A stretch of DNA of 64,000 bases, from positions 124,001 through 188,000 of the forward strand of contig NZ_LZRD01000014.1 in the NCBI RefSeq assembly GCF_001687325.1, written 5' to 3'. Source of the stretch: Streptomyces sp. PTY087I2. Lineage in GTDB: Bacteria > Actinomycetota > Actinomycetes > Streptomycetales > Streptomycetaceae. The position numbers were made by a program, and so were the translations under genes. The notes under the pieces were generated by a model, which worked only from the letters and a program-made list of their open reading frames with translations, was not told where the DNA came from and made no database searches. Numbering within the stretch: position 1 is the first letter of the stretch; each line of letters begins with the position of its first letter. Positions 1 to 64,000 of the stretch are shown in pieces.

Positions 1-2
1 TG

Positions 3-1517
3 CTGCCCGTGGGGGCCGCGGCCCAGTTCGCGTACCGCCACTCGGTCATCGGGGTGCTCGTCTCGCTGACGCTCTGCTGGCTGCTGGTGCGCCACCGCGA
101 CCAGTTCCGGGCGCTGCCCGACCCGCGCAGCCGCTGGCGGGCGCTCGCCAACTTCGTGCTGCTCGGCGCCGGTTCGCTGGGGCTCGGGCTGATCATCGTC
201 AGCGTCCACCCCGGCCGGGTCGTCGGCGACCCGTCCATCGCCGACCGCCTCCAGCACGTGCTGTACGGCCTGTTCGGCGTCGAGGGCCCCGTCGACTACG
301 CGGGGAGCACCAGCTGGACCGTGGCGTACTCGCTGGGCGCGCTCGGCCTGCTGACCGCCGTCACCACCGTCTATCTCGCCTTCCGCCCCGAACACCCGGC
401 GGCCCGCCTCACCGAGGACGACGAGAGCCGGCTGCGGGAGCTGCTGGAGCGGCACGGCGGCCGGGACTCGCTCGGCCACTTCGCGCTCCGCCGCGACAAG
501 GCCGTCGTCTTCTCCCCCAGCGGCAAGGCGGCCGTCTGCTACCGGGTCGTCTCCGGGGTGATGCTGGCCGGCGGCGACCCCATCGGCGATGTGGAGGCCT
601 GGCCGGGCGCGATCGAGCGCTTCATGGACGAGGCCCGGGCGCACTCCTGGACACCGGCCGTGATGGGGTGCAGCGAGACCGGCGGCCAGGTCTGGACCCG
701 CGAGACCGGGCTCACCGCCCTGGAGCTGGGCGACGAAGCGGTGGTCGACGTGGCGGATTTCTCCCTCGCCGGACGGGCCATGCGGAACGTGCGGCAGATG
801 GTCAAGCGCATCGAACGCGGCGGCTACGAGACCCGGGTCCGGCGGGCGCGTGACATCGGCGACGCCGAACTGGACCGGATCCGCCGCGCCGCCGCCGACT
901 GGCGCGGCACCGACACCGAACGCGGCTTCTCCATGGCGCTCGGCCGGATCGGCGACCCGGCCGACGGCGACTGCGTGATCGCCACCGCCCATCTGCCCGG
1001 CTCCGGTGCGGAGGACTCCCCGGGCGGCGACCTGAAGGCCGTACTCCACTTCGTACCGTGGGGGCGGGACGGGATGTCCCTGGAGCTGATGCGGCGCGAC
1101 CGCTCGGCCGACCCCGGCATGAACGAGCTCCTGATCGTCGCCTCCCTCCAGGCCGCCGGGAAGCTCGGCGTCGAGCGGGTCTCGCTGAACTTCGCGATGT
1201 TCCGCTCGGCGCTGGCCCGCGGCGAGCGGCTCGGCGCGGGACCGGTGCTGCGCTGCTGGCGCGGGCTGCTGATCTTCCTCTCGCGCTGGTTCCAGATCGA
1301 GTCGCTGTACAAGTTCAACGCCAAGTTCAAGCCCCGCTGGGAGCCCCGCTTCGTGGTCTTCCGCACCAGCCGGGACCTGCCCCGCATCGGGATCGCGGCG
1401 ATGCGCGCGGAGGGCTTCGTGAACCTCTCGCTGCCCCGCCCGTTCCGGCCGCGCGCACCCCGCCCCTGCGGTCACACCGCGCGTTCCCGCCCGGAGCACG
1501 AGGTGAGCGCGGCGTGA
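3..1517 (+). CDS. DUF2156 phosphatidylglycerol lysyltransferase-like membrane protein (5' end cut)
   Basis: The reading frame is open to the window edge, so the N-terminus is missing; the first in-window start (GTG at 9) is probably internal. The visible part has hydrophobic segments near residues 10-30, 45-65 and 105-125. It then has a long soluble DUF2156 domain (about 135-480), the GNAT-like fold of MprF/LysX lysyltransferases, with the conserved stretches GGDPIGD, MSLELMRR, LNFAMFRSALARGE and FNAKFKPRWEPRF. Such proteins transfer an aminoacyl group from tRNA to membrane phosphatidylglycerol. Family membership is clear; the acceptor lipid and amino acid are inferred. folP follows 49 bp downstream on the same strand. 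Confidence 0.85.
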   Translation: MPVGAAAQFAYRHSVIGVLVSLTLCWLLVRHRDQFRALPDPRSRWRALANFVLLGAGSLGLGLIIVSVHPGRVVGDPSIADRLQHVLYGLFGVEGPVDYAGSTSWTVAYSLGALGLLTAVTTVYLAFRPEHPAARLTEDDESRLRELLERHGGRDSLGHFALRRDKAVVFSPSGKAAVCYRVVSGVMLAGGDPIGDVEAWPGAIERFMDEARAHSWTPAVMGCSETGGQVWTRETGLTALELGDEAVVDVADFSLAGRAMRNVRQMVKRIERGGYETRVRRARDIGDAELDRIRRAAADWRGTDTERGFSMALGRIGDPADGDCVIATAHLPGSGAEDSPGGDLKAVLHFVPWGRDGMSLELMRRDRSADPGMNELLIVASLQAAGKLGVERVSLNFAMFRSALARGERLGAGPVLRCWRGLLIFLSRWFQIESLYKFNAKFKPRWEPRFVVFRTSRDLPRIGIAAMRAEGFVNLSLPRPFRPRAPRPCGHTARSRPEHEVSAA

Positions 1518-1566
1518 GCCGTCGTACGGCGGCCACGGCGGGTCCGGCACGCCCTAGTCTGGTCGT

Positions 1567-2427
1567 ATGAGTACGTCACGCACGCGGGGCACGGTCCGAG
1601 GGCTGCCGGAGTGGGACCGCTGCGCGGTCATGGGGGTCGTCAACGTGACGCCCGACTCCTTCTCCGACGGCGGCCGCTGGTTCGACACCACCGCCGCGGT
1701 CAAACACGGCCTGCACCTGGTGTCCGAGGGCGCGGACCTGGTGGACGTGGGCGGCGAGTCGACCCGCCCCGGCGCCAGCCGGGTGGACGAGGACGAGGAG
1801 CTGCGCCGGGTGATCCCGGTCGTGCGCGGCCTGGCGTCCGAGGGCGTCACCGTCTCCGTGGACACCATGCGCGCCCGCGTCGCCGAGCGGGCCGTCGCCG
1901 CCGGGGCCGCCCTGGTCAACGACGTCAGCGGCGGCCTCGCCGACCCGGACATGATCCCGGCCGTCGCCGCCGCCGAGGTCCCGTTCGTCGTGATGCACTG
2001 GCGCGGCTTCAGCGAGTCGATGAACAGCCGCGCGGTGTACGGGGACGTCGTCGCCGAGGTCCTCGACGAGCTGCGGCGGCGGATGGACGCGGTGATCGCG
2101 GGCGGGGTCGCCCCGGAACGCGTCGTGATCGACCCCGGCCTCGGCTTCGCGAAGGACGCCGCCCACGACCTGACGCTCGTCGCGCACCTGGCCGAGCTGC
2201 ACGCCCTGGGCCGCCCGCTGCTGGTGGCCGCCTCCCGCAAGCGTTTCCTCGGCCATGTCCTGGCCGGCCCGGGCAGCTCCCCGCCGCCCGCCCGCGAACG
2301 CGACGCGGCCACCGCCGCCGTCTCCGCCCTGTCCGCGCAGGCCGGCGCCTGGGCGGTCCGGGTCCACGAGGTGCGGGCCACCGCCGACGCGGTCCGCGTC
2401 GCCCGCGCGGTCGAGGGAGCCGCGTGA
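1567..2427 (+). CDS. folP: Dihydropteroate synthase
   Basis: Condenses 6-hydroxymethyl-7,8-dihydropterin pyrophosphate with p-aminobenzoate to dihydropteroate in folate synthesis (cytoplasmic TIM barrel). At 286 aa it has the usual length. Family signatures are visible: GVVNVTPDSFSDGG near residue 22, DVGGESTRPGA near 61, NDVSGG near 119, VIDPGLGF near 180 and ASRKRF near 222. The ATG start at 1567 gives the family N-terminus. The stop overlaps the GTG of the next gene (GTGA), so translation is probably coupled. First gene of a folate group with folB and folK. Confidence 0.96.
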   Translation: MSTSRTRGTVRGLPEWDRCAVMGVVNVTPDSFSDGGRWFDTTAAVKHGLHLVSEGADLVDVGGESTRPGASRVDEDEELRRVIPVVRGLASEGVTVSVDTMRARVAERAVAAGAALVNDVSGGLADPDMIPAVAAAEVPFVVMHWRGFSESMNSRAVYGDVVAEVLDELRRRMDAVIAGGVAPERVVIDPGLGFAKDAAHDLTLVAHLAELHALGRPLLVAASRKRFLGHVLAGPGSSPPPARERDAATAAVSALSAQAGAWAVRVHEVRATADAVRVARAVEGAA

Positions 2428-2894
2428 ACGAGGAGCACGCACAGGCCGCCGCCGACATCGCGGAGGTCGAGGCGGCCAACACCGCCTACTACGAGGCGCT
2501 GGAACGCGGCGACCACGAGGACCTGTCCGCCCGCTGGCTGCCCGGCGAGGACCTCACCGTCTCCTGCGTCCACCCCGGCTGGCCGGTGCTCACGGGGCGG
2601 GGCGAGGTGCTGCGCAGCTACGCCCTGATCATGGCGAACACCGAGTACATCCAGTTCTTCCTGACCGACGTCAACATCGCGATGACCGGCGACACCGCCC
2701 TGGTCACCTGCACCGAGAACATCCTCAGCGGCGGCCCCGCCGAGGAGGGCAACGCGCTGGGCCCGCTGGTGGGCCAGCTGGTCGTCGCGACGAACGTGTT
2801 CCGGCGCACCGACGACGGCTGGAAGCTCTGGTCCCACCACGGGTCGCCCGTCCTCACGGAGTCCGACGAGGACGACGAGGAGCCGTCGTCCTGA
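2424..2894 (+). CDS. NTF2-like (SnoaL-type) protein
   Basis: A 156-aa acidic protein starting at a GTG that overlaps the folP stop by 4 bp. The pattern of helix (EVEAANTAYYEALERGD), a tryptophan loop, HPGWPVLTGRGEVLRSY and ending VFRRTDDGWKLWSHHGSPV is the nuclear-transport-factor-2/SnoaL-like fold with a ketosteroid-isomerase-type cavity. No catalytic assignment is possible from sequence. Coupling to folP suggests a link to folate or pterin metabolism, but that is inference only. The C-terminus is an acidic tail (about residues 144-156). Confidence 0.85.
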   Translation: MNEEHAQAAADIAEVEAANTAYYEALERGDHEDLSARWLPGEDLTVSCVHPGWPVLTGRGEVLRSYALIMANTEYIQFFLTDVNIAMTGDTALVTCTENILSGGPAEEGNALGPLVGQLVVATNVFRRTDDGWKLWSHHGSPVLTESDEDDEEPSS

Positions 2895-3154
2895 GCCGTC
2901 CTCCTGGCCGGACGAGGTGGTGCGGAGATCAGCCGCGAAGCGCTGGGGCGCCCGGCCACGCGGCGCATGTGATGAAGACCGGGTTCACTCGCACAGGTGC
3001 GCCGCTCGTCCGGCGGGTATCACCCCTGTGGGGCCCCGTCCGTGGCCCCCCGCGGGGCAACCCTGTCGGTGCGCGCGGGTAGATTCGAAAGAAGCGTCCC
3101 GCCGCCCGCACGCGGCCGGGTGCCTCTCGACCAACGACAGCAGGAGTGATTCGC

Positions 3155-3514
3155 GTGGATCGTGTCGCGCTGCGCGGCCTCAAGGCCCGTGGGCACCACG
3201 GCGTCTTCCCCCGGGAGCGGGAAGAGGGCCAGACCTTCATCGTCGACCTGGTGCTCGGCCTCGACACCCGCCCCGCGGCAGCCGCCGACGACCTGGCCCG
3301 CACCGTGCACTACGGCGTGGTGGCCGAGGAGGTCGTCGACGTGGTGACGGGCGAACCGGTGGATCTGATCGAGACGCTCGCCGAGCGCATCGCCCAGCAG
3401 TGCCTGAAGCACGAAGGCGTCCAGGAGGTCGAGGTCGTGGTGCACAAGCCGGACGCTCCGATCACCGTCCCCTTCGACGACGTGACCATCACCATCACCC
3501 GGAGCCGAGCATGA
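3155..3514 (+). CDS. folB: Dihydroneopterin aldolase
   Basis: Cleaves 7,8-dihydroneopterin to 6-hydroxymethyl-dihydropterin and glycolaldehyde. The 119-aa protein starts VDRVALRGLKARGHHG and carries the pterin-binding N-terminal pattern and the later YGVVAEEV and VEVVVHKPDAPI segments of the FolB tunnelling fold. I chose GTG 3155 because AGGAG at 3142-3146 is correctly spaced for it; the in-frame GTG at 3146 overlaps that ribosome binding site. Its stop overlaps the folK ATG (ATGA), so the next step of the pathway is translationally coupled. Confidence 0.94.
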   Translation: MDRVALRGLKARGHHGVFPREREEGQTFIVDLVLGLDTRPAAAADDLARTVHYGVVAEEVVDVVTGEPVDLIETLAERIAQQCLKHEGVQEVEVVVHKPDAPITVPFDDVTITITRSRA

Positions 3515-4122
3515 CTGCATTTTCCACCGAAGGGCAGAGCGACCCGACCGTACAGCCGGTTCCGACCGCCGTCGTCCGGCAGGTGGACGCCGCCGACGTC
3601 ACGCTCTCCAACCCCAAGATGGCCGTGATCTCCCTCGGCTCCAACCTGGGCAACCGCCTGGAGACGCTCCAGGGGGCCGTCGACGCCCTGGAGGACACCC
3701 CGGGCCTGCGGGTCAAGGCCGTCTCCCCGGTGTACGAGACGGAGCCCTGGGGCGTCGAGGCGGACAGCCAGCCGTCGTACTTCAACGCGGTCATCCTCGT
3801 GAAGACGACGCTGCCCCCCGCCTCCCTGCTGGAGCGCGGCCAGGCCGTCGAGGAGGCCTTCGACCGGGTCCGCGAGGAGCGCTGGGGCCCGCGGACCATC
3901 GACGTCGACATCGTGTCGTACGCCGACGTCCTCTCCGACGACCCGGTGCTCACGCTCCCCCACCCGCGCGCCCACGAGCGGGCCTTCGTCCTCGCCCCCT
4001 GGCACGACATGGACCCCGAGGCCCAGCTGCCCGGCGCGGGGCCGGTGGCCCAGCTCCTCGCGCAGGTCGGCCGCGACAGCGTGCTGCCCCGCGCCGACCT
4101 GGAACTGCGCCTGCCGGAGTAA
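3511..4122 (+). CDS. folK: 2-amino-4-hydroxy-6-hydroxymethyldihydropteridine pyrophosphokinase
   Basis: Transfers pyrophosphate from ATP to 6-hydroxymethyl-dihydropterin, giving the FolP substrate. The 203-aa protein has a nonconserved extension of about 35 residues, then SLGSNLGNR, SPVYETEPWG, RWGPRTIDVDIV (catalytic Mg-binding aspartates) and LPHPRAHERAFVLAPW, all hallmark HPPK motifs. The ATG overlaps the folB stop by 4 bp. It completes a folP/folB/folK pathway block with folE encoded convergently nearby. Confidence 0.95.
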   Translation: MTAFSTEGQSDPTVQPVPTAVVRQVDAADVTLSNPKMAVISLGSNLGNRLETLQGAVDALEDTPGLRVKAVSPVYETEPWGVEADSQPSYFNAVILVKTTLPPASLLERGQAVEEAFDRVREERWGPRTIDVDIVSYADVLSDDPVLTLPHPRAHERAFVLAPWHDMDPEAQLPGAGPVAQLLAQVGRDSVLPRADLELRLPE

Positions 4123-4196
4123 TCGTTAGGCTCGACGGACGGTGGTCCGGCGCACGGCCGGACCGGGCACAGGCGGCGCGAAGGGCGGCTCACTCG

Positions 4197-4685
4197 GTGA
4201 AGCAACTACGGCTCGGGGTACTGGCGGGCCTCTTCGCCGCCGCCGGTGTCCTCTCCTGGGGCGGGGCCCGCCTCTGGGACTCCTTCGGCACCCTGCCGAG
4301 CGTCCCGCTGGCCGCGTCGATCGTGCTCGCCGTGATCGCGGTGATCCTCCTCGCGACCGCCCTCTCCACCCGCACCCGCCTCCGCGCCCAACGCGAACGC
4401 CGCCCCGGCGCCAAGGGCGTCGAGCCCCTGTTCGCGGCCCGCGCGGTCGTCTTCGGCCAGGCCAGCGCCCTGGTCGCCGCCCTGGTCGCCGGAGTCTACG
4501 GCGGCACCGGCGTCTTCCTCCTGAGCTACCTGGACATCCCGCCCCGCCGCGACCAGGCCATCTACGCGGGCGCGGCGGTCATCGCCGGCATCGGCGTCAT
4601 CGCGGCAGCCCTCTTCCTGGAACGCGTCTGCCGCCTCCCGGAGGACGGCAACGACCACGACGGCACGGGCACGGCGGCGGCGTAA
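4197..4685 (+). CDS. DUF3180 membrane protein
   Basis: A 162-aa protein with four hydrophobic segments (about residues 5-25, 37-57, 82-107 and 120-142), characteristic of the actinobacterial DUF3180 family commonly found just after folK. Function is unknown. GTG 4197 is the start that keeps the first membrane segment intact. It is the last gene of the folate operon, since a strong hairpin follows directly. Confidence 0.85.
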   Translation: MKQLRLGVLAGLFAAAGVLSWGGARLWDSFGTLPSVPLAASIVLAVIAVILLATALSTRTRLRAQRERRPGAKGVEPLFAARAVVFGQASALVAALVAGVYGGTGVFLLSYLDIPPRRDQAIYAGAAVIAGIGVIAAALFLERVCRLPEDGNDHDGTGTAAA

Positions 4686-4689
4686 CGCA

Positions 4690-4737
4690 CGAGAGGGGCC
4701 CGGCTGCCGCGCGTCCGCGGCAGCCGGGCCCCTCTCG
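4690..4737. terminator. Terminator between DUF3180 gene and folE (convergent)
   Basis: A perfect 22-bp inverted repeat (arms 4690-4711 and 4716-4737, 4-nt loop) lies between two convergent genes, so it can serve as a bidirectional terminator. There is no long T run, as usual in Streptomyces. Confidence 0.85.
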
Positions 4738-4751
4738 CATACTCCTGGGCG

Positions 4752-5357
4752 TCAGCTCGCCATGATGAGGCTCATCGCCTCGGCGCGGGTCGCGGGGTCG
4801 CGGAGCTGGCCGCGCACCGCGGAGGTCAGGGTCTTCGCGCCCGGCTTGCGGATCCCGCGCATCGACATGCACATGTGCTCGCACTCGACGACGACGATGA
4901 CGCCGCGCGGCTCCAGGATCGACATGAGGGACTCGGCGACCTGGGTCGTCAGCCGCTCCTGGACCTGCGGGCGGCGGGCGTAGACGTCGACCAGCCGGGC
5001 CAGCTTGGACAGGCCGGTGATCTTGCCGGTGGAGGCGGGGATGTAGCCGACGTGCGCGACGCCCCTGAACGGCACCAGGTGATGTTCACAGGTCGAGAAC
5101 ACCTCGATGTCCTTGACCAGCACCATCTCGTCGTGACCCAGGTCGAACGTGGTCGTCAGGACGTCCTCGGGCTGCTGGTACAGGCCCGCGAATATCTCCT
5201 TGTACGCCCGCGCCACCCGCCCCGGCGTCTCCCGCAAGCCCTCGCGGTCCGGGTCCTCGCCGACGGCGAGGAGCAGTTCGCGTACGGCTGCCTCGGCCCG
5301 CTTCTCGTCGAATTCGCCGATCGAACCCTGGCCGTCCAGCGTCACCGGGTCGGTCAT
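4752..5357 (-). CDS. folE: GTP cyclohydrolase I
   Basis: Converts GTP to 7,8-dihydroneopterin triphosphate, the first step of folate synthesis. The 201-aa protein has the zinc-binding [10 protein letters not shown] segment and the second cysteine motif [12 protein letters not shown], plus [13 protein letters not shown] near residue 60. It starts at ATG 5357. It is downstream of ftsH but separated from it by a terminator hairpin, so it probably has its own promoter. Confidence 0.96.
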
Positions 5358-5424
5358 CTGTGCCTCGTTCCTCTGTGCTGTCCGATGCGCGGATTGCGCT
5401 CGGACCTCGCAGGCATACGGAAAA

Positions 5425-5461
5425 GCCGCGCCCCCACAGGCTAGAACCTGGGGGGCGCGGC
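5425..5461 (-). terminator. ftsH terminator
   Basis: Hairpin with 11-bp outer arms GCCGCGCCCCC (5425-5435) and GGGGGCGCGGC (5451-5461), extended by CAGG/CCTG with one bulge. On the minus strand the stem is followed by TTTT, so it is oriented to end ftsH transcription before folE. Confidence 0.85.
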
Positions 5462-5522
5462 GTGCATTCCGGGACCGGTGCGGCGGCCCGTGACGGGCGT
5501 CTCACCTGGCGTGGAGCGCGGA

Positions 5523-7583
5523 CTAGCCGTTGTTGTCCGGACGGTCCTCGGGGATCGTCTCGGTGGACGGGGCGATGTCCTTGGTCAGGTCCGCCGTCGG
5601 GGCGATCTCCGGCGGGGTGGCCGAGCCGTTGGCGCTGCCGTTGGTGAGGGCCAGTTCCTTGGGCGAGAGGACCGGGGGGCGCGTCGACGGGGTGCGTCGG
5701 GCGGAACCGGTCCAGGCCGGGCGGGCGGGGCGCTTGACGATGGGGGCGAAGATCTCGGCGATCTCGTCCTTGCCGAGCGTCTCCTTCTCCAGCAGTTCGA
5801 GCACCAGGGCGTCGAGGATGTCGCGGTTCTCGACGAGGATCTCCCACGCGTCGTTGTGGGCGGTCTCGATGAGCTTCTTGACCTCCTCGTCGACCAGGGC
5901 CGCGACCTCTTCCGAGTAGTCGCGCTGGTGGCCCATCTCGCGGCCCAGGAAGGGCTCCGAGTTGTCGCCACCGAACTTGATCGCGCCGAGACGCTCCGTC
6001 ATGCCGTACTGCGTGACCATCGCGCGGGCCGTCGCCGTGGCCTTCTCGATGTCGTTCGCCGCACCGGTCGTCGGGTCGTGGAAGACCAGCTCCTCGGCCG
6101 CGCGCCCGCCCAGCATGTACGCCAGCTGGTCGAGCATCTCGTTGCGGGTCGTGGAGTACTTGTCCTCCTCCGGGAGCACCATCGTGTAACCGAGGGCGCG
6201 GCCGCGGGAGAGGATCGTGATCTTGTGGACCGGGTCCGACTGGGGGGAGGCCGCCGCGACCAGGGCGTGTCCGCCCTCGTGGTACGCGGTGATCTTCTTC
6301 TCCTTCTCGGACATGATCCGGGTCCGCTTCTGCGGGCCCGCCACGACACGGTCGATCGCCTCGTCGAGGCTCTCGTTGTCGATGAGCTTCTTGTCGCTGC
6401 GCGCCGTCAGGAGCGCCGCTTCGTTGAGCACGTTCGACAGGTCGGCGCCGGTGAAGCCGGGCGTGCGCCGGGCGACGGCGCCGAGGTCGACGCCCTCCGC
6501 GACGGGCTTGCCCTTCTGGTGCACCTTGAGGATCTCCAGGCGGCCCTGCATGTCGGGGCGGTCGACCGCGATCTGCCGGTCGAAGCGGCCCGGGCGCAGG
6601 AGCGCCGGGTCGAGGATGTCCGGGCGGTTCGTGGCGGCGATCAGGATGACGCCGCCCTTCACGTCGAACCCGTCCATCTCGACGAGCAGCTGGTTGAGCG
6701 TCTGCTCGCGCTCGTCGTGGCCGCCGCCCATGCCGGCGCCGCGGTGGCGGCCGACGGCGTCGATCTCGTCGACGAAGACGATCGCCGGGGCGTTCGCCTT
6801 GGCCTGCTCGAAGAGGTCGCGCACGCGGGAGGCGCCGACACCGACGAACATCTCGACGAAGTCGGAACCGGAGATCGAGTAGAACGGGACGCCCGCCTCG
6901 CCGGCGACGGCGCGGGCGAGCAGCGTCTTGCCCGTACCGGGCGGGCCGTAGAGCAGGACGCCCTTGGGGATCTTGGCGCCGACGGCCTGGAACTTCGCCG
7001 GCTCCTGGAGGAACTCCTTGATCTCGTGGAGCTCCTCGACGGCCTCGTCGGACCCCGCCACGTCCGCGAAGGTCGTCTTGGGGGTGTCCTTGGTGATCAG
7101 CTTGGCCTTGGACTTGCCGAACTGCATGACCTTGGAACCGCCGCCCTGCATCTGATTCATCAGAAACAGGAAGACGACCACGATGAGGACGAAGGGCAGC
7201 AGCGAGAGGAGGATCGAGACGAACGGGGACTGCTTCGACGGCGAGACGGTGTAACCCTTCTCGATGTCACCCGCCTCGAACTTCGTCTGCAGCGTGTCGG
7301 CGAGCTCGACGCCCTGGTTGCCGATGTAGCTCGCCTGGAACTTGCTGCCGGACTCGCCTTCGAGCTTCTGGCCGTCCTTCAGTTCGATCTTGAGGATTTG
7401 TTCGTCACCGGTGGTCAGCTTGGCCTGCTCCACCTGGTCCTTGCTGATCGCCTGGATCACCTTGCCGGTGTCCACCGTCTTGTAGCCGCCCGACGAGCCG
7501 ACGACCTGCATCAACACGACCACGGCGAGGACGGCCAGCACGATCCACATGACCGGCCCACGGAAGTATCGCTTCACGTCCAT
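5523..7583 (-). CDS. ftsH: ATP-dependent zinc metalloprotease FtsH
   Basis: Membrane-anchored AAA+ protease that degrades misfolded membrane proteins and selected cytosolic regulators. In the 686-aa sequence, membrane segments lie at about 11-27 and 122-143 around an extracytoplasmic domain. Walker A GPPGTGKT is at 213-220, Walker B VFVDEID near 269-275, and the zinc site HEGGH at 435-439. The C-terminal 60 residues are a low-complexity Pro/Ser/Thr tail, common in actinobacterial FtsH. Its order with hpt and tilS upstream is the conserved actinobacterial arrangement. Confidence 0.97.
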
Positions 7584-7766
7584 CCATACGGAGCGAAGAC
7601 GCCCCGTCCCTCCTGCCCGTAGGTAAATGCTGCTGTTTGAAAAGAGTGTTCTTCGGACGGTACCTCAGCATGGGCACCAGCGACCGCTGGGTGCAGCGGA
7701 GAAACCTGCTTTCGAAGCTCCAACGGCCCGGAGGCGGTGAGGGTTCCCCGGTGGCCTGCCCGGCGG

Positions 7767-8321
7767 TCAGCCGCCGTAGACGTGCGGGGCCAGCGTGCCG
7801 ACGAAGGGCAGGTTGCGGTACTTCTCCGCGTAGTCCAGCCCGTAGCCGACGACGAACTCGTTGGGGATGTCGAAACCGATCCACTTCACATCGATCGCGA
7901 CCTTTGCGGCATCCGGCTTGCGGAGCAGGGTGCAGACCTCCAGCGAGGCCGGTTCCCGGGAGCCCAGGTTGGACAGCAGCCAGGACAGCGTCAGTCCGGA
8001 GTCGATGATGTCCTCGACGATCAGGACGTGCTTGCCCTTGATGTCGGTGTCGAGGTCCTTGAGGATCCGCACGACGCCGGAGGACTGGGTGCCCGCCCCG
8101 TACGAGGAGACGGCCATCCAGTCCATCGTGACGGGGGTGGACAGCGCGCGCGCCAGGTCCGCCATGACCATCACCGCGCCCTTGAGGACGCCGACGATCA
8201 GCAGGTCCTTGCCCGCGTACTCCGCGTCGATCTTCGCGGCCAGCTCGACGAGCTTCGCGTCGATCTCTTCCTTGGTGAGGAGCACCGACTGAAGGTCGGT
8301 ACCCATGTCCTTCTCGTTCAC
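7767..8321 (-). CDS. hpt: Hypoxanthine phosphoribosyltransferase
   Basis: Purine salvage enzyme making IMP or GMP from hypoxanthine or guanine and PRPP. The PRPP-binding loop [14 protein letters not shown] is visible near residue 105, along with the GVLKGAVM loop and the C-terminal [13 protein letters not shown] segment. The frame extends further upstream, but the earlier part is Pro/Arg-rich and not protein-like. I prefer GTG 8321 (184 aa), preceded by a purine-rich AAAGAGA stretch; ATG 8306 is an alternative. It lies between tilS and ftsH on the same strand. Confidence 0.94.
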
Positions 8322-8413
8322 CCACGTCTCTTTCTGTGCTGCCGACGCCCTGGCCCGCCGGTCCGGGGTGCCCGGGCCGGCGGCGGTTCGTCTGCACTTC
8401 AGCCGCTCGCGCG

Positions 8414-9526
8414 TCAGCTCTGCCGAATGACCAGTCTGCCACCCTGCCGCAGCGCCTCGACGCGGCCGGGCAGGTTGATGGCCCGCTGGCCATGCCACCC
8501 GGTGATCAGGCGGTCGACTTCTTCGAGGTGCCGGGCGAAGAGGGAGCCGGCGGGCGCCCCGGCCTCGATCAGGGCGCGGCGCAGCACCCGGCGGCGTACG
8601 GCGGGGGGCAGGGCGTAGAGCCCCGCGCACTCCAGGCGGCCGGTCTCGTCGCGTACGGACAGCTCGGCCTCGGCGGCCCAGGTGTCCAGGGCGTCGGCGT
8701 CGTCGCGGGAGAGCTGGGCGGTACGGGCGAGGGCTTCGACGACGCCTTTGCCGAGCGCCTTCTCCAGGGCGGGCAGCCCTTCGTGGCGGAGCCGGGAGCG
8801 GGTGTAGGCGGGGTCGATGTTGTGCGGGTCGTCCCAGACGGGGATCGACTGGACCAGGCAGGCCTTGCGGGCGGTCTGCCGGTCGAGCTGGAGGAAGGGG
8901 CGGCGGTAGCGGCCGGCCGGTCCGGAGGCGGCGGCCATGCCGGAGAGCGAGCGGATGCCGGAGCCGCGGGCGAGGCCGAGGAGGACGGTCTCGGCCTGGT
9001 CGTCGCGGGTGTGGCCGAGCAGGACGGCGGCGGCGCCGTGCCGTTCGGCGGCGGCGTCCAGCGCGGCGTAGCGGGCGTCGCGGGCGGCGGCCTCGGGGCC
9101 GCCCTCGCGTCCGACGTGCACGGCGACGGCCTCGACGGGGTCGAGGTCCATGGCGGTGAGCCGGGTGACGACCTCGGCGGCGCGGAGGCCGGAGCCCGGC
9201 TGGAGGTTGTGGTCGACGGTGATGCCGCCGGCCCGGACGTCGAGCTTGCGGGCCTCGAAGGCGAGCGCGGAGGCGAGCGCCATGGAGTCGGCGCCGCCGG
9301 AGCAGGCGACGAGGACGAGGGGGGTGCCGGGCCGTTCGGGGAGGGCGGTGCGGGGGCCGGCCGCGGTGCCGGCTTCGGCGTAGGGGGAGCGGGCGGCGTG
9401 CGCGGGGCGCCCGGCCGCTTCGGCGGGCCGGTCGTGGCCGGCGTTCCGCTGGAATTCGGTGATGACGTCGTGGAGTACGCGGCGGACCGCCAGGCGTATC
9501 GCCGCGACCGCAGGATGGGGACCCAT
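8414..9526 (-). CDS. tilS: tRNA(Ile)-lysidine synthetase
   Basis: Modifies the wobble cytidine of the CAU-anticodon isoleucine tRNA with lysine, using ATP. The N-type ATP-pyrophosphatase loop SGGADS is at residues 76-81, followed by [36 protein letters not shown] and RPFL, all TilS signatures. ATG 9526 (370 aa) is chosen over the longer frame because the extra N-terminal residues are unlike the family. hpt is next downstream. Confidence 0.94.
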
Positions 9527-9723
9527 GTCCGGTGCCCTTCGTGGAGTTCGGGAGGAGCGTCGAGCGCCGGAACGCGTGAGTCCCGTCACTCAGAGTGCGT
9601 CGATGGTGACAGAGGCAAGCTGTTCATCGAGCATTGCACGCCTTCCCGGGCCTCCATGGTCCCTCGGATGGGTGATTGGGGGGCGAATATCGGTCCCTCG
9701 GGACGGTCCGGGGCGCCGGACGG

Positions 9724-10857
9724 TCAGGATTCGGCCTTACGGTGCACGCGCGCGACCCAGTCGGCGGGCTTGGCGATCTCGGCCTTGGTCGGGAGGGTGT
9801 TGGGCGAGGTCCAGACGCGGTTGAAGCCGTCCATGCCGACCTCGTCGACGACCGACCGTACGAACTTCTCGCCGTCCTTGTACTGGCGGAGCTTGGCGTC
9901 GAGGCCGAGGAGCTTGCGCAGGGCCTGGTCGAGGCGGCCGGCTCCCTGGGCGCGGCGCTGCTGGAACTTCTCGCGGATCTCGGAGACGGAGCCGACGACG
10001 TCGGGGCCGACGCCGTCCATGACGTAGTCCGCGTGTCCTTCGAGGAGGGACATGACGGCGGTGAGGCGGCCGAGGACCTCGCGCTGGGCGGGGGTCTGGA
10101 CGATGTCGACGAGGCTGCGGCCGTCGCTCTCGCCCTGTTCGCCCTCGGGGCGGCCGCCGGAGAGGGACTGGGCGGCCTCGCGGAGGCGTTCCAGGAAGGT
10201 CGTGGGGTCGACGTCGGTCTCGTCGAGGAACGTCTGGATCTCGCCCTGGAGGTGGTCGCGGAGCCAGGGCACGCCGGTGAACTGGGTGCGGTGGGTCTCC
10301 TCGTGGAGGGCGACCCAGAGCCGGAAGTCGTGCGGGTCGACGTCCAGCTCGCGTTCGACGTGGACGATGTTGGGGGCGACGAGGAGGAGCCGGCCGCCGC
10401 CGTTCGCGGAGGCGGGGAGCTCTCGGGTGGCGGGGGCGAACGTCTCGTACTGGCCGAGCACCCGGGAGGCGAGGAACGAGAGCAGCATGCCCAGCTCGAC
10501 GCCGGTGACCTTGCCGCCGACCGCGCCGAGGACGGCGCCGCCGGGTCCGCCGGAGCGGCGGCTCTCCATCTTGGCGAGCAGGGGCTGGAGGAGTTCGCGG
10601 AAGCCGGCGACGTTGGCCTTGACCCAGCCGGGGCGGTCGACGACGAGGACGGGGGTGTCCTCGGGTTCGGTGCCTTCGGGGATCATCCGGGTGAAGAGCC
10701 GGACGTGTTCCTCGGAGGCCTTGGCGTGCCGCCGGAGCTCCGCGACGACGGCGCGGGCCTCCTCGCGGCTGATGTCGGGCCCGGGCCGTACGAGCCGGGT
10801 CGCGGTCGCCACCGCGAGATTCCAGTCGACCATCTGGGCACCACCGATGCTCGTCAT
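9724..10857 (-). CDS. DUF2342 zinc-dependent metalloprotease family protein
   Basis: A 377-aa actinobacterial protein with a HExxH-type motif (ALHEETHRTQF, HEETH at 185-189) and a downstream conserved segment MSLLEGHADYVMDGVG (about 290) that could supply a third metal ligand. These match the DUF2342/putative hydrolase family often annotated next to tilS and dacB. No signal peptide is visible, so a cytosolic location is inferred. The substrate is unknown. Confidence 0.85.
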   Translation of the reverse strand: MTSIGGAQMVDWNLAVATATRLVRPGPDISREEARAVVAELRRHAKASEEHVRLFTRMIPEGTEPEDTPVLVVDRPGWVKANVAGFRELLQPLLAKMESRRSGGPGGAVLGAVGGKVTGVELGMLLSFLASRVLGQYETFAPATRELPASANGGGRLLLVAPNIVHVERELDVDPHDFRLWVALHEETHRTQFTGVPWLRDHLQGEIQTFLDETDVDPTTFLERLREAAQSLSGGRPEGEQGESDGRSLVDIVQTPAQREVLGRLTAVMSLLEGHADYVMDGVGPDVVGSVSEIREKFQQRRAQGAGRLDQALRKLLGLDAKLRQYKDGEKFVRSVVDEVGMDGFNRVWTSPNTLPTKAEIAKPADWVARVHRKAES

Positions 10858-10926
10858 GCGTCAACCGTACGTGAGCCTGTCGTCCCTTGGTGGGGTGTTG
10901 CGGGGCTCTTCGGGTACGGCGACGGC

Positions 10927-12402
10927 TCAGCCGCCCGTTCCGGCGAGTGCGGTGGCCAGGGCGTCCAGGACGGGTTCGGCCTCGGTCGCTTTGAGGCTGC
11001 CGGAGGCGAGGAAGGCGAAGGCGAGCAGGCGGCCCCGGCGGTCGACGACGGTGCCGGCGAGGGAGTTGACGCCCAGGAGGGTGCCGGTCTTGGCGCGGAT
11101 CAGGCCGGTGCCTTCGGCGTCGGGTGCGTAGCGGCCGCCGAGGGTGCCGCTGAAGCCGGCGATCGGGAGGCCGGTGAGGACCGGGCGGAGTCCGGGGCGT
11201 TCCGGGTCGGCGGCGCGGGCGAGGAGCGCGGTGAGGAGGGCGGGGGTGACCCGGTCCGCGCGGTCCAGGCCGCTGCCGTCGGCGAAGTGGGCGCCGGCCA
11301 CCGGGACCTTGAGTTTCTTCAGCTCGTTGGTGACGGCGCGCCGGGCCCCGGCGAAGGAGGCCTTCTCACCCTTGGCGATGGCGGTCTGCCGGGCGAGGGC
11401 CTCGGCGATGTCGTTGTCGCTGTTGGTGAGGGTGCGTTCGACGAGGGCGGCGAGCGGGGCCGAGCGGTGGGTGGCGACGGTGCGGGCGTCGTCGGCCGCG
11501 CGGGCCTCGCGGGGGGCGCCGGTGACCTCGACGCCCGCCTTCTTCAGGGCGGCGGCGAAGGTGCGGGCGGCGTCGCCCGCGGGGCCCTTGCTGCGCTTGG
11601 CGGGGCCGCGGTCCGTGTCGTCGAGGCGGCCCTCGTTGACCATGAGGGCGGTGACGGGTGCGATGTTGTCGTTGGGGCTGATCGGGTGGAGCACGGGGCC
11701 GGTGTAGCGGGAGATGTCGTACGTGAGCCGTACGGACTCCTTGTCGTCCTCGCGCAGGGCGTCGGCGGTGTCGGCGGCCATCGTGCGCAGGGCCGCCTCG
11801 CTGAGCGTGGGGTCGCCGCCGCCGACGAGGGTGAGGGTGCGGGAGTCGGGGGACAGCGCGGCGGTGGTCTCGATGCGGTGGTCGGTGCCGAGGACGGAGA
11901 GGGCCGCGGCGGCGGTGGCGATCTTGATGGTGGAGGCCGGGGTCATCGGGGTCGTGGCGCCCTGCCCGTACAGCTGCTCGCCGGTGGCGGTGTCGATGAC
12001 GGACGCCGCGACCTTGTCCCCGAGCCCGGGCTCGCCGATGAGCGGGGCGAGGGTGTCGCGGAGCGCGGCGGGGTCCTGGGGGGCGTCGTGGGTGGTGGTG
12101 CCGAGGGCGGGCAGGACGGCCGGGGCGCTGGGGGCCGGGCGGGGGCCGTCGGGCGTCGGGCGGCCGTGATGTGCGCCACCTGTGCGGTCACCGGCGGCTG
12201 CGAGTGCCCGCTCGGCCTTACGCTGACCGTTGTCCCAGGGGCCGGCGGCGAGGACGGCGCCGGCGGCGACGACCAGGCCGAGCGCTGCGGAGCCTGCGAT
12301 CACCTGCCAGGTGTACGCCCCGTTGCGCTTCTTCGTCAGGATCTTCGGCCCGCCCCACGGGCCCGAGGGGCGCATCGACGGTTCTTCCACCTGCTCGGCC
12401 AC
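10927..12402 (-). CDS. dacB: D-alanyl-D-alanine carboxypeptidase/endopeptidase (PBP4 type)
   Basis: Peptidoglycan-trimming serine peptidase of family S13. The protein has an N-terminal cytoplasmic part, one membrane segment (about residues 32-55 from the chosen start), a Pro-rich linker, then the catalytic motifs ASTIK (SxxK), SDN within [12 protein letters not shown], and [13 protein letters not shown] 12402 (491 aa) has an AAAGGGG ribosome-binding stretch about 9 nt upstream; the frame is open to a start at 12447. It is divergent from ppa, the usual actinobacterial arrangement. Confidence 0.9.
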
Positions 12403-12488
12403 CGCTGACCAGCCCCTTTCGCGAGCACACTTCTGCGTGGGGGACACTTAATCACCAGTCGTATGTGTTGATCATGGAGGAGCCACCC

Positions 12489-12983
12489 GTGGAGTTCGAC
12501 GTCACCATCGAGATCCCGAAGGGTTCGCGGAACAAGTACGAGGTGGACCACGAGACCGGTCGGATCCGCCTGGACCGTCGACTCTTCACCTCGACCAGCT
12601 ACCCGGCCGACTACGGCTTCGTCGAGAACACCCTCGGCGAGGACGGCGACCCGCTGGACGCGCTGGTCATCCTGGACGAGCCGACCTTCCCCGGTTGCCT
12701 CATCAAGTGCCGCGCCATCGGCATGTTCCGGATGACCGACGAGGCGGGCGGCGACGACAAGCTGCTCTGCGTCCCGGCGTCCGACCCGCGCGTGGAGCAC
12801 CTGCGCGACATCCACCACGTGTCGGAGTTCGACCGCCTGGAGATCCAGCACTTCTTCGAGGTCTACAAGGACCTGGAGCCGGGCAAGTCCGTCGAGGGCG
12901 CCGACTGGGTCGGCCGCGCCGAGGCGGAGGCCGAGATCGAGGCCTCCTACAAGCGTCTTGAGGCGCAGGGCGGCGCGCACTGA
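12489..12983 (+). CDS. ppa: Inorganic pyrophosphatase
   Basis: Family I soluble pyrophosphatase hydrolysing PPi to phosphate. The sequence [24 protein letters not shown] and the metal-binding [11 protein letters not shown] are canonical; 164 aa is the normal length. GTG 12489 is preceded by GGAGGAG with ideal spacing. A clear terminator follows. Confidence 0.97.
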
Positions 12984-13027
12984 CGTCCCTCTTCCGGTTC
13001 CGTTTGTGAGCCGGACGGCCGTCTTCG

Positions 13028-13063
13028 AACGGGCGGTACACCTTCGCGGGTGTGCCGCCCGTT
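13028..13063 (+). terminator. ppa terminator
   Basis: Fifteen-bp stem AACGGGCGGTACACC (13028-13042) pairing with 13049-13063 (one G-T wobble), followed by a short T-containing tail, 45 bp after the ppa stop. Confidence 0.8.
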
Positions 13064-13171
13064 TCGCTGTCCGCACTTCCGCGCGTGCGGGGCCCATGCC
13101 GGTGGCCATACTGGGCACACGTGCGGCGGGGTGACCCCCAGTGACGTGCAGTCGAGCAGGAACGAGGTCGA

Positions 13172-14875
13172 GTGGTGGCGGAACCGGGCGGTCCTGAGGA
13201 CCAGAAGCCCCAGTCCGACGAGGCGCGGAGCGCTTTCGTCCCGCCCGCCGGGACGATGCATCCGGTGCCGCCGCCCGAGGAGGACCATCCGACGTCGGAG
13301 TTCGCGCTCCCGACCGGGGTGCAGCCGGAACCGAACGGTCCGGCCGGCCAGGGCGGCGGCTCCGGGGGCGGTTCGAACTCCGACACGCTGAGTTCCGCTT
13401 TCACGCCGCCGAGCACGTACCGGGCCCAGCAGTCGCCGCCCGCCTTCACCCCGGCGCAGGGCATTCCGATGGTCAAGCTGACCAAGGAGGCGCCCTGGCA
13501 GGACCGGATGCGCACGATGCTGCGGATGCCGGTGACCGAGCGTCCGGCGGCCGAGTCGATCCAGCGCACCGACGACGACACGGGTCCGGCCGTGCCGCGC
13601 GTGCTCGACCTGACGCTGCGTATCGGGGAGCTGCTGCTGGCAGGCGGCGAGGGGGCCGAGGACGTCGAGGCGGCGATGTTCGCGGTGACCCGGTCCTACG
13701 GCCTGGACCGCAGCGAGCCGACGGTCACGTTCACCCTGCTGTCCATCTCGCACCAGCCGTCGCTGGTCGACGACCCGGTGACCGCGAGCCGTACCGTACG
13801 CCGCCGGGGCACCGACTACACGCGTCTCGCGGCGGTGTTCCGGCTGGTCGACGACATCACCAGCGTGGACACCGAGGTGTCGCTGGAGGAGGCCTACCGG
13901 CGGCTCGCGGAGATCCGCCGTAACCGTCACCCGTACCCGGGCTGGGTGCTGACGGCGGCCGCCGGGCTGCTGGCCGGCTCGGCATCCGTACTGGTCGGCG
14001 GCGGGTTCCTGGTGTTCGTCGTGGCGGCGGCGGGCGCGATGCTCGGCGACCGGCTGGCGTGGCTGTGCGCCGGGCGCGGGCTGCCGGAGTTCTACCAGTT
14101 CACGGTGGCCGCGATGCCGCCCGCCGCGATGGGGGTGGCGCTGACGCTGACCCACTCGACGGACATCCGCCCGTCCGCGGTGATCACCGGTGGGCTGTTC
14201 GCGCTGCTGCCGGGGCGGGCGCTGGTGGCGGGCGTGCAGGACGGGCTGACCGGCTACTACATCACCGCCTCGGCCCGGCTGCTCGAAGTCATGTACTTCT
14301 TCATCGGGATCGTCGCGGGCGTGCTGATCGTCCTGTACCTGGGGCTCCAGCTGGGGGCGCAGCTCAATCCCGAGGCCCGGTTCACGCCGTACAACGAGCC
14401 GGTGGTCCAGATCCTGGCGTCGATGGCGCTGAGCCTGGCCTTCGCCGTACTGCTCCAGCAGGAGCGGTCGACCGTGCTGGCGGTCACCCTGAACGGCGGC
14501 GTCGCCTGGATCGTCTTCGGGGCGATGGCCCGGACCGGGAACATCTCGCCGGTCGCGGCGACGGCGGTGGCGGCCGGGCTGGTGGGCCTGTTCGGCCAGC
14601 TGTTCTCGCGCTACCGGTTCCACTCCTCCCTGCCGTACATCACGGCGGCGATCGGGCCGCTGCTGCCCGGTTCGGCGACGTACTTCGGTCTGCTGGGCGT
14701 GGCGCAGAACGAGCTGGTCACCGGGCTCACCTCGCTGTCGACGGCGGCGGCGACGGCGCTGGCCATCGCGATCGGGGTGAATCTGGGGAGCGAGATCTCG
14801 CGGCTGTTCATGGGGGTGCCGGGCGCGATCGGCGGGGCGGGCCGCCGGGCGGCGAAGCGGACGAGGGGGTTCTGA
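13172..14875 (+). CDS. Threonine/serine exporter family protein (ThrE-like)
   Basis: The 567-aa protein begins with about 110 residues of Pro/Gly/Ser-rich disordered sequence. The cytosolic ThrE domain follows (LDLTLRIGELLLAGGEGAEDVEAAM near 142), then about ten hydrophobic segments to residue 550. This is the domain order of Corynebacterium ThrE, which exports threonine and serine. The start region has tandem GTG codons. Substrate specificity is inferred from the family. Confidence 0.88.
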   Translation: MVAEPGGPEDQKPQSDEARSAFVPPAGTMHPVPPPEEDHPTSEFALPTGVQPEPNGPAGQGGGSGGGSNSDTLSSAFTPPSTYRAQQSPPAFTPAQGIPMVKLTKEAPWQDRMRTMLRMPVTERPAAESIQRTDDDTGPAVPRVLDLTLRIGELLLAGGEGAEDVEAAMFAVTRSYGLDRSEPTVTFTLLSISHQPSLVDDPVTASRTVRRRGTDYTRLAAVFRLVDDITSVDTEVSLEEAYRRLAEIRRNRHPYPGWVLTAAAGLLAGSASVLVGGGFLVFVVAAAGAMLGDRLAWLCAGRGLPEFYQFTVAAMPPAAMGVALTLTHSTDIRPSAVITGGLFALLPGRALVAGVQDGLTGYYITASARLLEVMYFFIGIVAGVLIVLYLGLQLGAQLNPEARFTPYNEPVVQILASMALSLAFAVLLQQERSTVLAVTLNGGVAWIVFGAMARTGNISPVAATAVAAGLVGLFGQLFSRYRFHSSLPYITAAIGPLLPGSATYFGLLGVAQNELVTGLTSLSTAAATALAIAIGVNLGSEISRLFMGVPGAIGGAGRRAAKRTRGF

Positions 14876-14880
14876 GCCGG

Positions 14881-14967
14881 GTGGCGTTGTCGTACGTACG
14901 ACAGCGCCGCCGCCCCGTCGTGCGTACGGCAACGCCCCACCCCGGGGCTTCCGGAGTGGGGCGGTTC
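14881..14967. terminator. Nested palindromes between thrE-like gene and dedA (convergent)
   Basis: The gap holds a perfect 16-bp palindrome TGTCGTACGTACGACA (14888-14903), a larger imperfect stem pairing it with 14919-14938, and a GCCCCAC/GTGGGGC stem (about 14934-14964). It probably acts as a bidirectional terminator between convergent genes. Confidence 0.65.
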
Positions 14968-14989
14968 TCTGCTCGTGTACGGCTCCGGG

Positions 14990-15709
14990 TCAGCGCTTGG
15001 CGTGGCGGCCGCGCTGGCCGGAGGAGGGGCCGTTGCCGCCCGCCGGGGGGTGGCCGGAGCCGTCGCCCGCCTCGGCCGCGGCGGCCTTCTTGCCCTGGCT
15101 GCGGGCCCGCAGCACCTCGATCACGATCGGCACGACGGAGATGAGCACGATCAGGATGAGGATCATCTCGATGTGCTCGTGCACGAAGTCGATCTTGCCG
15201 AGGAGGGCTCCGAGCACGGTGACGCCGACGCCCCAGAGGATCGCGCCGACGATGTTGTACGTGATGAAGGAGCGGTAGTTCATCCGGCTGACGCCCGCGA
15301 TGATCGGCGTGAACGTCCGCACGATGGGCACGAAGCGCGCCAGGACCAGGGACTTCGGGCCGTGCTTCTCGAAGAACTCGTGGGCCTTCTCCACGTTCTC
15401 CTGCTTGAAGAGGCGGGAGTCGGGGCGCTTGAAGAGGGCCGGGCCGACCTTGCGGCCGAAGAGATACCCCACCTGGTCGCCGACGATCGCGGCGACGGCG
15501 ATCAGCGTGCAGACCAGCCAGAGCGGGTACTTCAGCTGTCCCGTGGTCACCAGCAGACCCGTCGTGAACAGCAGCGAGTCGCCGGGCAGGAAGAACCCGA
15601 TCAGGAGGCCGGACTCGGCGAAGACGATGAGGAGCAGGCCGGGGAGCCCGAACGTGTTGAGCAGATAGTCCGGGTCCAGCCAGCTCGGTCCGAGCGCAAG
15701 CGTATTCAA
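14990..15709 (-). CDS. DedA family membrane protein
   Basis: A 239-aa integral membrane protein of the DedA/VTT superfamily, thought to act in lipid scrambling or flipping. It shows FAESGLLIGFFLPGDSLLFTTGLL near residue 30, GYLFGRKVGPALF, and the conserved RFVPIVRTFTPIIAGVSRM motif. TTG 15709 gives the family-typical N-terminus (NTLALGPSWLDPDYLL) with a GGAG site upstream; the frame is open to 15769. The C-terminus is a charged, disordered tail. Confidence 0.88.
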   Translation of the reverse strand: MNTLALGPSWLDPDYLLNTFGLPGLLLIVFAESGLLIGFFLPGDSLLFTTGLLVTTGQLKYPLWLVCTLIAVAAIVGDQVGYLFGRKVGPALFKRPDSRLFKQENVEKAHEFFEKHGPKSLVLARFVPIVRTFTPIIAGVSRMNYRSFITYNIVGAILWGVGVTVLGALLGKIDFVHEHIEMILILIVLISVVPIVIEVLRARSQGKKAAAAEAGDGSGHPPAGGNGPSSGQRGRHAKR

Positions 15710-15861
15710 GGGTCCGGGCTCCAGGATGAGGGGTGCGATGGCGGCTCTGTGGCCGCCCCAAGCTATCAACGCCCGATGAGCGCCCGTGGTTCCAGTGGCG
15801 TACAGCGGGAATGCGCATCCTACGAAGCGGCCCGAAGCTGATCACAGGAGGTGCCACCAAC

Positions 15862-16227
15862 ATGGGCATTGAGGAATTCGGCGGCGGCCAGACGGCCCAG
15901 GCGGATGTGCTGGTCGTCACGACGAACGACGTACCCGGCTACCAGGTGACCCAGGTCATCGGCGAGGTCTTCGGGCTGACCGTGCGGTCGCGTCACCTCG
16001 GCAGCCAGATCGGGGCCGGGCTGAAGTCGATGATCGGCGGCGAGCTGAAGGGGCTGACCAAGACGCTGGTCGAGACCCGTAACCAGGCGATGGAGCGGCT
16101 GGTGGAGCAGGCGCGGGCGCGGGGCGCCAACGCGGTCCTGATGATGCGCTTCGACGTGACCGAGGCGGCGGACGTGGGCACGGAGGTCTGCGCGTACGGG
16201 ACGGCGGCGGTGATCAGCAAGGTGTGA
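15862..16227 (+). CDS. YbjQ-like (heavy-metal-binding domain) protein
   Basis: A 121-aa protein of the YbjQ/UPF0145 family, recognised from VVTTNDVPGYQVTQVIGEVFGLTVRS, the central LVETRNQAMERLVEQARARGANAVLMMRFDV and the final YGTAAV. Members form pentameric barrels of unknown function. The ATG at 15862 has a perfect AGGAGGT (15846-15852). Confidence 0.9.
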   Translation: MGIEEFGGGQTAQADVLVVTTNDVPGYQVTQVIGEVFGLTVRSRHLGSQIGAGLKSMIGGELKGLTKTLVETRNQAMERLVEQARARGANAVLMMRFDVTEAADVGTEVCAYGTAAVISKV

Positions 16228-16410
16228 CGCGGGGCCGAGCGGGCGGCGCGGTGTGACGTTGCGGCTGGGGACTCCGGGCCGCGCGGGGTGATGCGGAACC
16301 GGCCGGGCCGCCCGGGGGTGACGCGGTGCCGGTAGTGCCGCCCGGTGTGACGCGGCGGAGGCCGGCCGGTCTTGGGCTTTATGTGTGTTTTGTCGCTCTA
16401 GGGTGGGCCG

Positions 16411-17703
16411 GTGGACCCCGAATCCCCCGCGCCCCCGCCCGCTCCCCCGCAGCCGCCCGGCACCCCGGCCCGGCGGCTGCTGCCGCTCGTGCTGCCCGCG
16501 ATCGCCGTCGGCGTCGTCTGCGCGCTGATCCTGCTCGGGGTGAGCCTGCTGGCGGAGCAGCTCCAGGACGCGCTCTGGGAGACCCTGCCCGACGCGCTCG
16601 GGGTGGGGCGGTTCTCCTCGCTGTGGATGGTCGCGATGCTCACCGCGACCGGGCTCGCGGTGGGGCTCGTCCTGCGGACCGTGCCCGGTCACGGCGGGCC
16701 CGATCCGGCCACCACCGGGCTGGTCGACGCCCCGATGCGGCCCGGCATCGTGCCCGGGCTGCTCCTCGTGACCGCCCTGGCGCTGGCGGGCGGGGTGAGC
16801 CTCGGGCCGGAGAACCCGATCACCGCCGCCAACGTCGCCCTGGCCTTCTGGCTGGGCCGCCGGTTCGCGCCCGGCGCCCCGGGCGAGGTGTGGGTGGCGC
16901 TCGCGGCGGCCGGGACGATCGGGGCGCTGTTCGGTACGCCGGTCGCCGCCGCGCTGATCCTCTCCGAGGTGCTGGCCTCGCAGCCGGGCCCGGGGGCGTT
17001 CTGGGACCGGCTGTTCGCCCCGCTCGCGGCCGGTACGGCGGGCGCGCTGACCATGTCGCTGATCGCGGAGCCGAGCTTCGACCTCTCCCTCCCCGCGTAC
17101 GCCGGACCGCACTGGGGCGACCTGCTCTCCGCCCTGCTGATCGCCTCGGCGGGCGCGCTCCTCGGGCTGCTCGCGGTGTACGCGTTCCCGGTGGCGCACC
17201 GGGTCTTCGCGGCGCTGCGGCATCCGGTGCTCGCCCTGACGGTGGGCGGTCTCGTGCTGGGGCTGCTGGGCGCGCTGGGCGGCCATCTCACTCTGTTCAA
17301 GGGGCTCGACGAGGTGAAGACGCTCGCCGGGGACCCGGACGGGTGGTCGGCCGGGGAGTTCGCGGGGATGGCGATCGTGAAGATGGCCGCCCTCGTGATC
17401 GCGGCGACGTGCGGCTTCCGGGGCGGCCGGATCTTCCCGGCGGTGTTCGCCGGGGTGTCGCTCGGGCTGTGCGCCCATGCGCTGGTGGACGCGGTGCCGC
17501 CGTCGCTCGCGGTGTCCTGCGCGGTGCTGGGCGTGCTGCTCGCCGTCACCCGGCAGGGCTGGGTGAGCCTGTTCACGGCGGCGGCGATGGTCGGCGACGC
17601 GGCGGTGCTGCCGCTGCTGTGCGCGGCGACCCTGCCCGCGTGGCTACTGGTCACGGGGCGGGCCCAGATGCAGCTGGACGGGGACGGGAAGCCGCTGCGG
17701 TGA
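16411..17703 (+). CDS. ClC-type ion channel/transporter
   Basis: A 430-aa membrane protein with about ten hydrophobic stretches. Residue motifs GVSLGPENPITAA (position of the ClC GxEGP selectivity loop) and CGFRGGRIFPAVFAG (GxFxP loop) place it in the chloride channel/antiporter family. The Pro-rich N-terminus (residues 1-20) is cytosolic. GTG 16411 is used. The exact ion and whether it is a channel or exchanger cannot be told from sequence. Confidence 0.85.
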   Translation: MDPESPAPPPAPPQPPGTPARRLLPLVLPAIAVGVVCALILLGVSLLAEQLQDALWETLPDALGVGRFSSLWMVAMLTATGLAVGLVLRTVPGHGGPDPATTGLVDAPMRPGIVPGLLLVTALALAGGVSLGPENPITAANVALAFWLGRRFAPGAPGEVWVALAAAGTIGALFGTPVAAALILSEVLASQPGPGAFWDRLFAPLAAGTAGALTMSLIAEPSFDLSLPAYAGPHWGDLLSALLIASAGALLGLLAVYAFPVAHRVFAALRHPVLALTVGGLVLGLLGALGGHLTLFKGLDEVKTLAGDPDGWSAGEFAGMAIVKMAALVIAATCGFRGGRIFPAVFAGVSLGLCAHALVDAVPPSLAVSCAVLGVLLAVTRQGWVSLFTAAAMVGDAAVLPLLCAATLPAWLLVTGRAQMQLDGDGKPLR

Positions 17704-17761
17704 GCGGGGGCCGTACGAAGCGGCCGCGGTGAGCCGCGGCCGGGAAGCCGCTGCGGTGAGC
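17685..17761. repeat. Decayed tandem repeat spanning the ClC stop codon
   Basis: An identical 21-bp copy (17685-17705 and 17741-17761) contains AAGCCGCTGCGGTGAGC, including the ClC stop; a third variant copy, AAGCGGCCGCGGTGAGC, lies between them at about 17718-17734. It appears to be local duplication of the gene's 3' end. Confidence 0.7.
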
Positions 17762-17920
17762 CGGTTGGCGGCGTACGAAAGCGCCTCGGCGAGCGGCAGC
17801 CGTACGCCGTCACGGGGAAGGCCCCGTCCGGCGCGCCGGACACACTGAACCTCCGTATCGTCTGTTTCGTACGCTTTTGCTCCGCCCCGTACCGATTCCG
17901 CTTCGACGGAGGTCCCCCGC

Positions 17921-18544
17921 ATGCCCACGCCCGTCAACGTCGCCGTCGTCTATTACTCCTCCACCGGCACCATCGCCAGGATCGCGAAGGCGATGGCCGA
18001 GGACGCCGAGCGGGCCGGGGCGCGGGTGCGGCTGCGCCGGGCGGCGGAGCTCGCCCCGCAGGCGGCCATCGACTCCAACCCGGCGTGGGCGGAGAACGTG
18101 AAGGCGACCGCGGACATCCCCGAGGTCTCGCCGGACGACATGGTCTGGGCGGACGCGGTGATCTTCGGTACGCCGACCCGGTTCGGGAACGTCACCGCGC
18201 AGCTGAAGCAGTTCCTCGACACGCTCGGCGGGCTGTGGCAGTCGGGGCAGCTCGCCGACAAGGTCTACAGCGGCTTCACCTCCACGGCCACCGCCCACGG
18301 CGGCCAGGAGTCCACGCTGCTCGCGCTGTACAACACGATCCATCACTTCGGCGGCATCCTCGTCACCCCCGGGTACACCGACCCCACGAAGTTCGTCGAC
18401 GGCAACCCGTACGGCACCTCGCACATCGCCGGGCAGGGCGACCTCCCGGTCGGCGAGCAGACGCTCACCGCCGCCCGCGTGCAGGCCGAGCGGGTCGTGA
18501 AGTTCACCCGGGCCATCAAGGCGGGCCTGGCCGCCGAGAACTGA
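17921..18544 (+). CDS. wrbA: NAD(P)H:quinone oxidoreductase, WrbA family
   Basis: FMN-dependent two-electron quinone reductase protecting against redox-cycling quinones. The flavodoxin phosphate-binding loop YYSSTGTIARIAKAM starts at residue 9, followed by GTPTRFGN near residue 78 and the TSTATAHGGQESTLL loop near residue 121. At 207 aa it has the family length. The gadB homologue follows 54 bp downstream on the same strand. Confidence 0.93.
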   Translation: MPTPVNVAVVYYSSTGTIARIAKAMAEDAERAGARVRLRRAAELAPQAAIDSNPAWAENVKATADIPEVSPDDMVWADAVIFGTPTRFGNVTAQLKQFLDTLGGLWQSGQLADKVYSGFTSTATAHGGQESTLLALYNTIHHFGGILVTPGYTDPTKFVDGNPYGTSHIAGQGDLPVGEQTLTAARVQAERVVKFTRAIKAGLAAEN

Positions 18545-18598
18545 CCTCACACACGGACGCGCACCGACCCCGTCGGCCGACAGAAGGGCTCCCCCACC

Positions 18599-20026
18599 AT
18601 GCCGCTCCACCGCGGTGCCCACCCGGACCAGGACGAGCCCTCCGACGAGCGGCGCAGGCTGGCCCTGAATCCGTTCTTCGGCGAGGCGGACCCGACGGCC
18701 GCGATGAACACCGCGCCGCCCCGGCACCGGCTGCCCGACGGGCCGATCCCGCCGCTGACGGCGTACCGGCTGGTCCATGACGAGCTGATGCTCGACGGCA
18801 ACTCCCGGCTCAACCTGGCCACGTTCGTCACCACCTGGATGGAGCCGCAGGCCGGCGTCCTGATGAGCGAGTGCCGGGACAAGAACATGATCGACAAGGA
18901 CGAGTACCCGCGCACCGCCGAGCTGGAGCGGCGCTGTGTGGCGATGCTCGCCGACCTGTGGAACGCGCCCGATCCGGCGGCGGCCGTGGGGTGTTCGACC
19001 ACCGGGTCGAGCGAGGCGTGCATGCTCGCGGGGCTCGCCCTGAAGCGGCGCTGGGCGAAGCGGAACGCGGACCGCTATCCGGCGACGGCACGGCCCAATC
19101 TGGTGATGGGCGTCAATGTGCAGGTCTGCTGGGAGAAGTTCTGCAACTTCTGGGAGGTGGAGGCCCGGCAGGTCCCGATGGAGGGCGGGCGCTTCCACAT
19201 CGACCCGCAGGCCGCCGCCGAACTCTGCGACGAGAACACCATCGGGGTCGTCGGCATCCTCGGCTCCACCTTCGACGGGTCCTACGAGCCGATCGCCGAC
19301 CTCTGCGCGGCTCTGGACGCCCTCCAGGAACGTACCGGCCTCGATATCCCCGTCCATGTGGACGGTGCGTCCGGCGCGATGGTGGCGCCCTTCCTCGACC
19401 CGGACCTCGTGTGGGACTTCCGGCTGCCGCGGGTGGCGTCGATCAACACCTCGGGCCACAAGTACGGCCTGGTCTATCCGGGGGTCGGCTGGGCGCTGTG
19501 GCGTACGTCGGACGAGTTGCCGGAGGAGCTGGTGTTCCGGGTCAACTACCTGGGCGGCGACATGCCGACGTTCGCCCTGAACTTCTCCCGGCCCGGGGCG
19601 CAGGTGGTCGCGCAGTACTACACGTTCCTGCGCCTCGGGCGCGACGGCTACCGGGCGGTCCAGCAGGCCTCCCGGGACGTGGCCTGCGGGCTCGCCCGCG
19701 CGGTGGAGGACCTCGGCGACTTCCAACTCCTGACCCGCGGAGACCAGTTGCCGGTGTTCGCGTTCACGACGACCGCCGAGGTCCACACGTACGACGTCTT
19801 CGACGTGTCGCGCCGGCTGCGGGAGCGCGGCTGGCTGGTGCCCGCGTACACCTTCCCCGCCAACCGGCAGGATCTGTCGGTGCTGCGGGTGGTGTGCCGC
19901 AACGGCTTCTCCTCCGACCTGGCGGATCTGCTGGTCGAGGACCTGAAGCTGTTCCTGCCCGAACTGCGGGCGCAGAAGCACCCGGTGAGCCATGACCGGA
20001 AGGCCCCGACGGCCTTCCACCACTGA
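18599..20026 (+). CDS. gadB: Glutamate decarboxylase
   Basis: PLP enzyme converting glutamate to GABA with proton consumption. The 475-aa length, N-terminal NPFFGEAD and ARTNLATF-like segment (LNLATFVTTWMEP), GCSTTGSSEACML, HVDGASG and the PLP-lysine motif NTSGHKYGLVYPG (Lys near 288) all match GadB. ATG 18599 has a GGGCTCCCCC region rather than a strong Shine-Dalgarno sequence. Convergent with the ABC exporter below, with only 12 bp between. Confidence 0.95.
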   Translation: MPLHRGAHPDQDEPSDERRRLALNPFFGEADPTAAMNTAPPRHRLPDGPIPPLTAYRLVHDELMLDGNSRLNLATFVTTWMEPQAGVLMSECRDKNMIDKDEYPRTAELERRCVAMLADLWNAPDPAAAVGCSTTGSSEACMLAGLALKRRWAKRNADRYPATARPNLVMGVNVQVCWEKFCNFWEVEARQVPMEGGRFHIDPQAAAELCDENTIGVVGILGSTFDGSYEPIADLCAALDALQERTGLDIPVHVDGASGAMVAPFLDPDLVWDFRLPRVASINTSGHKYGLVYPGVGWALWRTSDELPEELVFRVNYLGGDMPTFALNFSRPGAQVVAQYYTFLRLGRDGYRAVQQASRDVACGLARAVEDLGDFQLLTRGDQLPVFAFTTTAEVHTYDVFDVSRRLRERGWLVPAYTFPANRQDLSVLRVVCRNGFSSDLADLLVEDLKLFLPELRAQKHPVSHDRKAPTAFHH

Positions 20027-20038
20027 GGCGGCTCGCCG

Positions 20039-20869
20039 CTACCGGCTGAGCCGCGCGAACTTCCGTACGGCCAGCGGGAAGAACACCGCGATGATCGCCA
20101 CCGGCCACAGCACCGCCAGGAGTTCGGCGTGCTCGGCGGCCCAGGAGCCGGTCGCGCCGCCGGGGTTGCCGAACAGGTCCCGTACGGCGGTGGCGGTCGC
20201 TGACATGGGGTTCCACTCGACCACCGCGCCCAGCCAGCCCGGCATCGACGCGGGGGTGGCGAAGACGTTGGAGAGGAAGCCGACCGGCCAGACCAGGATC
20301 TGGACCGCCGTGACCATCTCCGGCCTGCCCGCCACCATGGCGAGCTGGATGCCGACCCACAGCATCGCGAACCGCAGGAGGAGCAGCAGCCCCACCGCCC
20401 CCAGCGCGGCCGCCGCCCCGTTGTGCCAGCGCCAGCCGACCGCGTAACCGACCCCGGTCATCACGGCGAGCGAGAGAACGGACTGGAGCATGTCCGCGGC
20501 GCTGCGGCCCACCAGCACCGCGCCGGGGACCATCGGCATCGAGCGGAACCGGTCGATGACGCCCTTGCCGAGGTCCTGGGTGACCGCGAGCATCGTGCCC
20601 TCCAGGCCGAAGGCCATGGTCAACGCGAGCATCCCGGGCACCAGGTACTCGGTGGGGTCGCCCGGCACGCCCCGGCCGCCGCCCACCAGATAGGTGAACA
20701 TCAGCAGCAGCATCACCGGGAACACCAGGTTGACGAGGACCGCCACGGGCTGCCGGGCCCAGTGCGCCAGTTCGCGGCGGGTCATCGTCCAGGAGTCGGC
20801 CAGCGCCCAGCCGAGCCGGGAGGCCGCCCCGTCCGGTCCGGGAACCGCCGTCGTCGTCGCCGCGCTCAT
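20039..20869 (-). CDS. ABC-2 type transporter permease (DrrB-like)
   Basis: A 276-aa permease with about six hydrophobic segments and the ABC-2 pattern [27 protein letters not shown] and RFRSMPM. Its ATG overlaps the stop of the ATPase gene (ATGA), so the two are translationally coupled and form one exporter. A PadR regulator gene is directly upstream, which suggests efflux of a small toxic compound or drug. Substrate unknown. Confidence 0.92.
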
Positions 20870-21840
20870 GCCGCCACCTCCGTCTTTTCCGCCTTCTCCG
20901 TACGCCGTTCCTCGGCGGGCCGCCCGGTCAGGGACAGGAACACCTCGTCCAGGGTCGGGCGGCGCACCGCGATGTCCTCCGCCTCGATGCCCGCCTCGTC
21001 CAGCACCCGCACCGTCCGGGTCAGGGCCGCCATCCGGTCCAGGGCGGGCGCGCCGATCCGCCGCCGGTCCGGGTCGAGCGTCAGGTCCTCGCCGCCGAGC
21101 AGCGCGGCCGCCTCCGCCAGCCGGGACGCGTCGCGCAGGACGACGTCGATCCGGTCGCCGCCGACGCGGGCCTTCAGCTCGTCGGGGGTGCCCTCGGCGA
21201 CGGCCCGGCCGTGGTCGATCAGAGAGATCCGGTCGGCCAGCCGGTCCGCCTCCTCCAGATACTGGGTGGTCAGCAGCACCGTGGTGCCGCCGCCGACCAG
21301 GGACCGCACCGCGTCCCACACTTCTGTGCGGCCGCGCGGGTCGAGGCCGGTCGTCGGCTCGTCCAGGAACAGCACGTCCGGATCGGTGATCAGCGACGCG
21401 GCGAGGTCCAGCCGTCTGCGCATGCCGCCGCTGTACTGCTTGACCGCCTTGCGGCCGGTGTCCGCGAGGCCGAACCGCTCCAGGAGTTCGTCCGCCCGGC
21501 TGCCCGCCCGGCGTGCGCCCAGGTGGTACAGCCGCCCGAACATCTCCAGGTTCTGCCGTCCGCCGAGCTGTTCGTCCACCGCCGCGTGCTGCCCGAGCAG
21601 CCCGATCCTGCGCCGCACCTCGCCCGCCCGCTCGCGGACGTCGAGGCCGGCCACGGTGACCCGGCCCGCGTCGTGGCGCAGCAGCGTCGACACGATCCGT
21701 ACGGCGGTGGTCTTGCCCGCCCCGTTGGGGCCGAGCACCCCATGGACGGTGCCGCTGCCGACGGCCAGGTCCAGTCCGTCCAGGGCGCGCTTCTCCCCGT
21801 ACCGCTTGTGCACTCCGTCCATGACGATCGCTTCCGTCAC
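20866..21840 (-). CDS. Daunorubicin-resistance-type ABC transporter ATPase (DrrA-like)
   Basis: A 324-aa ATP-binding subunit with Walker [10 protein letters not shown] near residue 38, signature [12 protein letters not shown], Walker [14 protein letters not shown] and the H-loop TTQYLEEAD. The C-terminal DrrA-type extension includes the [12 protein letters not shown] motif. Pairs with the overlapping permease gene. A perfect operator palindrome lies 37-52 bp upstream of the start, matching ones near padR. Confidence 0.94.
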
Positions 21841-21876
21841 GTTCCCCGCCGCCCTTCCACGCCTTCACGACGCTTG

Positions 21877-21892
21877 TAGTCAAACTTGACTA
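21877..21892. promoter_or_regulatory. PadR operator candidate, exporter promoter
   Basis: The sequence TAGTCAAACTTGACTA has perfect 7-bp arms around AC and lies in the gap between padR and the ATPase gene. Two near copies flank padR, so it is the likely regulator binding site. Confidence 0.75.
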
Positions 21893-21922
21893 GCAGGTCG
21901 AAGGTAAACCCCGGTCCGGCAT

Positions 21923-21938
21923 TCGTCAAACTTGATTA
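21923..21938. promoter_or_regulatory. Second PadR operator candidate
   Basis: TCGTCAAACTTGATTA, a degenerate copy of the palindrome at 21877-21892, overlapping the padR stop codon. The two centres are 46 bp apart. Confidence 0.55.
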
Positions 21939-22577
21939 CTCGTCGTCCCCGGGGTCGGGCACCCCGGTGGCGTACGGGTTCTCCTGCCCCTCGGCGAGCA
22001 CCCCGACGAACGGGTCGCCCTCGCCCGCGAAGGTGTACGCGCCGCCCTCGATGCGGGCGATCAGGCCCCGGGTCCACTCCGCGCCGCTGTCCGCCGAGTG
22101 CACCCACAGGTTCATGATCTCGCCGATGTGGCCGAGGGATTCGGGCCCTTCCTCGGGGGTGTAGTACTCGGTGACCGCCTCGCGCCACTCCCGGATGCCC
22201 TCGATCCGCTCCTTGAGCAGCGCGACCGCTTCTTCCCGGGGCAGGTCGACGATGAAGCCGACCGCCGCCGAGAGGACGTCCAGGTTCCGGTCGTAGGAGC
22301 GGATGGCGTCCCGCAGCAGGGCCCGGTACTCCTCAAGGCCCTCGGCCGTGACCTCGTACTCGGTGCGCGGCGGGCCGCCGGCCGTGGAGGGGGCCGTCTC
22401 GTGCGCGAGGAGCAGTCCCTGCTTCGCCATCTGCTTCAGGGCGTGGTAGATCGACCCGGGCTTGGCGTTGGACCACTCGTGCGCACCCCAGTACTCCAGG
22501 TCGTTGCGGACCTGGTAGCCGTGCGCGCGGCCGTGCATGCGCACGGCGCCGAGGACCAGCAGCCGGATCGCGGACAT
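21936..22577 (-). CDS. PadR family transcriptional regulator
   Basis: A 213-aa regulator with an N-terminal PadR winged helix (RLLVLGAVRMHGRAHGYQVRNDLEYWGAHEW is its start; GSIYHALKQMAKQGLL near residue 41, then the wing TEYEVTAEGLEEYRALL) and a C-terminal helical dimerisation region. It is followed by the DrrAB-like genes and is very likely their repressor. A palindrome also sits just upstream of its own start, implying autoregulation. Confidence 0.9.
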   Translation of the reverse strand: MSAIRLLVLGAVRMHGRAHGYQVRNDLEYWGAHEWSNAKPGSIYHALKQMAKQGLLLAHETAPSTAGGPPRTEYEVTAEGLEEYRALLRDAIRSYDRNLDVLSAAVGFIVDLPREEAVALLKERIEGIREWREAVTEYYTPEEGPESLGHIGEIMNLWVHSADSGAEWTRGLIARIEGGAYTFAGEGDPFVGVLAEGQENPYATGVPDPGDDE

Positions 22578-22589
22578 GGCACTCCTTCG

Positions 22590-22605
22590 TATTCAACTTT
22601 GACTA
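22590..22605. promoter_or_regulatory. PadR autoregulatory operator candidate
   Basis: TATTCAACTTTGACTA, 13-28 bp upstream of the padR ATG, matches the palindrome in the downstream exporter promoter at most positions. Confidence 0.65.
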
Positions 22606-22752
22606 GGGTAGCCCCGGTCGCTTGCGTCCGGACGGCAGGTGTGCCCTCGTACCGGACGGCAGGCAGGGGCCGGGAGTGTCAAAGGGCCGGGAGCGCCGAA
22701 GGGCCGGGGCCGCGCACCGGTCGTGACGGGGCCCGTGCCTCTTCCGCGAGCG

Positions 22753-24210
22753 TCAGTACGGGAAGACCGAGCGGCCGTGCTGGATCGACATCCACCGCTG
22801 CGTGGTGAACGCCTCCACCACCGCCTCGCCGTTCAGCCGCCCCACCCCGGACGTCTTCTCGCCGCCGAACGCGACCAGCGGATCGTCCTGCACGGTGGAG
22901 TCGTTGACGTGGAACATCCCGCTGACGATGCGCTGCGCGAACTTCACGCCCCGCTCCGCGTCCCGGGTGTGGACCGCGCCGCTGAGGCCGTACGGGCCCT
23001 CGTTGACGATCCGTACGGCCTCCTCCTCGCCGTCGAACGTCATCAGCAGGGCCACCGGGCCGAGGATCTCCTGCTGGAGCAGCGGGGAGCCCTCCGCGAG
23101 ACCGGTGAGGACGGTGGGTCCGACGACGTTGCCGACGGTCCGGCCCCTCACGAGGGCCGTCGCGCCGTCCTCGACCGCCCGGTCCACCAACGCGTCCAGC
23201 GCGTCGGCCTGGAAGGCGTTGATGACAGGCCCGATCCGGGTCTCCGGGTCCCTCGGGTCGCCGGCCTTCAGCGCGGCCACCTCGGCGGTGAACTTCTCGG
23301 TGAACTCCTCGGCCACCGACCGGTCCACCAGGATCCGGTTGGCCGCCATGCTCACCTGCCCCTGGTGCAGGAAGCGGCTGAAGACGGCGGAGCGGACCGC
23401 GTAGTCGATGTCGGCGTCCTCCAGCACCACCAGGGCGCTGTTGCCGCTCAGTTCGAGGATGGTCCGCTTGAAGGCGCCCGCCGCCGTGGCGGCTATGTGC
23501 CGGCCGACCCGGTCGGAGCCGGTGAACGAGATCACCCTGGGCACGGGGTGTTCGATGAACGCGTCGCCTATCTCGGCGCTGTCGGTGATGACGACGTTGA
23601 GCAGCCCGGCGGGCAGCCCCGCCTCCTCGAAGATCTTCGCTATCAGACCGCCGCCGACCACGGGCGCGTTCTGGTGGGGCTTCACGACGACCGCGTTGCC
23701 CAGCGCCAGCGCGGGCGCGACGGACTTCATCGTCACCAGGAAAGGGAAGTTGAAGGCGCTGATGACCCCGACGACGCCGACGGGCAGCCGGTAGAGCCGG
23801 TTCTCCCGGCCGTCCCCCACGGCGGGCAGCAGCCGCCCGCTGGGCCGCAGCGCCTGGCGGATCGCCTCGCGCAGGAACTCGGTCGCGCTGTCGACCTCGT
23901 ACCGCGCGCGCGGCCGGGTGCCGCCCAGCTCGTCGATGATCGCCTCGGCGATCTCCTCGGCGCGTTCACCGGTGATGCGGAGCGCGCGTTCGAGGACGGC
24001 GCGCCGCTCGTACGGGTTGACCCCGGCCCATTCCCGCTGTGCCCGCTCGGCGGCCCGGTAGGCCCGGTCGACCTCCAGCGCGGTGGCCACGGTGACGGCG
24101 GCGAGTTTCTCACCGTTGTAGGGATTGAAATCGATGATGTCCCACGAGCCGCTGCCGGTCAGCCACTCGCCGTCGATGTACTGGTGGGCCAGTTCATGGA
24201 AGAAGGACAT
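22753..24210 (-). CDS. Aldehyde dehydrogenase homologue lacking the catalytic cysteine
   Basis: The 485-aa sequence has the full ALDH fold: VVGVISAFNFPF, KPHQNAPVVGGGLI, the NAD loop SFTGSDRVGRHI, the base-containing TILELSGNSALVV, and EILGPVALLMTFD. It is most like the benzaldehyde/vanillin dehydrogenase branch. Where the nucleophile should be (GQxC) it has GQVSMAANR; Ser287 is encoded AGC at 23350-23352. I find no cysteine anywhere in the protein. It therefore probably cannot oxidise aldehydes by the usual thiol route, although the NAD site and glutamate are intact. Start ATG 24210. Confidence 0.85.
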   Translation of the reverse strand: MSFFHELAHQYIDGEWLTGSGSWDIIDFNPYNGEKLAAVTVATALEVDRAYRAAERAQREWAGVNPYERRAVLERALRITGERAEEIAEAIIDELGGTRPRARYEVDSATEFLREAIRQALRPSGRLLPAVGDGRENRLYRLPVGVVGVISAFNFPFLVTMKSVAPALALGNAVVVKPHQNAPVVGGGLIAKIFEEAGLPAGLLNVVITDSAEIGDAFIEHPVPRVISFTGSDRVGRHIAATAAGAFKRTILELSGNSALVVLEDADIDYAVRSAVFSRFLHQGQVSMAANRILVDRSVAEEFTEKFTAEVAALKAGDPRDPETRIGPVINAFQADALDALVDRAVEDGATALVRGRTVGNVVGPTVLTGLAEGSPLLQQEILGPVALLMTFDGEEEAVRIVNEGPYGLSGAVHTRDAERGVKFAQRIVSGMFHVNDSTVQDDPLVAFGGEKTSGVGRLNGEAVVEAFTTQRWMSIQHGRSVFPY

Positions 24211-24269
24211 GCAATCCCTTACTGCAAGGCGTTCGCAGACTCCTGATGCGACGTCATCGTAACGAGAAA

Positions 24270-25151
24270 TCAGGTCAGTTGGAGTAGTCCGCGCAGAAGA
24301 TCCCGGCTCTCTTCCGGAGCCGGACTCTCCTGGGCGAGAGCCGCCATCGCCTTTTCGTACTGCGCGACTTCTTCGGGCTTGTCCAGATAGAGCGCACTCG
24401 TCAGCTGCTCCAAATAGACAATGTCCGACAGATCGGATTCCGGAAAGCGCAGCATCGTGAATGAGCCACTCTCGCCCGCATGGCCGCCATGACTGAAGGG
24501 CATGACCTGAAGCGTGATGTTCGGCTGCTCCGACATATCGATCAGATGCCGCAACTGGGCACGCATCACCTCGCGTTCGCCGTACGGGCGGCGCAGCGCC
24601 GCCTCGTCGAGCACGGCGTGGAACGTCGGGGCACGTTCCGAGACGAGGGCCTTCTGACGCTCCAGACGCAGGGCGACGCGGCGGTCGATCTCGGCGGGCG
24701 AGGCTCCGCGCATGCCGCGCGAGACGACGGCGTGGGCATACGCCTCGGTCTGCAACAGCCCGTGCACGAACTGCACTTCATAGATACGGATGAGGGAGGC
24801 GGCACCCTCCAGGCCGATGTACGTCTGGAACCAGCCGGGCAGCACATCGCCGTAACTGTGCCACCAGCCCGCCACGTTGGCCTCGCGGGCCAGGCCGAGG
24901 AGGGAGTCGCGCTCCGCCTCGTCGGCCACTCCGTAGAGCGTGAGCAGGTCCTCGACGTCCCTGGCCTTGAAGCTCACCCGTCCCAACTCCATGCGGCTGA
25001 TCTTCGATTCGGAGGCCCGGATCGAGTAGCCGGCCGCCTCACGGGTGATACCGCGCGACTCCCGCAGTCTCCTGAGCTGAGAGCCCAGGAGGATGCGCCG
25101 CACCACCGATCCACTCGACTCGCCTGCCGACACTGGCCCGACCCTCCCCAT
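24270..25151 (-). CDS. XRE-family regulator with DUF5753
   Basis: N-terminal helix-turn-helix (LGSQLRRLRESRGITREAAG, with KISRMELGRV as the recognition part) followed by the DUF5753 ligand/partner domain (about residues 95-280; TYIGLEGAASLIRIYEVQFVHGLLQTEAYA is its start). This is the WhiJ/AbaA-type regulator of Streptomyces that typically pairs with a DUF397 protein. ATG 25151 (293 aa) has AGGGAGAGC just upstream. It is divergent from the HATPase gene, and a DUF397 gene lies 1.1 kb away. Confidence 0.9.
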   Translation of the reverse strand: MGRVGPVSAGESSGSVVRRILLGSQLRRLRESRGITREAAGYSIRASESKISRMELGRVSFKARDVEDLLTLYGVADEAERDSLLGLAREANVAGWWHSYGDVLPGWFQTYIGLEGAASLIRIYEVQFVHGLLQTEAYAHAVVSRGMRGASPAEIDRRVALRLERQKALVSERAPTFHAVLDEAALRRPYGEREVMRAQLRHLIDMSEQPNITLQVMPFSHGGHAGESGSFTMLRFPESDLSDIVYLEQLTSALYLDKPEEVAQYEKAMAALAQESPAPEESRDLLRGLLQLT

Positions 25152-25469
25152 CGCTCTCCCTGGCACCGGAGCCCCCCGGAACCCCGAGTGCCGGATTCTG
25201 CCACCAAAACGCTTCAGCCCGTACTCATTCGATTACGGAAATGGGAAGACGTCCGGAAAGCTCCGAAACTGACTCCGGGAAGAAATACCCCGCAACCACC
25301 ACGGTATCGGGCAGGTCCGGCGCGTGCACGTGCATCTGCCCTTGCATCTGCTGTGCGCATTCGGAACCATGGTCCCCGCGCACCTGCGTGCTCGTGTTGT
25401 GCCGCTGTACCCCCCGCAGTACCGCTACAGGCAGTGCCGCTACAGCCGCGAATCCCGGGAGTGCCTCGT
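25152..25469. promoter_or_regulatory. Divergent intergenic region with shared 19-bp element
   Basis: This 318-bp gap separates the XRE gene and the HATPase gene and has no convincing coding frame. It is visibly less GC-rich than its surroundings. At 25321-25339 it contains CGCGTGCACGTGCATCTGC, with TGCACGTGCA as a palindromic core; the reverse complement recurs exactly at 26353-26371. Confidence 0.6.
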
Positions 25470-25988
25470 ATGGGGACGAATGGATCGACGATGCTCGAGC
25501 CGTTACGGCAGGGGCTTCCCCCCACCGACCCCTCAGGGGTTGCCGGATCGGCCTCGTGCGCTCTGCCGGCGCGTTACGAAGCGGTCGGCGGGGCACGGAA
25601 GTTCACTCGGACCACACTGGAGCGGTGGGAGCTGGGCGACCGGTTCGACGATGTCGCCCTGGTGGTCTCCGAACTCGTCACCAACGCCCTGCGCCACGCG
25701 CTGCCCGCCGATCCGCCGCGGGAGTTCCAGGACCCGCCGGTGCGGCTGCATCTGATGCGGTGGACCTCGCGGCTGGTGTGCGCGGTGCGCGATCCCAGCC
25801 GGGAGAGCCCGGTGGCGGGCGAGGCGGCGGATTCCGCCGAATCGGGCCGCGGACTGTTCCTGGTGGAATGCGTCAGCGACAGCTGGGGCTGGCACCCCTC
25901 TCCCGTACCGCTCGGAGAACTGCCCTCGGGGCCGCTGTACGGCAAGGTCGTCTGGGCCCTTTTCCGGCTGCCGGAAAAGACGGAGTAG
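25470..25988 (+). CDS. HATPase_c ATP-binding protein (anti-sigma-factor-like)
   Basis: A 172-aa protein with a compact GHKL ATPase domain: ALVVSELVTNALRHA supplies the N-box asparagine, and SGRGLFLVECVSD is the lid. Such RsbW/SpoIIAB-like kinases bind sigma factors or antagonists in Streptomyces. ATG 25470 has GGAG 8 nt upstream. It lies between an XRE/DUF5753 gene (divergent) and a DUF397 gene (convergent), the classic three-gene developmental module. Confidence 0.88.
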   Translation: MGTNGSTMLEPLRQGLPPTDPSGVAGSASCALPARYEAVGGARKFTRTTLERWELGDRFDDVALVVSELVTNALRHALPADPPREFQDPPVRLHLMRWTSRLVCAVRDPSRESPVAGEAADSAESGRGLFLVECVSDSWGWHPSPVPLGELPSGPLYGKVVWALFRLPEKTE

Positions 25989-26034
25989 GGCTCGCACAAA
26001 CCCCGGTCCGGTCCCTCGTGGGCCGGACCCGGCG

Positions 26035-26277
26035 TCAGGCGCCGGCCGCGAGATGGTCGAACTCGCCGTCCTTGACGCCCAGCAGCAACGCCTCGATCTC
26101 CGCGGGCGTATAGACGAGGGCGGGCCCGTCGGGGTGACGGGAGTTCCGCATCGCCACATTCCCTCCGGGCAGCCGCGCGAACTCCACGCAGGATCCCTGG
26201 GAGTTGCTGTGCCTGCTCTTCTGCCAGACGACTCCGCGAAGCTCTGTGGCCGCCATGCCGTTGTACACGTGGTGCAC
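26035..26277 (-). CDS. DUF397 domain protein
   Basis: An 80-aa protein with the DUF397 hallmarks WQKSRHSNSQGSCVEFARLPGGNVAMRNSRHPDGPALVY in two parts (W-x-KS-x-S and the later RDS/RNS-x-x-P-DGP) and a final helix. DUF397 proteins act as partners or toxin-like antagonists of XRE/DUF5753 regulators. GTG 26277 has GGGGAG at 26284-26289 with 6-nt spacing. Belongs functionally with the XRE gene at 24270-25151. Confidence 0.88.
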   Translation of the reverse strand: MHHVYNGMAATELRGVVWQKSRHSNSQGSCVEFARLPGGNVAMRNSRHPDGPALVYTPAEIEALLLGVKDGEFDHLAAGA

Positions 26278-26352
26278 AGGACGCTCCCCGAGTTGCAAGG
26301 TGCAAGTGTCAACTAGCTCGGATCATAGCTCTGTTCATATGCCAATGCATGA

Positions 26353-26371
26353 GCAGATGCACGTGCACGCG
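26353..26371. promoter_or_regulatory. Second copy of the 19-bp element, DUF397 upstream region
   Basis: GCAGATGCACGTGCACGCG is the exact reverse complement of 25321-25339. It has the same orientation relative to the DUF397 gene as the first copy has to the HATPase gene, suggesting common regulation. Confidence 0.6.
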
Positions 26372-26497
26372 GGGTGTTCCTTTGATTACAAGACGAACGG
26401 CGCGGCTATTTCGCTCCCGCTTACCGGAGTTGATCCGTGTGGACCTTGGTAACGTGGCGCGGTCTTTCGATCGGAAATCAGCAAGGGGGAACTCCAC

Positions 26498-27010
26498 GTG
26501 ACCAGGTCTCTACGCACCGGCGCCATCGCGGTGGCCGCTCTGGCCGCCTCGTTCGCGCTGACCGCCTGCGGCAGCGACGACGCGAAGAAGGACTCCGGCG
26601 CGGACGCGTCGGCGAGCGCGACGCCCGGCGCCGGTGGCGGCGAGGGATCCGGGGATTCCGGCGGGGGCGTCGACGCCGCCGCGCTGGAGGGCACCTGGGT
26701 GGGGCTGACGGACGGCAAGAACGTCACCGTGTCCATCGCCGCCCGCAAGGTCGCCCTCGTCGCCGACCAGTCCGTGTGCCAGGGCGATGTGAAGGACATG
26801 GGCGGCGAGCCGATGCTCGCGCTGAAGTGCACCGACGGCGGCACCGACCGCACGATGGGCGCGATCGACTCCGTCGACGGCTCGAAGCTGGTCGTCTCGT
26901 GGGACGGCGGCGCCAAGGACAGCCTCGCCAAGGCGGAGGCGGGCAAGCTGCCGAGCGGCATGCCCTCGCTCCCCGACCTGGGGGACCTGCCCGACATCCC
27001 CGCGCCGTAA
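26498..27010 (+). CDS. Hypothetical lipoprotein
   Basis: A 170-aa secreted protein. The N-terminus (RSLRTGAIAVAALAASFALTAC) ends in an LTAC lipobox, followed by a Ser/Asp/Gly-rich linker to about residue 60. A small domain follows (LEGTWVGLTDGKNVTVSIAARK is its start, with a cysteine pair near 88 and 110). I do not recognise the C-terminal domain. The GTG start has AAGGGGG upstream. Confidence 0.82.
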   Translation: MTRSLRTGAIAVAALAASFALTACGSDDAKKDSGADASASATPGAGGGEGSGDSGGGVDAAALEGTWVGLTDGKNVTVSIAARKVALVADQSVCQGDVKDMGGEPMLALKCTDGGTDRTMGAIDSVDGSKLVVSWDGGAKDSLAKAEAGKLPSGMPSLPDLGDLPDIPAP

Positions 27011-27033
27011 GGCCGTGTGCCCGCCGGGGGCGC

Positions 27034-29160
27034 TCAGTCCTCGGCGAGGACGCTGCTGACGCGGGTGGAACCGCCGCGCTCGTCCAGGGCGCGGGTGAAC
27101 TCCTCCAGCGCGTCCAGCAGCAGCGCCGCACCCCGGCGCACGACCGGATCGCCGACCGGGGTCGTGCCGTCGTCCGTCGGGGTGGGCATGTCCCAGTGGG
27201 CCACCGCGTCCACCACCGGCTGCCAGTCCGGCAGCCGCCGCTCCCGTACCGCCTTGGCGCCCTTCTCGGTGGCCCGGCGCAACGCCTCGGCCAGCTGGGC
27301 GGCGCCGGGCACCGGGTCGGCGGACCGGGCCGGCAGATGGGCCTCCAGGACCATCGCGGACCGGCCCAGCTGGGCCAGCGCGTGCTGGGCGTCGGTGGCG
27401 GCGGCCCGGGAGATGCCCCGGTGGCGTACGGGTTCGTGCTGGGCGGTCGCCAGCGCCTCCTGCCAGGCGACACGGGCCTCCCGGGTGGCGATCAGCGCGT
27501 CCCGGACGTCCTCGTTGTCGCGCGACGCGGGGTCGGCGTACCGGTCGACGACCGTGGCCGCGTACCGCCCGTCCGCCACCAGCCACTCCGCCAGCCGGTT
27601 GCGCAGCCGCGGGGTCTCCCAGGCCGGGTAGAGGGCGTACGCGATCATCGCGAGGAGCCCGCCGACCAGGGTCAGCACGATGCGTTCGGTGACGGTCTGG
27701 GACCAGTCGTCGCCGGCCATGCCGAGCAGGAAGACGACGTACGCGGCGACGCACACCTGGCCGACCGCGTAGCCGGTGCCCATCAGCAGATACATCAGCC
27801 CGGCGCAGATCACCGCGAGGAGCGCGGAGAGCCGGGCGTCGGGGTGGGCGGTCTGCACGATCGCGGTGGCGAGCCCGACCCCGACGAGGGTGCCGCCGAA
27901 GCGTCCGGCGGAGCGGGCGTACGTCTGCGAGAACTCGGGCCGCATCACCATGACGGCGGTCATCGGCGCCCAGTAGCCGTGGCCGAGCGGCACGGCCTCC
28001 CCCACGAAGTAGCCAGAGACGGCGACCACCGCGACCCGGATCGCGTGGCGCAGGATCGGCGAGCCGTGGTGCAGTTCGCGGCGCATCGCGGCCAGCACCA
28101 CCGGGACCAGCTTCAGCAGCGAGGGCCGGTGCCGGGTGTCCGGGGCGAGGTCGGCGGGGATCCCGCTGTCGGTCCCGGTGCCCTCCGCGATCTCCAGGAC
28201 GTCGTCGAGCAGGGCCGAGAGCCGGTCGGCGGCGCGGCGGGCGGGGCCGACGAGGATCACGTCGTTGTCGGGGGTCTTCAGGACGCCGAGGTCGGTGGCG
28301 GAGAGGTGGACGGGTTCGCCGTGCCGGACGGCCCGCGCGGCGGCGTCCAGGACCGATCCGGCCGCGCCCAGCAGCTCGTTCACCCAGAGCCGCTCCAGGC
28401 CGTCGCCGGGCACCCCCATCGCCGGGTCCGCCAGCGAGGCCAGCACCGGGCGCAGCCGCTCGGCCACCCCACGGGCGCCGCGCAGCTCGGCGGGGCGGCG
28501 GCGGGCCTCGCGCGGGGTGACGGCGGCGGCGCTGCGGGCGGTCATCAGGGGCAGCGGGTCGAAGGGCGCGACCGGGTCGTGGCGCAGCCGGCGGGCGTAG
28601 TCGGCCTCGGCGGCCAGGGCGTCGGCGAGCGCGTCGCGCTGGGCGCCCCATCTGCGGACCGGGAAGAGGACGATCAGCGCGGCCTGCACGAGGCCGCCGA
28701 CGGCGATCATCCCCGCGTGCGCGGCGGCGTCCACGACCGAGGTGGGCAGGGTGATGGTCACCAGCATGATCGCGACGTTGGACGCGGCGATGATGCCCGC
28801 CGTGGGGCCCGCCGCCCAGGCGAGCCCGGCGAGGAAGGTCCAGAGGCCGAGCAGGCAGAGGAAGAGGACGACGTGCGCGCCGCTGACGTACCCGACGAAC
28901 GTCGAGACGGCGAGGCTCGCCCCGGAGACCAGGGCGAGGACGGGGCGCGGCCGCCAGCTGCGCTGGAAGGTGGCGATGGCCGCCTGGAACGCGCCGAACG
29001 CGGAGCTCGCCGCGATCTCCGGACCGAACAGCACGAGGCTGATGCCGACGACGAGGGCGAGTCCGGCCGCACCGCGGAAGGCGATGAGGGGTTCCAGTCT
29101 CTGCCGCTCGATCTCCAGCCCCGAGCGGGCGGTCTCCTTCAGCGCCCGGAGCCAGCTCAT
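27034..29160 (-). CDS. FUSC family membrane transporter
   Basis: A 708-aa inner-membrane protein with two repeated blocks of hydrophobic segments (about residues 25-165 and 365-510), each followed by a soluble helical region. This is the architecture of the FUSC/YccS/aromatic-acid-exporter family. The second block begins near VVAVSGYFVGEAVPLGHGYW, the FUSC_2 signature. Likely a proton-coupled efflux pump of unknown substrate. Convergent with the lipoprotein gene. Confidence 0.86.
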   Translation of the reverse strand: MSWLRALKETARSGLEIERQRLEPLIAFRGAAGLALVVGISLVLFGPEIAASSAFGAFQAAIATFQRSWRPRPVLALVSGASLAVSTFVGYVSGAHVVLFLCLLGLWTFLAGLAWAAGPTAGIIAASNVAIMLVTITLPTSVVDAAAHAGMIAVGGLVQAALIVLFPVRRWGAQRDALADALAAEADYARRLRHDPVAPFDPLPLMTARSAAAVTPREARRRPAELRGARGVAERLRPVLASLADPAMGVPGDGLERLWVNELLGAAGSVLDAAARAVRHGEPVHLSATDLGVLKTPDNDVILVGPARRAADRLSALLDDVLEIAEGTGTDSGIPADLAPDTRHRPSLLKLVPVVLAAMRRELHHGSPILRHAIRVAVVAVSGYFVGEAVPLGHGYWAPMTAVMVMRPEFSQTYARSAGRFGGTLVGVGLATAIVQTAHPDARLSALLAVICAGLMYLLMGTGYAVGQVCVAAYVVFLLGMAGDDWSQTVTERIVLTLVGGLLAMIAYALYPAWETPRLRNRLAEWLVADGRYAATVVDRYADPASRDNEDVRDALIATREARVAWQEALATAQHEPVRHRGISRAAATDAQHALAQLGRSAMVLEAHLPARSADPVPGAAQLAEALRRATEKGAKAVRERRLPDWQPVVDAVAHWDMPTPTDDGTTPVGDPVVRRGAALLLDALEEFTRALDERGGSTRVSSVLAED

Positions 29161-29198
29161 GGGCCGAGCCTAACGGTGCAATCTCGGACAAGCCCGAC

Positions 29199-30377
29199 TT
29201 ACGCCGTGATTTCCCCGTCGGGTCGAGGGGATGCCCCGCCCATGCGGGCCCGGTCGGCGGCCTCGGTGCCGTGCGTCCAGCCCGCCAGGTCGGAGACCCC
29301 GCGGAGCCGGGTGGTCGTGGTCCTCGGGAACATCCGCTCGGCGGTGTCGGCGACGGCGACGTCCCGGGCGGCGAGGACGGGAAGCAGCCCGCCGCCCGCT
29401 CCCGTCGCGCCCGCACCGGTGTCCGCCTCCGCCGTGACCCGCTCGGCGTCGGCCGCCAGCCGCCTCCCGAGGCGCTGGGCGTACCCCATCAGGAACGCCT
29501 GCCGGAAGGTCTTGGTCCGCTTACGGCCTCCGGCGCGCTGGCCGGCCTCCGCCCGGGTCATCGCGGTCGTCCCCTGGACGAGCAGCGAGGTGAACAGCAG
29601 CTCGACCGCCTCCAGATCCGGTTCGAAGCCGACGACCGTGGAGAAGCCGAGGTCCTCGTTCCACACGGCCCGGCAGCGGTTCGCGGAGGCGACGGCGTCC
29701 AGCAGGATCGCCTTGGCGCTCTCGTACGGGGGCTCCACCCCGATCCGGCAGGCTCCCGGCGTCTCGCGGCTCTGCGTCCGGGCGGCGAGGAGGGCCTCGT
29801 CGATGGTGTGCCGGGCCATCAGCTCCTGCGCCTTGGTGGTCAGCGCCTCGGCCTCCTCCGGGAAGCCGGTCGCCTCCGCCTTCGCCAGCAGGGCCCGGAT
29901 CCGGGTGAGCATGCGGGGCTCGTCGGCGGCGGGCGGCCGGTGCAGCTGGTCGGCGGCGGCGCCGGGCGGGGGTCCCACGGGCTCGATCGCGGGCAGCCGC
30001 AGCAGCACGCGGTAGAGCTCCAGCAGATCGGCGGCGTACGAGAAGCGGTCGGGGCGGTTGCGCTCCACGGGCGGCGGAAGTTCCGCGAGCTGCTGACGCC
30101 ACCGGGGCGGCAGCTCCGCGTACCGGCCGGTCTCGGCGGCGATCAGGGTCCCGGCCAGCGCCGCCCGCCGCTCGTCCAGCTCCCGGCGGACGAACCGGAC
30201 CAGGTCGGCGGGGTGCCAGCCGCGCTCCCAGGCCCGGCGCACGAACTCCTCGCCGCGCCGGTGCGCCTCGTCGTCGGCGTCCGGGGCGGCGGCGAGCAGG
30301 GAGGCGCCGGTGTCCAGGGCGGCGTCGCCCTCCGCGTAGAGGGCCGCCGCGCACGCCCGGTCGATCACGGATTCCAT
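29199..30377 (-). CDS. DUF2786 domain protein
   Basis: A 392-aa protein with the DUF2786 helix pair LTRIRALLAKAEATGFPEEA and EALTTKAQELMARHTIDEALL (about residues 154-196), preceded by an Arg/Glu-rich helical region and followed by a helical domain with the segment GYAQRLGRRL. Function is unknown for the family. Start ATG 30377 has only a weak Shine-Dalgarno sequence. It is divergent from the polymerase gene with 62 bp between, so they may share a promoter region. Confidence 0.83.
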   Translation of the reverse strand: MESVIDRACAAALYAEGDAALDTGASLLAAAPDADDEAHRRGEEFVRRAWERGWHPADLVRFVRRELDERRAALAGTLIAAETGRYAELPPRWRQQLAELPPPVERNRPDRFSYAADLLELYRVLLRLPAIEPVGPPPGAAADQLHRPPAADEPRMLTRIRALLAKAEATGFPEEAEALTTKAQELMARHTIDEALLAARTQSRETPGACRIGVEPPYESAKAILLDAVASANRCRAVWNEDLGFSTVVGFEPDLEAVELLFTSLLVQGTTAMTRAEAGQRAGGRKRTKTFRQAFLMGYAQRLGRRLAADAERVTAEADTGAGATGAGGGLLPVLAARDVAVADTAERMFPRTTTTRLRGVSDLAGWTHGTEAADRARMGGASPRPDGEITA

Positions 30378-30439
30378 CCGGCCAAGGGTAGGCGCGCGGC
30401 TCCCGGGCGTTGTCAGTGGCGGGTGCCAGACTCGCACCC

Positions 30440-32134
30440 ATGACCGAACGGTGGGCGGTGGCGGCAGCGGACGGCGGCGGGGCGCTGCTCGCGCCGCTCG
30501 CCCGCGACGGCACGCCCGCCGGTCCCGCGATCGCCGAGCCCGACCTCGTGGAGGCGGTCCGCTCCCGCCCGGACGTGGTGCGCTGGGTGTGGCGGTCGAC
30601 CGCCGAGATCTACCCCCGGCTGCTCGCCGCCGGGGTCCGGGTCGAGCGGTGTTACGACATCGAGTGCGCCGAGCTGCTGCTGCTCGGGCACGCGGGGCGG
30701 CTCGGCGAACCCCGGTCGGCCGCCGCCGCGCTGGCCCGCCTCGACAACGCGCCGGTGCCGCCGGATCCGCCCGCCCGGTCCGCCGAACCGGGCGCGCAGT
30801 CCTCCCTCTTCGAGGCGTCGTCGGGGACCGACGTGCCGTTCGAGGGGCTCCTGCGGGTCTACGCGGACCAGCTGCGCCGACACGACGCGGCGGAGCACCC
30901 GGACCGGATGCGGCTGCTGACCGCGTCGGAGTCGGCGGGGATGCTCGTGGCCGCCGAGATGCACCGGGCCGGGCTGCCCTGGCGCGCCGACGTCCACCGG
31001 GAGCTGCTGAACGGGCTGCTGGGCGAGCGGTACGCGGGCGGCGGCGAGCCCCGCAGACTCGCCGAGCTGGCGGACGAGGTGTCGGCCGCGTTCGGCAGAC
31101 GGGTCCGCCCGGATCTGCCCGCCGATGTGGTGAAGGCGTTCGCGCAGGCGGGGATCCGGGTGAAGTCGACCCGGCGGTGGGAGCTGGCGGAGCTGGACCA
31201 TCCGGCGGTCGAGCCGCTGATCGCGTACAAGAAGCTGTACCGGATCTGGACCGCGCACGGCTGGTCCTGGCTCCAGGACTGGGTGCGCGAGGGCCGCTTC
31301 CGCCCGGAGTACCAGCCGGGCGGCACGGTCAGCGGCCGCTGGACGACCAACGGCGGCGGGGCCCTCCAGATCCCCAAGGTGATCCGGCAGGCCGTCGTCG
31401 CCGATCCGGGGTGGCGGCTCGTCGTCGCGGACGCCGACCAGATGGAGCCCCGGGTGCTGGCGGCGATCTCCCGCGACCGGGGCCTGATGGAGGTGGCCGG
31501 CCATGACGGCGACCTCTACAAGGCCCTGTCCGACCAGGCGTTCTCCGGCGACCGCGAACACGCCAAGCTGGCGCTGCTCGGCGCGATCTACGGCCAGACC
31601 TCCGGGGACGGGCTGAAGAACCTGGCCGCGCTGCGCCGCCGCTTCCCGCTCGCCGTCGCGTATGTCGACGACGCGGCGCGGGCGGGCGAGGAGGGCCGCG
31701 TGGTGCGCACCTGGCTGGGCCGCACGAGCCCGCCGGTCGTCTCGGCGGGCCAGGACGAGGAGGCGGGCATCCCCCAGGAGGACCCGGAGGGCGCCGGGGA
31801 GGCCGGGGGCCCCGGGCCCGCGTCCGGCGGCGGCACGGCCCGGGCCCGGGGGCGCTTCACCCGTAACTTCGTGGTGCAGGGCAGCGCGGCCGACTGGGCG
31901 CTGCTGCTCCTGGCCGGGCTGCGCCGGACGCTCTTCGAACAGGGGCTGCGGGCGCAGCTCGTGTTCTTCCAGCACGACGAGGTGATCGTGCACTGCCCGG
32001 CCGAGGAGAGCGCCGCCGTCACCGAGGCGATCCGCGCGGCGGGCGAGCAGGCCGGGCGGACCGCGTTCGGACAGACGCCGGTGCGGTTCCCCTTCACGGT
32101 GGCGGTGGTGGAGCGGTACGCGGACGCGAAGTGA
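30440..32134 (+). CDS. PolA-like DNA polymerase (family A)
   Basis: A 564-aa protein with the family A palm and fingers at the C-terminus. Motif A is VVADADQMEPRVLA (divergent from the usual DYSQIELR), motif B is EHAKLALLGAIYGQTSG, and motif C is QHDEVIVH. The N-terminal 190 residues occupy the position of the 3'-5' exonuclease, but I do not see its full set of acidic residues. A Pro/Gly-rich insertion (about residues 440-473) separates motifs B and C. It corresponds to proteins annotated as bifunctional 3'-5' exonuclease/DNA polymerase in actinobacteria; its biological job is unclear. Confidence 0.85.
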   Translation: MTERWAVAAADGGGALLAPLARDGTPAGPAIAEPDLVEAVRSRPDVVRWVWRSTAEIYPRLLAAGVRVERCYDIECAELLLLGHAGRLGEPRSAAAALARLDNAPVPPDPPARSAEPGAQSSLFEASSGTDVPFEGLLRVYADQLRRHDAAEHPDRMRLLTASESAGMLVAAEMHRAGLPWRADVHRELLNGLLGERYAGGGEPRRLAELADEVSAAFGRRVRPDLPADVVKAFAQAGIRVKSTRRWELAELDHPAVEPLIAYKKLYRIWTAHGWSWLQDWVREGRFRPEYQPGGTVSGRWTTNGGGALQIPKVIRQAVVADPGWRLVVADADQMEPRVLAAISRDRGLMEVAGHDGDLYKALSDQAFSGDREHAKLALLGAIYGQTSGDGLKNLAALRRRFPLAVAYVDDAARAGEEGRVVRTWLGRTSPPVVSAGQDEEAGIPQEDPEGAGEAGGPGPASGGGTARARGRFTRNFVVQGSAADWALLLLAGLRRTLFEQGLRAQLVFFQHDEVIVHCPAEESAAVTEAIRAAGEQAGRTAFGQTPVRFPFTVAVVERYADAK

Positions 32135-32243
32135 CAGCGGTGGCGCGGCTTGCCGGACCCCGGACCGCTGCGCCTCGGGCCGCTGTGCCTCGGGCCCGCC
32201 GCGCCCCGCGCCTGCGGTCTACCGCCGGCCTCGGTCCTCCTGC

Positions 32244-33152
32244 CTACCGCTGCTGGAGCTTCGGCCACTCCGGGCTGATGACCAGGGCGGTGAGCTGGTC
32301 CATGGTGAGCGCGGGCGCCTTGCGGGTGGCGGGGCTCGACTGCTCGCCGGAGTTGAAGGCCGAGACGACGACCCGCATACCGTCCGGGCGCATGCTGTCG
32401 GCCGTCCACATGACGACCCCCGAACCGCCCTTCTCGCCGGGCTTCTTCGAGGTGGCGAGCAGGGTGCCGTCGGGCAGGGTGGTCGCGTCGCCGTACAGCT
32501 GGTGGGCGACGTCCCGCATGTCGGGCTGCACATTGATCTGTACGAGGGAGCGGCCCTTGCCGTCGTTCACGACGACCGAGGCGAACTCGCCCCCGCTGTC
32601 CGTCACGTCCGTCACGGTCAGCCCGTCGGGCAGCAGGGCGCGGAAGGTGGGCATCAGCAGCGTGTAGTCGAGCGGCGGCGCCGGCTCCCCGGCGTCGTGC
32701 GTTCCCCGCGAGCCGGGGTCCGGCGAGGGCTCATCGGTGCCCGCACCCGCCGTGGGGGTGGCGGTGGCGCCGGCCGTCGGCGCGTCCGAGGGCGAGGGGG
32801 CGACCGTCGCGGCGTCCTCCGGCGTGGGCGACGCCGAGGGCGTGGCGGCGTCCGTGGCGGTCTCCGCCGTGGGCGTCACCGTCTGGGCGACCGGGGCGCT
32901 GCTCGCGACGTTCACCCCGTCGCCGGAAGCACCCAACTGGCCGGTGGCGAACGTGACTCCGCCGCCGACGAGGGCCAGGGTCAGCACGCTTCCGGCCACG
33001 GCGGCGACCCGGCGGCGGCGCACGGTGCGCCGCCCCTGTTCCAGCGCGCCGTCCACCAGGGCGGCACGGCCGGACAGTTCGAAGGTCTCTCCGGCACGGC
33101 GCAGTTCCGTGCCGAGGCTGTCCTCGAACGGCAGCTCGTCTTCACTGGGCAT
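32244..33152 (-). CDS. Membrane protein downstream of ECF sigma (probable anti-sigma or sensor)
   Basis: A 302-aa protein with a cytosolic acidic N-terminus (about 50 residues), one membrane segment at about 50-70, a Thr/Pro/Ala-rich extracellular linker (90-155) and a C-terminal extracytoplasmic domain that I do not recognise. It follows the SigE-family sigma gene by 86 bp, which is how SigE-family sigma factors and their membrane partners are usually encoded. No ZAS zinc motif is visible, so direct sigma binding is inferred from context only. Confidence 0.78.
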   Translation of the reverse strand: MPSEDELPFEDSLGTELRRAGETFELSGRAALVDGALEQGRRTVRRRRVAAVAGSVLTLALVGGGVTFATGQLGASGDGVNVASSAPVAQTVTPTAETATDAATPSASPTPEDAATVAPSPSDAPTAGATATPTAGAGTDEPSPDPGSRGTHDAGEPAPPLDYTLLMPTFRALLPDGLTVTDVTDSGGEFASVVVNDGKGRSLVQINVQPDMRDVAHQLYGDATTLPDGTLLATSKKPGEKGGSGVVMWTADSMRPDGMRVVVSAFNSGEQSSPATRKAPALTMDQLTALVISPEWPKLQQR

Positions 33153-33238
33153 GGGGAACCACCACTTCTCGTACTCGTATCGGATTGCTCGACAGTTCTA
33201 CGGCCCGCGCGGGCCGGGGGGCAGACAGTGCCCGTACG

Positions 33239-33748
33239 TCAGCGGGCGGCGAACTCCGCGATGCTGCCGCCCAGTTGTTCCCGCAGCCGCCCGAGCGCCC
33301 GCACACAGCGGGTCCGTACGGCGGCCGGGCTGACCTGGAGGGCGGCGGCGGTCTCCTCGATGCTGCGGTCCTCCCAGTACCGCAGGACCACGACCGCGCG
33401 GTCCTTCGGCGCCAGTTGGGACAGGGCGCGCAGCAGCGTCATCCGCAGCGCCGGGTCGTCGGGGTCGGCCGAAGCGCCCTCGGGCAGTTCGGCCAGCGGG
33501 CGTTCACTCGCGGAGCGACGCCGCCGATGGGTCAGGAAGGTCCTCACCAGCACGGTCTGGGCGTACGCCGCCGGGTTGTCGATCCGGCGGGCGCGGCCCC
33601 ACGTCACATACATCCGGCTCAGCGTCTCCTGCACCAGATCCTCGGCGAGATGCACATCGCCGCTGGTCAGCAAGCAGGCCGAGCGGAACAGATGGCCGGC
33701 CCGACCGGCCGCGAACACCCTGAACTCATCGGTACGCGCACCCTTCAT
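33239..33748 (-). CDS. SigE-family ECF RNA polymerase sigma factor
   Basis: A 169-aa two-domain ECF sigma. Sigma region 2 spans about residues 8-75 (FRSACLLTSGDVHLAEDLVQ is its -10-recognition start, then WGRARRIDNPAAYAQTVL), and region 4 about 105-160 (LAPKDRAVVVLRYWEDRSIEETAAAL, the recognition helix segment). ATG 33748 has a GGGGGAG site. It is transcribed with the membrane protein downstream. Family membership is clear; stimulus and targets are unknown. Confidence 0.92.
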   Translation of the reverse strand: MKGARTDEFRVFAAGRAGHLFRSACLLTSGDVHLAEDLVQETLSRMYVTWGRARRIDNPAAYAQTVLVRTFLTHRRRRSASERPLAELPEGASADPDDPALRMTLLRALSQLAPKDRAVVVLRYWEDRSIEETAAALQVSPAAVRTRCVRALGRLREQLGGSIAEFAAR

Positions 33749-33881
33749 ACTCTCCCCCGTCCGCCCACCTGTTCCGCCCTTCCCCCTTTACGACGCGACG
33801 GGCACGGGCAAATGTTTCAGGCGGTCCGCGAGAACTTTTCCGACGTACAGAGACGTACAGAGACGCACAGGCACGCAGAAA

Positions 33882-33919
33882 GCGCCCCGTTCACGCGCCG
33901 GACGGCGTGAACGGGGCGC
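33882..33919 (-). terminator. Terminator downstream of the dioxygenase gene
   Basis: Perfect 15-bp stem GCGCCCCGTTCACGC (33882-33896) with 33905-33919. On the minus strand it is followed by a CTTTCT tail, so it ends transcription from the secreted dioxygenase gene. Confidence 0.85.
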
Positions 33920-33949
33920 GGGCGGTGGTGCGCTCGCTGTCCCTGTCGT

Positions 33950-34822
33950 CTACCCGCGTTCCCACAACGCGGGGACGTTCGGCGGCTCCCAGCCGGAGAC
34001 GGCCTGGTGCGCCTGGAGACAGCGGTAGGCGACCCCGCCGTAGGTCACGCGGTCGCCCGCGCGGTAGGAGGTGCCGGCGGCCCAGCTGGTCCCCGGCTCG
34101 GTGGGTGGGTCGGTGGGCGGATCGGTCGGACCGGGCGTCTGGGCGACGTCCAGGACGAAGTCGAAGGTGCCCTGACGCCCGTTGCCGACGTCGCGGACGT
34201 TCATCAGCAGCTCGGGGTCGAACAGGGCGTCGGTGTTGTTGCGCGGCTCGTTCGGGAAGTACAGCTGGGTGGTGAGGATGCGGCCGCCGGGCGCCTGCGC
34301 CTTCACATGGAGGTGGCGCGTACGGCCCGGGTAGAGGCCCGGCACGATCGTGGTGAGGCTGAACGAGCCGTCCGCACCGGTGAACTGGTGCCCCCGGAAG
34401 GCGAACTGGGCCATGTCGTACGCCCCGTTGGTGTCCGCCTGCCAGAAGTCGAGCAGGGCCCCGGAGATGGGGCGGCAGGCCCGGCCGAAGACGTAACCGC
34501 TCACGGTGAGCGGTACGCCGGGGGTGCCGGGCGTCACCAGGCTGGTGCGGCGCGGCGAGTTGGGCTTGAAGTACGGCCCCTCCATCTGCGGCGGCGTCGT
34601 GTCGTCGCCGTCGTCGCACTCCGGGGTCGGGGCCAGGGGCCCGTTCCCGGTGGAGGCAGCGTCGCGGGCGAGCGCGACGCCCCCTCCGGCGAGCAGGGGT
34701 GCGGCGCTCGCGACGAGCGCGGCCTTCAGGAGGCCTTTGCGGCTGATCCGCCGCCGGCCGCCCGACGCCTCGTCGGACGCGTCCGGGTCATGGGGGGTTG
34801 CGTTGTCCATTTGTGGGGTCAT
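33950..34822 (-). CDS. Secreted intradiol dioxygenase with C-terminal carbohydrate/lignin-binding module
   Basis: A 290-aa protein with a twin-arginine-type leader (RRRISRKGLLKAALVASAAP). The intradiol dioxygenase core (about residues 70-230) shows the iron ligands as Tyr in ADTNGAY, then Tyr and two His in PGLYPGRTRHLHVKA. A PTDPPTDPPTEPG linker and a CBM5/12-like module (about 245-290; WAAGTSYRAGDRVTYGG, WEPPNVPALW) complete it. A fusion of this kind has been described from a cellulolytic Streptomyces as acting on catechols bound to plant material. Substrate here is inferred. Confidence 0.9.
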   Translation of the reverse strand: MTPQMDNATPHDPDASDEASGGRRRISRKGLLKAALVASAAPLLAGGGVALARDAASTGNGPLAPTPECDDGDDTTPPQMEGPYFKPNSPRRTSLVTPGTPGVPLTVSGYVFGRACRPISGALLDFWQADTNGAYDMAQFAFRGHQFTGADGSFSLTTIVPGLYPGRTRHLHVKAQAPGGRILTTQLYFPNEPRNNTDALFDPELLMNVRDVGNGRQGTFDFVLDVAQTPGPTDPPTDPPTEPGTSWAAGTSYRAGDRVTYGGVAYRCLQAHQAVSGWEPPNVPALWERG

Positions 34823-34925
34823 GACGGTTTCCTCGGAGTCCTCGGGGAGCCTCGACGCGGGGAGGCGGGAGGCGGGGAGGTTCAGGAGGCGCTGTTACGG
34901 GGGTGCCGGGCCCGGTCCGGGGCGG

Positions 34926-36305
34926 TCAGATGCGCTGCCAGAGCGCGGGGACGGCCGCGGGGGTCCAGCCGGGCTGCGCGGTGTGGGCCTGGAGGCAGCG
35001 GTAGGTCGCTCCGCCGTACGTCACCGTGGCTCCGGCGGCGTACGCGGTGCCGGCCGCCCAGGTGCCGCCCGGCGGGTCGGTGGGCGGGTCGGTCGGCGGC
35101 GTGGTCGGCGGGTCGGTGGGCGTACCGCTGGTGACCAGGGTCAGCCCGTACGCCTGGAGCAGCGGGTTGAGCGGCTGGAAGTACGTCGTACCGCCCGACG
35201 AGCAGTTGCCCGAGCCGCCGGAGGTGACGCCCTGCGCCTGGTTGCCGGAGATGTACGAGCCGCCGGAGTCGCCGGGCTCCGCGCAGACGCTGGTGCGGGT
35301 CACGCCGGAGATGGTGCCCTCCGGGTAGGTGACGCTGGTGTTGAGCTGCTGGATGGTGCCGCAGTGCCAGCCGGTGGTGGAGCCGGAGCGGCAGACCGAG
35401 GCGCCGACGACGGCCGCGGTGGAGCCGGCGACGGTGACGTCGCCCCGCCCGTAGCCGTTGACCGTCGGGCGCGGGGTCCAGTTGGCGTTGGTGGCGACCC
35501 AGGCGTAGTCGCGGCCGGGGAAGGTGGAGCCCTGGAAGGTGCCCTGGGCCTGCTGGTTGAAGCCGTTGGTGGTCGTGCCGACCCGGCCGCAGTGGCCCGC
35601 GGTGGCGAAGCCGTTCTGGGTGCCGCGCTTGACGGAGAAGCCGATGGAACAGCGGCCGGAGCCGTTCATGTAGTACGCGTCGCCGCCCCGGAGGTCGGCG
35701 AAGGTGCGGGGCCGCTCGGCGGAGCGGGCGACGGTGACGAGGGAGCTGTCGACCCCGGCCGCCTTGAGGAACGCCGTCCCGGCGGCGGTGCTCGCCGCGT
35801 TCACGACGACCCGGTTGGCCTCGACGTCGACGTACCAGACGGGCACGTCTTTCGGAGCCTTGCGCAGCGCGGACTTGTCGAGGGCCTCCTTGACGCCTTC
35901 GAGCCGGTCCAGGCTGTGGCCGACGACCTCGGCCTTCGCCCCGGCCTCGGTGATCCGGGCGATCTGGGAGGCGTCGGTGGTGGCGACGGTCAGGGTCGCC
36001 TTCGCGCCGCTGACCCGGGCTCCGGCGTAGCCGGCGCCGAGGGACTTCTCCAGCCCCGCGGCGACGGCGGCGGCGCGGTACTCGTTGGCTATCCGGCTCC
36101 GGGCGTCGTCCGCGTCCAGGCCGAGGTCGCGCTCCATGGCAGCCAGCAGCCCGGGCGACAGGCTGTCGGCGGAGACCGGCGGTGCGGTGGTGCCCGCGGG
36201 GCCGGCGGATGCCACGCCGGTCAGCCCGGCGAGGGCGAGCGCACCCACGGCCACCGTGGCGGTGCCGGCGACGAGGGCGCGTCTGCGGAGCGTGGTTCTC
36301 TCCAC
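34926..36305 (-). CDS. Secreted S1 serine protease with prodomain and binding module (streptogrisin C-like)
   Basis: A 459-aa preproprotein with a signal peptide (about 1-34), an alpha-lytic-protease prodomain (about 45-200), and a chymotrypsin fold with His in NGFATAGHCG and Ser in CAEPGDSGGSY. A PTDPPTTPP linker leads to a CBM5/12-type module (about 415-459). It resembles streptogrisin C, which also carries a chitin-binding module. GTG 36305 has AAGGAGA upstream. The binding module is closely related to that of the neighbouring dioxygenase. Confidence 0.93.
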   Translation of the reverse strand: MERTTLRRRALVAGTATVAVGALALAGLTGVASAGPAGTTAPPVSADSLSPGLLAAMERDLGLDADDARSRIANEYRAAAVAAGLEKSLGAGYAGARVSGAKATLTVATTDASQIARITEAGAKAEVVGHSLDRLEGVKEALDKSALRKAPKDVPVWYVDVEANRVVVNAASTAAGTAFLKAAGVDSSLVTVARSAERPRTFADLRGGDAYYMNGSGRCSIGFSVKRGTQNGFATAGHCGRVGTTTNGFNQQAQGTFQGSTFPGRDYAWVATNANWTPRPTVNGYGRGDVTVAGSTAAVVGASVCRSGSTTGWHCGTIQQLNTSVTYPEGTISGVTRTSVCAEPGDSGGSYISGNQAQGVTSGGSGNCSSGGTTYFQPLNPLLQAYGLTLVTSGTPTDPPTTPPTDPPTDPPGGTWAAGTAYAAGATVTYGGATYRCLQAHTAQPGWTPAAVPALWQRI

Positions 36306-36508
36306 GTGACTCTCCTTGGTTCAGGGGGGTGTCCGGATCCGGCGGGGTTGGTCCGGACCAGGGAATTGCCGAAACCGTAGCGGCGGTGACGCCCGGCACA
36401 GGAGATCCCGTTCACCCCCCTCCCTCCGCGTTATGGGGCCGGACGCCCCCGTGAGATGGGGGGAAAGCCGTCTCCCTTTCGGCGGGGCGCCCGGGTAGGT
36501 TCGCCCTC

Positions 36509-37189
36509 ATGCACACAGGGCAACTTCTGGGCTCGGGACGCACCGCCGACGTGTACGCACTCGACGGCTCCTGGGTCCTTCGCCGCTACCGCGACCGCAC
36601 CGACGTCACGGAGGAGCTGGCCGTGATGAGTTACGTCGGCGCTTTCGGCTTCCCGGTGCCGCGCATCGGCCCGCCCGCCGAGGGGGCCCGCCCCACGGAC
36701 CTGGTGCTCCAGCGGCTGACCGGCCCGACCCTGGCCGAGGCCCTGCTCGCGGGGCGGCTGGGGGCGGCCGAGGCGGGGGCCCTGCTGGCCCGGCTGCTGC
36801 GGGAGTTGCACGCGATACCGCCCCGGGTCTCGACGAACCCGGAGGACTGCGTGCTCCATCTGGAGCTGCATCCGGAGAACGTGATGCTGACGGCCGAGGG
36901 CGCGGTGGTGATCGACTGGTCCAGCGCGGCGGAGGGCCCGCCCGGCCTGGACCGGGCGATGTCGGCGCTGACCCTGGCCCGGAACGCGCTGGACCCGGCG
37001 TTCCCGGCGGGCGCCGACGTACGGCCGCTGCTGGCGGCACTCCTCGCCGAACTGGCCGACGACGGGGGCGCGTCGGCCGCCGACCTGGAGCTGGCCCGGA
37101 CCCGCCAGCAGCAGAACCCGCACTTGACGGAGGCCGAACGGGGCTGTTTGGACGGGGCGGTTGACCTGGTGCTGGATACCTCGCCGTAA
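36509..37189 (+). CDS. Aminoglycoside-phosphotransferase-fold protein (catalytic Asp replaced by Glu)
   Basis: A 226-aa kinase-like protein with an N-terminal GSGRTADVYALDG nucleotide loop and the APH catalytic loop read as HLELHPENV (117-125), where the usual HxDxxxxN aspartate is Glu119. The metal-binding Asp is kept in VIDWSSA (Asp136). It is short for the family. Phosphotransfer to a small molecule is possible but the substitution may lower or abolish activity. Start ATG 36509. Confidence 0.82.
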   Translation: MHTGQLLGSGRTADVYALDGSWVLRRYRDRTDVTEELAVMSYVGAFGFPVPRIGPPAEGARPTDLVLQRLTGPTLAEALLAGRLGAAEAGALLARLLRELHAIPPRVSTNPEDCVLHLELHPENVMLTAEGAVVIDWSSAAEGPPGLDRAMSALTLARNALDPAFPAGADVRPLLAALLAELADDGGASAADLELARTRQQQNPHLTEAERGCLDGAVDLVLDTSP

Positions 37190-37231
37190 ATCCAGCCCCT
37201 GAGGCGAACCGAGCACGTCCGGCACGCTCAA

Positions 37232-37310
37232 GCCGCCGCCGGCACACTCCAGTCCCTCCGGCGATTGAGGAGTGGAGGTCCGGGGGGGGGCGGAGCCCCC
37301 GACAGCAACC
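37232..37310. repeat. Streptomyces-type intergenic repeat with hairpin
   Basis: The text CCAGTCCCTCCGGCGATTGA followed by GGAG...GGTCCGGGGG and GGAGCCCCC (about 37250-37302) is a dispersed intergenic sequence that I recognise from many Streptomyces genomes. It contains a G-run/C-run hairpin between two convergent genes and may serve as their terminator. Confidence 0.6.
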
Positions 37311-37311
37311 C

Positions 37312-37608
37312 TCAGCGCCGCCCGCGCCGAGCATCCCGCACCCGCCGCAGCCGATTCACCGTGACCGGATCCTCCCGCACCGCCCGCTCGTCCTCGATCA
37401 GCGCGTTCAGCAGCTGGTAGTAGCGGACCGGCGAGATCCCGAGCTCCTCGCGGATCGCCCGCTCCTTCGCCCCGGGCCCCGGCCAGGGCCGCCGCTCCAG
37501 GGCGAGCAGGGCCCGGTCTCGTACGGACAGCTCGTCCGCACCGGGCGCGGGCGCGGCAGGTGCGTCGCGGTGTTCGGGGGCGGGGTGATCGGGGTCGGGG
37601 GCGGTCAT
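37312..37608 (-). CDS. DUF3263 protein
   Basis: A 98-aa protein. After a Pro/Ala-rich N-terminus, the DUF3263 helix-turn-helix-like domain (ELSVRDRALLALERRPWPG begins it; IREELGISPVRYYQLLNALI follows) covers about residues 28-90. The family is small and actinobacterial, and probably DNA-binding. ATG 37608 keeps the family N-terminus. Confidence 0.88.
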   Translation of the reverse strand: MTAPDPDHPAPEHRDAPAAPAPGADELSVRDRALLALERRPWPGPGAKERAIREELGISPVRYYQLLNALIEDERAVREDPVTVNRLRRVRDARRGRR

Positions 37609-37646
37609 ATCAACCAACCTAATACCCGCCCCCGACACCCGGCCGC

Positions 37647-38924
37647 TTACTCCGCGGCCTCCGCCTGCGTCGCCTCGGCGGATATCTCGCCGAGGATGCT
37701 CTCGGGGTTGCTGCCCGGCGCGACCGCGTTGCCGATCTTCTTCTTGATCGCGTCGCTGACCGTGGCCCAGGACGTCTTGCCGAACGGGGGCAGGGTCGAG
37801 TTGGGCAGCGCGGCCAGGAACTCGTGCAGCTTCTGGTGCTTCTGGTCGGTCTCCATCGCGGCGGAGGCGGTGCCGGTCACCGGGAGGAGGTCGTACTCCT
37901 CGGCGAACTCCAGCACGTTCTCGTCGGAGTAGGCGTAGTCCAGGAAGGTGCCGATCTCCTTGCGGTGGCCGTTCTGCTTGAAGCCCATCATCCAGTCGGC
38001 GACGCCCATGGAGCCCTTGGTCGGGCCGTCGGAGCCGGGCAGCGGCACCATGCCGACCTTGACGCCCTTGGCCTCGGCCTCGTCCATCAGGGTGGGGTGG
38101 CCGTTGAGCATGCCGACCTTGCCCGCGGTGAACGCCTCGAACGCCTTCGCCCGGTCCAGCTTGCCCGGCGCGACCGGGCCGGTGAGGCCCTTGCCGACGA
38201 GGTTGTCCCGCAGCCAGCGGAACGTGGCGACGTTCTCGGCCGAGTCGATGTCGTACGAGCCGACGTCGTCCGTGTAGCCGCCGTTGCCGCTGAGCAGCCA
38301 CATCAGGGTCTCGGCCTGGGCCTCCTCCTGGCCGAGCGGCAGGGCGAAGGGGTAGTCGACGCCCTTCGCCTTGAGGGCGGCGGCGTCGCTGCTGATGTCG
38401 TCCCAGGTCTCGGGGGCGTCCAGGCCCGCCTGGTCGAAGAGCTTCTGGTTGTAGAAGAGCAGCCGGGTGCTGGCGACGAAGGGCAGGCCGTACAGCGTGC
38501 CGTCGACCTTGCCCGCGTCGGTGAGCGAGGGCAGGAAGTTCGCCGTAGTGCGGATCGCGAGCATCTCGTCGGCGGTGTAGAGCTTGCCCGCCTTGGCGTA
38601 GTCCGCGTACGCGCCGATCTGGGCGATGTCCGGGGCGTTGCCGGCCTTGACCATCTCGGCGACCTCGCGGTCGACGTCCTTCCAGGACAGGACGGTGACC
38701 TCGACCTTGATGCCGGGGTGCTCCTTCTCGAAGCCCGAGGCGACCCCGCTCCAGTACTTCTCGGAGCTGTTCTCCGGGCCGGTGCCGTAATCGGCGGCGA
38801 CCAGCTTCAGCGTCACGTCGCCCGAACCCGCGTCACCGCCGCAGGCCGACAACGTTGCCGTCATTCCCAGCGCGGCCACCGCCGCGGTCAGACCCAAAAA
38901 GCGCCGCTGCACAGCCTCGCCCAT
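37647..38924 (-). CDS. Carbohydrate ABC transporter solute-binding lipoprotein
   Basis: A 425-aa periplasmic-binding-type lipoprotein with a LSACGG lipobox near residue 30 and the cluster B sugar-binding fold (NAPDIAQIGAYADYA, TWDDISSDAAALKAKGVDYP-type segments). No permease or ATPase genes are adjacent, so it must use transport subunits encoded elsewhere. It is divergent from nagK across a region with dre-like sites, which fits uptake of an amino sugar or oligosaccharide. GTG 38912 is an alternative start. Confidence 0.88.
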   Translation of the reverse strand: MGEAVQRRFLGLTAAVAALGMTATLSACGGDAGSGDVTLKLVAADYGTGPENSSEKYWSGVASGFEKEHPGIKVEVTVLSWKDVDREVAEMVKAGNAPDIAQIGAYADYAKAGKLYTADEMLAIRTTANFLPSLTDAGKVDGTLYGLPFVASTRLLFYNQKLFDQAGLDAPETWDDISSDAAALKAKGVDYPFALPLGQEEAQAETLMWLLSGNGGYTDDVGSYDIDSAENVATFRWLRDNLVGKGLTGPVAPGKLDRAKAFEAFTAGKVGMLNGHPTLMDEAEAKGVKVGMVPLPGSDGPTKGSMGVADWMMGFKQNGHRKEIGTFLDYAYSDENVLEFAEEYDLLPVTGTASAAMETDQKHQKLHEFLAALPNSTLPPFGKTSWATVSDAIKKKIGNAVAPGSNPESILGEISAEATQAEAAE

Positions 38925-39153
38925 CCTCGTCGATCGCCCTTGCCCGCGAACGGTGCGCACGGCGCAGGCCGACGGCCTCGCTCGGCCGCAGCAGTGCCGC
39001 CCCTGTCCTGGGCACCGTCCGGATGAACTGCAATTTTCCCCCATTGCCGACGCGAAGGTCTACACCACCGGCGTATCGCTTCGGCAACGTATACGGGCCC
39101 TGAGGGCCACAACTGGCTTGCGGACACTGGAAGTCGGAGCCCCCTCCCCGTAT

Positions 39154-39169
39154 CTTGGTCCAGACCTTT
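39154..39169. promoter_or_regulatory. Second dre-like site in the divergent region
   Basis: CTTGGTCCAGACCTTT matches 11 of 16 consensus positions, keeping TGGTC and AGACC. It lies closer to the lipoprotein gene side of the region. Confidence 0.45.
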
Positions 39170-39275
39170 AGGCCGGGTTCCACCCGATCCGGGGTTCCCA
39201 TTCGTGACGTTCGGGGAGAAAAAGGCCCGCCTTCACTCGTTCATCATTTTGTATGGGTGCGCAACAAACCATGCT

Positions 39276-39291
39276 AGTGGACTAGACCTTT
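39276..39291. promoter_or_regulatory. DasR (dre-like) site upstream of nagK
   Basis: AGTGGACTAGACCTTT matches the dre consensus (AGTGGTCTAGACCAGT or its complement) over AGTGG-CTAGACC. It lies 29 bp upstream of the nagK GTG. Confidence 0.7.
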
Positions 39292-39319
39292 TGGGGGTCG
39301 GCGGGCGAAACTGTCTCCC

Positions 39320-40252
39320 GTGAGACATGTCATCGCCCTCGATGTGGGCGGCACCGGAATGAAGGCCGCACTGGTCGGGACCGACGGCACCCTCCTTCAC
39401 GAGGCGCGGCGGGCCACCGACCGGGAGCGCGGCGCCGAAGCGGTCATCGAGTCGATCCTCGCGTTCGCGGCGGATCTGCGGGCCCACGGCGAGAAGCACC
39501 TCGGCGAGAGCGCCGTCGCCGCCGGGGTCGCCGTGCCCGGCATCGTCGACTCCGCGAAGGGCATCGCGGTGTACGCCGCGAACCTGGGCTGGCGCGACGT
39601 ACCGCTGCGCGCCCTGCTCTCCGAGCGGCTGGGCGCCATCCCGGTCGCCCTCGGCCACGACGTCCGCACCGGCGGGCTCGCCGAGGGGCGCATCGGGGCC
39701 GGGCGCGGCACGGACCGCTTCCTGTTCGTCCCGCTCGGCACCGGGATCGCCGGGGCCATCGGCATCACGGGCGCCATCGAGGCGGGCGCCCACGGGGACG
39801 CGGGCGAGATCGGCCACATCGTCGTCCGCCCGGAAGGACCCGAGTGCAGCTGCGGCCAGCGCGGCTGTCTGGAGACGCTGGCCTCCGCCGCCGCGGTGAC
39901 CCGGGCCTGGGCCGCCGCCTCCGGGGACCCCGGGGCGGACGCCGCGGACTGTGCGAAGGCCGTCGCGTCGGGCGACCCGGCGGCGATCGAGGTCTGGCGG
40001 AACGCGGTCGACGCGCTCGCCGCGGGCCTCGTCACCGCGCTCACCCTCCTCGACCCGGGCACGCTCATCATCGGTGGCGGTCTCGCCGAAGCCGGGGAAA
40101 CCTTGTTCACACCACTGCGTGCGGCCGTCGAGGAACGGATCACGTTCCAGAAGCTGCCCCACATCGTCCCGGCGGCCCTCGGGGACACCGCCGGATGCCT
40201 GGGCGCGGGGCTGCTCGCCTGGGACCTACTCGCCACGGAGGTTTCCGCCTGA
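39320..40252 (+). CDS. nagK: ROK-family sugar kinase, probable N-acetylglucosamine kinase
   Basis: A 310-aa ROK kinase: ATP loop LDVGGTGMKAAL near residue 7, catalytic segment GHDVRTGG, GLGTGIAG-type loop (LGTGIAGAIG) and the zinc motif CSCGQRGCLE. Phosphorylates GlcNAc (or a similar sugar) to the 6-phosphate, which NagA then deacetylates. The stop overlaps the nagA ATG (TGATG), and a dre-like site precedes it. GTG 39320 is used although its ribosome binding site is weak. Confidence 0.9.
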   Translation: MRHVIALDVGGTGMKAALVGTDGTLLHEARRATDRERGAEAVIESILAFAADLRAHGEKHLGESAVAAGVAVPGIVDSAKGIAVYAANLGWRDVPLRALLSERLGAIPVALGHDVRTGGLAEGRIGAGRGTDRFLFVPLGTGIAGAIGITGAIEAGAHGDAGEIGHIVVRPEGPECSCGQRGCLETLASAAAVTRAWAAASGDPGADAADCAKAVASGDPAAIEVWRNAVDALAAGLVTALTLLDPGTLIIGGGLAEAGETLFTPLRAAVEERITFQKLPHIVPAALGDTAGCLGAGLLAWDLLATEVSA

Positions 40253-41409
40253 TGGCCGGACGCGCAGCAGACAGCACCGTTCTCGCCGGCGCCCGGGTGG
40301 TGCTCCCCACCGGGACGGTCGAGGACGGCCGGGTGACCGTCGAGGGCACCCGTATCGCCGCCTCCGCACCGGAGGGCGCCCGGACCATCGACCTCTCCGG
40401 CCACTGGGTGGTCCCCGGCTTCGTGGACATGCACAACCACGGCGGCGGCGGGGCCTCCTTCACCTCCGGCACCGTGGACGAGGTCCTCACCGGCATCCGT
40501 ACGCACCGCGAGCACGGCACCACCACCATGGTCGCCTCCACCGTCACCGGCGAGATGGACTTCCTCGCCCGGCGCGCGGGCGAGCTGTCCGAACTGGTCG
40601 AGCAGGGTGATCTGGCCGGGATCCACTTCGAGGGCCCCTTCATCTCGCCGTGCCGCAAGGGCGCCCACAGCGAGGAGCTGCTGCGCGACCCGGACCCGGC
40701 CGAGGTCCGCAAGCTGCTGGACGCCGCGCGCGGCACCGCCCGGATGTTCACCCTCGCCACCGAACTGCCCGGCGGCATCGACTCCGTACGGCTGCTCGCC
40801 GAGCACGGGGTCATCGCCGCGATCGGCCACACGGACGCGACGTACGAGCAGACCGTCGAGGCCATCGACGCGGGCGCGACCGTCGCCACGCACCTGTTCA
40901 ACGCGATGCCGCCGCTCGCCCACCGCGAGCCCGGCCCGATCGCCGCCCTCCTGGAGGACGACCGGATCACCGTCGAGCTGATCAACGACGGCACGCATCT
41001 GCACCCGGCCGTCCTGGAGCTGGCCTACCGCCACAAGGGCGCGGGACGGGTCGCGCTGATCACCGACGCGATGGACGCGGCCGGCTTCGGCGACGGCTCC
41101 TACGACCTCGGGCCGCTGGCGGTCGAGGTCAAGGACGGCGTCGCCCGGCTGGTGGAGGGCGGCTCGATCGCCGGCTCCACGCTCACCCTGGACACCGCGT
41201 TCCGCCGGGCGGTCGTCCTCGACGAGATCCCCGTCGAGGACGTCGTCCGGTCCATCTCCGCCAACCCGGCCCGGCTGCTCGGCGTCTACGACCGGGTCGG
41301 TTCGCTCGACGCGGGCAAGGACGCCGACCTGGTGGTCCTCGACGAGGACTTCGTCCTGAAGGGCGTCATGCGCCGGGGCGAGTGGATCATCGAGCCGAAG
41401 ACGGCCTAG
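40252..41409 (+). CDS. nagA: N-acetylglucosamine-6-phosphate deacetylase
   Basis: A 385-aa amidohydrolase with the metal motif VPGFVDMHNHGGGG near residue 55, the HFEGPFIS segment, GHTDATYEQ, HLFNAMPPL and ITDAMDAAG, all NagA signatures. It makes GlcN-6-phosphate from GlcNAc-6-phosphate. Translationally coupled to nagK. Downstream the normal context is interrupted by an IS relic and the cluster at 41.8-54.5 kb. Confidence 0.95.
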   Translation: MAGRAADSTVLAGARVVLPTGTVEDGRVTVEGTRIAASAPEGARTIDLSGHWVVPGFVDMHNHGGGGASFTSGTVDEVLTGIRTHREHGTTTMVASTVTGEMDFLARRAGELSELVEQGDLAGIHFEGPFISPCRKGAHSEELLRDPDPAEVRKLLDAARGTARMFTLATELPGGIDSVRLLAEHGVIAAIGHTDATYEQTVEAIDAGATVATHLFNAMPPLAHREPGPIAALLEDDRITVELINDGTHLHPAVLELAYRHKGAGRVALITDAMDAAGFGDGSYDLGPLAVEVKDGVARLVEGGSIAGSTLTLDTAFRRAVVLDEIPVEDVVRSISANPARLLGVYDRVGSLDAGKDADLVVLDEDFVLKGVMRRGEWIIEPKTA

Positions 41410-41818
41410 GTGTGTCGTCCCGGGACGTCGGTGACACGCGTGCCGGATTCTCGAAACGGGTGAGGGCCTCCTGATCTCGGTGTTGATTGCGACATCTCCA
41501 CCGAGATCAGGAGGCCCTCGTGGTCCACCCGTAATGCCCCGCTGACCGAGACCGGGAGACTTCGCCCGGCCCGCTGCGTCGTCGCGGCCGGGTGGCCCGT
41601 AGGGCGGGCGGCCGAGCGTTTCCAGGTCAGCCACACCACCGCAGCCCGCTGGGCCCCGCCGCTACCGGCAGCTCCGCGTCACCGCAATGAGCGACCGCTC
41701 CAGCCGCCCGCCCTACGGGCCACCGCGCACTTCGCTTCCCTACACCTAGGGGGTGTCCCCGAAGAAGGAGGCCCTGGTACCGGACGATGCGGTACCAGGG
41801 CCCCCGCGTGCAAGGCGC
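41410..41818. other. Gene-free stretch at the left edge of the cluster
   Basis: The only recognisable content is the IS481 relic with its two inverted repeats; 41725-41818 contains no gene. A short GTACCAGGGCC/GGGCCCTGGTAC-like hairpin (about 41773-41803, GGTACC...GGTACC) is probably the terminator of the hydroxylase operon. Confidence 0.6.
41462..41724 (+). pseudogene. IS481-family transposase relic with two perfect inverted repeats
   Basis: Reading from GTG at 41520 across one extra C, the sequence translates like the N-terminus of IS481 transposases (VHRNAPLTETGRLR, then GRAAERFQVSHTTAARWA), but is frameshifted by TAA and truncated at about 60 codons. A perfect 21-bp hairpin precedes it (41462-41482 with 41499-41519). 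A second perfect 22-bp inverted repeat (41591-41612 with 41703-41724, starting GGTGGCCCGTAGGG) spans the relic, indicating rearrangement. No catalytic domain remains. Confidence 0.75.
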
Positions 41819-43225
41819 TCACAGCGGCGCAGCTGCCGTGAGCGCCGGGGCGCGGGGCGCGTCGATGTCCCGTACGAGGCGCTTCGCGAGCGCCTTGGTG
41901 ATCTCGCCGGCTCGGACCGCCGTGTTGCTCAGCAGGCTGGAGGCGATCCCATGGCTGTGCTCGGTCGGCCCCTGGAGGTAGATCGCAGCGGGGCCCGGGA
42001 GGATGGATTCCACGCTGTAGTCGCGGTTCACACAGACGCGTCCCTTGTCGTCGGTGCGTAGGATCGGCTCGGCGCTGCCGAGTATCCCGTTCAGATCCGT
42101 GGGCCGGTACCCGGTGGCGAGGACCAGGTAGTCGGTGCGCAGGACGTCCTGCCGGCCGGTCGGCAGGAACTCGATCCCGACCCGCACATGCTCGTCGCCG
42201 GCGTCCGCGGTCAGGAGCCGGGTGAGGTTGTGGACGTGCAGTCGCTGCTTCCCCGCGACCTTCTCCTGGTAGAGCCGCCGGTACAGCTCGTCGATCAGTT
42301 CGATGTCCACCACCGAGTAGTTGGTGCTGCGGTGATAGTCGAACATCATCTCCTTGACGTCGTCCGGCGACGTGTAGAAGTGGTCGACCGCTTCCGGGTC
42401 GAAGATCTTGTTGACGAAGGCGCTGTCGTCGGCCGGGGCGTACCCGTAGCGGGCGAAGACGGCGTGGATGTCGGCGTCAGGGAACTCGCCGTGCAAGTGC
42501 GCGACGGTCTCGGCGGCGCTCTGCCCGGCTCCCACCACCGTGAAGCTACGGGGGGTCCGCGCGGCCCCGGCGGGCAGAGTCTCCAGTCGGTCGAGGAGCT
42601 CACTCGTGTGCCACACCCGGTCGGACAGCGAGGTGCCGTCCGGCAGACGGGGCCGCAGCCCGCCCGCCACGACGACGTTCCGTGCGCGCTGGACGGTCGG
42701 CTCGGCCTGCGGGCCGCCGGCCCGGGTGAGGACCTGGAAGTGGGTGACCTCTCCAGCCTCCTCGACCGGAACGACGTCCACGACCTCCCGCCCGTAGTCG
42801 ACCGCGTCCCCGAACGGTTGCGCGGACCACTCCAGGTAATCGTGGAATTCCCTGCGGGAGGGGAACAGCGTCTTATGGTTGATGAAATCGACCAGGCGGT
42901 CCCTGGCGTGCAGGTAGGAGAGAAAGCTGAACCTGCTGCACGGGTTCCGCATGGATACGAGGTCCTTGAGGTAGGACACCTGCATCGTCGTGTCCTTCAG
43001 GAGCATGCCCCGGTGCCAGCCGAACGCCGGCTTCCTCTCGTAGAACCGCGCCGAGACGCGGTCTGCCTCGGGGACCTCCTGGTTGTGCTCGGCCAGTGCG
43101 ATGGCGAGGGCGAGGTTCGACGGACCGAATCCGATGCCCACGACATCGAGCACGTCGCTCCGCCCTGGCGAGCGGAGCACGCCTGTCTCGCTCTCCGCCG
43201 CTGTACGTGTACTCAAGACGGGCAC
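41819..43225 (-). CDS. Flavin-dependent amino acid N-hydroxylase (lysine N6/ornithine N5 monooxygenase family)
   Basis: A 468-aa class B flavoprotein like IucD/SidA/PvdA. FAD loop VVGIGFGPSNLALAIAL is near residue 28, the substrate-side segment KDLVSMRNPCSRFSFLSYL near 105, the NADPH loop TVVGAGQSAAETVAHL near 230, and the LATGYRP motif near 372. These enzymes N-hydroxylate the side-chain amine of lysine or ornithine. Last gene of the minus-strand operon; its GTG is 3 bp after the nucleotidyltransferase stop. No siderophore synthetase is nearby, so the hydroxylamine probably feeds this cluster's own product. The exact amine is unknown. Confidence 0.93.
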   Translation of the reverse strand: MPVLSTRTAAESETGVLRSPGRSDVLDVVGIGFGPSNLALAIALAEHNQEVPEADRVSARFYERKPAFGWHRGMLLKDTTMQVSYLKDLVSMRNPCSRFSFLSYLHARDRLVDFINHKTLFPSRREFHDYLEWSAQPFGDAVDYGREVVDVVPVEEAGEVTHFQVLTRAGGPQAEPTVQRARNVVVAGGLRPRLPDGTSLSDRVWHTSELLDRLETLPAGAARTPRSFTVVGAGQSAAETVAHLHGEFPDADIHAVFARYGYAPADDSAFVNKIFDPEAVDHFYTSPDDVKEMMFDYHRSTNYSVVDIELIDELYRRLYQEKVAGKQRLHVHNLTRLLTADAGDEHVRVGIEFLPTGRQDVLRTDYLVLATGYRPTDLNGILGSAEPILRTDDKGRVCVNRDYSVESILPGPAAIYLQGPTEHSHGIASSLLSNTAVRAGEITKALAKRLVRDIDAPRAPALTAAAPL

Positions 43226-43228
43226 CCC

Positions 43229-44029
43229 TCAGACTCCGAGATCGTCGATGAAAGCAAATTTCGGCAGTTCCCCCGGGTAGACGCGGGACCTCTCCACCGC
43301 CATCCACTCCACGCATGAATCAATTCTTCGCAGCGCGTCCGCCGTGTCGCTGAAGTCGGACATGAGGTCCAGAACACTCCGCATGGCAGGCTCATGTTCC
43401 GGGTAATGCGTCCCGAAGAAATCGCAGCACATGTCCGGATCGCGGGTGTACACCTGCTGCCGCTCCGCCACCAGTTCGAGGCCGGCGCGCAGCACGCGTT
43501 TCACCAGCCGCATGATGAGCGTCTGCGCGAAGGAATCGGACGCGCCGTGCACGGCGTCACGGACGACCTTGAGATCGAGCTCCAGGTTGAAGAGGTGGCT
43601 GAACGCCTCCGGACCGATCCGGTACGGGGCGATGCGCGGCGCGAGGTCCTCGCCGTGGACCAGTGCCGACTGGGTCTTGATGTAGAACCCGCTCTTTCGA
43701 TCGCCGAGTACCGCGGCGACGGACGTGATGGCGAGGTCGATGTCGACGACGGCCGCGTGGCGGTCGAGCGTGCGCTCCGATGCCTCCCCGACCCATTCCC
43801 GGTCGATCTGGTGCTCCCGGCGGGTCACGCCCACCAGATCGAGGTCCGAGCGTCCGAGTACGGCGGTGCCGGTAGCCACCGATCCCCGCACATAGACGCT
43901 GGCGAGGTCCGGATAGCGCGAACGGTACTCCTCCACCAGGCTCATCATGAGGGGGTGCCACTCCGGACCGACCTTGCCGATGTCCGCGAGGTTGATCAAG
44001 TGGCCGTCGGAATCAAGAGGAATGATCAC
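43229..44029 (-). CDS. Nucleotidyltransferase (pol beta superfamily, KNTase/MNT-like)
   Basis: A 266-aa protein with the nucleotidyltransferase motif VYVRGSVATG (Gly49-Ser50) followed by SDLDL (Asp62, Asp64), and a third acidic group in VVDIDLAI (Asp96/98), so all catalytic metal ligands are present. The rest is helical and unlike known antibiotic adenylyltransferases by eye. GTG 44029 overlaps the aminotransferase stop (GTGA). It may attach a nucleotide to an intermediate, or act as self-resistance. Both are inference. Confidence 0.85.
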   Translation of the reverse strand: MIIPLDSDGHLINLADIGKVGPEWHPLMMSLVEEYRSRYPDLASVYVRGSVATGTAVLGRSDLDLVGVTRREHQIDREWVGEASERTLDRHAAVVDIDLAITSVAAVLGDRKSGFYIKTQSALVHGEDLAPRIAPYRIGPEAFSHLFNLELDLKVVRDAVHGASDSFAQTLIMRLVKRVLRAGLELVAERQQVYTRDPDMCCDFFGTHYPEHEPAMRSVLDLMSDFSDTADALRRIDSCVEWMAVERSRVYPGELPKFAFIDDLGV

Positions 44030-45126
44030 TGGCCCGCCCCGGCCGCGAGGAATGCGCCCTCGGTCGCCGCCAGTTCGAGGAACCGGTCGTTCTCCGCGGC
44101 GGCACCCACCGTGACCCGTACGGCCTCGGGGAAGTCGCGGACGAGCACGCCGCCCGCCTTGCAGTGCGCGGCGAAGGCGGCGGGATCCCGCATGGGGAGC
44201 CAGAAGAAGTTCGCGTGCGAGACGGGGGCACGGGGTGCGATCTGCTTCAGCACCGGGAACATGCGGGCACGCTCCGCGGTGATGTACTCCACGCGGCGAC
44301 GTACCTCCTTCTCCTGTTCGAGCGCGGCCAGCGCAGCCACCTCGGCGAACGTGCTGGTGGCGAAGGGCGCGAGGAGCTTGCGCATGGCCTCGGCCACCTC
44401 CGGCGCCGCGGCCAGCCACCCCAGGCGCAGACCGGCCAGGCCCCAGGCCTTCGACATCGTTCGGAGGATCACCACATTGCGCCGGTCGCCGAACTCCACC
44501 AGCCCGTCCGGAACATCGGGGTCGTTGACGAACTCGGCGTACGCCTCGTCAAGGACGACCAGGACCGAGTCCGGGACCGCGTCGATGAACGCGGTGAGCG
44601 CTGCCCTGGTGACGGCGGTGCTGGTGGGGTTGTTGGGGTTGCAGATGAGCACCACGCGGGTGTCGCGGGTGATCGCCGCGGCCATCGCGTCAAGGTCCTG
44701 GTCGACGCCGTCGGAACAGGAGACTGGGACCGGGCGCACATGGCCGCCCACGGCGACGACCGGATAGGCCTCGTAGGAACGCCAGGGGAAGACGAACTCC
44801 TGGCCCGGCTCGCACACCGCCTTCAGGAGCAGTTCGAGCAGGTAGACGGAGCCGAAGCCGGTCACGACCCGGTCCGGGGTGATGCCGTGGTGGCCGGCCA
44901 GGGCGCTCCGCACCGCGACCGCCGCCATGTCCGGATAGCGGTTGGAGCCGGTGGCGGCCCGGATGACGGCGTCGAGCACTCCGGGAAGCGGGCCGAAGGG
45001 AAGCTCGTTGAGGGCCAGGCGTGCAGCGTCGGGCGCCTGGGGCACACCCCTGCCGTCGAGCGGAATGGGACTCGGCAGGTAGGACGGAAGTCTGTCCAGT
45101 TCCGGCCGGGTAAGTTGCGCTTTCAA
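44026..45126 (-). CDS. HisC-like PLP aminotransferase
   Basis: A 366-aa fold-type I aminotransferase related to histidinol-phosphate aminotransferase: substrate/PLP segments LNELPFGP, SNRYPD, the TGFGSVYLLELLLKA loop, CNPNNPTS, VVLDEAYAEF and the PLP lysine in RTMSKAWGLAGLRLGW (Lys226). TTG 45126 has GGAGG 4 nt upstream; the longer frame back to 45192 has no such site. In a cluster without his genes, it probably aminates a phosphorylated or aldol-derived keto compound. Confidence 0.92.
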   Translation of the reverse strand: MKAQLTRPELDRLPSYLPSPIPLDGRGVPQAPDAARLALNELPFGPLPGVLDAVIRAATGSNRYPDMAAVAVRSALAGHHGITPDRVVTGFGSVYLLELLLKAVCEPGQEFVFPWRSYEAYPVVAVGGHVRPVPVSCSDGVDQDLDAMAAAITRDTRVVLICNPNNPTSTAVTRAALTAFIDAVPDSVLVVLDEAYAEFVNDPDVPDGLVEFGDRRNVVILRTMSKAWGLAGLRLGWLAAAPEVAEAMRKLLAPFATSTFAEVAALAALEQEKEVRRRVEYITAERARMFPVLKQIAPRAPVSHANFFWLPMRDPAAFAAHCKAGGVLVRDFPEAVRVTVGAAAENDRFLELAATEGAFLAAGAGQ

Positions 45127-45188
45127 CCGTCCTCCTGAGGATGGATGGACCGGCGGTTCTCGCGAACCATCCGGGGAGCCGGGCGGGA

Positions 45189-46019
45189 TCAACCCGCCGT
45201 GGGCGCGAGCTCCTTAGGAGCGGGCATCCGGGAGGGGTCGGTGGTCCATGCCCCGTCCAGGTGCTCGATGTAGTCGTAGAGGGGCTGGAACTGCGCGCGT
45301 GCGCTCTCCTCGGAGGCCACGTACTTCCGCGTCCTGAGCGCGACCTCGTGCGGAATCGGTTCCAACGGGCCGAGGCCGGCGGACAACACCTGCGCCTGAC
45401 AGGCCCGCTCCAGGGTGATGTAGCGCCAGGCCGCCGCTTCCACCGATGCCCCCACCGCCAGCAGACCGTGGTACTTGAGGATCAAGGTGTTGACCTCGCC
45501 GAGCGCCTCGGCGGTCGCCCGGCCGTCCTCGAAGGTGTGCGGAAGCCCGCCGAACTCGTGGTCCACGGCCTGGTCCTGGTAGAAGGCGCACGTGTCCTGG
45601 CTGATGATCGGAAGGATCTGGCCGGTGGCGGCCCAGATGCGCCCGTAGGTGGAGTGGAAGTGCGCGGAGCCCACGACGTCGGGACGCGCGGCGAGCACAC
45701 TGGAGTGCAGCACCAGGGCCCCGATGTTGACCGGGTGGCGGCCCGCCAGGACGTTGCCCTCGTAGTCCAGCAGCACCAGATCGTCGACGTCGATCGTCGA
45801 GAGGTGCACCCCGACGGGGTTCACCCAGAACGCGTTCGTCAGCTCCGGGTCACGGCAGGCGAAATGGCCGGCGAACCCCTCGCCCTCGTCATAGCCCCAC
45901 CGCGAGAAAAGGCGAAGTGCCGCGATCAGCTGCGCCAGTCGGTGGTGCCGCTCCTCGATGGCCGACCGCACGATCTCCGGATCGTCAGTGTCGTTCACCA
46001 GGACGATCGAACCCTTCAT
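45189..46019 (-). CDS. Class II aldolase/adducin-family protein
   Basis: A 276-aa protein with the zinc site AHFHSTYG (His120, His122) and KYHGLLAVG (His184), plus GHFACRDP near residue 51 and the INPVGVHLSTIDVDDL-type segment (VNPVGVHLSTIDVDDLVLLD begins near 66). The family includes sugar-phosphate aldolases, dehydratases and epimerases. ATG 46019 is preceded by GAGGGGA. The frame is open upstream to 46367, but that part is Pro/Arg-rich and not protein-like. Its place before a HisC-like gene suggests C-C bond formation or cleavage giving the keto acceptor. Confidence 0.88.
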   Translation of the reverse strand: MKGSIVLVNDTDDPEIVRSAIEERHHRLAQLIAALRLFSRWGYDEGEGFAGHFACRDPELTNAFWVNPVGVHLSTIDVDDLVLLDYEGNVLAGRHPVNIGALVLHSSVLAARPDVVGSAHFHSTYGRIWAATGQILPIISQDTCAFYQDQAVDHEFGGLPHTFEDGRATAEALGEVNTLILKYHGLLAVGASVEAAAWRYITLERACQAQVLSAGLGPLEPIPHEVALRTRKYVASEESARAQFQPLYDYIEHLDGAWTTDPSRMPAPKELAPTAG

Positions 46020-46433
46020 GGTGTATTCCCCTCGTTGTCGGATGCGTTGGCGGAGCCGAACGCCCGGGGCCGCCGTACGGCGGTGGCGAACCCAGCGGTG
46101 TGCACGGCGAAGAAGGCAGGCCCGTGGCCGGTGTGGGTGTGGGCCGGGCGCGAGGCAGGGCACGACGGGCGGCCGGTCAGAAGATGCCTGGCGCGCAGGT
46201 CGAAGTGGCGCGGGGCGTCGCCCGCGCGGGGCGGGACATCGGCGTGGGCACCCGCCCGATGCCCGAAATGGCGGGGCCCGTGCAGCGTGTTGAGGCGTGT
46301 GACGCCCCGCGCGCACGCCGGGGGAACGAAGGCCGCACGGCTCGTCCCGGCAGGTGCGCGGCGCCACCCGCCCGGGCCGACTGTCCGCGCAGGACGGTCA
46401 CCCGGGACTTGATATATCCGGTGGATCGTAGGA
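46020..46433. other. Gene-free gap between aldolase and kinase
   Basis: No protein-like frame on either strand. Near the kinase stop there is an A/T-rich island (GATATATC near 46413-46420) and a repeated GGATC; these may be a weak promoter for the aldolase operon, but no good -35/-10 pair is evident. Confidence 0.5.
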
Positions 46434-47102
46434 TCAGGAAGCCAAAACCTTTGAAAAGATTTCAGGGAATGCAGACACCACGGCCTGCCTCATCGCCGCC
46501 TGTACTGTTTCGAAATCACCATCCCCCGGGACCGAAACAAAGTCGGCGAACTCAGGCAGGCCGACATAAGCCTCCCGGAAGGCCGCCAAGAATTCCGGGC
46601 TCTCCTCGTCGATTCCGCGCACGTTGATGCGGCGTACGGCCTCGGCCGGAGAGACGTCCAGGAAGATCGTGAGATCCGGCTTGCGCGCGCCGCCGAGAAG
46701 CCTGCGCAGGAAGTCCACACTGCCGACCCCCTCGGCCTTGGCGAGAGCGTACTGGCAGTAGACATAGCGGTCGACGATCACGAGGTCCGGGGACTTCGTG
46801 AGACCCCTCTCGAAGGCGGAGACGCGCGCCAGTTGCGAGCATGCGGAGACGAGGCGCATGGTCTCGCCTCCGATGAGGTCCAGATGGTCCTCGAAACCGT
46901 CCTGCTCGGCCATCAAGTTCAGCGCCTTGCGCACCGGTGCCATGGTGAGGCTCTCGTGGGCCTGCGCCGGCACCCCCTGCGAGTGGAGCCAGTCGCCGAG
47001 CATCCGGACCTGGGAAGACTTACCCGCCCCGTCCAGACCCACTACGGCTACCAGGCGTCCGGTATTGATTCCGGAATCCGCAGGTTCTTGCTGAGTGCGC
47101 AC
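46434..47102 (-). CDS. P-loop nucleotide kinase, thymidylate-kinase-like
   Basis: A 222-aa kinase with Walker A VVGLDGAGKSS (Gly22-Ser29), the DRY segment VIVDRYVYCQYALA near residue 112 and the lid-side LDVSPAEAVRRINVRG near 150. This is the dTMP kinase family fold. A housekeeping tmk is not expected in this setting, so it may phosphorylate a cluster intermediate or nucleotide. GTG 47102 is used. It is the first gene of the minus-strand operon. Confidence 0.85.
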   Translation of the reverse strand: MRTQQEPADSGINTGRLVAVVGLDGAGKSSQVRMLGDWLHSQGVPAQAHESLTMAPVRKALNLMAEQDGFEDHLDLIGGETMRLVSACSQLARVSAFERGLTKSPDLVIVDRYVYCQYALAKAEGVGSVDFLRRLLGGARKPDLTIFLDVSPAEAVRRINVRGIDEESPEFLAAFREAYVGLPEFADFVSVPGDGDFETVQAAMRQAVVSAFPEIFSKVLAS

Positions 47103-47647
47103 TTCTACCGCCTAGAGACTGTTTTTGTATCGCTGAGGAAAACCACCCGGCCCGCCGCAGACACCACGGAGGGGCGGTCATATCACGAGGGGCGCCGGTT
47201 ATAGATAGCGGAATCCGCGACTCTGCACTCGGAGCCCAGCCGGGCGACCTCAGCGAACCTAGACCGGCACCCGAGATCCTGTAAACCGCTTTCCTATTGC
47301 ATCTCGGGGAATGAGATGAGGCTCCCGGATAGACACGTTCCGCTTAGGCCGAACCCCCCGCCCTAAACGGACAAAAATGGGTCAAGCGGCGTGAAGCAAT
47401 GAGTGCGGAAGTCGAACTGTTGACGTCTAATGACGGGGCCGCCTATCGTACTTACTCGGTTGATCATCTGGTTGACCGCCGACCACGACACCTCGTTGCC
47501 GTCGGCGTCACAGATTGTCCCGTTTCGGCCCCCGCAACGCCGCGAGGGGCGTTTCAGTCATCGTCTTGTCCAGCTCGGAAATCCATGGATTTACCGACTG
47601 CGATCGCCGGTACCCCTTTCACGGCTTAGTGAGTTTTAGGAGTCGCA
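47103..47647. promoter_or_regulatory. Divergent promoter region of the cluster
   Basis: A 545-bp region, clearly A/T-richer than the rest of the window, between the two operons. It contains a candidate sigma-HrdB-type promoter at 47420-47449 and a 6-bp hairpin CATCTC/GAGATG (47300-47318). A 76-codon frame at 47399 exists but is not convincing. No regulator gene is present in the cluster. Confidence 0.65.
47420..47449 (+). promoter_or_regulatory. Candidate promoter for the plus-strand operon
   Basis: TTGACG (47420-47425), an 18-bp spacer, and TATCGT (47444-47449), fitting the Streptomyces TTGAC-N-TAnnnT pattern. It would give a leader of about 190 nt before the TTG start at 47648. Confidence 0.45.
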
Positions 47648-48919
47648 TTGACAACGCAGTTGTCCGCTGATGATCAGGGGTCCGCTATGACGGTCTCCAG
47701 GCGCCTCGTCCTCGCCGACATCGCCCGTCAGTACACGGTCGCGCCGGTCGAGAACGCGCCGGTGTGCGTTGTCGAGCTCGCCCCCGAACAGGGCGACGGC
47801 GTCCGGGTCGTGGAGTACCTGCGTCAGGAGGACACGGTCGCGCGATCCGTGGCGGTGCTGGATTCCGCGGGCCGGGCGCAGACTCCCGAGCCACCGGCCG
47901 GGCCGACCGCGGCCTGGGGCCGCACGGGGCTCGACGAGGGGTTCACGGACTACCTGAGCACCGCTCTGGCAGCGCTGGGGCATCCCGCGGCCGCGGTCCA
48001 CGAGGACGCGGCTCTCGCCTCGCTCGCCCCGGTCATGCTGCTCCGTACGCACGAGGGCGCGGAGCAGTCCCGTACCGAGGTGCTGATGTGCACCCGGGTA
48101 CGTGCCGTCGGGGTGCTCTTCACCCGAGTCGCCCGGTTCGACCACCGTGCCGACGCCGAGCTCGGCGCACTGGTCGCGACGGCGTTCGAGCGCCGGACCG
48201 AGCTGGAGAACTTCGTCCGCGTCGAGGACAAGACCCAGCTGCTGTACGAGAAGGACATCGAGATCGAGGAGAAGATCACCCTCCTCGACGAGGCGAACAT
48301 CTGGTCCCTCACCCAGGGCATGTGGGCAGCCGTCGAGGCAGGGAAGCTGCCGGGGTTCATCCCCGACCCCGGCTACGAGCTGACCCGCTGGCACTTCGTC
48401 CAGCACAACTTCGAGGTGACCGCGCCGGCCGACCGGGTCGGCCACTTCGCCTTCCAGGAGTACCCGGACGGCAGGTACCGGCTCAAGATGAAGAAGTTCG
48501 CGAAGGACTCGCTGCGGCGCGTCGAGACCTTCCGCAACGGCATAGAGGTCCCGGAGGGCGACTTCGAGGGCTATCTCTCCCGTGAGTTCCCGGACCTGAG
48601 CGTCCAGCGCCTGCCGAGCCTGCGGCGGACCAAGTTCGACATCAACATCCAGTCCGTCACCACCGGCCACGGCTTCGGCATCGAAACGGACGAGGTCACC
48701 CTCAGCGACGGCACCGGACGCGTGATGCGCCAGGTGGAGACGGAGTACCTGGACACCCGTCACCACGACGGCATGGACGGATCGACGATCGACGCGGAGC
48801 TCGGCCGCCTGACCACCTTGGTCGAGGCGCATCTCGCCGCACTCGGTATCTCGGCCAAGCGCGGCCTGTACTCGAAACTCTCCTTCCTGCGCGACAGCGC
48901 GCGAACCGCCGACCGCTGA
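47648..48919 (+). CDS. CYTH-like (triphosphate tunnel) domain protein
   Basis: A 423-aa protein. Residues 205-209 read EIEEK, the ExExK hallmark of CYTH triphosphate-binding enzymes, followed by alternating basic and acidic strands (RYRLKMKKF near 279, MRQVETEYLDTRH near 364). The first 195 residues form an extra domain that I do not recognise. CYTH proteins hydrolyse or cyclise triphosphates and bind nucleotides or polyphosphate. TTG 47648 has a perfect AGGAG at 47638-47642. First gene of the plus operon. Confidence 0.75.
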   Translation: MTTQLSADDQGSAMTVSRRLVLADIARQYTVAPVENAPVCVVELAPEQGDGVRVVEYLRQEDTVARSVAVLDSAGRAQTPEPPAGPTAAWGRTGLDEGFTDYLSTALAALGHPAAAVHEDAALASLAPVMLLRTHEGAEQSRTEVLMCTRVRAVGVLFTRVARFDHRADAELGALVATAFERRTELENFVRVEDKTQLLYEKDIEIEEKITLLDEANIWSLTQGMWAAVEAGKLPGFIPDPGYELTRWHFVQHNFEVTAPADRVGHFAFQEYPDGRYRLKMKKFAKDSLRRVETFRNGIEVPEGDFEGYLSREFPDLSVQRLPSLRRTKFDINIQSVTTGHGFGIETDEVTLSDGTGRVMRQVETEYLDTRHHDGMDGSTIDAELGRLTTLVEAHLAALGISAKRGLYSKLSFLRDSARTADR

Positions 48920-49004
48920 CAGCGGGGAGCCCTACTCCGGGCAGAGGACGGCGGCATGACCGCCTCCTCATGCAGATTCCGGCCGGACCATAAGGACGTG
49001 CGGT

Positions 49005-50228
49005 GTGAAGACAAGCCGAAGGGGGATCAGGTCTTTTCATGACATCACACACAGTGATGTCGATGTGAAGCGCCCCATCGTGACTCTGTTCAGCGGTGGC
49101 CTGGACAGTACCTACCTCCTGCACCGGCTGGTGCAGGCTGGCGCCACCGAGGTGCACGCTCTCAGCGTGGACGTCGGCGGCGACGAGAAGCCGGATCAGA
49201 TCCGGTACATTGCCGACCAGTTGGGCGTACGACTGCACCTCATCGACGAACGGGACGCGTTCCTGCAGGAGTTCGTCCAGCCCGCGATCGCCGCCCACGG
49301 CGTCTACCTGGACACCCACCCCGTGAGTTCGTCCCTGAGCCGACCGCTCATCGCCCGCGCGGCCGTGCGTGTGGCGCGGGAGCTGGACGCGGGGATGATC
49401 CTGCACACCGCCAACCGCTCGCAGAACACCCTGCGCAGGCTGAACGGCGCACTGGACCAGCTCGGGTTCGAGGGGCACTTCGGCACGCCCTACGACCTTC
49501 ACCCCGTGGACCGGGAGATGAAGATCAAGGAGCTGCGGGCCGTCGGGCTGGAGGAGATGGCGGAACGCACGGCCAGCGGCGACTCGAACCTGTGGTGCCG
49601 CGAGTTCGAATCCGGAATCCTGGACGACCCCGAACGCCACGAGGTCCCGGAAGCGTTCTACCGGTGGAGCGCGAGTCGAGGGGTTCCCGAAGCGGAGTAC
49701 CTGGAGGTGGCCTTCCGCGCCGGAACCCCCGTCGCCGTCGACGGACGGGAGGCCCCGCTCGCGGACATCGTCTCCTCGCTCAACCGGACGGCGGGGGCAC
49801 ACGGCCTGGGCCGCTACACCGGCCTTGAGCACCTGCCGGACGGCATGAAAGTCCTCGAAGTACGGGAGATGCCCGCCGCCTGGCTGCTGCTGTCGTCCCG
49901 ACGCCATCTGGAGACGGCGACGCTCGACGCCGAATCCCTCAGGGAGAAGCTCCACGTCGAGCAGATCTGGGTCCGTGAGGCACTCGAAGGACGCTGGTTC
50001 GGCGGTCTGCGAGCGGCCTGCCAGGCCTTCATCACAGAACTGACGGCACCGGTAACCGGATCGGTGCGCTGGCGGCTGGACCGCAGCCGGACCTCCACGG
50101 TCTCGATCGTCGCCGACGCCACCAAGTACGTACGCGACAGGGAGGGCTGGGAGCAGGCCTCCATCCGGAGAGAGCTGTCCTGCCTGGCCGGAGCGACGAA
50201 CGACGAGAAGGGAAACGGACTGTGGTAG
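49005..50228 (+). CDS. Argininosuccinate-synthase-like ATP-dependent enzyme
   Basis: A 407-aa protein with the PP-loop TLFSGGLDST (30-35 is SGGLDS) and the ArgG order: SSSLSRPLIARAAVRVAREL near 108, then NLWCREFESGILDDP near 195. ArgG adenylates citrulline's ureido group for attack by aspartate. The usual GKGNDQVRF segment is replaced here by NRSQNTLRR, so the substrate pair is probably different. GTG 49005 has AAGGA upstream; GTG 49066 is possible. No argininosuccinate lyase gene is nearby. Confidence 0.83.
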   Translation: MKTSRRGIRSFHDITHSDVDVKRPIVTLFSGGLDSTYLLHRLVQAGATEVHALSVDVGGDEKPDQIRYIADQLGVRLHLIDERDAFLQEFVQPAIAAHGVYLDTHPVSSSLSRPLIARAAVRVARELDAGMILHTANRSQNTLRRLNGALDQLGFEGHFGTPYDLHPVDREMKIKELRAVGLEEMAERTASGDSNLWCREFESGILDDPERHEVPEAFYRWSASRGVPEAEYLEVAFRAGTPVAVDGREAPLADIVSSLNRTAGAHGLGRYTGLEHLPDGMKVLEVREMPAAWLLLSSRRHLETATLDAESLREKLHVEQIWVREALEGRWFGGLRAACQAFITELTAPVTGSVRWRLDRSRTSTVSIVADATKYVRDREGWEQASIRRELSCLAGATNDEKGNGLW

Positions 50229-50986
50229 GAACCGCACCGGACACCGCGCCCGCGACCGGCCTCCTGGTCATCGTCGATGCGACCGCGCATACCGCTCGTA
50301 CAGCCCATGTTCTCGACTGCCGCACCGTGTTCGTGCAGCGCCCCGGCACTCCCGTGCACGAACTGGTCGACGACTCCTCGGGCTATTACAGCGTGGACTT
50401 CACCCAGGACACGCTGTTCACCGGGTTCGTCGAGGAGGTGCTGCGCCCGCTGGCGCCCACCGCGGTGATCTCCCTCAGCGACGAGGGCGCGCGTGCGGCC
50501 GCGCTGGCGAACGCCGTCCTCGGCACGGCCGGCACCCCGGTCGAGGTGATCGAGCGCCTCGCGGCAGGCCCTCCCGGCGAGGCTGCCCACGGCGCCACGG
50601 ACCGGTGGGCATACACCTTCAGTGAGGCCGGGCGGCACCGATGGGTGGCGCTCATGGGCGCCGATGCCTCGCCGCTCCCGGCCGAACGTGTCCTGCCGGA
50701 AGAGGTGCTGAGCGCCGATGAGTACGAGAGCGTCGGGGCGGCCCTGAACGGGTTCCTCGACGCCGCGGGCCTGCGGAACGGACCCGCCCGTATCCGGCTG
50801 CGCGGCCGGGACGGCGAGGTGCGCGTCCTCGGCGGCGCACCCACCGTCGGCACGGACGAGCAGAGCGAGTTCATCCGGCGGCACACCGGATTCGACCTGA
50901 CGCACGCCGCCCTGGCCGGCGCCGTCGGCCGCGCGGACGACCGTCTCACCGGCCCCGCCCAGCCTTGGAAGGAGGCGACCCGATGA
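50222..50986 (+). CDS. Truncated ATP-grasp-like protein
   Basis: A 254-aa protein. The first 120 residues look like a pre-ATP-grasp domain (LLVIVDATAHTARTAHVL begins it; LAPTAVISLSDEGARAAALANA follows). The C-terminal part resembles the end of ATP-grasp ligases (RLRGRDGEVRVLGGAP, GTDEQSEFIRRHTGFDLTHAAL), but the central ATP-binding lysine region and metal-binding Glu-x-Asn are not seen. It overlaps both neighbours (7 bp with the ArgG-like gene, 4 bp with the full ligase) and may be a partner subunit. Function unknown. Confidence 0.7.
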   Translation: MVGTAPDTAPATGLLVIVDATAHTARTAHVLDCRTVFVQRPGTPVHELVDDSSGYYSVDFTQDTLFTGFVEEVLRPLAPTAVISLSDEGARAAALANAVLGTAGTPVEVIERLAAGPPGEAAHGATDRWAYTFSEAGRHRWVALMGADASPLPAERVLPEEVLSADEYESVGAALNGFLDAAGLRNGPARIRLRGRDGEVRVLGGAPTVGTDEQSEFIRRHTGFDLTHAALAGAVGRADDRLTGPAQPWKEATR

Positions 50987-52197
50987 CGAGGACGACCGCG
51001 CTCTTCATCAACGCCCACCCGTACTCGCACTTCCACCGCAGCGGTACCCACATCCTGCCGACCGCGGAAATCGACATTCACATGGTGGCCCGCAAACAGA
51101 TCGACGGTGGCGCCTGGGGGTTCGCCGAGAACCCCCTGGACCACGTCGCGCTGTGCGACGCCAACGACGAGGACCGCTGGCGGGAAATCTGCGCGTGGAC
51201 GCTGCGCAACCACCCCATCAGCAGGGTCATAGCCGTGCACGAAAGGGCGGTACTCCTCGCGGCGGAGATGCGCTCGATGTTCGGTCTCGTCGGGATGGAC
51301 TACGAGACCGGACTGCGTTTCCGCGACAAGGTGAGGATGAAGGAGGCCGTACGGGCGGCCGGCGCCGCCGCCGTTCCGGACTTCGCCGCCCTCGACACCC
51401 CCGAAGATCTGGGGAAGGTGGACTGGAGCACGGGCCGCAAGGTCATCAAGAGCCGACTGGGCCTCGCCGCGAAGGACCTCTACATCGTCCCGTCCTTGGA
51501 CGAGGCGCGGAGCGTGGTCGACCGCCTCGATCTCTCCGACTCCCATTACGAGATCGAGGAGTTCGTCAGCGGCCAGATATACCACTGCGACTCCGTCGTA
51601 CAGGGCGGACGCATCGTCTTCAGCAGCGTCGGCAGGTATCTGGCGGACCCCGCGAGCTACACCCCGGGGGGCATGTTCGGCACCGTCCTCGTGGGCGAGA
51701 GCCAACTGCACAAGCGCATCACCGAAGTGAACGCGGACGTCCTGGCCGCATTGGGGCTCAAGGACGGCACCACGCACCTGGAGCTGTTTCACAGCGCATC
51801 CGACCAACTGGTCTTCTGCGAGGTCGCCGCACGTCCGCCGGGCGGCATCATCCCCCCGGTCATCCAGGCGCAGTACGGCTTCGACATCGTCGAGACGCAG
51901 ATCCGCCTCGACGCCGGGCTGAACATCTCCCTGGGATCGGTCCCTGAGCCCGTAACCGGCAGCGGTACGAGCGGCTTCATCTCCTTCTACCCGGGCGGCT
52001 CCGGCTCCCGGGGGATCGCACCGGACCGGCTGGCCACGCTGGGGGTCGTGGAACACAGCACGCACCGCGGCGCCGGCAACAGCAGCGGCGGCGTCCGGCA
52101 CTCCACGGACTTCCTCGACTCGTACGTGGTCCAGGCCCCCGACGACGAGACGCTGCTGCGGCAGCTGGCCCGCATCGAGGACGAGTACCGGCGGTGA
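50983..52197 (+). CDS. ATP-grasp carboxylate-amine ligase
   Basis: A 404-aa ATP-grasp enzyme with RKVIKSRLGLAAKDLYIV (the ATP lysines), YEIEEFVSGQIYHCDSVV, and the metal-binding LELFHSASDQLVFCEVAARPPGG near 270. Such ligases activate a carboxylate as an acyl phosphate and couple it to an amine; in small-molecule clusters they make peptide bonds without an NRPS. ATG 50983 is chosen over the upstream TTG at 50965 because it has GGAGG and overlaps the preceding stop (ATGA). Confidence 0.9.
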   Translation: MTRTTALFINAHPYSHFHRSGTHILPTAEIDIHMVARKQIDGGAWGFAENPLDHVALCDANDEDRWREICAWTLRNHPISRVIAVHERAVLLAAEMRSMFGLVGMDYETGLRFRDKVRMKEAVRAAGAAAVPDFAALDTPEDLGKVDWSTGRKVIKSRLGLAAKDLYIVPSLDEARSVVDRLDLSDSHYEIEEFVSGQIYHCDSVVQGGRIVFSSVGRYLADPASYTPGGMFGTVLVGESQLHKRITEVNADVLAALGLKDGTTHLELFHSASDQLVFCEVAARPPGGIIPPVIQAQYGFDIVETQIRLDAGLNISLGSVPEPVTGSGTSGFISFYPGGSGSRGIAPDRLATLGVVEHSTHRGAGNSSGGVRHSTDFLDSYVVQAPDDETLLRQLARIEDEYRR

Positions 52198-52268
52198 ACG
52201 CGTGCGGAGCGTTCACCACCGCGCGAGCGCGCCGCACCCGGCCCACTTCCTTGAACGAGAGAACTGGC

Positions 52269-52367
52269 ATGCCTGACTTCGGCCCGAACGGGCTTCGGAC
52301 AGCGGCGGGGCACCGACGTCCCGCCTCCTCGTCCGACCTCCGCGCCCGGACAGGCGCGGACGTATGA
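52269..52367 (+). CDS. Possible 32-residue peptide before the MFS gene
   Basis: A short frame, MPDFGPNGLRTAAGHRRPAS and so on, ends with TGA overlapping the MFS ATG (ATGA), an arrangement typical of coupled genes here. It has only a weak purine-rich site upstream and mixed third positions. It could be a coupling leader, a peptide substrate, or chance. Confidence 0.25.
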   Translation: MPDFGPNGLRTAAGHRRPASSSDLRARTGADV

Positions 52368-53593
52368 CCGCCACGTCCCCGCCCACGCCGCCCACCGACA
52401 CCCGCGTGCTGCGCGTACTCATCACGTCCTCGATGTTCTCGAAGGTCGCCGACTGGCAACTGGGAATCGTCATTCCGCTCGCCGTGCTGGCGGAATCGGA
52501 CTCCGTGGCACTGGCGCTCGTCTCGTTCGCCCTGCGCGGTGTCTCGTACGTGGGATCCCCCTTTCTGGGCTCGGTGATCGACCGTTTCGACAAGCGGACG
52601 GTCTATGTCCTCGCCCAGCTGCAACAGGCCGTGTGCCTGGTTCTGCTTGCGTCGACGCTGTCCAGCCAGCTCTCCGTGGCCCTGTTGGTCCTCCTCTCCG
52701 GGGTCGGGGGCGTCGCGAGTTCGATCACCGGCCAGTTCGTGCTGATCCCCGTGCTGATCTCCCCGCCCCTCCGTGCCACGGCCGTCGCCAAGCTGAACTC
52801 GGCCATCGAGGTGTCCAAGGTCATCGGGCTGCTCCTGGGCGGAACCGCCTTCGCCCTGCTCGGTCCGGCGGCGGCCTCGCTGTGCATCGGGGCCCTGTAC
52901 CTGGTCGCGGGCTGTATCGCCCGGCTGCTTCCCCAGGCACCGTCGAGCCATCAGAGGATGGATATCCGGCGGGACCTCGCGATCGGATTCCGCTGGGTCG
53001 GGCGCCGCGAGATCCTCTGGCTCGTCGTGACCATGTCGATGACGAACCTCGCCATCGGGCAGCTGGAGCCCGCCCTCATCACCCAGTTCAGCGACGGGGG
53101 GATGAACACCGGTGTGATCTCCGGGGTGATGGCCACGGGCCTGCTCATGGGCGCACTCGCCAGTCGGCTCGCCCCGGCCATCGTTCCCCGCTGGAGCACC
53201 GAACGCCGCGTGCTGGCGGCCCAGGTGCTGGGACTGGTCGGCCTGGCCCTCATCGCCACGCCGCTGCTCCCCCTGCGGCTCCTCGGATTCATGGTGGAGT
53301 GCTTCGCGGTCGCCGTCAGCAACGTGGCCTCCATCACCTACCGGCAGGAGACGATTCCGGCCGACGTCGCCGGCCGGGCCAACGCGACGATCCGCATGTT
53401 CATCACCGGGGCCTCGCCCCTGTCCGGGTTCCTCTTCGCATGGGCGAGCGGTCTCGACGGATTCCGGTACTGGCTGCCGGCGCTGGGCCTGTGGGGCGCC
53501 GCAGTCGTGGTCTGGGCCGTCTACACCCGTACTTCTGAACGTGCCGCCGAGAAGGCGGACGCCCTGGAAGGAGCTTCCCTTGGAGATCGCTGA
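52364..53593 (+). CDS. MFS transporter
   Basis: A 409-aa major facilitator with 10-12 hydrophobic segments, a GSVIDRFDKR loop (residues about 69-78) between segments 2 and 3, and an RRDLAIGFRW central loop. It resembles the MFS_3/enterobactin-exporter-like class that exports small metabolites. Likely exporter and self-resistance determinant for the cluster product. Its 3' end overlaps the acyltransferase gene by 14 bp. Confidence 0.9.
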   Translation: MTATSPPTPPTDTRVLRVLITSSMFSKVADWQLGIVIPLAVLAESDSVALALVSFALRGVSYVGSPFLGSVIDRFDKRTVYVLAQLQQAVCLVLLASTLSSQLSVALLVLLSGVGGVASSITGQFVLIPVLISPPLRATAVAKLNSAIEVSKVIGLLLGGTAFALLGPAAASLCIGALYLVAGCIARLLPQAPSSHQRMDIRRDLAIGFRWVGRREILWLVVTMSMTNLAIGQLEPALITQFSDGGMNTGVISGVMATGLLMGALASRLAPAIVPRWSTERRVLAAQVLGLVGLALIATPLLPLRLLGFMVECFAVAVSNVASITYRQETIPADVAGRANATIRMFITGASPLSGFLFAWASGLDGFRYWLPALGLWGAAVVVWAVYTRTSERAAEKADALEGASLGDR

Positions 53594-54536
53594 GCAGGAC
53601 GGTGTGGTCGTCGCCACGGTGGACCGGGCGGAGGCCGAGCGGCAGGCATGGAAGAGCGCCGGGGCGCCGGTCGACATCGTCCGGCTCGCGGAACCGGACA
53701 GCCTCGACGAGTCCGCTCTCGCCGGTCTGGGATTCGTGACGCGCCCGCGCTGGATCAACTGGTGCGCTCCCGTCAAGGAGTCGGCGGCGGAATTCGAGGC
53801 CGCGCTCCCCGGCACCGAGCGCCGAAACGCCCGTCTCGGCCGCCGCTTCGTCCAGGACGAAGGCTTGAAGGTGAGTGTCCACGTCGGGCTGACCCCGGAA
53901 CTCGTGGACGAGTTCCTGGTCGTCTACGACCGTCAGATCGAAGCGATGCCGCGCGGGAAGAACTACGCGCGCCGTTGGCGCGACCGCCTCCTGGACGCGT
54001 CCGACGAGCACGTCAGCGTCAGCGTGCACAGCGGCGCCCGCATGATCGTCGGATCGCTGTGGTGGATCCGCCCCGAGCAGTCCGTGATGCAGATGCGCTT
54101 CTCCGCCGCCTCGCCCGACGCGCGCGCGAGCCGGGTCATGCGCGTCGCCTACCTGGAGGCGCTGCAGTTCGCCCGGGAGAGCGGACTGGCCTTCGCGTCC
54201 CTCGGCAACGACCCTTCCCTCTTCGGCCATGTCGTCCAGCCCGGGCTCTTCACGTTCAAGAGCCGCCTCGGCTTCACCCCGGTGCCCTCCCGGATTCTCG
54301 ACCCCCGGCTGGCGGGCGAGTACGCCGACAGGTTTCTCACCTTGCGGTCGCTGTCCGACCCCGCGCTCGTGGTGACGTGGGGAGGGCTCCGAGGCGCGCC
54401 GTTGTCCTGGCCGGAAACCGCACAGGCCCCCGGACACGATCTTCTGATCCTGTCGGCCGCACCCGACGAGGCGCTGAAGGACCGATTCCGCGCCCGGGGC
54501 CTCCGGGACGCCCGGTCGGTGACGGTGAGCACGTAA
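53580..54536 (+). CDS. FemAB/GNAT-like acyltransferase
   Basis: A 318-aa protein with the FemAB/BioF2-type acyltransferase pattern: ERRNARLGRRFVQDEGLKV near residue 80, LVDEFLVVYDRQIEAMPRGK, and the later SRVMRVAYLEALQFARESGL with a final YDFGG-like SLGNDPSLFGHVVQPGLFTF. Members transfer an acyl or aminoacyl group. TTG 53580 has AAGGAG 6 nt upstream and overlaps the MFS gene. It could acylate the hydroxylamine, as in hydroxamates, or add an aminoacyl group. Both are inference. Confidence 0.72.
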   Translation: MEIAEQDGVVVATVDRAEAERQAWKSAGAPVDIVRLAEPDSLDESALAGLGFVTRPRWINWCAPVKESAAEFEAALPGTERRNARLGRRFVQDEGLKVSVHVGLTPELVDEFLVVYDRQIEAMPRGKNYARRWRDRLLDASDEHVSVSVHSGARMIVGSLWWIRPEQSVMQMRFSAASPDARASRVMRVAYLEALQFARESGLAFASLGNDPSLFGHVVQPGLFTFKSRLGFTPVPSRILDPRLAGEYADRFLTLRSLSDPALVVTWGGLRGAPLSWPETAQAPGHDLLILSAAPDEALKDRFRARGLRDARSVTVST

Positions 54537-54538
54537 CG

Positions 54539-54585
54539 AAGCGATGGCGGTCGGCGTCCGGGACTGGGCCGACCGCCATCGCTTT
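54539..54585 (+). terminator. Cluster right-edge terminator
   Basis: A 17-bp perfect stem (54539-54555 with 54568-54584), 12-nt loop, ending in CGCTTT, 2 bp after the last cluster gene. It isolates the cluster from the downstream kinase gene. Confidence 0.9.
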
Positions 54586-54664
54586 GACATGATCATCAGA
54601 TCGTGTGCCGCCGGCCGGGGGCGCGCACCGCTGGGGCCATGCACCGAGGGAGGGGCCGGCCGAG

Positions 54665-55591
54665 ATGATCCTGACCGTCACCCTGAACACCGCGCTCGAC
54701 GTGACGTACACCGTCGACGCGCTCGTCCCGCACGGCAGCCACCGGGTCGGCGAGGTCATCGAACGGCCCGGCGGCAAGGGCCTCAACGTCGCCCGGGTGC
54801 TGGGGGCGCTGGGCCACGACGCCGTGGTCACCGGGTTCGTCGGCGGTGCGAACGGCGACGTCCTGCGCGGCCTCCTCGCCCCGCTCCCGCCGCGCGACGC
54901 CCTCGTCGAGGTCGCCGGGAACACCCGCCGCACCCTCGCGATCACCGACCGGTCGAGCGGCGACACCACCCAGCTCAACGAGCCCGGACCGCAGGTGAGC
55001 CCCGCCGAATGGGCCGCCTTCCTGCGGACGTACGAGGAGCTGGTCGCCGGGGCCGACGCGGTCGCGCTCTGCGGTTCCCTGCCGCCCGGCATCCATGTCG
55101 GGGCGTACGCCGAACTCGTCCGGATCGCCCGCGCCGCCACCGTACCCGTACTGCTGGACACCAGCGGCGAACCGCTGCGCCGGGGCATCGCCGCCCGCCC
55201 CGACCTGGTCAAGCCGAACGCGGAGGAGCTGGCCCGGCTGACCGGCTCCCGCGATCCGCTGCGCGCCGCGGGGGACGCCCGCCGCCGCGGGGCCCACGCC
55301 GTGGTCGCCTCGCTCGGCCCGGAGGGGGTGCTCGCGCTCACCCCGGACGGCGTCTGGCGGGCCGCCCCGCCCGCACCCGTGCGCGGCAACCCGACCGGCG
55401 CGGGCGACTCCGCGGTCGCCGGGCTGCTGTCCGCCCTGGCCGAGGGCCTGCCCTGGCCGGAGCGGCTGGCCCGGGCGGTGGCCCTGTCGACGGCGACGGT
55501 GCTGGCCCCGACGGCCGGCGAGTTCGACGCGGCGGCCTACGCGGACCTGCTGCCGCGCGTCACGGTGGAGCCGCACGTCCCGGCCCCCTGA
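54665..55591 (+). CDS. PfkB-type hexose-phosphate kinase (1-phosphofructokinase family)
   Basis: A 308-aa ribokinase-fold enzyme: MILTVTLNTALDVTY start, ERPGGKGLNVARVLGALGH near residue 36, SLPPG, and the catalytic NPTGAGDSAVAGLL near 257. It phosphorylates a sugar phosphate such as fructose-1-phosphate or tagatose-6-phosphate. ATG 54665 fits the family start; a GAGGGAGGGG run lies upstream. In other Streptomyces I recall it directly following nagA, from which it is separated here by 13 kb. Confidence 0.92.
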   Translation: MILTVTLNTALDVTYTVDALVPHGSHRVGEVIERPGGKGLNVARVLGALGHDAVVTGFVGGANGDVLRGLLAPLPPRDALVEVAGNTRRTLAITDRSSGDTTQLNEPGPQVSPAEWAAFLRTYEELVAGADAVALCGSLPPGIHVGAYAELVRIARAATVPVLLDTSGEPLRRGIAARPDLVKPNAEELARLTGSRDPLRAAGDARRRGAHAVVASLGPEGVLALTPDGVWRAAPPAPVRGNPTGAGDSAVAGLLSALAEGLPWPERLARAVALSTATVLAPTAGEFDAAAYADLLPRVTVEPHVPAP

Positions 55592-55607
55592 CCGCCCGGA
55601 CACGCCG

Positions 55608-55640
55608 ACGCCCCGGCCACCGGGACGGCGATCGGGGCGT
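55608..55640. terminator. Terminator between kinase and CBM-like gene (convergent)
   Basis: ACGCCCCG (55608-55615) pairs with CGGGGCGT (55633-55640) in a convergent gap of 67 bp. Confidence 0.55.
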
Positions 55641-55658
55641 GAGCAGGGGAAGCGGCGG

Positions 55659-56672
55659 TCAGCCGTTCTTCTTGATGTGGCCCGCCTTCAGCTCCAGCTG
55701 GTCGAGGTTGGCGTCGCACTCGTCGCCTTCCTCGCAGGACAGCTTGAGGGTGTTGGCGCCCTTGTCGAGCTGGACGTACGCGTAGGTGTTCGTCCAGCCC
55801 TTCTCCAGGTCGCCCTCCTCGGCGTTCGCGAAGTTCTTCATGTTGATGGAGCGGGGCTCCTGGTCGTTGACCGTCAGGGTCGTCTTCGCGTCCTTGCCGG
55901 GCACGCCGTAGGTCACGTACAGGGTGTACGCGCCGGCCTCGGGCACCTCCACCGACCAGGTGGCCGAGCGGCCGACCTCGTTCAGGTTGATGTAGTTCCC
56001 GTTCGCGCCCTTGGCGCCCTTCACCGTGGAGTCCAGGGACGCCGTGCCGCCCAGCGTCAGCGTCGCCGCGTCCTGCTTCGGCAGCTCGACCGGCTTCGGG
56101 GTCTCCTCCGGCTTCTCCTTCTCCGGCTTCTTCGACTCCTCGACCTCGCCGGCGGGGCCCTGCGAGGAGGACGCCTCGTCGTTCTTGTCGTCCTTGTCGC
56201 CGTCGTCGCCCGTGAGCAGGGCGGCGCCGATGCCGATGAGGACGACCGCGACCACGGCGACCGCCGCGATCAGGAGCGCCTTGGTGTTCGGGCCGCCGCG
56301 GCCCGTGCCGCCGCCGTGGCCGCCCTGGGCCGGGGGCTGCCCGTGGGACGCGCCGCCCGGGTAGGTCTCGGGGGCCGCGTACTGCGGGTTCGGCCGGTTG
56401 TACTGCTGCGCGGGCTGGCCGTAGGCCTGCTGGGGCGGGTAGCCGTACCCGCCCTGCTGCTGCGGCACCTGCTGCTGGCCGTACTGGCGCTCCCCGACGG
56501 CACGCACCTGGTTGTAGGACGTTCTGGGCACGCCCGGCTGCGCGGCCGGACCCGGGTAGCCGTAGCCGCCCTGGCCGGGCGCCTGGGCGCCTGCCGCCTG
56601 TCCGTCCGCGTACAGGTAGCCGAACGGATCGTCGTCCTCGGGCTTGCTCGCGCCGTTGTTTCCGGCCGTCAT
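55659..56672 (-). CDS. Membrane protein with extracellular carbohydrate-binding-like domain
   Basis: A 337-aa protein. A Gly/Tyr/Gln/Pro-rich cytosolic N-terminus (1-125) with repeated GYGYP-like units leads to one membrane segment (about 128-150), an acidic Lys/Glu/Pro linker, and a C-terminal beta-sandwich (about 200-335) with the CBM6/35 pattern GNYINLNEVGRSATWSVEVP and ANLDQLEL. It is anchored to the cell surface and may bind sugars. ATG 56672 is used; 56693 is possible. Confidence 0.82.
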   Translation of the reverse strand: MTAGNNGASKPEDDDPFGYLYADGQAAGAQAPGQGGYGYPGPAAQPGVPRTSYNQVRAVGERQYGQQQVPQQQGGYGYPPQQAYGQPAQQYNRPNPQYAAPETYPGGASHGQPPAQGGHGGGTGRGGPNTKALLIAAVAVVAVVLIGIGAALLTGDDGDKDDKNDEASSSQGPAGEVEESKKPEKEKPEETPKPVELPKQDAATLTLGGTASLDSTVKGAKGANGNYINLNEVGRSATWSVEVPEAGAYTLYVTYGVPGKDAKTTLTVNDQEPRSINMKNFANAEEGDLEKGWTNTYAYVQLDKGANTLKLSCEEGDECDANLDQLELKAGHIKKNG

Positions 56673-56816
56673 CCCTGGGTCACTCCTCACCATCTCGCCA
56701 GCCGTCGCCGACCGGCCGAGCCTACCTCGAACGGAGCAGCCCCCGAATTGCGCTCGCCCACCGGGGCGGCCCCGGGGGGACGGGTACGGGGTAGGGGGAG
56801 GAACGCGCCATGAACG

Positions 56817-58517
56817 TCATCCGGCCCTGCGGTGAACCTTCGACCGGGACCGCTTTTCCACGTACATCCGCTGGTCGGCGGAGCGCAGGACCTCTTCGAC
56901 GGTCATCCCGCACTCGGCCCAGCCGATGCCGAAACTCGCCCCGACCCGGACCGCCCGCCCATCGACCCTTATGGGCGGAATGATGGCATTTCTCAGGCGA
57001 ACGGCCAGGTCAGCGGCGTCCGCCGCCCCGAGGCCGTCGGCGAGAACGACGAATTCGTCACCCCCGAGCCGGGCGACCGTGTCGCCGTCCCGCACACAGG
57101 TGCTCAGCCGCCGGGCGACCTCGATGAGCACGGCGTCGCCGGTGTGGTGCCCGAACCGGTCGTTGATGGACTTGAAACCGTCGAGGTCGCAGAAGAGGAC
57201 CGCGAGCCCCTTCGTCCCGTCGTCGTGCTCCGGATCCGGGGCCACCGTGTGCACATGGTGGTCGAAGGGTCCGCCGCCGGGGATCGCCTCGCCCTCGTAG
57301 CCGTCGGCCTGGTAGCCGTGGGTGAGCGACGACTCGACGTCCCCGTACGCCGCGTCCAGCGCCTCGATCGCGGTCGCGGCCGGGGAGGAGTTCGGCCGCT
57401 CGCAGATCCGGGCGCTGAGCCGCGATTTCAGCTCGGCGCTGTTGGGCAGCCCGGTCAGCGCGTCGTGCGAGGCGCGGTGGGCGAGGTTCAGCTCGTGGCG
57501 CTTGCGCTCCTCTATGTCCTCGACATGGGTGAGCAGGAAGCGCGGCCCGTCGGCGGTGTCCGCGACGACCGAGTTGCGCAGCGAGACCCAGAGGTACGTG
57601 CCGTCCCGGCGGCTGAGGCGCAGCTCGGCCCGGCCGCCCTCGGCGGAGGTGCGCAGCAGGGTGCCGATGTCCTCGGGGTGGACCAGGTCGGCGAAGGAGT
57701 AGCGGCGCATCACGGAGGCCGGCCGGCCGAGCAGCCGGCACAGGGCGTCGTTGGTGCGCAGCAGCCTGCCCTGCTGGTCGCCGCCCATCTCGGCGATGGC
57801 CATGCCGCTGGGCGCGTACTCGAAGGCCTGCCGGAAGGACTCCTCGCTGGCCCGCAGCGCCTGCTGCTCCCGCTCCAGGCGGACCAGGGCACGCTGCATG
57901 TTGGACCGCAGGCGGGCGTTGCTGATGGCGATGGCGGCCTGGGAGGCGTACATCTGGAGCGCTTCGCGCCCCCATGCGCCGGGGCGGCGTCCGTTGCGCG
58001 GCCGGTCGACGGAGATGACCCCGAGGAGGTCGCCCCCGCCCGCCGAGGCGTACATCGGGGCGTAGAGCCGGTCGAGCGGGTGCCACTCGTCCTCGAACCG
58101 GGGTTCGGGCCCCTCGGTGTGCCACTGCGGTACGTCGTCGTCGAGGAGGACCCAGCCCTCGGTGTGCGGGATGAAGCGGAGGCTGCCCCAGGCCTCGCCC
58201 ATGGAGAGCCGGCGGTTCCAGGAGTCGCGGGAGCCGACACGGCCGGTGATCAGGGCCTCGGCGGCGGCGTTGCCCGCGAAGGCGGCGATGACGAGGTCGC
58301 CCTCGGGCCGGACCAGGTTGACGCAGGCCAGCTCGTAGCCGAGACCCGCGACGATCCCGTCGACCACGCTCTGGAGCGTGTCCGCGAGGCTTCGCGCCGT
58401 GTTGAGATCGGCGACGGCCTGGTGCAGCTGACGCATGGTCGCCAGGCGGACGTACGGCTCCGACTCGGCCTCCATCGCTCGCACCCCCGGGACCTCGACA
58501 GCAACTCCAGGCTTCAT
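56817..58517 (-). CDS. cdgB: GAF-PAS-GGDEF diguanylate cyclase, CdgB-like
   Basis: A 566-aa protein with an N-terminal GAF domain (about 25-185), a coiled linker, a PAS/PAC pair (about 215-340; EESFRQAFEYAPSGMAI begins it), and a GGDEF domain with the intact active site RLGGDEFVV near residue 480. It makes cyclic di-GMP. It closely resembles CdgB, a developmental regulator of Streptomyces. A CRP-like palindrome lies 85-100 bp upstream. Start ATG 58517. Confidence 0.93.
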   Translation of the reverse strand: MKPGVAVEVPGVRAMEAESEPYVRLATMRQLHQAVADLNTARSLADTLQSVVDGIVAGLGYELACVNLVRPEGDLVIAAFAGNAAAEALITGRVGSRDSWNRRLSMGEAWGSLRFIPHTEGWVLLDDDVPQWHTEGPEPRFEDEWHPLDRLYAPMYASAGGGDLLGVISVDRPRNGRRPGAWGREALQMYASQAAIAISNARLRSNMQRALVRLEREQQALRASEESFRQAFEYAPSGMAIAEMGGDQQGRLLRTNDALCRLLGRPASVMRRYSFADLVHPEDIGTLLRTSAEGGRAELRLSRRDGTYLWVSLRNSVVADTADGPRFLLTHVEDIEERKRHELNLAHRASHDALTGLPNSAELKSRLSARICERPNSSPAATAIEALDAAYGDVESSLTHGYQADGYEGEAIPGGGPFDHHVHTVAPDPEHDDGTKGLAVLFCDLDGFKSINDRFGHHTGDAVLIEVARRLSTCVRDGDTVARLGGDEFVVLADGLGAADAADLAVRLRNAIIPPIRVDGRAVRVGASFGIGWAECGMTVEEVLRSADQRMYVEKRSRSKVHRRAG

Positions 58518-58601
58518 ATCGACGTACTTGTTGCAGTGTCACGGCCACTGAATCACAGTGAGCTGTGCACCCGGTACACAGGGTCAGCAGAAAATGGACT
58601 C

Positions 58602-58617
58602 TGTGACTCAAGTCACA
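58602..58617. promoter_or_regulatory. CRP-like palindrome upstream of cdgB
   Basis: TGTGACTCAAGTCACA is an exact TGTGA-N6-TCACA. It sits in the 282-bp divergent region between cdgB and the flavin reductase gene. It could be a Crp site or, since cdgB is a known BldD target in Streptomyces, part of a BldD region. Confidence 0.6.
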
Positions 58618-58799
58618 ACAGATGACCGGGGTGTGCCGGTGACTCACGGCGACGACGATCGTTCCGCCGTCACCGGGAGGGACGGGTCCCCCTTGTGCGC
58701 GCCCGCGCACGCCCCCCGCCTTCCCCTTCCGGGGTCCTAGGACCCGCCTGGTCCCCTGGCCCGATGCGGCCGTCCGGCCGCCGCGGTTAGCGTCGGGGT

Positions 58800-59363
58800 G
58801 TGCTCCAGACGAAGCCCCCCACCCCGCGCCCCGAGACCGTCCCTCATGCTGAGGGAGTGAGCAACGACGAGTTCCGTGCCGCCCTCGCGCGGCTGGCCGC
58901 CGGGGTGGTACTGGTCACCGCCCAGGAACCGCCCCTCGACGAGGACGGCCGGGGCGAGGACGTGGGCATGACGGCGACCGCCTTCATGTCCGTGTCGCTG
59001 GAACCGCCCCTGGTGATGGTGAGCCTGCGCAACGGCTCCCGGATGGACGACCTGCTGGACGAGCAGCCGCTGTGGGCGGTCTCCGTCCTGGCCGCGAGCC
59101 AGCGGCACATCGCGGGCCGGTTCGCCATGAAGGGCCGGATCAGCGACCGGCTGCTGTTCGAGGACATCGCGTACGTACGGGGCGAGGTGACGCGGGCCCC
59201 GCTGATCGGCGGGGCGCTCGCGACGCTGGAGTGCCGGACCGAGCAGCGCGTGGTGGCCGGGGACCACACCCTGGTGATCGGGCGGGTGCTCACGGCGGAG
59301 CTGCCGAGCCCGGAGGGCGAGCCGCTGACGTACTTCAAGGGCCGCTACCGGCAACTGGGCTGA
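58800..59363 (+). CDS. Flavin reductase family protein
   Basis: A 187-aa FMN-binding split-barrel reductase: the RLAAGVVLVTAQEP start, GMTATAFMSVSLEPPLVMVSL near residue 55, NGSRMDD and the final GEPLTYFKGRY segment are family signatures. It supplies reduced flavin or reduces flavin-type substrates. GTG 58800 is the start of the frame; GTG 58857 would give the more common SNDEFRAAL start. Confidence 0.88.
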   Translation: MLQTKPPTPRPETVPHAEGVSNDEFRAALARLAAGVVLVTAQEPPLDEDGRGEDVGMTATAFMSVSLEPPLVMVSLRNGSRMDDLLDEQPLWAVSVLAASQRHIAGRFAMKGRISDRLLFEDIAYVRGEVTRAPLIGGALATLECRTEQRVVAGDHTLVIGRVLTAELPSPEGEPLTYFKGRYRQLG

Positions 59364-59395
59364 CGGCCCGTCCCGGGATGGGGCATGGCCCCCGG

Positions 59396-59830
59396 CTACC
59401 AATCGCGGCCGGAGCGCCCGCGCTTGGTGTCGCCGCGCTGCTTCTTCTCGCGCAGCCTGCGCTCGTTGATCCCGCGCGGGACCTTCCGCTTGATCCGGGG
59501 CTTGGGCGGCGGCGCCGTGGCCTCGGCGAGGAGGGCGGCGAGCCGCACGGCGGCCGTCTCGCGGTTGCGCCACTGGGAACGGTGCTCGGAGGCCCGTACG
59601 GAGACCACCCCGCCCACCAGCCGGCCCGCGAGCCGCTCCAGCGCCCGCGCCTTCCACACCTCGGGGAGCGCGTCGGTCGCCGCCAGGTCGAAGCGCAGCT
59701 CCACCTGGGAGTCGCTGGTGTTGACGTGCTGGCCGCCGGGCCCGGAGGACCGCGAGAAACGCCACATGAGCTCGGCCTCCGGGAGGGAGACCGAACCGCG
59801 GATGACATAGGGCCCGGACATGACACCCAT
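59396..59830 (-). CDS. arfB: Peptidyl-tRNA hydrolase ArfB (ribosome rescue)
   Basis: A 144-aa class I release-factor-like protein with the catalytic GGQ in FSRSSGPGGQHVNTSDS (near residue 32) and a basic C-terminal tail (RRLREKKQRGDTKRGR) that enters the empty mRNA channel. It frees stalled ribosomes by hydrolysing peptidyl-tRNA. ATG 59830 has GGGAGGGA upstream. Confidence 0.93.
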   Translation of the reverse strand: MGVMSGPYVIRGSVSLPEAELMWRFSRSSGPGGQHVNTSDSQVELRFDLAATDALPEVWKARALERLAGRLVGGVVSVRASEHRSQWRNRETAAVRLAALLAEATAPPPKPRIKRKVPRGINERRLREKKQRGDTKRGRSGRDW

Positions 59831-60012
59831 GGTCCCTCCCCCGCACCCCGCCCGTCACCTTCTTTTGCGCCGCCCCGGCCCGCCGCGTCCGAGGAAGTTC
59901 GTAAAGAAAGTAAAGCGAGCAGGAACCTGATGGTCCGCCGCACGCGTTATGACGGGTGACGGTAGCTTCGTGATGGCATGAAGCCCGCACACGACGAGGA
60001 AAGGGACTTCCC

Positions 60013-60588
60013 ATGGCAGTAAGCCTGTCCAAGGGCGGCAACGTCTCGCTCACCAAGGAGGCACCGGGCCTTACCGCCGTCACGGTCGGCCTCGGCTGGG
60101 ACGTCCGCACCACCACCGGCACCGACTTCGACCTCGACGCCTCGGCGATCGCGGTGAACGCGGGCGGAAAGGTCGTCTCGGACGGCCACTTCGTCTTCTT
60201 CAACAACAAGTCGACGCCGGACCAGACCATCGTGCACACCGGTGACAACGTCACGGGTGAGGGCGAGGGCGACGACGAGCAGATCAACGTCAACCTGGCG
60301 GGTCTGCCGGCCGACGTCGACAAGATCGTCTTCCCGGTCTCCATCTACGACGCCGAGACCCGCAGCCAGAACTTCGGCCAGGTCCGCAACGCGTTCATCC
60401 GCATCCTCAACCAGGCCGGCGGCGCCGAGATCGCCCGCTACGACCTGAGCGAGGACGCCGCCACCGAGACCGCCATGGTCTTCGGCGAGCTCTACCGCAA
60501 CGGCGCCGAGTGGAAGTTCCGCGCGGTCGGCCAGGGGTACGCCTCCGGTCTGCGCGGCATCGCCCAGGACTTCGGCGTCAACCTCTGA
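60013..60588 (+). CDS. terD: TerD-family stress protein
   Basis: A 191-aa calcium-binding protein with [40 protein letters not shown] (the Ca-binding DxD loop), FFNNKSTPD and [22 protein letters not shown], all TerD hallmarks. The family is linked to tellurite resistance and envelope stress and is common in multiple copies in Streptomyces. A strong hairpin follows. Confidence 0.95.
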
Positions 60589-60618
60589 CGCGTCGCTCCC
60601 GAGCGCGCAACAGTCTCA

Positions 60619-60656
60619 CCGGAGCCCCCGGCCGCGATCGCGGCCGGGGGCTCCGG
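60619..60656 (+). terminator. terD terminator
   Basis: A 38-bp perfect palindrome (60619-60656, beginning CCGGAGCCCCCGGCC) directly downstream of terD. Confidence 0.9.
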
Positions 60657-60863
60657 CGTGCGTACGTGAGACCCCGTCAAGCCGCCTCCCCCGTACCACT
60701 GAATCCCGCCACTTCGCCGAATACCGGACAGCGCGGCGCCCCATTCGTACAAGAACTGGTCAAAGAAATGTGAGGCAATTGTCAGCACACCGTCAACTTC
60801 GCTCATTTGGTGGCACGCTCTCCGCTCGTAGTCCCCCCACAGGACGACCAACGGAGAACACAC

Positions 60864-62474
60864 ATGAACCTCCACACCACCCCCCACAACTCCCGCGCCC
60901 GGGGCACCCGTCGACTCGCAGCACTCGCGGCCGTGGCCGCGATGGTCGTCGCCGGTGTCCAGGCCGGATCCGCCGTCGCCACACCCGACGACGACGCCCG
61001 TACCACCGCGGCGAAGCCCGCCACGGCCGCCGCTCTCGGCGTGAACCCCGCCGCGCAGCGCGCCACGGCCATCAAGTCGGCGCAGGCGGAGGCCGCCTCG
61101 GCGGCGAAGGCCCTGAAGCTCGGCGGCCAGGAGAAGCTGATCGCCCGCGACGTCATCAAGGACGCCCAGGGCACGGTCCACACCCGCTACGAGCGCACCT
61201 ACGACGGCCTGCCCGTCCTCGGCGGCGACCTGATCACCCACACCACCGCCGCGGGCACGCTGAAGAGCGTCGACAAGGCGACCGACGCGAAGATAGCCGT
61301 GGCGTCGACGACGCCGAAGCTGAAGGCCGCGGCGAGCGCCCGCAAGGTGATCTACGCGAGCCACGGCGGAGAGCCCGTCCTCGCCTGGGAGACCGTCAAA
61401 GAGGGCGTCCAGAAGGACGGCACGCCCAGCCGCGTCCACACCATCACCGACGCCACCACCGGAAAGAAGCTGCACAGCTACGAGGCGATCGAGACCGGTA
61501 CCGGCAACAGCCAGTACAGCGGCGAGGTCGAGATCACCACCACGAAGACCGACGCGGGCTTCGAGCTGACCGACGGCGAGCGCGGCGGCCACAAGACGTA
61601 CGACCTGAACCAGGGCTCCTCCGGCACCGGCGAACTCGTCACGGACGACGACGACACCTGGGGCGACGGCACCGGCGACGACCGGCAGACCGCCGCCGTC
61701 GACGCCCACTACGGCGCGGCGCAGACCTGGGACTTCTACAAGACAGCACTCGGGCGGGACGGCATCGCGGGCGACGGCAAGGCCGCCTACTCCCGGGTCC
61801 ACTACGGCCAGAACTACGTCAACGCCTTCTGGGACGACAGCTGCTTCTGCATGACGTACGGCGACGGCGAGGGCAACAAGAACGCCCTCACCTCGATCGA
61901 CGTCGCGGCCCACGAGATGACCCACGGCCTCACCTCCGCCACCGCCGACCTGGACTACGCGGGCGAGTCCGGCGGGCTCAACGAGGCGACCAGCGACATC
62001 CTCGGCGCCTCGGTGGAGTTCTTCGCCGACAACGCGTCGGACGCCGGGGACTACCTCATCGGCGAGAAGATCGACATCAACGGCGACGGCACCCCGCTGC
62101 GCTACATGGACCAGCCGAGCAAGGACGGCAACTCCGCCGACTACTGGGACGAGAACCTCGGCAACCTGGACGTCCACTACTCCTCCGGCGTCGCCAACCA
62201 CTTCTTCTACCTGCTCGCCGAGGGCAGCGGAAAGAAGACGATCAACGGCGTCGAGTACGACTCCCCGACCTCCGACGGCTCGACGCTGACGGGCATCGGG
62301 CGGGAGAAGGCGTACCAGATCTGGTACAAGGCGCTCTCGGTCTACATGACCTCCACCACCGACTACGCGGGCGCGCGCGTCGCGACCGAGAAGGCGGCGA
62401 CCGACCTGTTCGGCGCGGACAGCGAGGAGCTGAAGGCGGTCTCGGCCACCTGGACCGGGGTCAACGTCAAGTAA
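60864..62474 (+). CDS. Secreted M4 (thermolysin-like) neutral metalloprotease
   Basis: A 536-aa preproprotein with a signal peptide (about 1-40), FTP/PepSY prodomain (about 60-205), and mature protease. The zinc motif is HEMTH at 350-354 in VAAHEMTHGLTSATADL, the third ligand Glu in GGLNEATSD near 374. ATG 60864 has GGAGA upstream; earlier in-frame starts are not signal-peptide-like. Secreted broad-range peptidase. Confidence 0.93.
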   Translation: MNLHTTPHNSRARGTRRLAALAAVAAMVVAGVQAGSAVATPDDDARTTAAKPATAAALGVNPAAQRATAIKSAQAEAASAAKALKLGGQEKLIARDVIKDAQGTVHTRYERTYDGLPVLGGDLITHTTAAGTLKSVDKATDAKIAVASTTPKLKAAASARKVIYASHGGEPVLAWETVKEGVQKDGTPSRVHTITDATTGKKLHSYEAIETGTGNSQYSGEVEITTTKTDAGFELTDGERGGHKTYDLNQGSSGTGELVTDDDDTWGDGTGDDRQTAAVDAHYGAAQTWDFYKTALGRDGIAGDGKAAYSRVHYGQNYVNAFWDDSCFCMTYGDGEGNKNALTSIDVAAHEMTHGLTSATADLDYAGESGGLNEATSDILGASVEFFADNASDAGDYLIGEKIDINGDGTPLRYMDQPSKDGNSADYWDENLGNLDVHYSSGVANHFFYLLAEGSGKKTINGVEYDSPTSDGSTLTGIGREKAYQIWYKALSVYMTSTTDYAGARVATEKAATDLFGADSEELKAVSATWTGVNVK

Positions 62475-62502
62475 CCCCAGCCGTACGGAACCGTACGGAA
62501 CA

Positions 62503-62540
62503 CGGAAGCCGGTCAGCCCTCCCGGGGCGGCCGGCTTCCG
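62503..62540. terminator. Bidirectional terminator between the two protease genes
   Basis: CGGAAGCCGG (62503-62512) pairs with CCGGCTTCCG (62531-62540) at the convergent ends of the M4 and M1 genes; it overlaps the end of the M1 gene. Confidence 0.6.
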
Positions 62541-63913
62541 CCGTACAGCCAGGCGTCCCACAGCCCGGTGAGGTCCTGGCCGGTCTCCTCCTCCACGTAC
62601 GCGGTGAAGTCGCCGGTGGAGGCGTTGGCGTGCCGGTACTTCTTCGTCCACCCTCTGACCAGCGCGAAGAACGCCTTGTCGTCGTCCATCGCGAGCCGGA
62701 TCTTGTGTACGACCATGGCCCCGCGCCCGTAGACCGGCGGGTCGGAGAGGTCGAGGGCGGCGGGCGGAGCGGCGGGCGGGAAGGCCCAGTTGGCGTCGTC
62801 GTCGTACGCCTCGTCGAAGCTCTCCTCGACCGGTACGTCGTCGTGGTCGGCGGCCCAGAGCCACTCCGCGTACGTGGCGAAGCCCTCGTTGAGCCACATG
62901 TCGCGCCAGGTCTTCGGGGTGACGGAGTTCCCGAACCACTGGTGGGCCAGCTCGTGGACGAGGAGGCCGGTGTCGGGCGGGCCGGGGAAGACGGGCCGGT
63001 TCTGGGTCTCCAGGGCGTACGTCGAGTCGCCCGTGCGCTCCACGATCGCCCCGGCGGAGGTGAAGGGGTACGGCCCGAACCTGTCCTGCGACCACGCGAG
63101 CACCGCCGGAATCTCCGCCAGCACGTCCTTGCTCGCCGCCGCCGACTCGGGGTCCACGGCGGTGAACAGGCGGATGCCGTCGGGGGTGCGCGCCTGCTCG
63201 GTGGTGAACCGGCCGACGGCCACGGTCGCCAGATAGCTCGCCATCGGCTCGGTGGTCCGCCAGTGGTAGGCGGTGCGGTCGTTCTCCGTACGCCGGGCGA
63301 CCAGCTGCCCGTTGGAGACGGCCGTCAGCGGATCGGGGACGGTGACCTCGATGTCGTACGCGGCCTTGTCGCTCGGGTGGTGGTTGCCGGGGAACCAGGC
63401 CATGGAGCCGGTCGGCTCGCCGAGGGCGACCGCGCCGTCCGCCGTCCGCAGCCAGCCCTCCTTCTCGCCGTCGGCGTCGGTGATGGCCTGCGGGGAGCCG
63501 GAGTAGCGCACGACGGTGGTGAACGTGCGCCCCTCGCGCATCCGGTCGTCGACCGACGCGTCGGGGCGGATCGTCAGCTCCTTGCCCGCCCGGTTCACGG
63601 CGGCGGGCTTCCCCTCGACGGTGGCGCTATCCACGTCGAGCCCGGCGAGGTCGAGGTGAAAGGCGCTCAGATGCTGGGTGGCGCGGGCGGTGATGGTGGC
63701 CGTGCCGCGCAGCTGTCCGGCGGCGGGGTCGACGTCGAGCTTCAGGCCGTAGTGGGTGACGTCGTAGCCGCCGTTGCCGAGCCCGGGGAAGTACGGATCG
63801 CGCAGGCCGACCGCGCCCGGGGTCCCTTCGACGCCACCGGTGCAGCCCGAGCCGAGGAGGGCGAGGGCCAGGACGAGGAGGAGCGGAGCGGCGGGCGGGG
63901 TGCGGGGGTTCAC
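62513..63913 (-). CDS. M1-family metallopeptidase lipoprotein
   Basis: A 466-aa lipoprotein with signal LLLVLALALLGSGC (lipobox cysteine 24), an N-terminal beta-saddle domain, and the gluzincin site HELAHQWFGN (about 318-327) with the downstream Glu in WLNEGFATYAEW. It is a short M1 aminopeptidase lacking the C-terminal helical domain; the exopeptidase GAMEN motif is altered to YALETQNRP. GTG 63913 is used, with a weak ribosome binding site. Confidence 0.88.
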   Translation of the reverse strand: MNPRTPPAAPLLLVLALALLGSGCTGGVEGTPGAVGLRDPYFPGLGNGGYDVTHYGLKLDVDPAAGQLRGTATITARATQHLSAFHLDLAGLDVDSATVEGKPAAVNRAGKELTIRPDASVDDRMREGRTFTTVVRYSGSPQAITDADGEKEGWLRTADGAVALGEPTGSMAWFPGNHHPSDKAAYDIEVTVPDPLTAVSNGQLVARRTENDRTAYHWRTTEPMASYLATVAVGRFTTEQARTPDGIRLFTAVDPESAAASKDVLAEIPAVLAWSQDRFGPYPFTSAGAIVERTGDSTYALETQNRPVFPGPPDTGLLVHELAHQWFGNSVTPKTWRDMWLNEGFATYAEWLWAADHDDVPVEESFDEAYDDDANWAFPPAAPPAALDLSDPPVYGRGAMVVHKIRLAMDDDKAFFALVRGWTKKYRHANASTGDFTAYVEEETGQDLTGLWDAWLYGGSRPPREG

Positions 63914-63946
63914 CGGTCGATTTTAGGGCGTTCCCGGTGCGGGGAA

Positions 63947-63982
63947 GGAGCCGCCCGCCTCGGGGGACGAGCGGGCGGCTCC
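63947..63982. terminator. Hairpin near the right window edge
   Basis: GGAGCCGCCCGC (63947-63958) pairs with GCGGGCGGCTCC (63971-63982). It lies upstream of the M1 gene, so it probably ends a gene beyond the window. Confidence 0.6.
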
Positions 63983-64000
63983 TGGCTCAGAGGACGGCGA

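Follow-up and report, generated by a model that had tools for sequence, protein, structure and literature searches.

The locus at 41819-54536 of the window, by which we mean the whole stretch of 64,000 nucleotides analysed from Streptomyces sp. PTY087I2, raises the question of what small molecule its genes might build, and by which chemistry. A preliminary description placed eleven genes here in two divergent operons, and this layout stands: all eleven (A to K) are present, the operons diverge from a spacer of approximately 545 bp (47103-47647), and the third-position GC of every gene is about 0.8-0.9, a strong high-GC coding signal. Pfam and NCBIfam profile searches with the family cut-offs were used to assign most of A-K to families, and the assignments support the earlier picture of an NRPS- and PKS-free cluster that encodes both an exporter and an N-hydroxylase. 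The combination had also been called unrecognised, and the open literature searched, a scope outside which BGC databases such as MIBiG fell, yielded no described pathway with the same genes. The block lies between nagA and a gene for a pfkB kinase, which are directly adjacent in about ten related Streptomyces; it is an insertion into the Streptomyces chromosome between these two genes.

Co-occurrence in other genomes had been proposed as a check on the cluster, and ten of the eleven genes, B-K, do recur together in three other Streptomyces (G383, G336 and G413). Because B-K keep the same order there, are mostly under purifying selection, encode proteins 60-88% identical to those of the window and lie between flanks that differ from the window's, the locus is a real, mobile biosynthetic cluster. 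The dN/dS values of B-K are 0.13-0.45, with the exception of H (0.54-0.66); every gene of B-K other than H is intact and under constraint, and at least four strains have inherited the A-K block largely as one piece. B, a Pol-beta-type nucleotidyltransferase (43229..44029, minus strand; PF01909, E 5e-6) with a GS..SDLDL motif, is 70-73% identical in the three relatives, and of 294 genomes of the order the window genome and G413 alone were found to carry it. Plasmid matches to B in Pantoea and Vibrio were rejected as co-occurrence, the two neighbourhoods read holding no other cluster gene. A contig scan in which S. regalis was the sole match used only two N-terminal patterns, and says little on how widely the cluster is distributed.

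The protein encoded by G (49005..50228, plus strand) is argininosuccinate-synthase-related and is predicted to be an amide-to-nitrile dehydratase. Its score of 560 bits against NF038212 (cut-off 425) assigns it to the same family as ArtA, a nitrile synthetase of solved structure; among solved structures, it matches nitrile synthetase 9lei with 318 bits and ArgG with 137 bits, and the 9lei sequence itself scores 527.6 bits, over the same NF038212 cut-off. ArtA/NitB (PDB 9lei/9leh) carries out the dehydration of an amide to a nitrile, and residues Q146, S197 and D199 of ArtA are named in the same study (PMC13060819). G is 43% identical to ArtA over 386 residues, and its Q140, S191 and D193 align with these three amide-contacting residues, a numbering offset of 29 having been deduced from the agreement at all three positions. 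G thus shares with ArtA both the curated family and the Q146/S197/D199 set, which is conserved in all bacterial NF038212 members aligned. Whereas the serine and aspartate are common to true ArgG proteins, the glutamine is not, and the strain's own ArgG has a glycine in place of Q146. The two enzymes differ in setting, since ArtA contributes to the biosynthesis of auranthine, an NRPS product (PMC13060819), and G is found in an NRPS-free ATP-grasp cluster.

An ArgG duplication for arginine synthesis was rejected on three grounds. G scores 181 bits against the ArgG equivalog TIGR00032, below its cut-off of 268; the GKGND aspartate-binding motif, kept in the strain's own ArgG, is replaced in G; and a housekeeping ArgG is encoded elsewhere in the genome. 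The preliminary description had instead cast the ArgG-like enzyme as a ligase joining parts of the molecule, a role that its placement in NF038212 does not support and that G probably does not have. Instead of joining parts, G would adenylate a carboxamide and eliminate the oxygen to yield a nitrile.

Since the identity to ArtA is 43% and other family members lie in quite different gene contexts, the reaction of G could nevertheless differ, for example by forming an amidine. NF038212 members score over the cut-off in 15 of 247 Streptomyces sampled, and are also found on rhizobial and Burkholderia replicons. In an amidine- or guanidine-forming version of the same cluster, G would, like ArgG, activate the oxygen of a ureido or amide group by adenylation, and the attacking amine would be one other than aspartate; in keeping with this, G retains the SGGLD ATP loop and the overall fold of ArgG, as well as the serine and aspartate found in true ArgG. 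We consider it rather unlikely, given that no other characterised relative comes nearly as close to G as a nitrile synthetase of the same curated family, that G has a remodelled aspartate-binding motif and the family-specific glutamine (Q146 in ArtA), and that the cluster lacks a lyase for cleaving an ArgG-type adduct.

The molecule whose carboxamide is dehydrated in the nitrile reading would be assembled by I (50983..52197, plus strand), an ATP-grasp ligase of the L-amino acid ligase type (PF13535) whose closest solved relative is an L-amino acid ligase (profile match to 4wd3, E 9e-26) and which is 77-79% identical in relatives. I would join an amine to an amino acid that has a primary carboxamide (glutamine or asparagine, for example). 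Two ATP-grasp-related proteins had been counted in the locus, and both are related to that family, but H (50222..50986, plus strand) is a degenerate partner without the ATP-grasp core, and only I looks catalytic. H is 34% identical to a full-length ATP-grasp protein in another genome, G308; its core is deleted in the window and G383, and G336 and S. regalis retain only the N-terminal part. H is a decaying ATP-grasp protein, degenerate in relatives too, and may perhaps steady I.

The one gene that does not recur is A, at the left end of the block (41819..43225, minus strand), an MbtG-like flavin N-hydroxylase of the L-lysine N6-monooxygenase type (PF13434, E 4.5e-105). MbtG (9nns, 538 bits) is its closest relative among solved structures; unlike MbtG, A lies outside a mycobactin-type NRPS cluster. 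A shares only 32-33% identity with the N-hydroxylase that the other complete clusters encode, and its nearest homologue found, at 70% identity, belongs to a different Streptomyces cluster. G383, G336 and G413 possess, between I and J, a different N-hydroxylase (NMO2) and a desaturase-type oxygenase. At the equivalent place the window holds a scar (52252..52314, plus strand), an approximately 60-base 5' remnant of a deleted NMO2, which aligns by blastn with the NMO2 start in G336 (77% over 64 bp, E 1.5e-6) separately from the gene I match, and similarly with G383 and G413. On these comparisons, the N-hydroxylase has been exchanged, and A is a lineage-specific replacement of the relatives' enzyme. 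In the window lineage A would stand in for both the ancestral N-hydroxylase and the oxygenase, and the product is therefore probably not the one made by the relatives; either N-hydroxylase would oxidise the nitrogen of an amine or amide.

Loss of the desaturase-type oxygenase could also signify a partly broken pathway, and the scar, the degenerate H and the failure to detect any desaturase homologue in the window genome would fit a pathway that is decaying in this strain, with A as an unrelated passenger. This we hold to be distinctly unlikely: apart from H, which is degenerate in relatives as well, the genes B-K are intact and constrained, and A is itself intact and starts 4 bp past the B stop in the same operon.

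The last steps would fall to J and K. J (52364..53593, plus strand; PF07690, E 1e-18) is an MFS exporter, 76-82% identical in relatives and 65% in S. regalis, and would export the product. K (53541..54536, plus strand) is a FemAB/GNAT-like acyl- or aminoacyltransferase by a weak PF13480 match just at the cut-off (E 2e-4), and would acylate or aminoacylate; it is 77-80% identical in relatives and 51% in S. regalis, and its structure model (pLDDT 51) is too poor to use. The likeness of A to MbtG and of K to GNAT/FemAB enzymes would suit a hydroxamate siderophore in which A hydroxylates lysine and K acylates the product. That reading was rejected for want of a synthetase, there being no IucA/IucC-type or NRPS family match among the eleven proteins. 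Moreover, the other three complete clusters lack A, the genome encodes a second A-type N-hydroxylase elsewhere (54% identical to A), and we know of no siderophore role for the nitrile synthetase, aldolase, HisC-like enzyme or kinase, so that we judge a siderophore very improbable.

The left operon would furnish the building block. C (44026..45192, minus strand; true start likely near 45126) is a HisC/phenylalanine-aminotransferase-like PLP enzyme (NF002878, 386 bits against a cut-off of 374) whose best solved relative is 4r2n (251 bits). D (45189..46019, minus strand) is of the class II aldolase/adducin family (PF00596, E 1.4e-35; NF004855, 291 bits against a cut-off of 255), with His metal-ligand motifs seen by eye, and is the most constrained gene (dN/dS 0.13). 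E (46434..47102, minus strand) is a thymidylate-kinase-like P-loop kinase (PF02223, E 7e-18) that solved thymidylate kinases match at best with E 2e-13. In relatives, C, D and E are 82-84%, 85-88% and 80-82% identical, respectively. The preliminary description had the aldolase and transaminase building an amino acid; because C is HisC-like, a phosphorylated substrate for it is at least as likely. B-E, with F assisting, would yield a phosphorylated amino building block. What B-F and K do, and in which order, is guessed from the families to which they belong, and B might be a self-resistance enzyme.

F (47648..48919, plus strand) has no Pfam match and was recognised by motif and fold as a triphosphate tunnel (CYTH) enzyme. 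Its catalytic-type residues, including E205/E207/K209 of the ExExK motif, are invariant in 14 homologues. The AlphaFold2 model (pLDDT 81.8) predicts a triphosphate-tunnel fold, with triphosphate tunnel enzymes as the top Foldseek matches (prob 1.00). The TM-score to the whole query is only about 0.30, because F is roughly double the length of single-domain members. Homologues of F elsewhere adjoin dCTP-deaminase-like, nucleotide-kinase and 7-deazaguanine-type genes.

A precedent for this architecture is pseudouridimycin (pum/sap), whose amides are built by ATP-grasp ligases together with a flavin N-hydroxylase (PMC10127198). The window cluster resembles that pathway in its ATP-grasp and flavin N-hydroxylase families, aminotransferase and kinase (PMC10127198), and the pair of ATP-grasp ligase and flavin N-hydroxylase is present as I and A or NMO2. 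A pseudouridimycin-style nucleoside or nucleotide antibiotic would have a core of aminated sugar or nucleoside, an amino acid attached to it via ATP-grasp, and an N-hydroxylated amide; the kinase, nucleotidyltransferase and triphosphate-tunnel enzyme would act on phosphorylated intermediates. The presence of these three families, the neighbours of F homologues and the heptose-phosphate genes beside J-K-G-H-I in S. regalis speak for it. Yet genes for nucleoside formation, glycosyl transfer or a pseudouridine synthase are missing from the cluster, and C resembles HisC and is no recognised 5'-aminotransferase. TruD (PF01142) was found in none of six genomes tested (G000, G308, G413, G336, G383 and G097), control genomes giving matches, and the pseudouridimycin pathway was rejected accordingly. 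No flavin alcohol oxidase was seen either, and the window cluster adds a nitrile synthetase, class II aldolase, nucleotidyltransferase and triphosphate-tunnel enzyme. We think such an antibiotic rather unlikely.

Two partial loci are related to the cluster. In S. regalis NRRL 3151 (L068/L057), the exporter, FemAB-like protein, nitrile synthetase, H fragment and ATP-grasp protein are 51-69% identical to those of the window, but heptose-phosphate genes and a second ATP-grasp are present, and B-F and an N-hydroxylase are missing from the stretch read. G308 carries an F-H-I-NMO2-desaturase locus (L094/L096) with a triphosphate-tunnel enzyme, ATP-grasps, and an N-hydroxylase and desaturase 74% and 72% identical to the relatives'. 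It differs in having carbamoyltransferase, kinase and ABC transporter genes and no B-D nearby, and no ArgG-related gene over the cut-off was found in the whole G308 genome.

Taken as a whole, a mobile cluster for an exported, NRPS-independent, N-oxidised and nitrile-bearing small molecule, built by an amino acid ligase, is a reading that we hold in even balance. That it represents a new natural-product class, assembled by an amino acid ligase, bearing an N-hydroxyl (or derived N-O/N-N) group and a carboxamide-derived nitrile from an ArtA-family enzyme, with an oxidation pattern changed by the N-hydroxylase swap, is proposed tentatively, at somewhat under even confidence.

Nitriles are valued as protease-inhibiting groups. 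They are rare in microbial peptides, auranthine being named in PMC13060819 as the sole nitrile-containing peptide natural product before the one reported there. If the present reading is true, the annotation 'argininosuccinate synthase-related' conceals pathways to nitrile-bearing metabolites, and the cluster and NF038212 together would offer a searchable handle on many of them. The N-hydroxylase swap would, in turn, provide a ready comparison made in nature between two oxidation variants of one pathway.

The Streptomyces-like genome that carries the window measures 8.16 Mb, and in it nagA (39844-41409) and a pfkB kinase gene (about 54605-55591) bracket eleven genes, A to K (41819-54536), all with a good coding signal and arranged as two divergent operons, A to E running leftwards and F to K rightwards. 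Since nagA directly adjoins pfkB in about ten related Streptomyces, the eleven-gene block is an insertion. The Pfam and NCBIfam assignments match those of the preliminary description for A-E, G, I and J.

The co-occurrence that it had proposed to look for in other genomes is likewise found: B to K are present, with order and orientation kept, in three further Streptomyces, G383 (L091/L097), G336 (L092/L093) and G413 (L140), at 60-88% identity to the window. The cluster flanks in these genomes are unlike those of the window, and those of G383 and G413 are alike. Pairwise dN/dS of the window versus G383 and G336 is 0.13-0.45 for every gene except H, which gives 0.54-0.66. Matches of at least 77% to gene I occur in 3 of 393 sampled Streptomyces, the window's own strain counted, and two genomes among 294 from the order contain gene B; the cluster genes are rare, but co-inherited. 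Furthermore, two partial relatives show the modularity of the cluster: in S. regalis NRRL 3151, J-K-G-H-I adjoin heptose-phosphate genes, and G308 carries F-H-I with an N-hydroxylase and a desaturase-type oxygenase. A 2-phosphosulfolactate-phosphatase-like gene, recognised by eye, adjoins K in G413 (L140:2518-3243) and G383 (L097:11821-12546), and in G308 (L122:12086-12850) some 7 kb separate it from the desaturase; it may be a shared flank or a cluster member.

Between I and J, each of the other three complete clusters carries an N-hydroxylase, NMO2, whose closest matches are 6xbb and DfoA, and after it a desaturase-family oxygenase (PF00487) that is a distant relative of GntB, the guanitoxin arginine hydroxylase. 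The window cluster has neither, and no desaturase homologue was detected in the window's own genome. What is left of NMO2 is a deletion scar at 52252-52314, where the DNA aligns at 77% over 64 bp (E 1.5e-6) with the beginning of that gene. N-hydroxylase A, located 4 bp downstream of B, belongs to another subfamily (32-33% identity to NMO2) and is closest to the lysine N6-monooxygenase MbtG. The simplest account is that A replaced NMO2 in the window lineage; A may perform the same step. The closest relative found for A, with 70% identity, belongs to another cluster, in G203 (L121:2192-11077), together with a carbamoyltransferase and with deoxynucleoside-kinase-like, GNAT-like and desulfhydrase-like PLP genes.

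Of the ATP-grasp-related pair, I resembles L-amino acid ligases of solved structure (4wd3, E 9e-26). The homologue of H in G308 is a full-length ATP-grasp; its core is gone from H in the window and G383, and H is shorter still in G336 and S. regalis, so that H is read as a probable non-catalytic partner.

B is a Pol-beta nucleotidyltransferase for which no close solved relative was found, C is HisC/Phe-aminotransferase-like, D is a class II aldolase and E is thymidylate-kinase-like. F has no Pfam match; the first structural matches of its model (pLDDT 81.8) are triphosphate tunnel enzymes, and E205, E207 and K209 (ExExK), K280, K282 and E364 are invariant in 14 homologues. Nucleotide-type genes neighbour F homologues elsewhere, and we infer that B-F act on phosphorylated intermediates. 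By eye, the neighbours of the F homologues at L043 and L044 include a dCTP-deaminase-like/PPDK-like fusion, several ATP-grasps, and phosphodiesterase-like, HPr-kinase-like and nucleotide-kinase genes, which looks like a further uncharacterised cluster of nucleotide type. A third F homologue (L046:1887-3723) has QueD-, QueE- and FolE-like genes, also recognised by eye, within about 6 kb, which suggests a 7-deazaguanine-type cluster. A distant B-like nucleotidyltransferase on a plasmid of Pantoea agglomerans ZJU23 (L089:10004-10771) has an NRPS gene some 8 kb away and no other cluster genes nearby.

The ArgG-like G (49005-50228) is moved from a role in ligation to probable nitrile formation. It scores 560 bits against NF038212 ('argininosuccinate synthase-related protein'), above the cut-off of 425, and among solved structures its best matches are 9lei and 9leh, both labelled nitrile synthetase (318 bits), with true ArgG far behind (137 bits). 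The 9lei sequence itself passes that cut-off (527.6 bits). We take 9lei and 9leh to be ArtA, the structure of which is attributed to Zeng et al. 2025 in PMC13060819; according to that paper, ArtA and NitB form a nitrile by dehydrating an amide, which in ArtA is contacted by Q146, S197 and D199. An offset of 29 in the residue numbering was adopted because all three residues then match. All bacterial family members aligned have Q, S and D at these positions, whereas in the strain's own ArgG a glycine stands in place of Q, beside S and D, and the GKGND motif, which in ArgG binds aspartate, is kept; gene G has RSQNT there. Since S and D are common to ArgG, only Q and the remodelled aspartate site discriminate the two. 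G is thus predicted to perform amide-to-nitrile chemistry. Elsewhere, the family occurs in NRPS loci or with a 2OG-Fe dioxygenase (PF10014) and a DMT exporter, a trio found in both Streptomyces and rhizobia (L100:7044-9958, Rhizobium sp. NXC24 plasmid; L060:9334-12463). Given the link to ArtA, this trio is a candidate minimal pathway to an exported hydroxylated nitrile amino acid.

In its logic, the pathway nearest to the cluster is that of pseudouridimycin, but the defining enzyme of the latter, TruD (PF01142), is absent from the window genome and from G308, G413, G336, G383 and G097. The main claim of an uncharacterised biosynthetic cluster stands: uncharacterised as far as the open literature shows, the block is a real, rare and mobile cluster.
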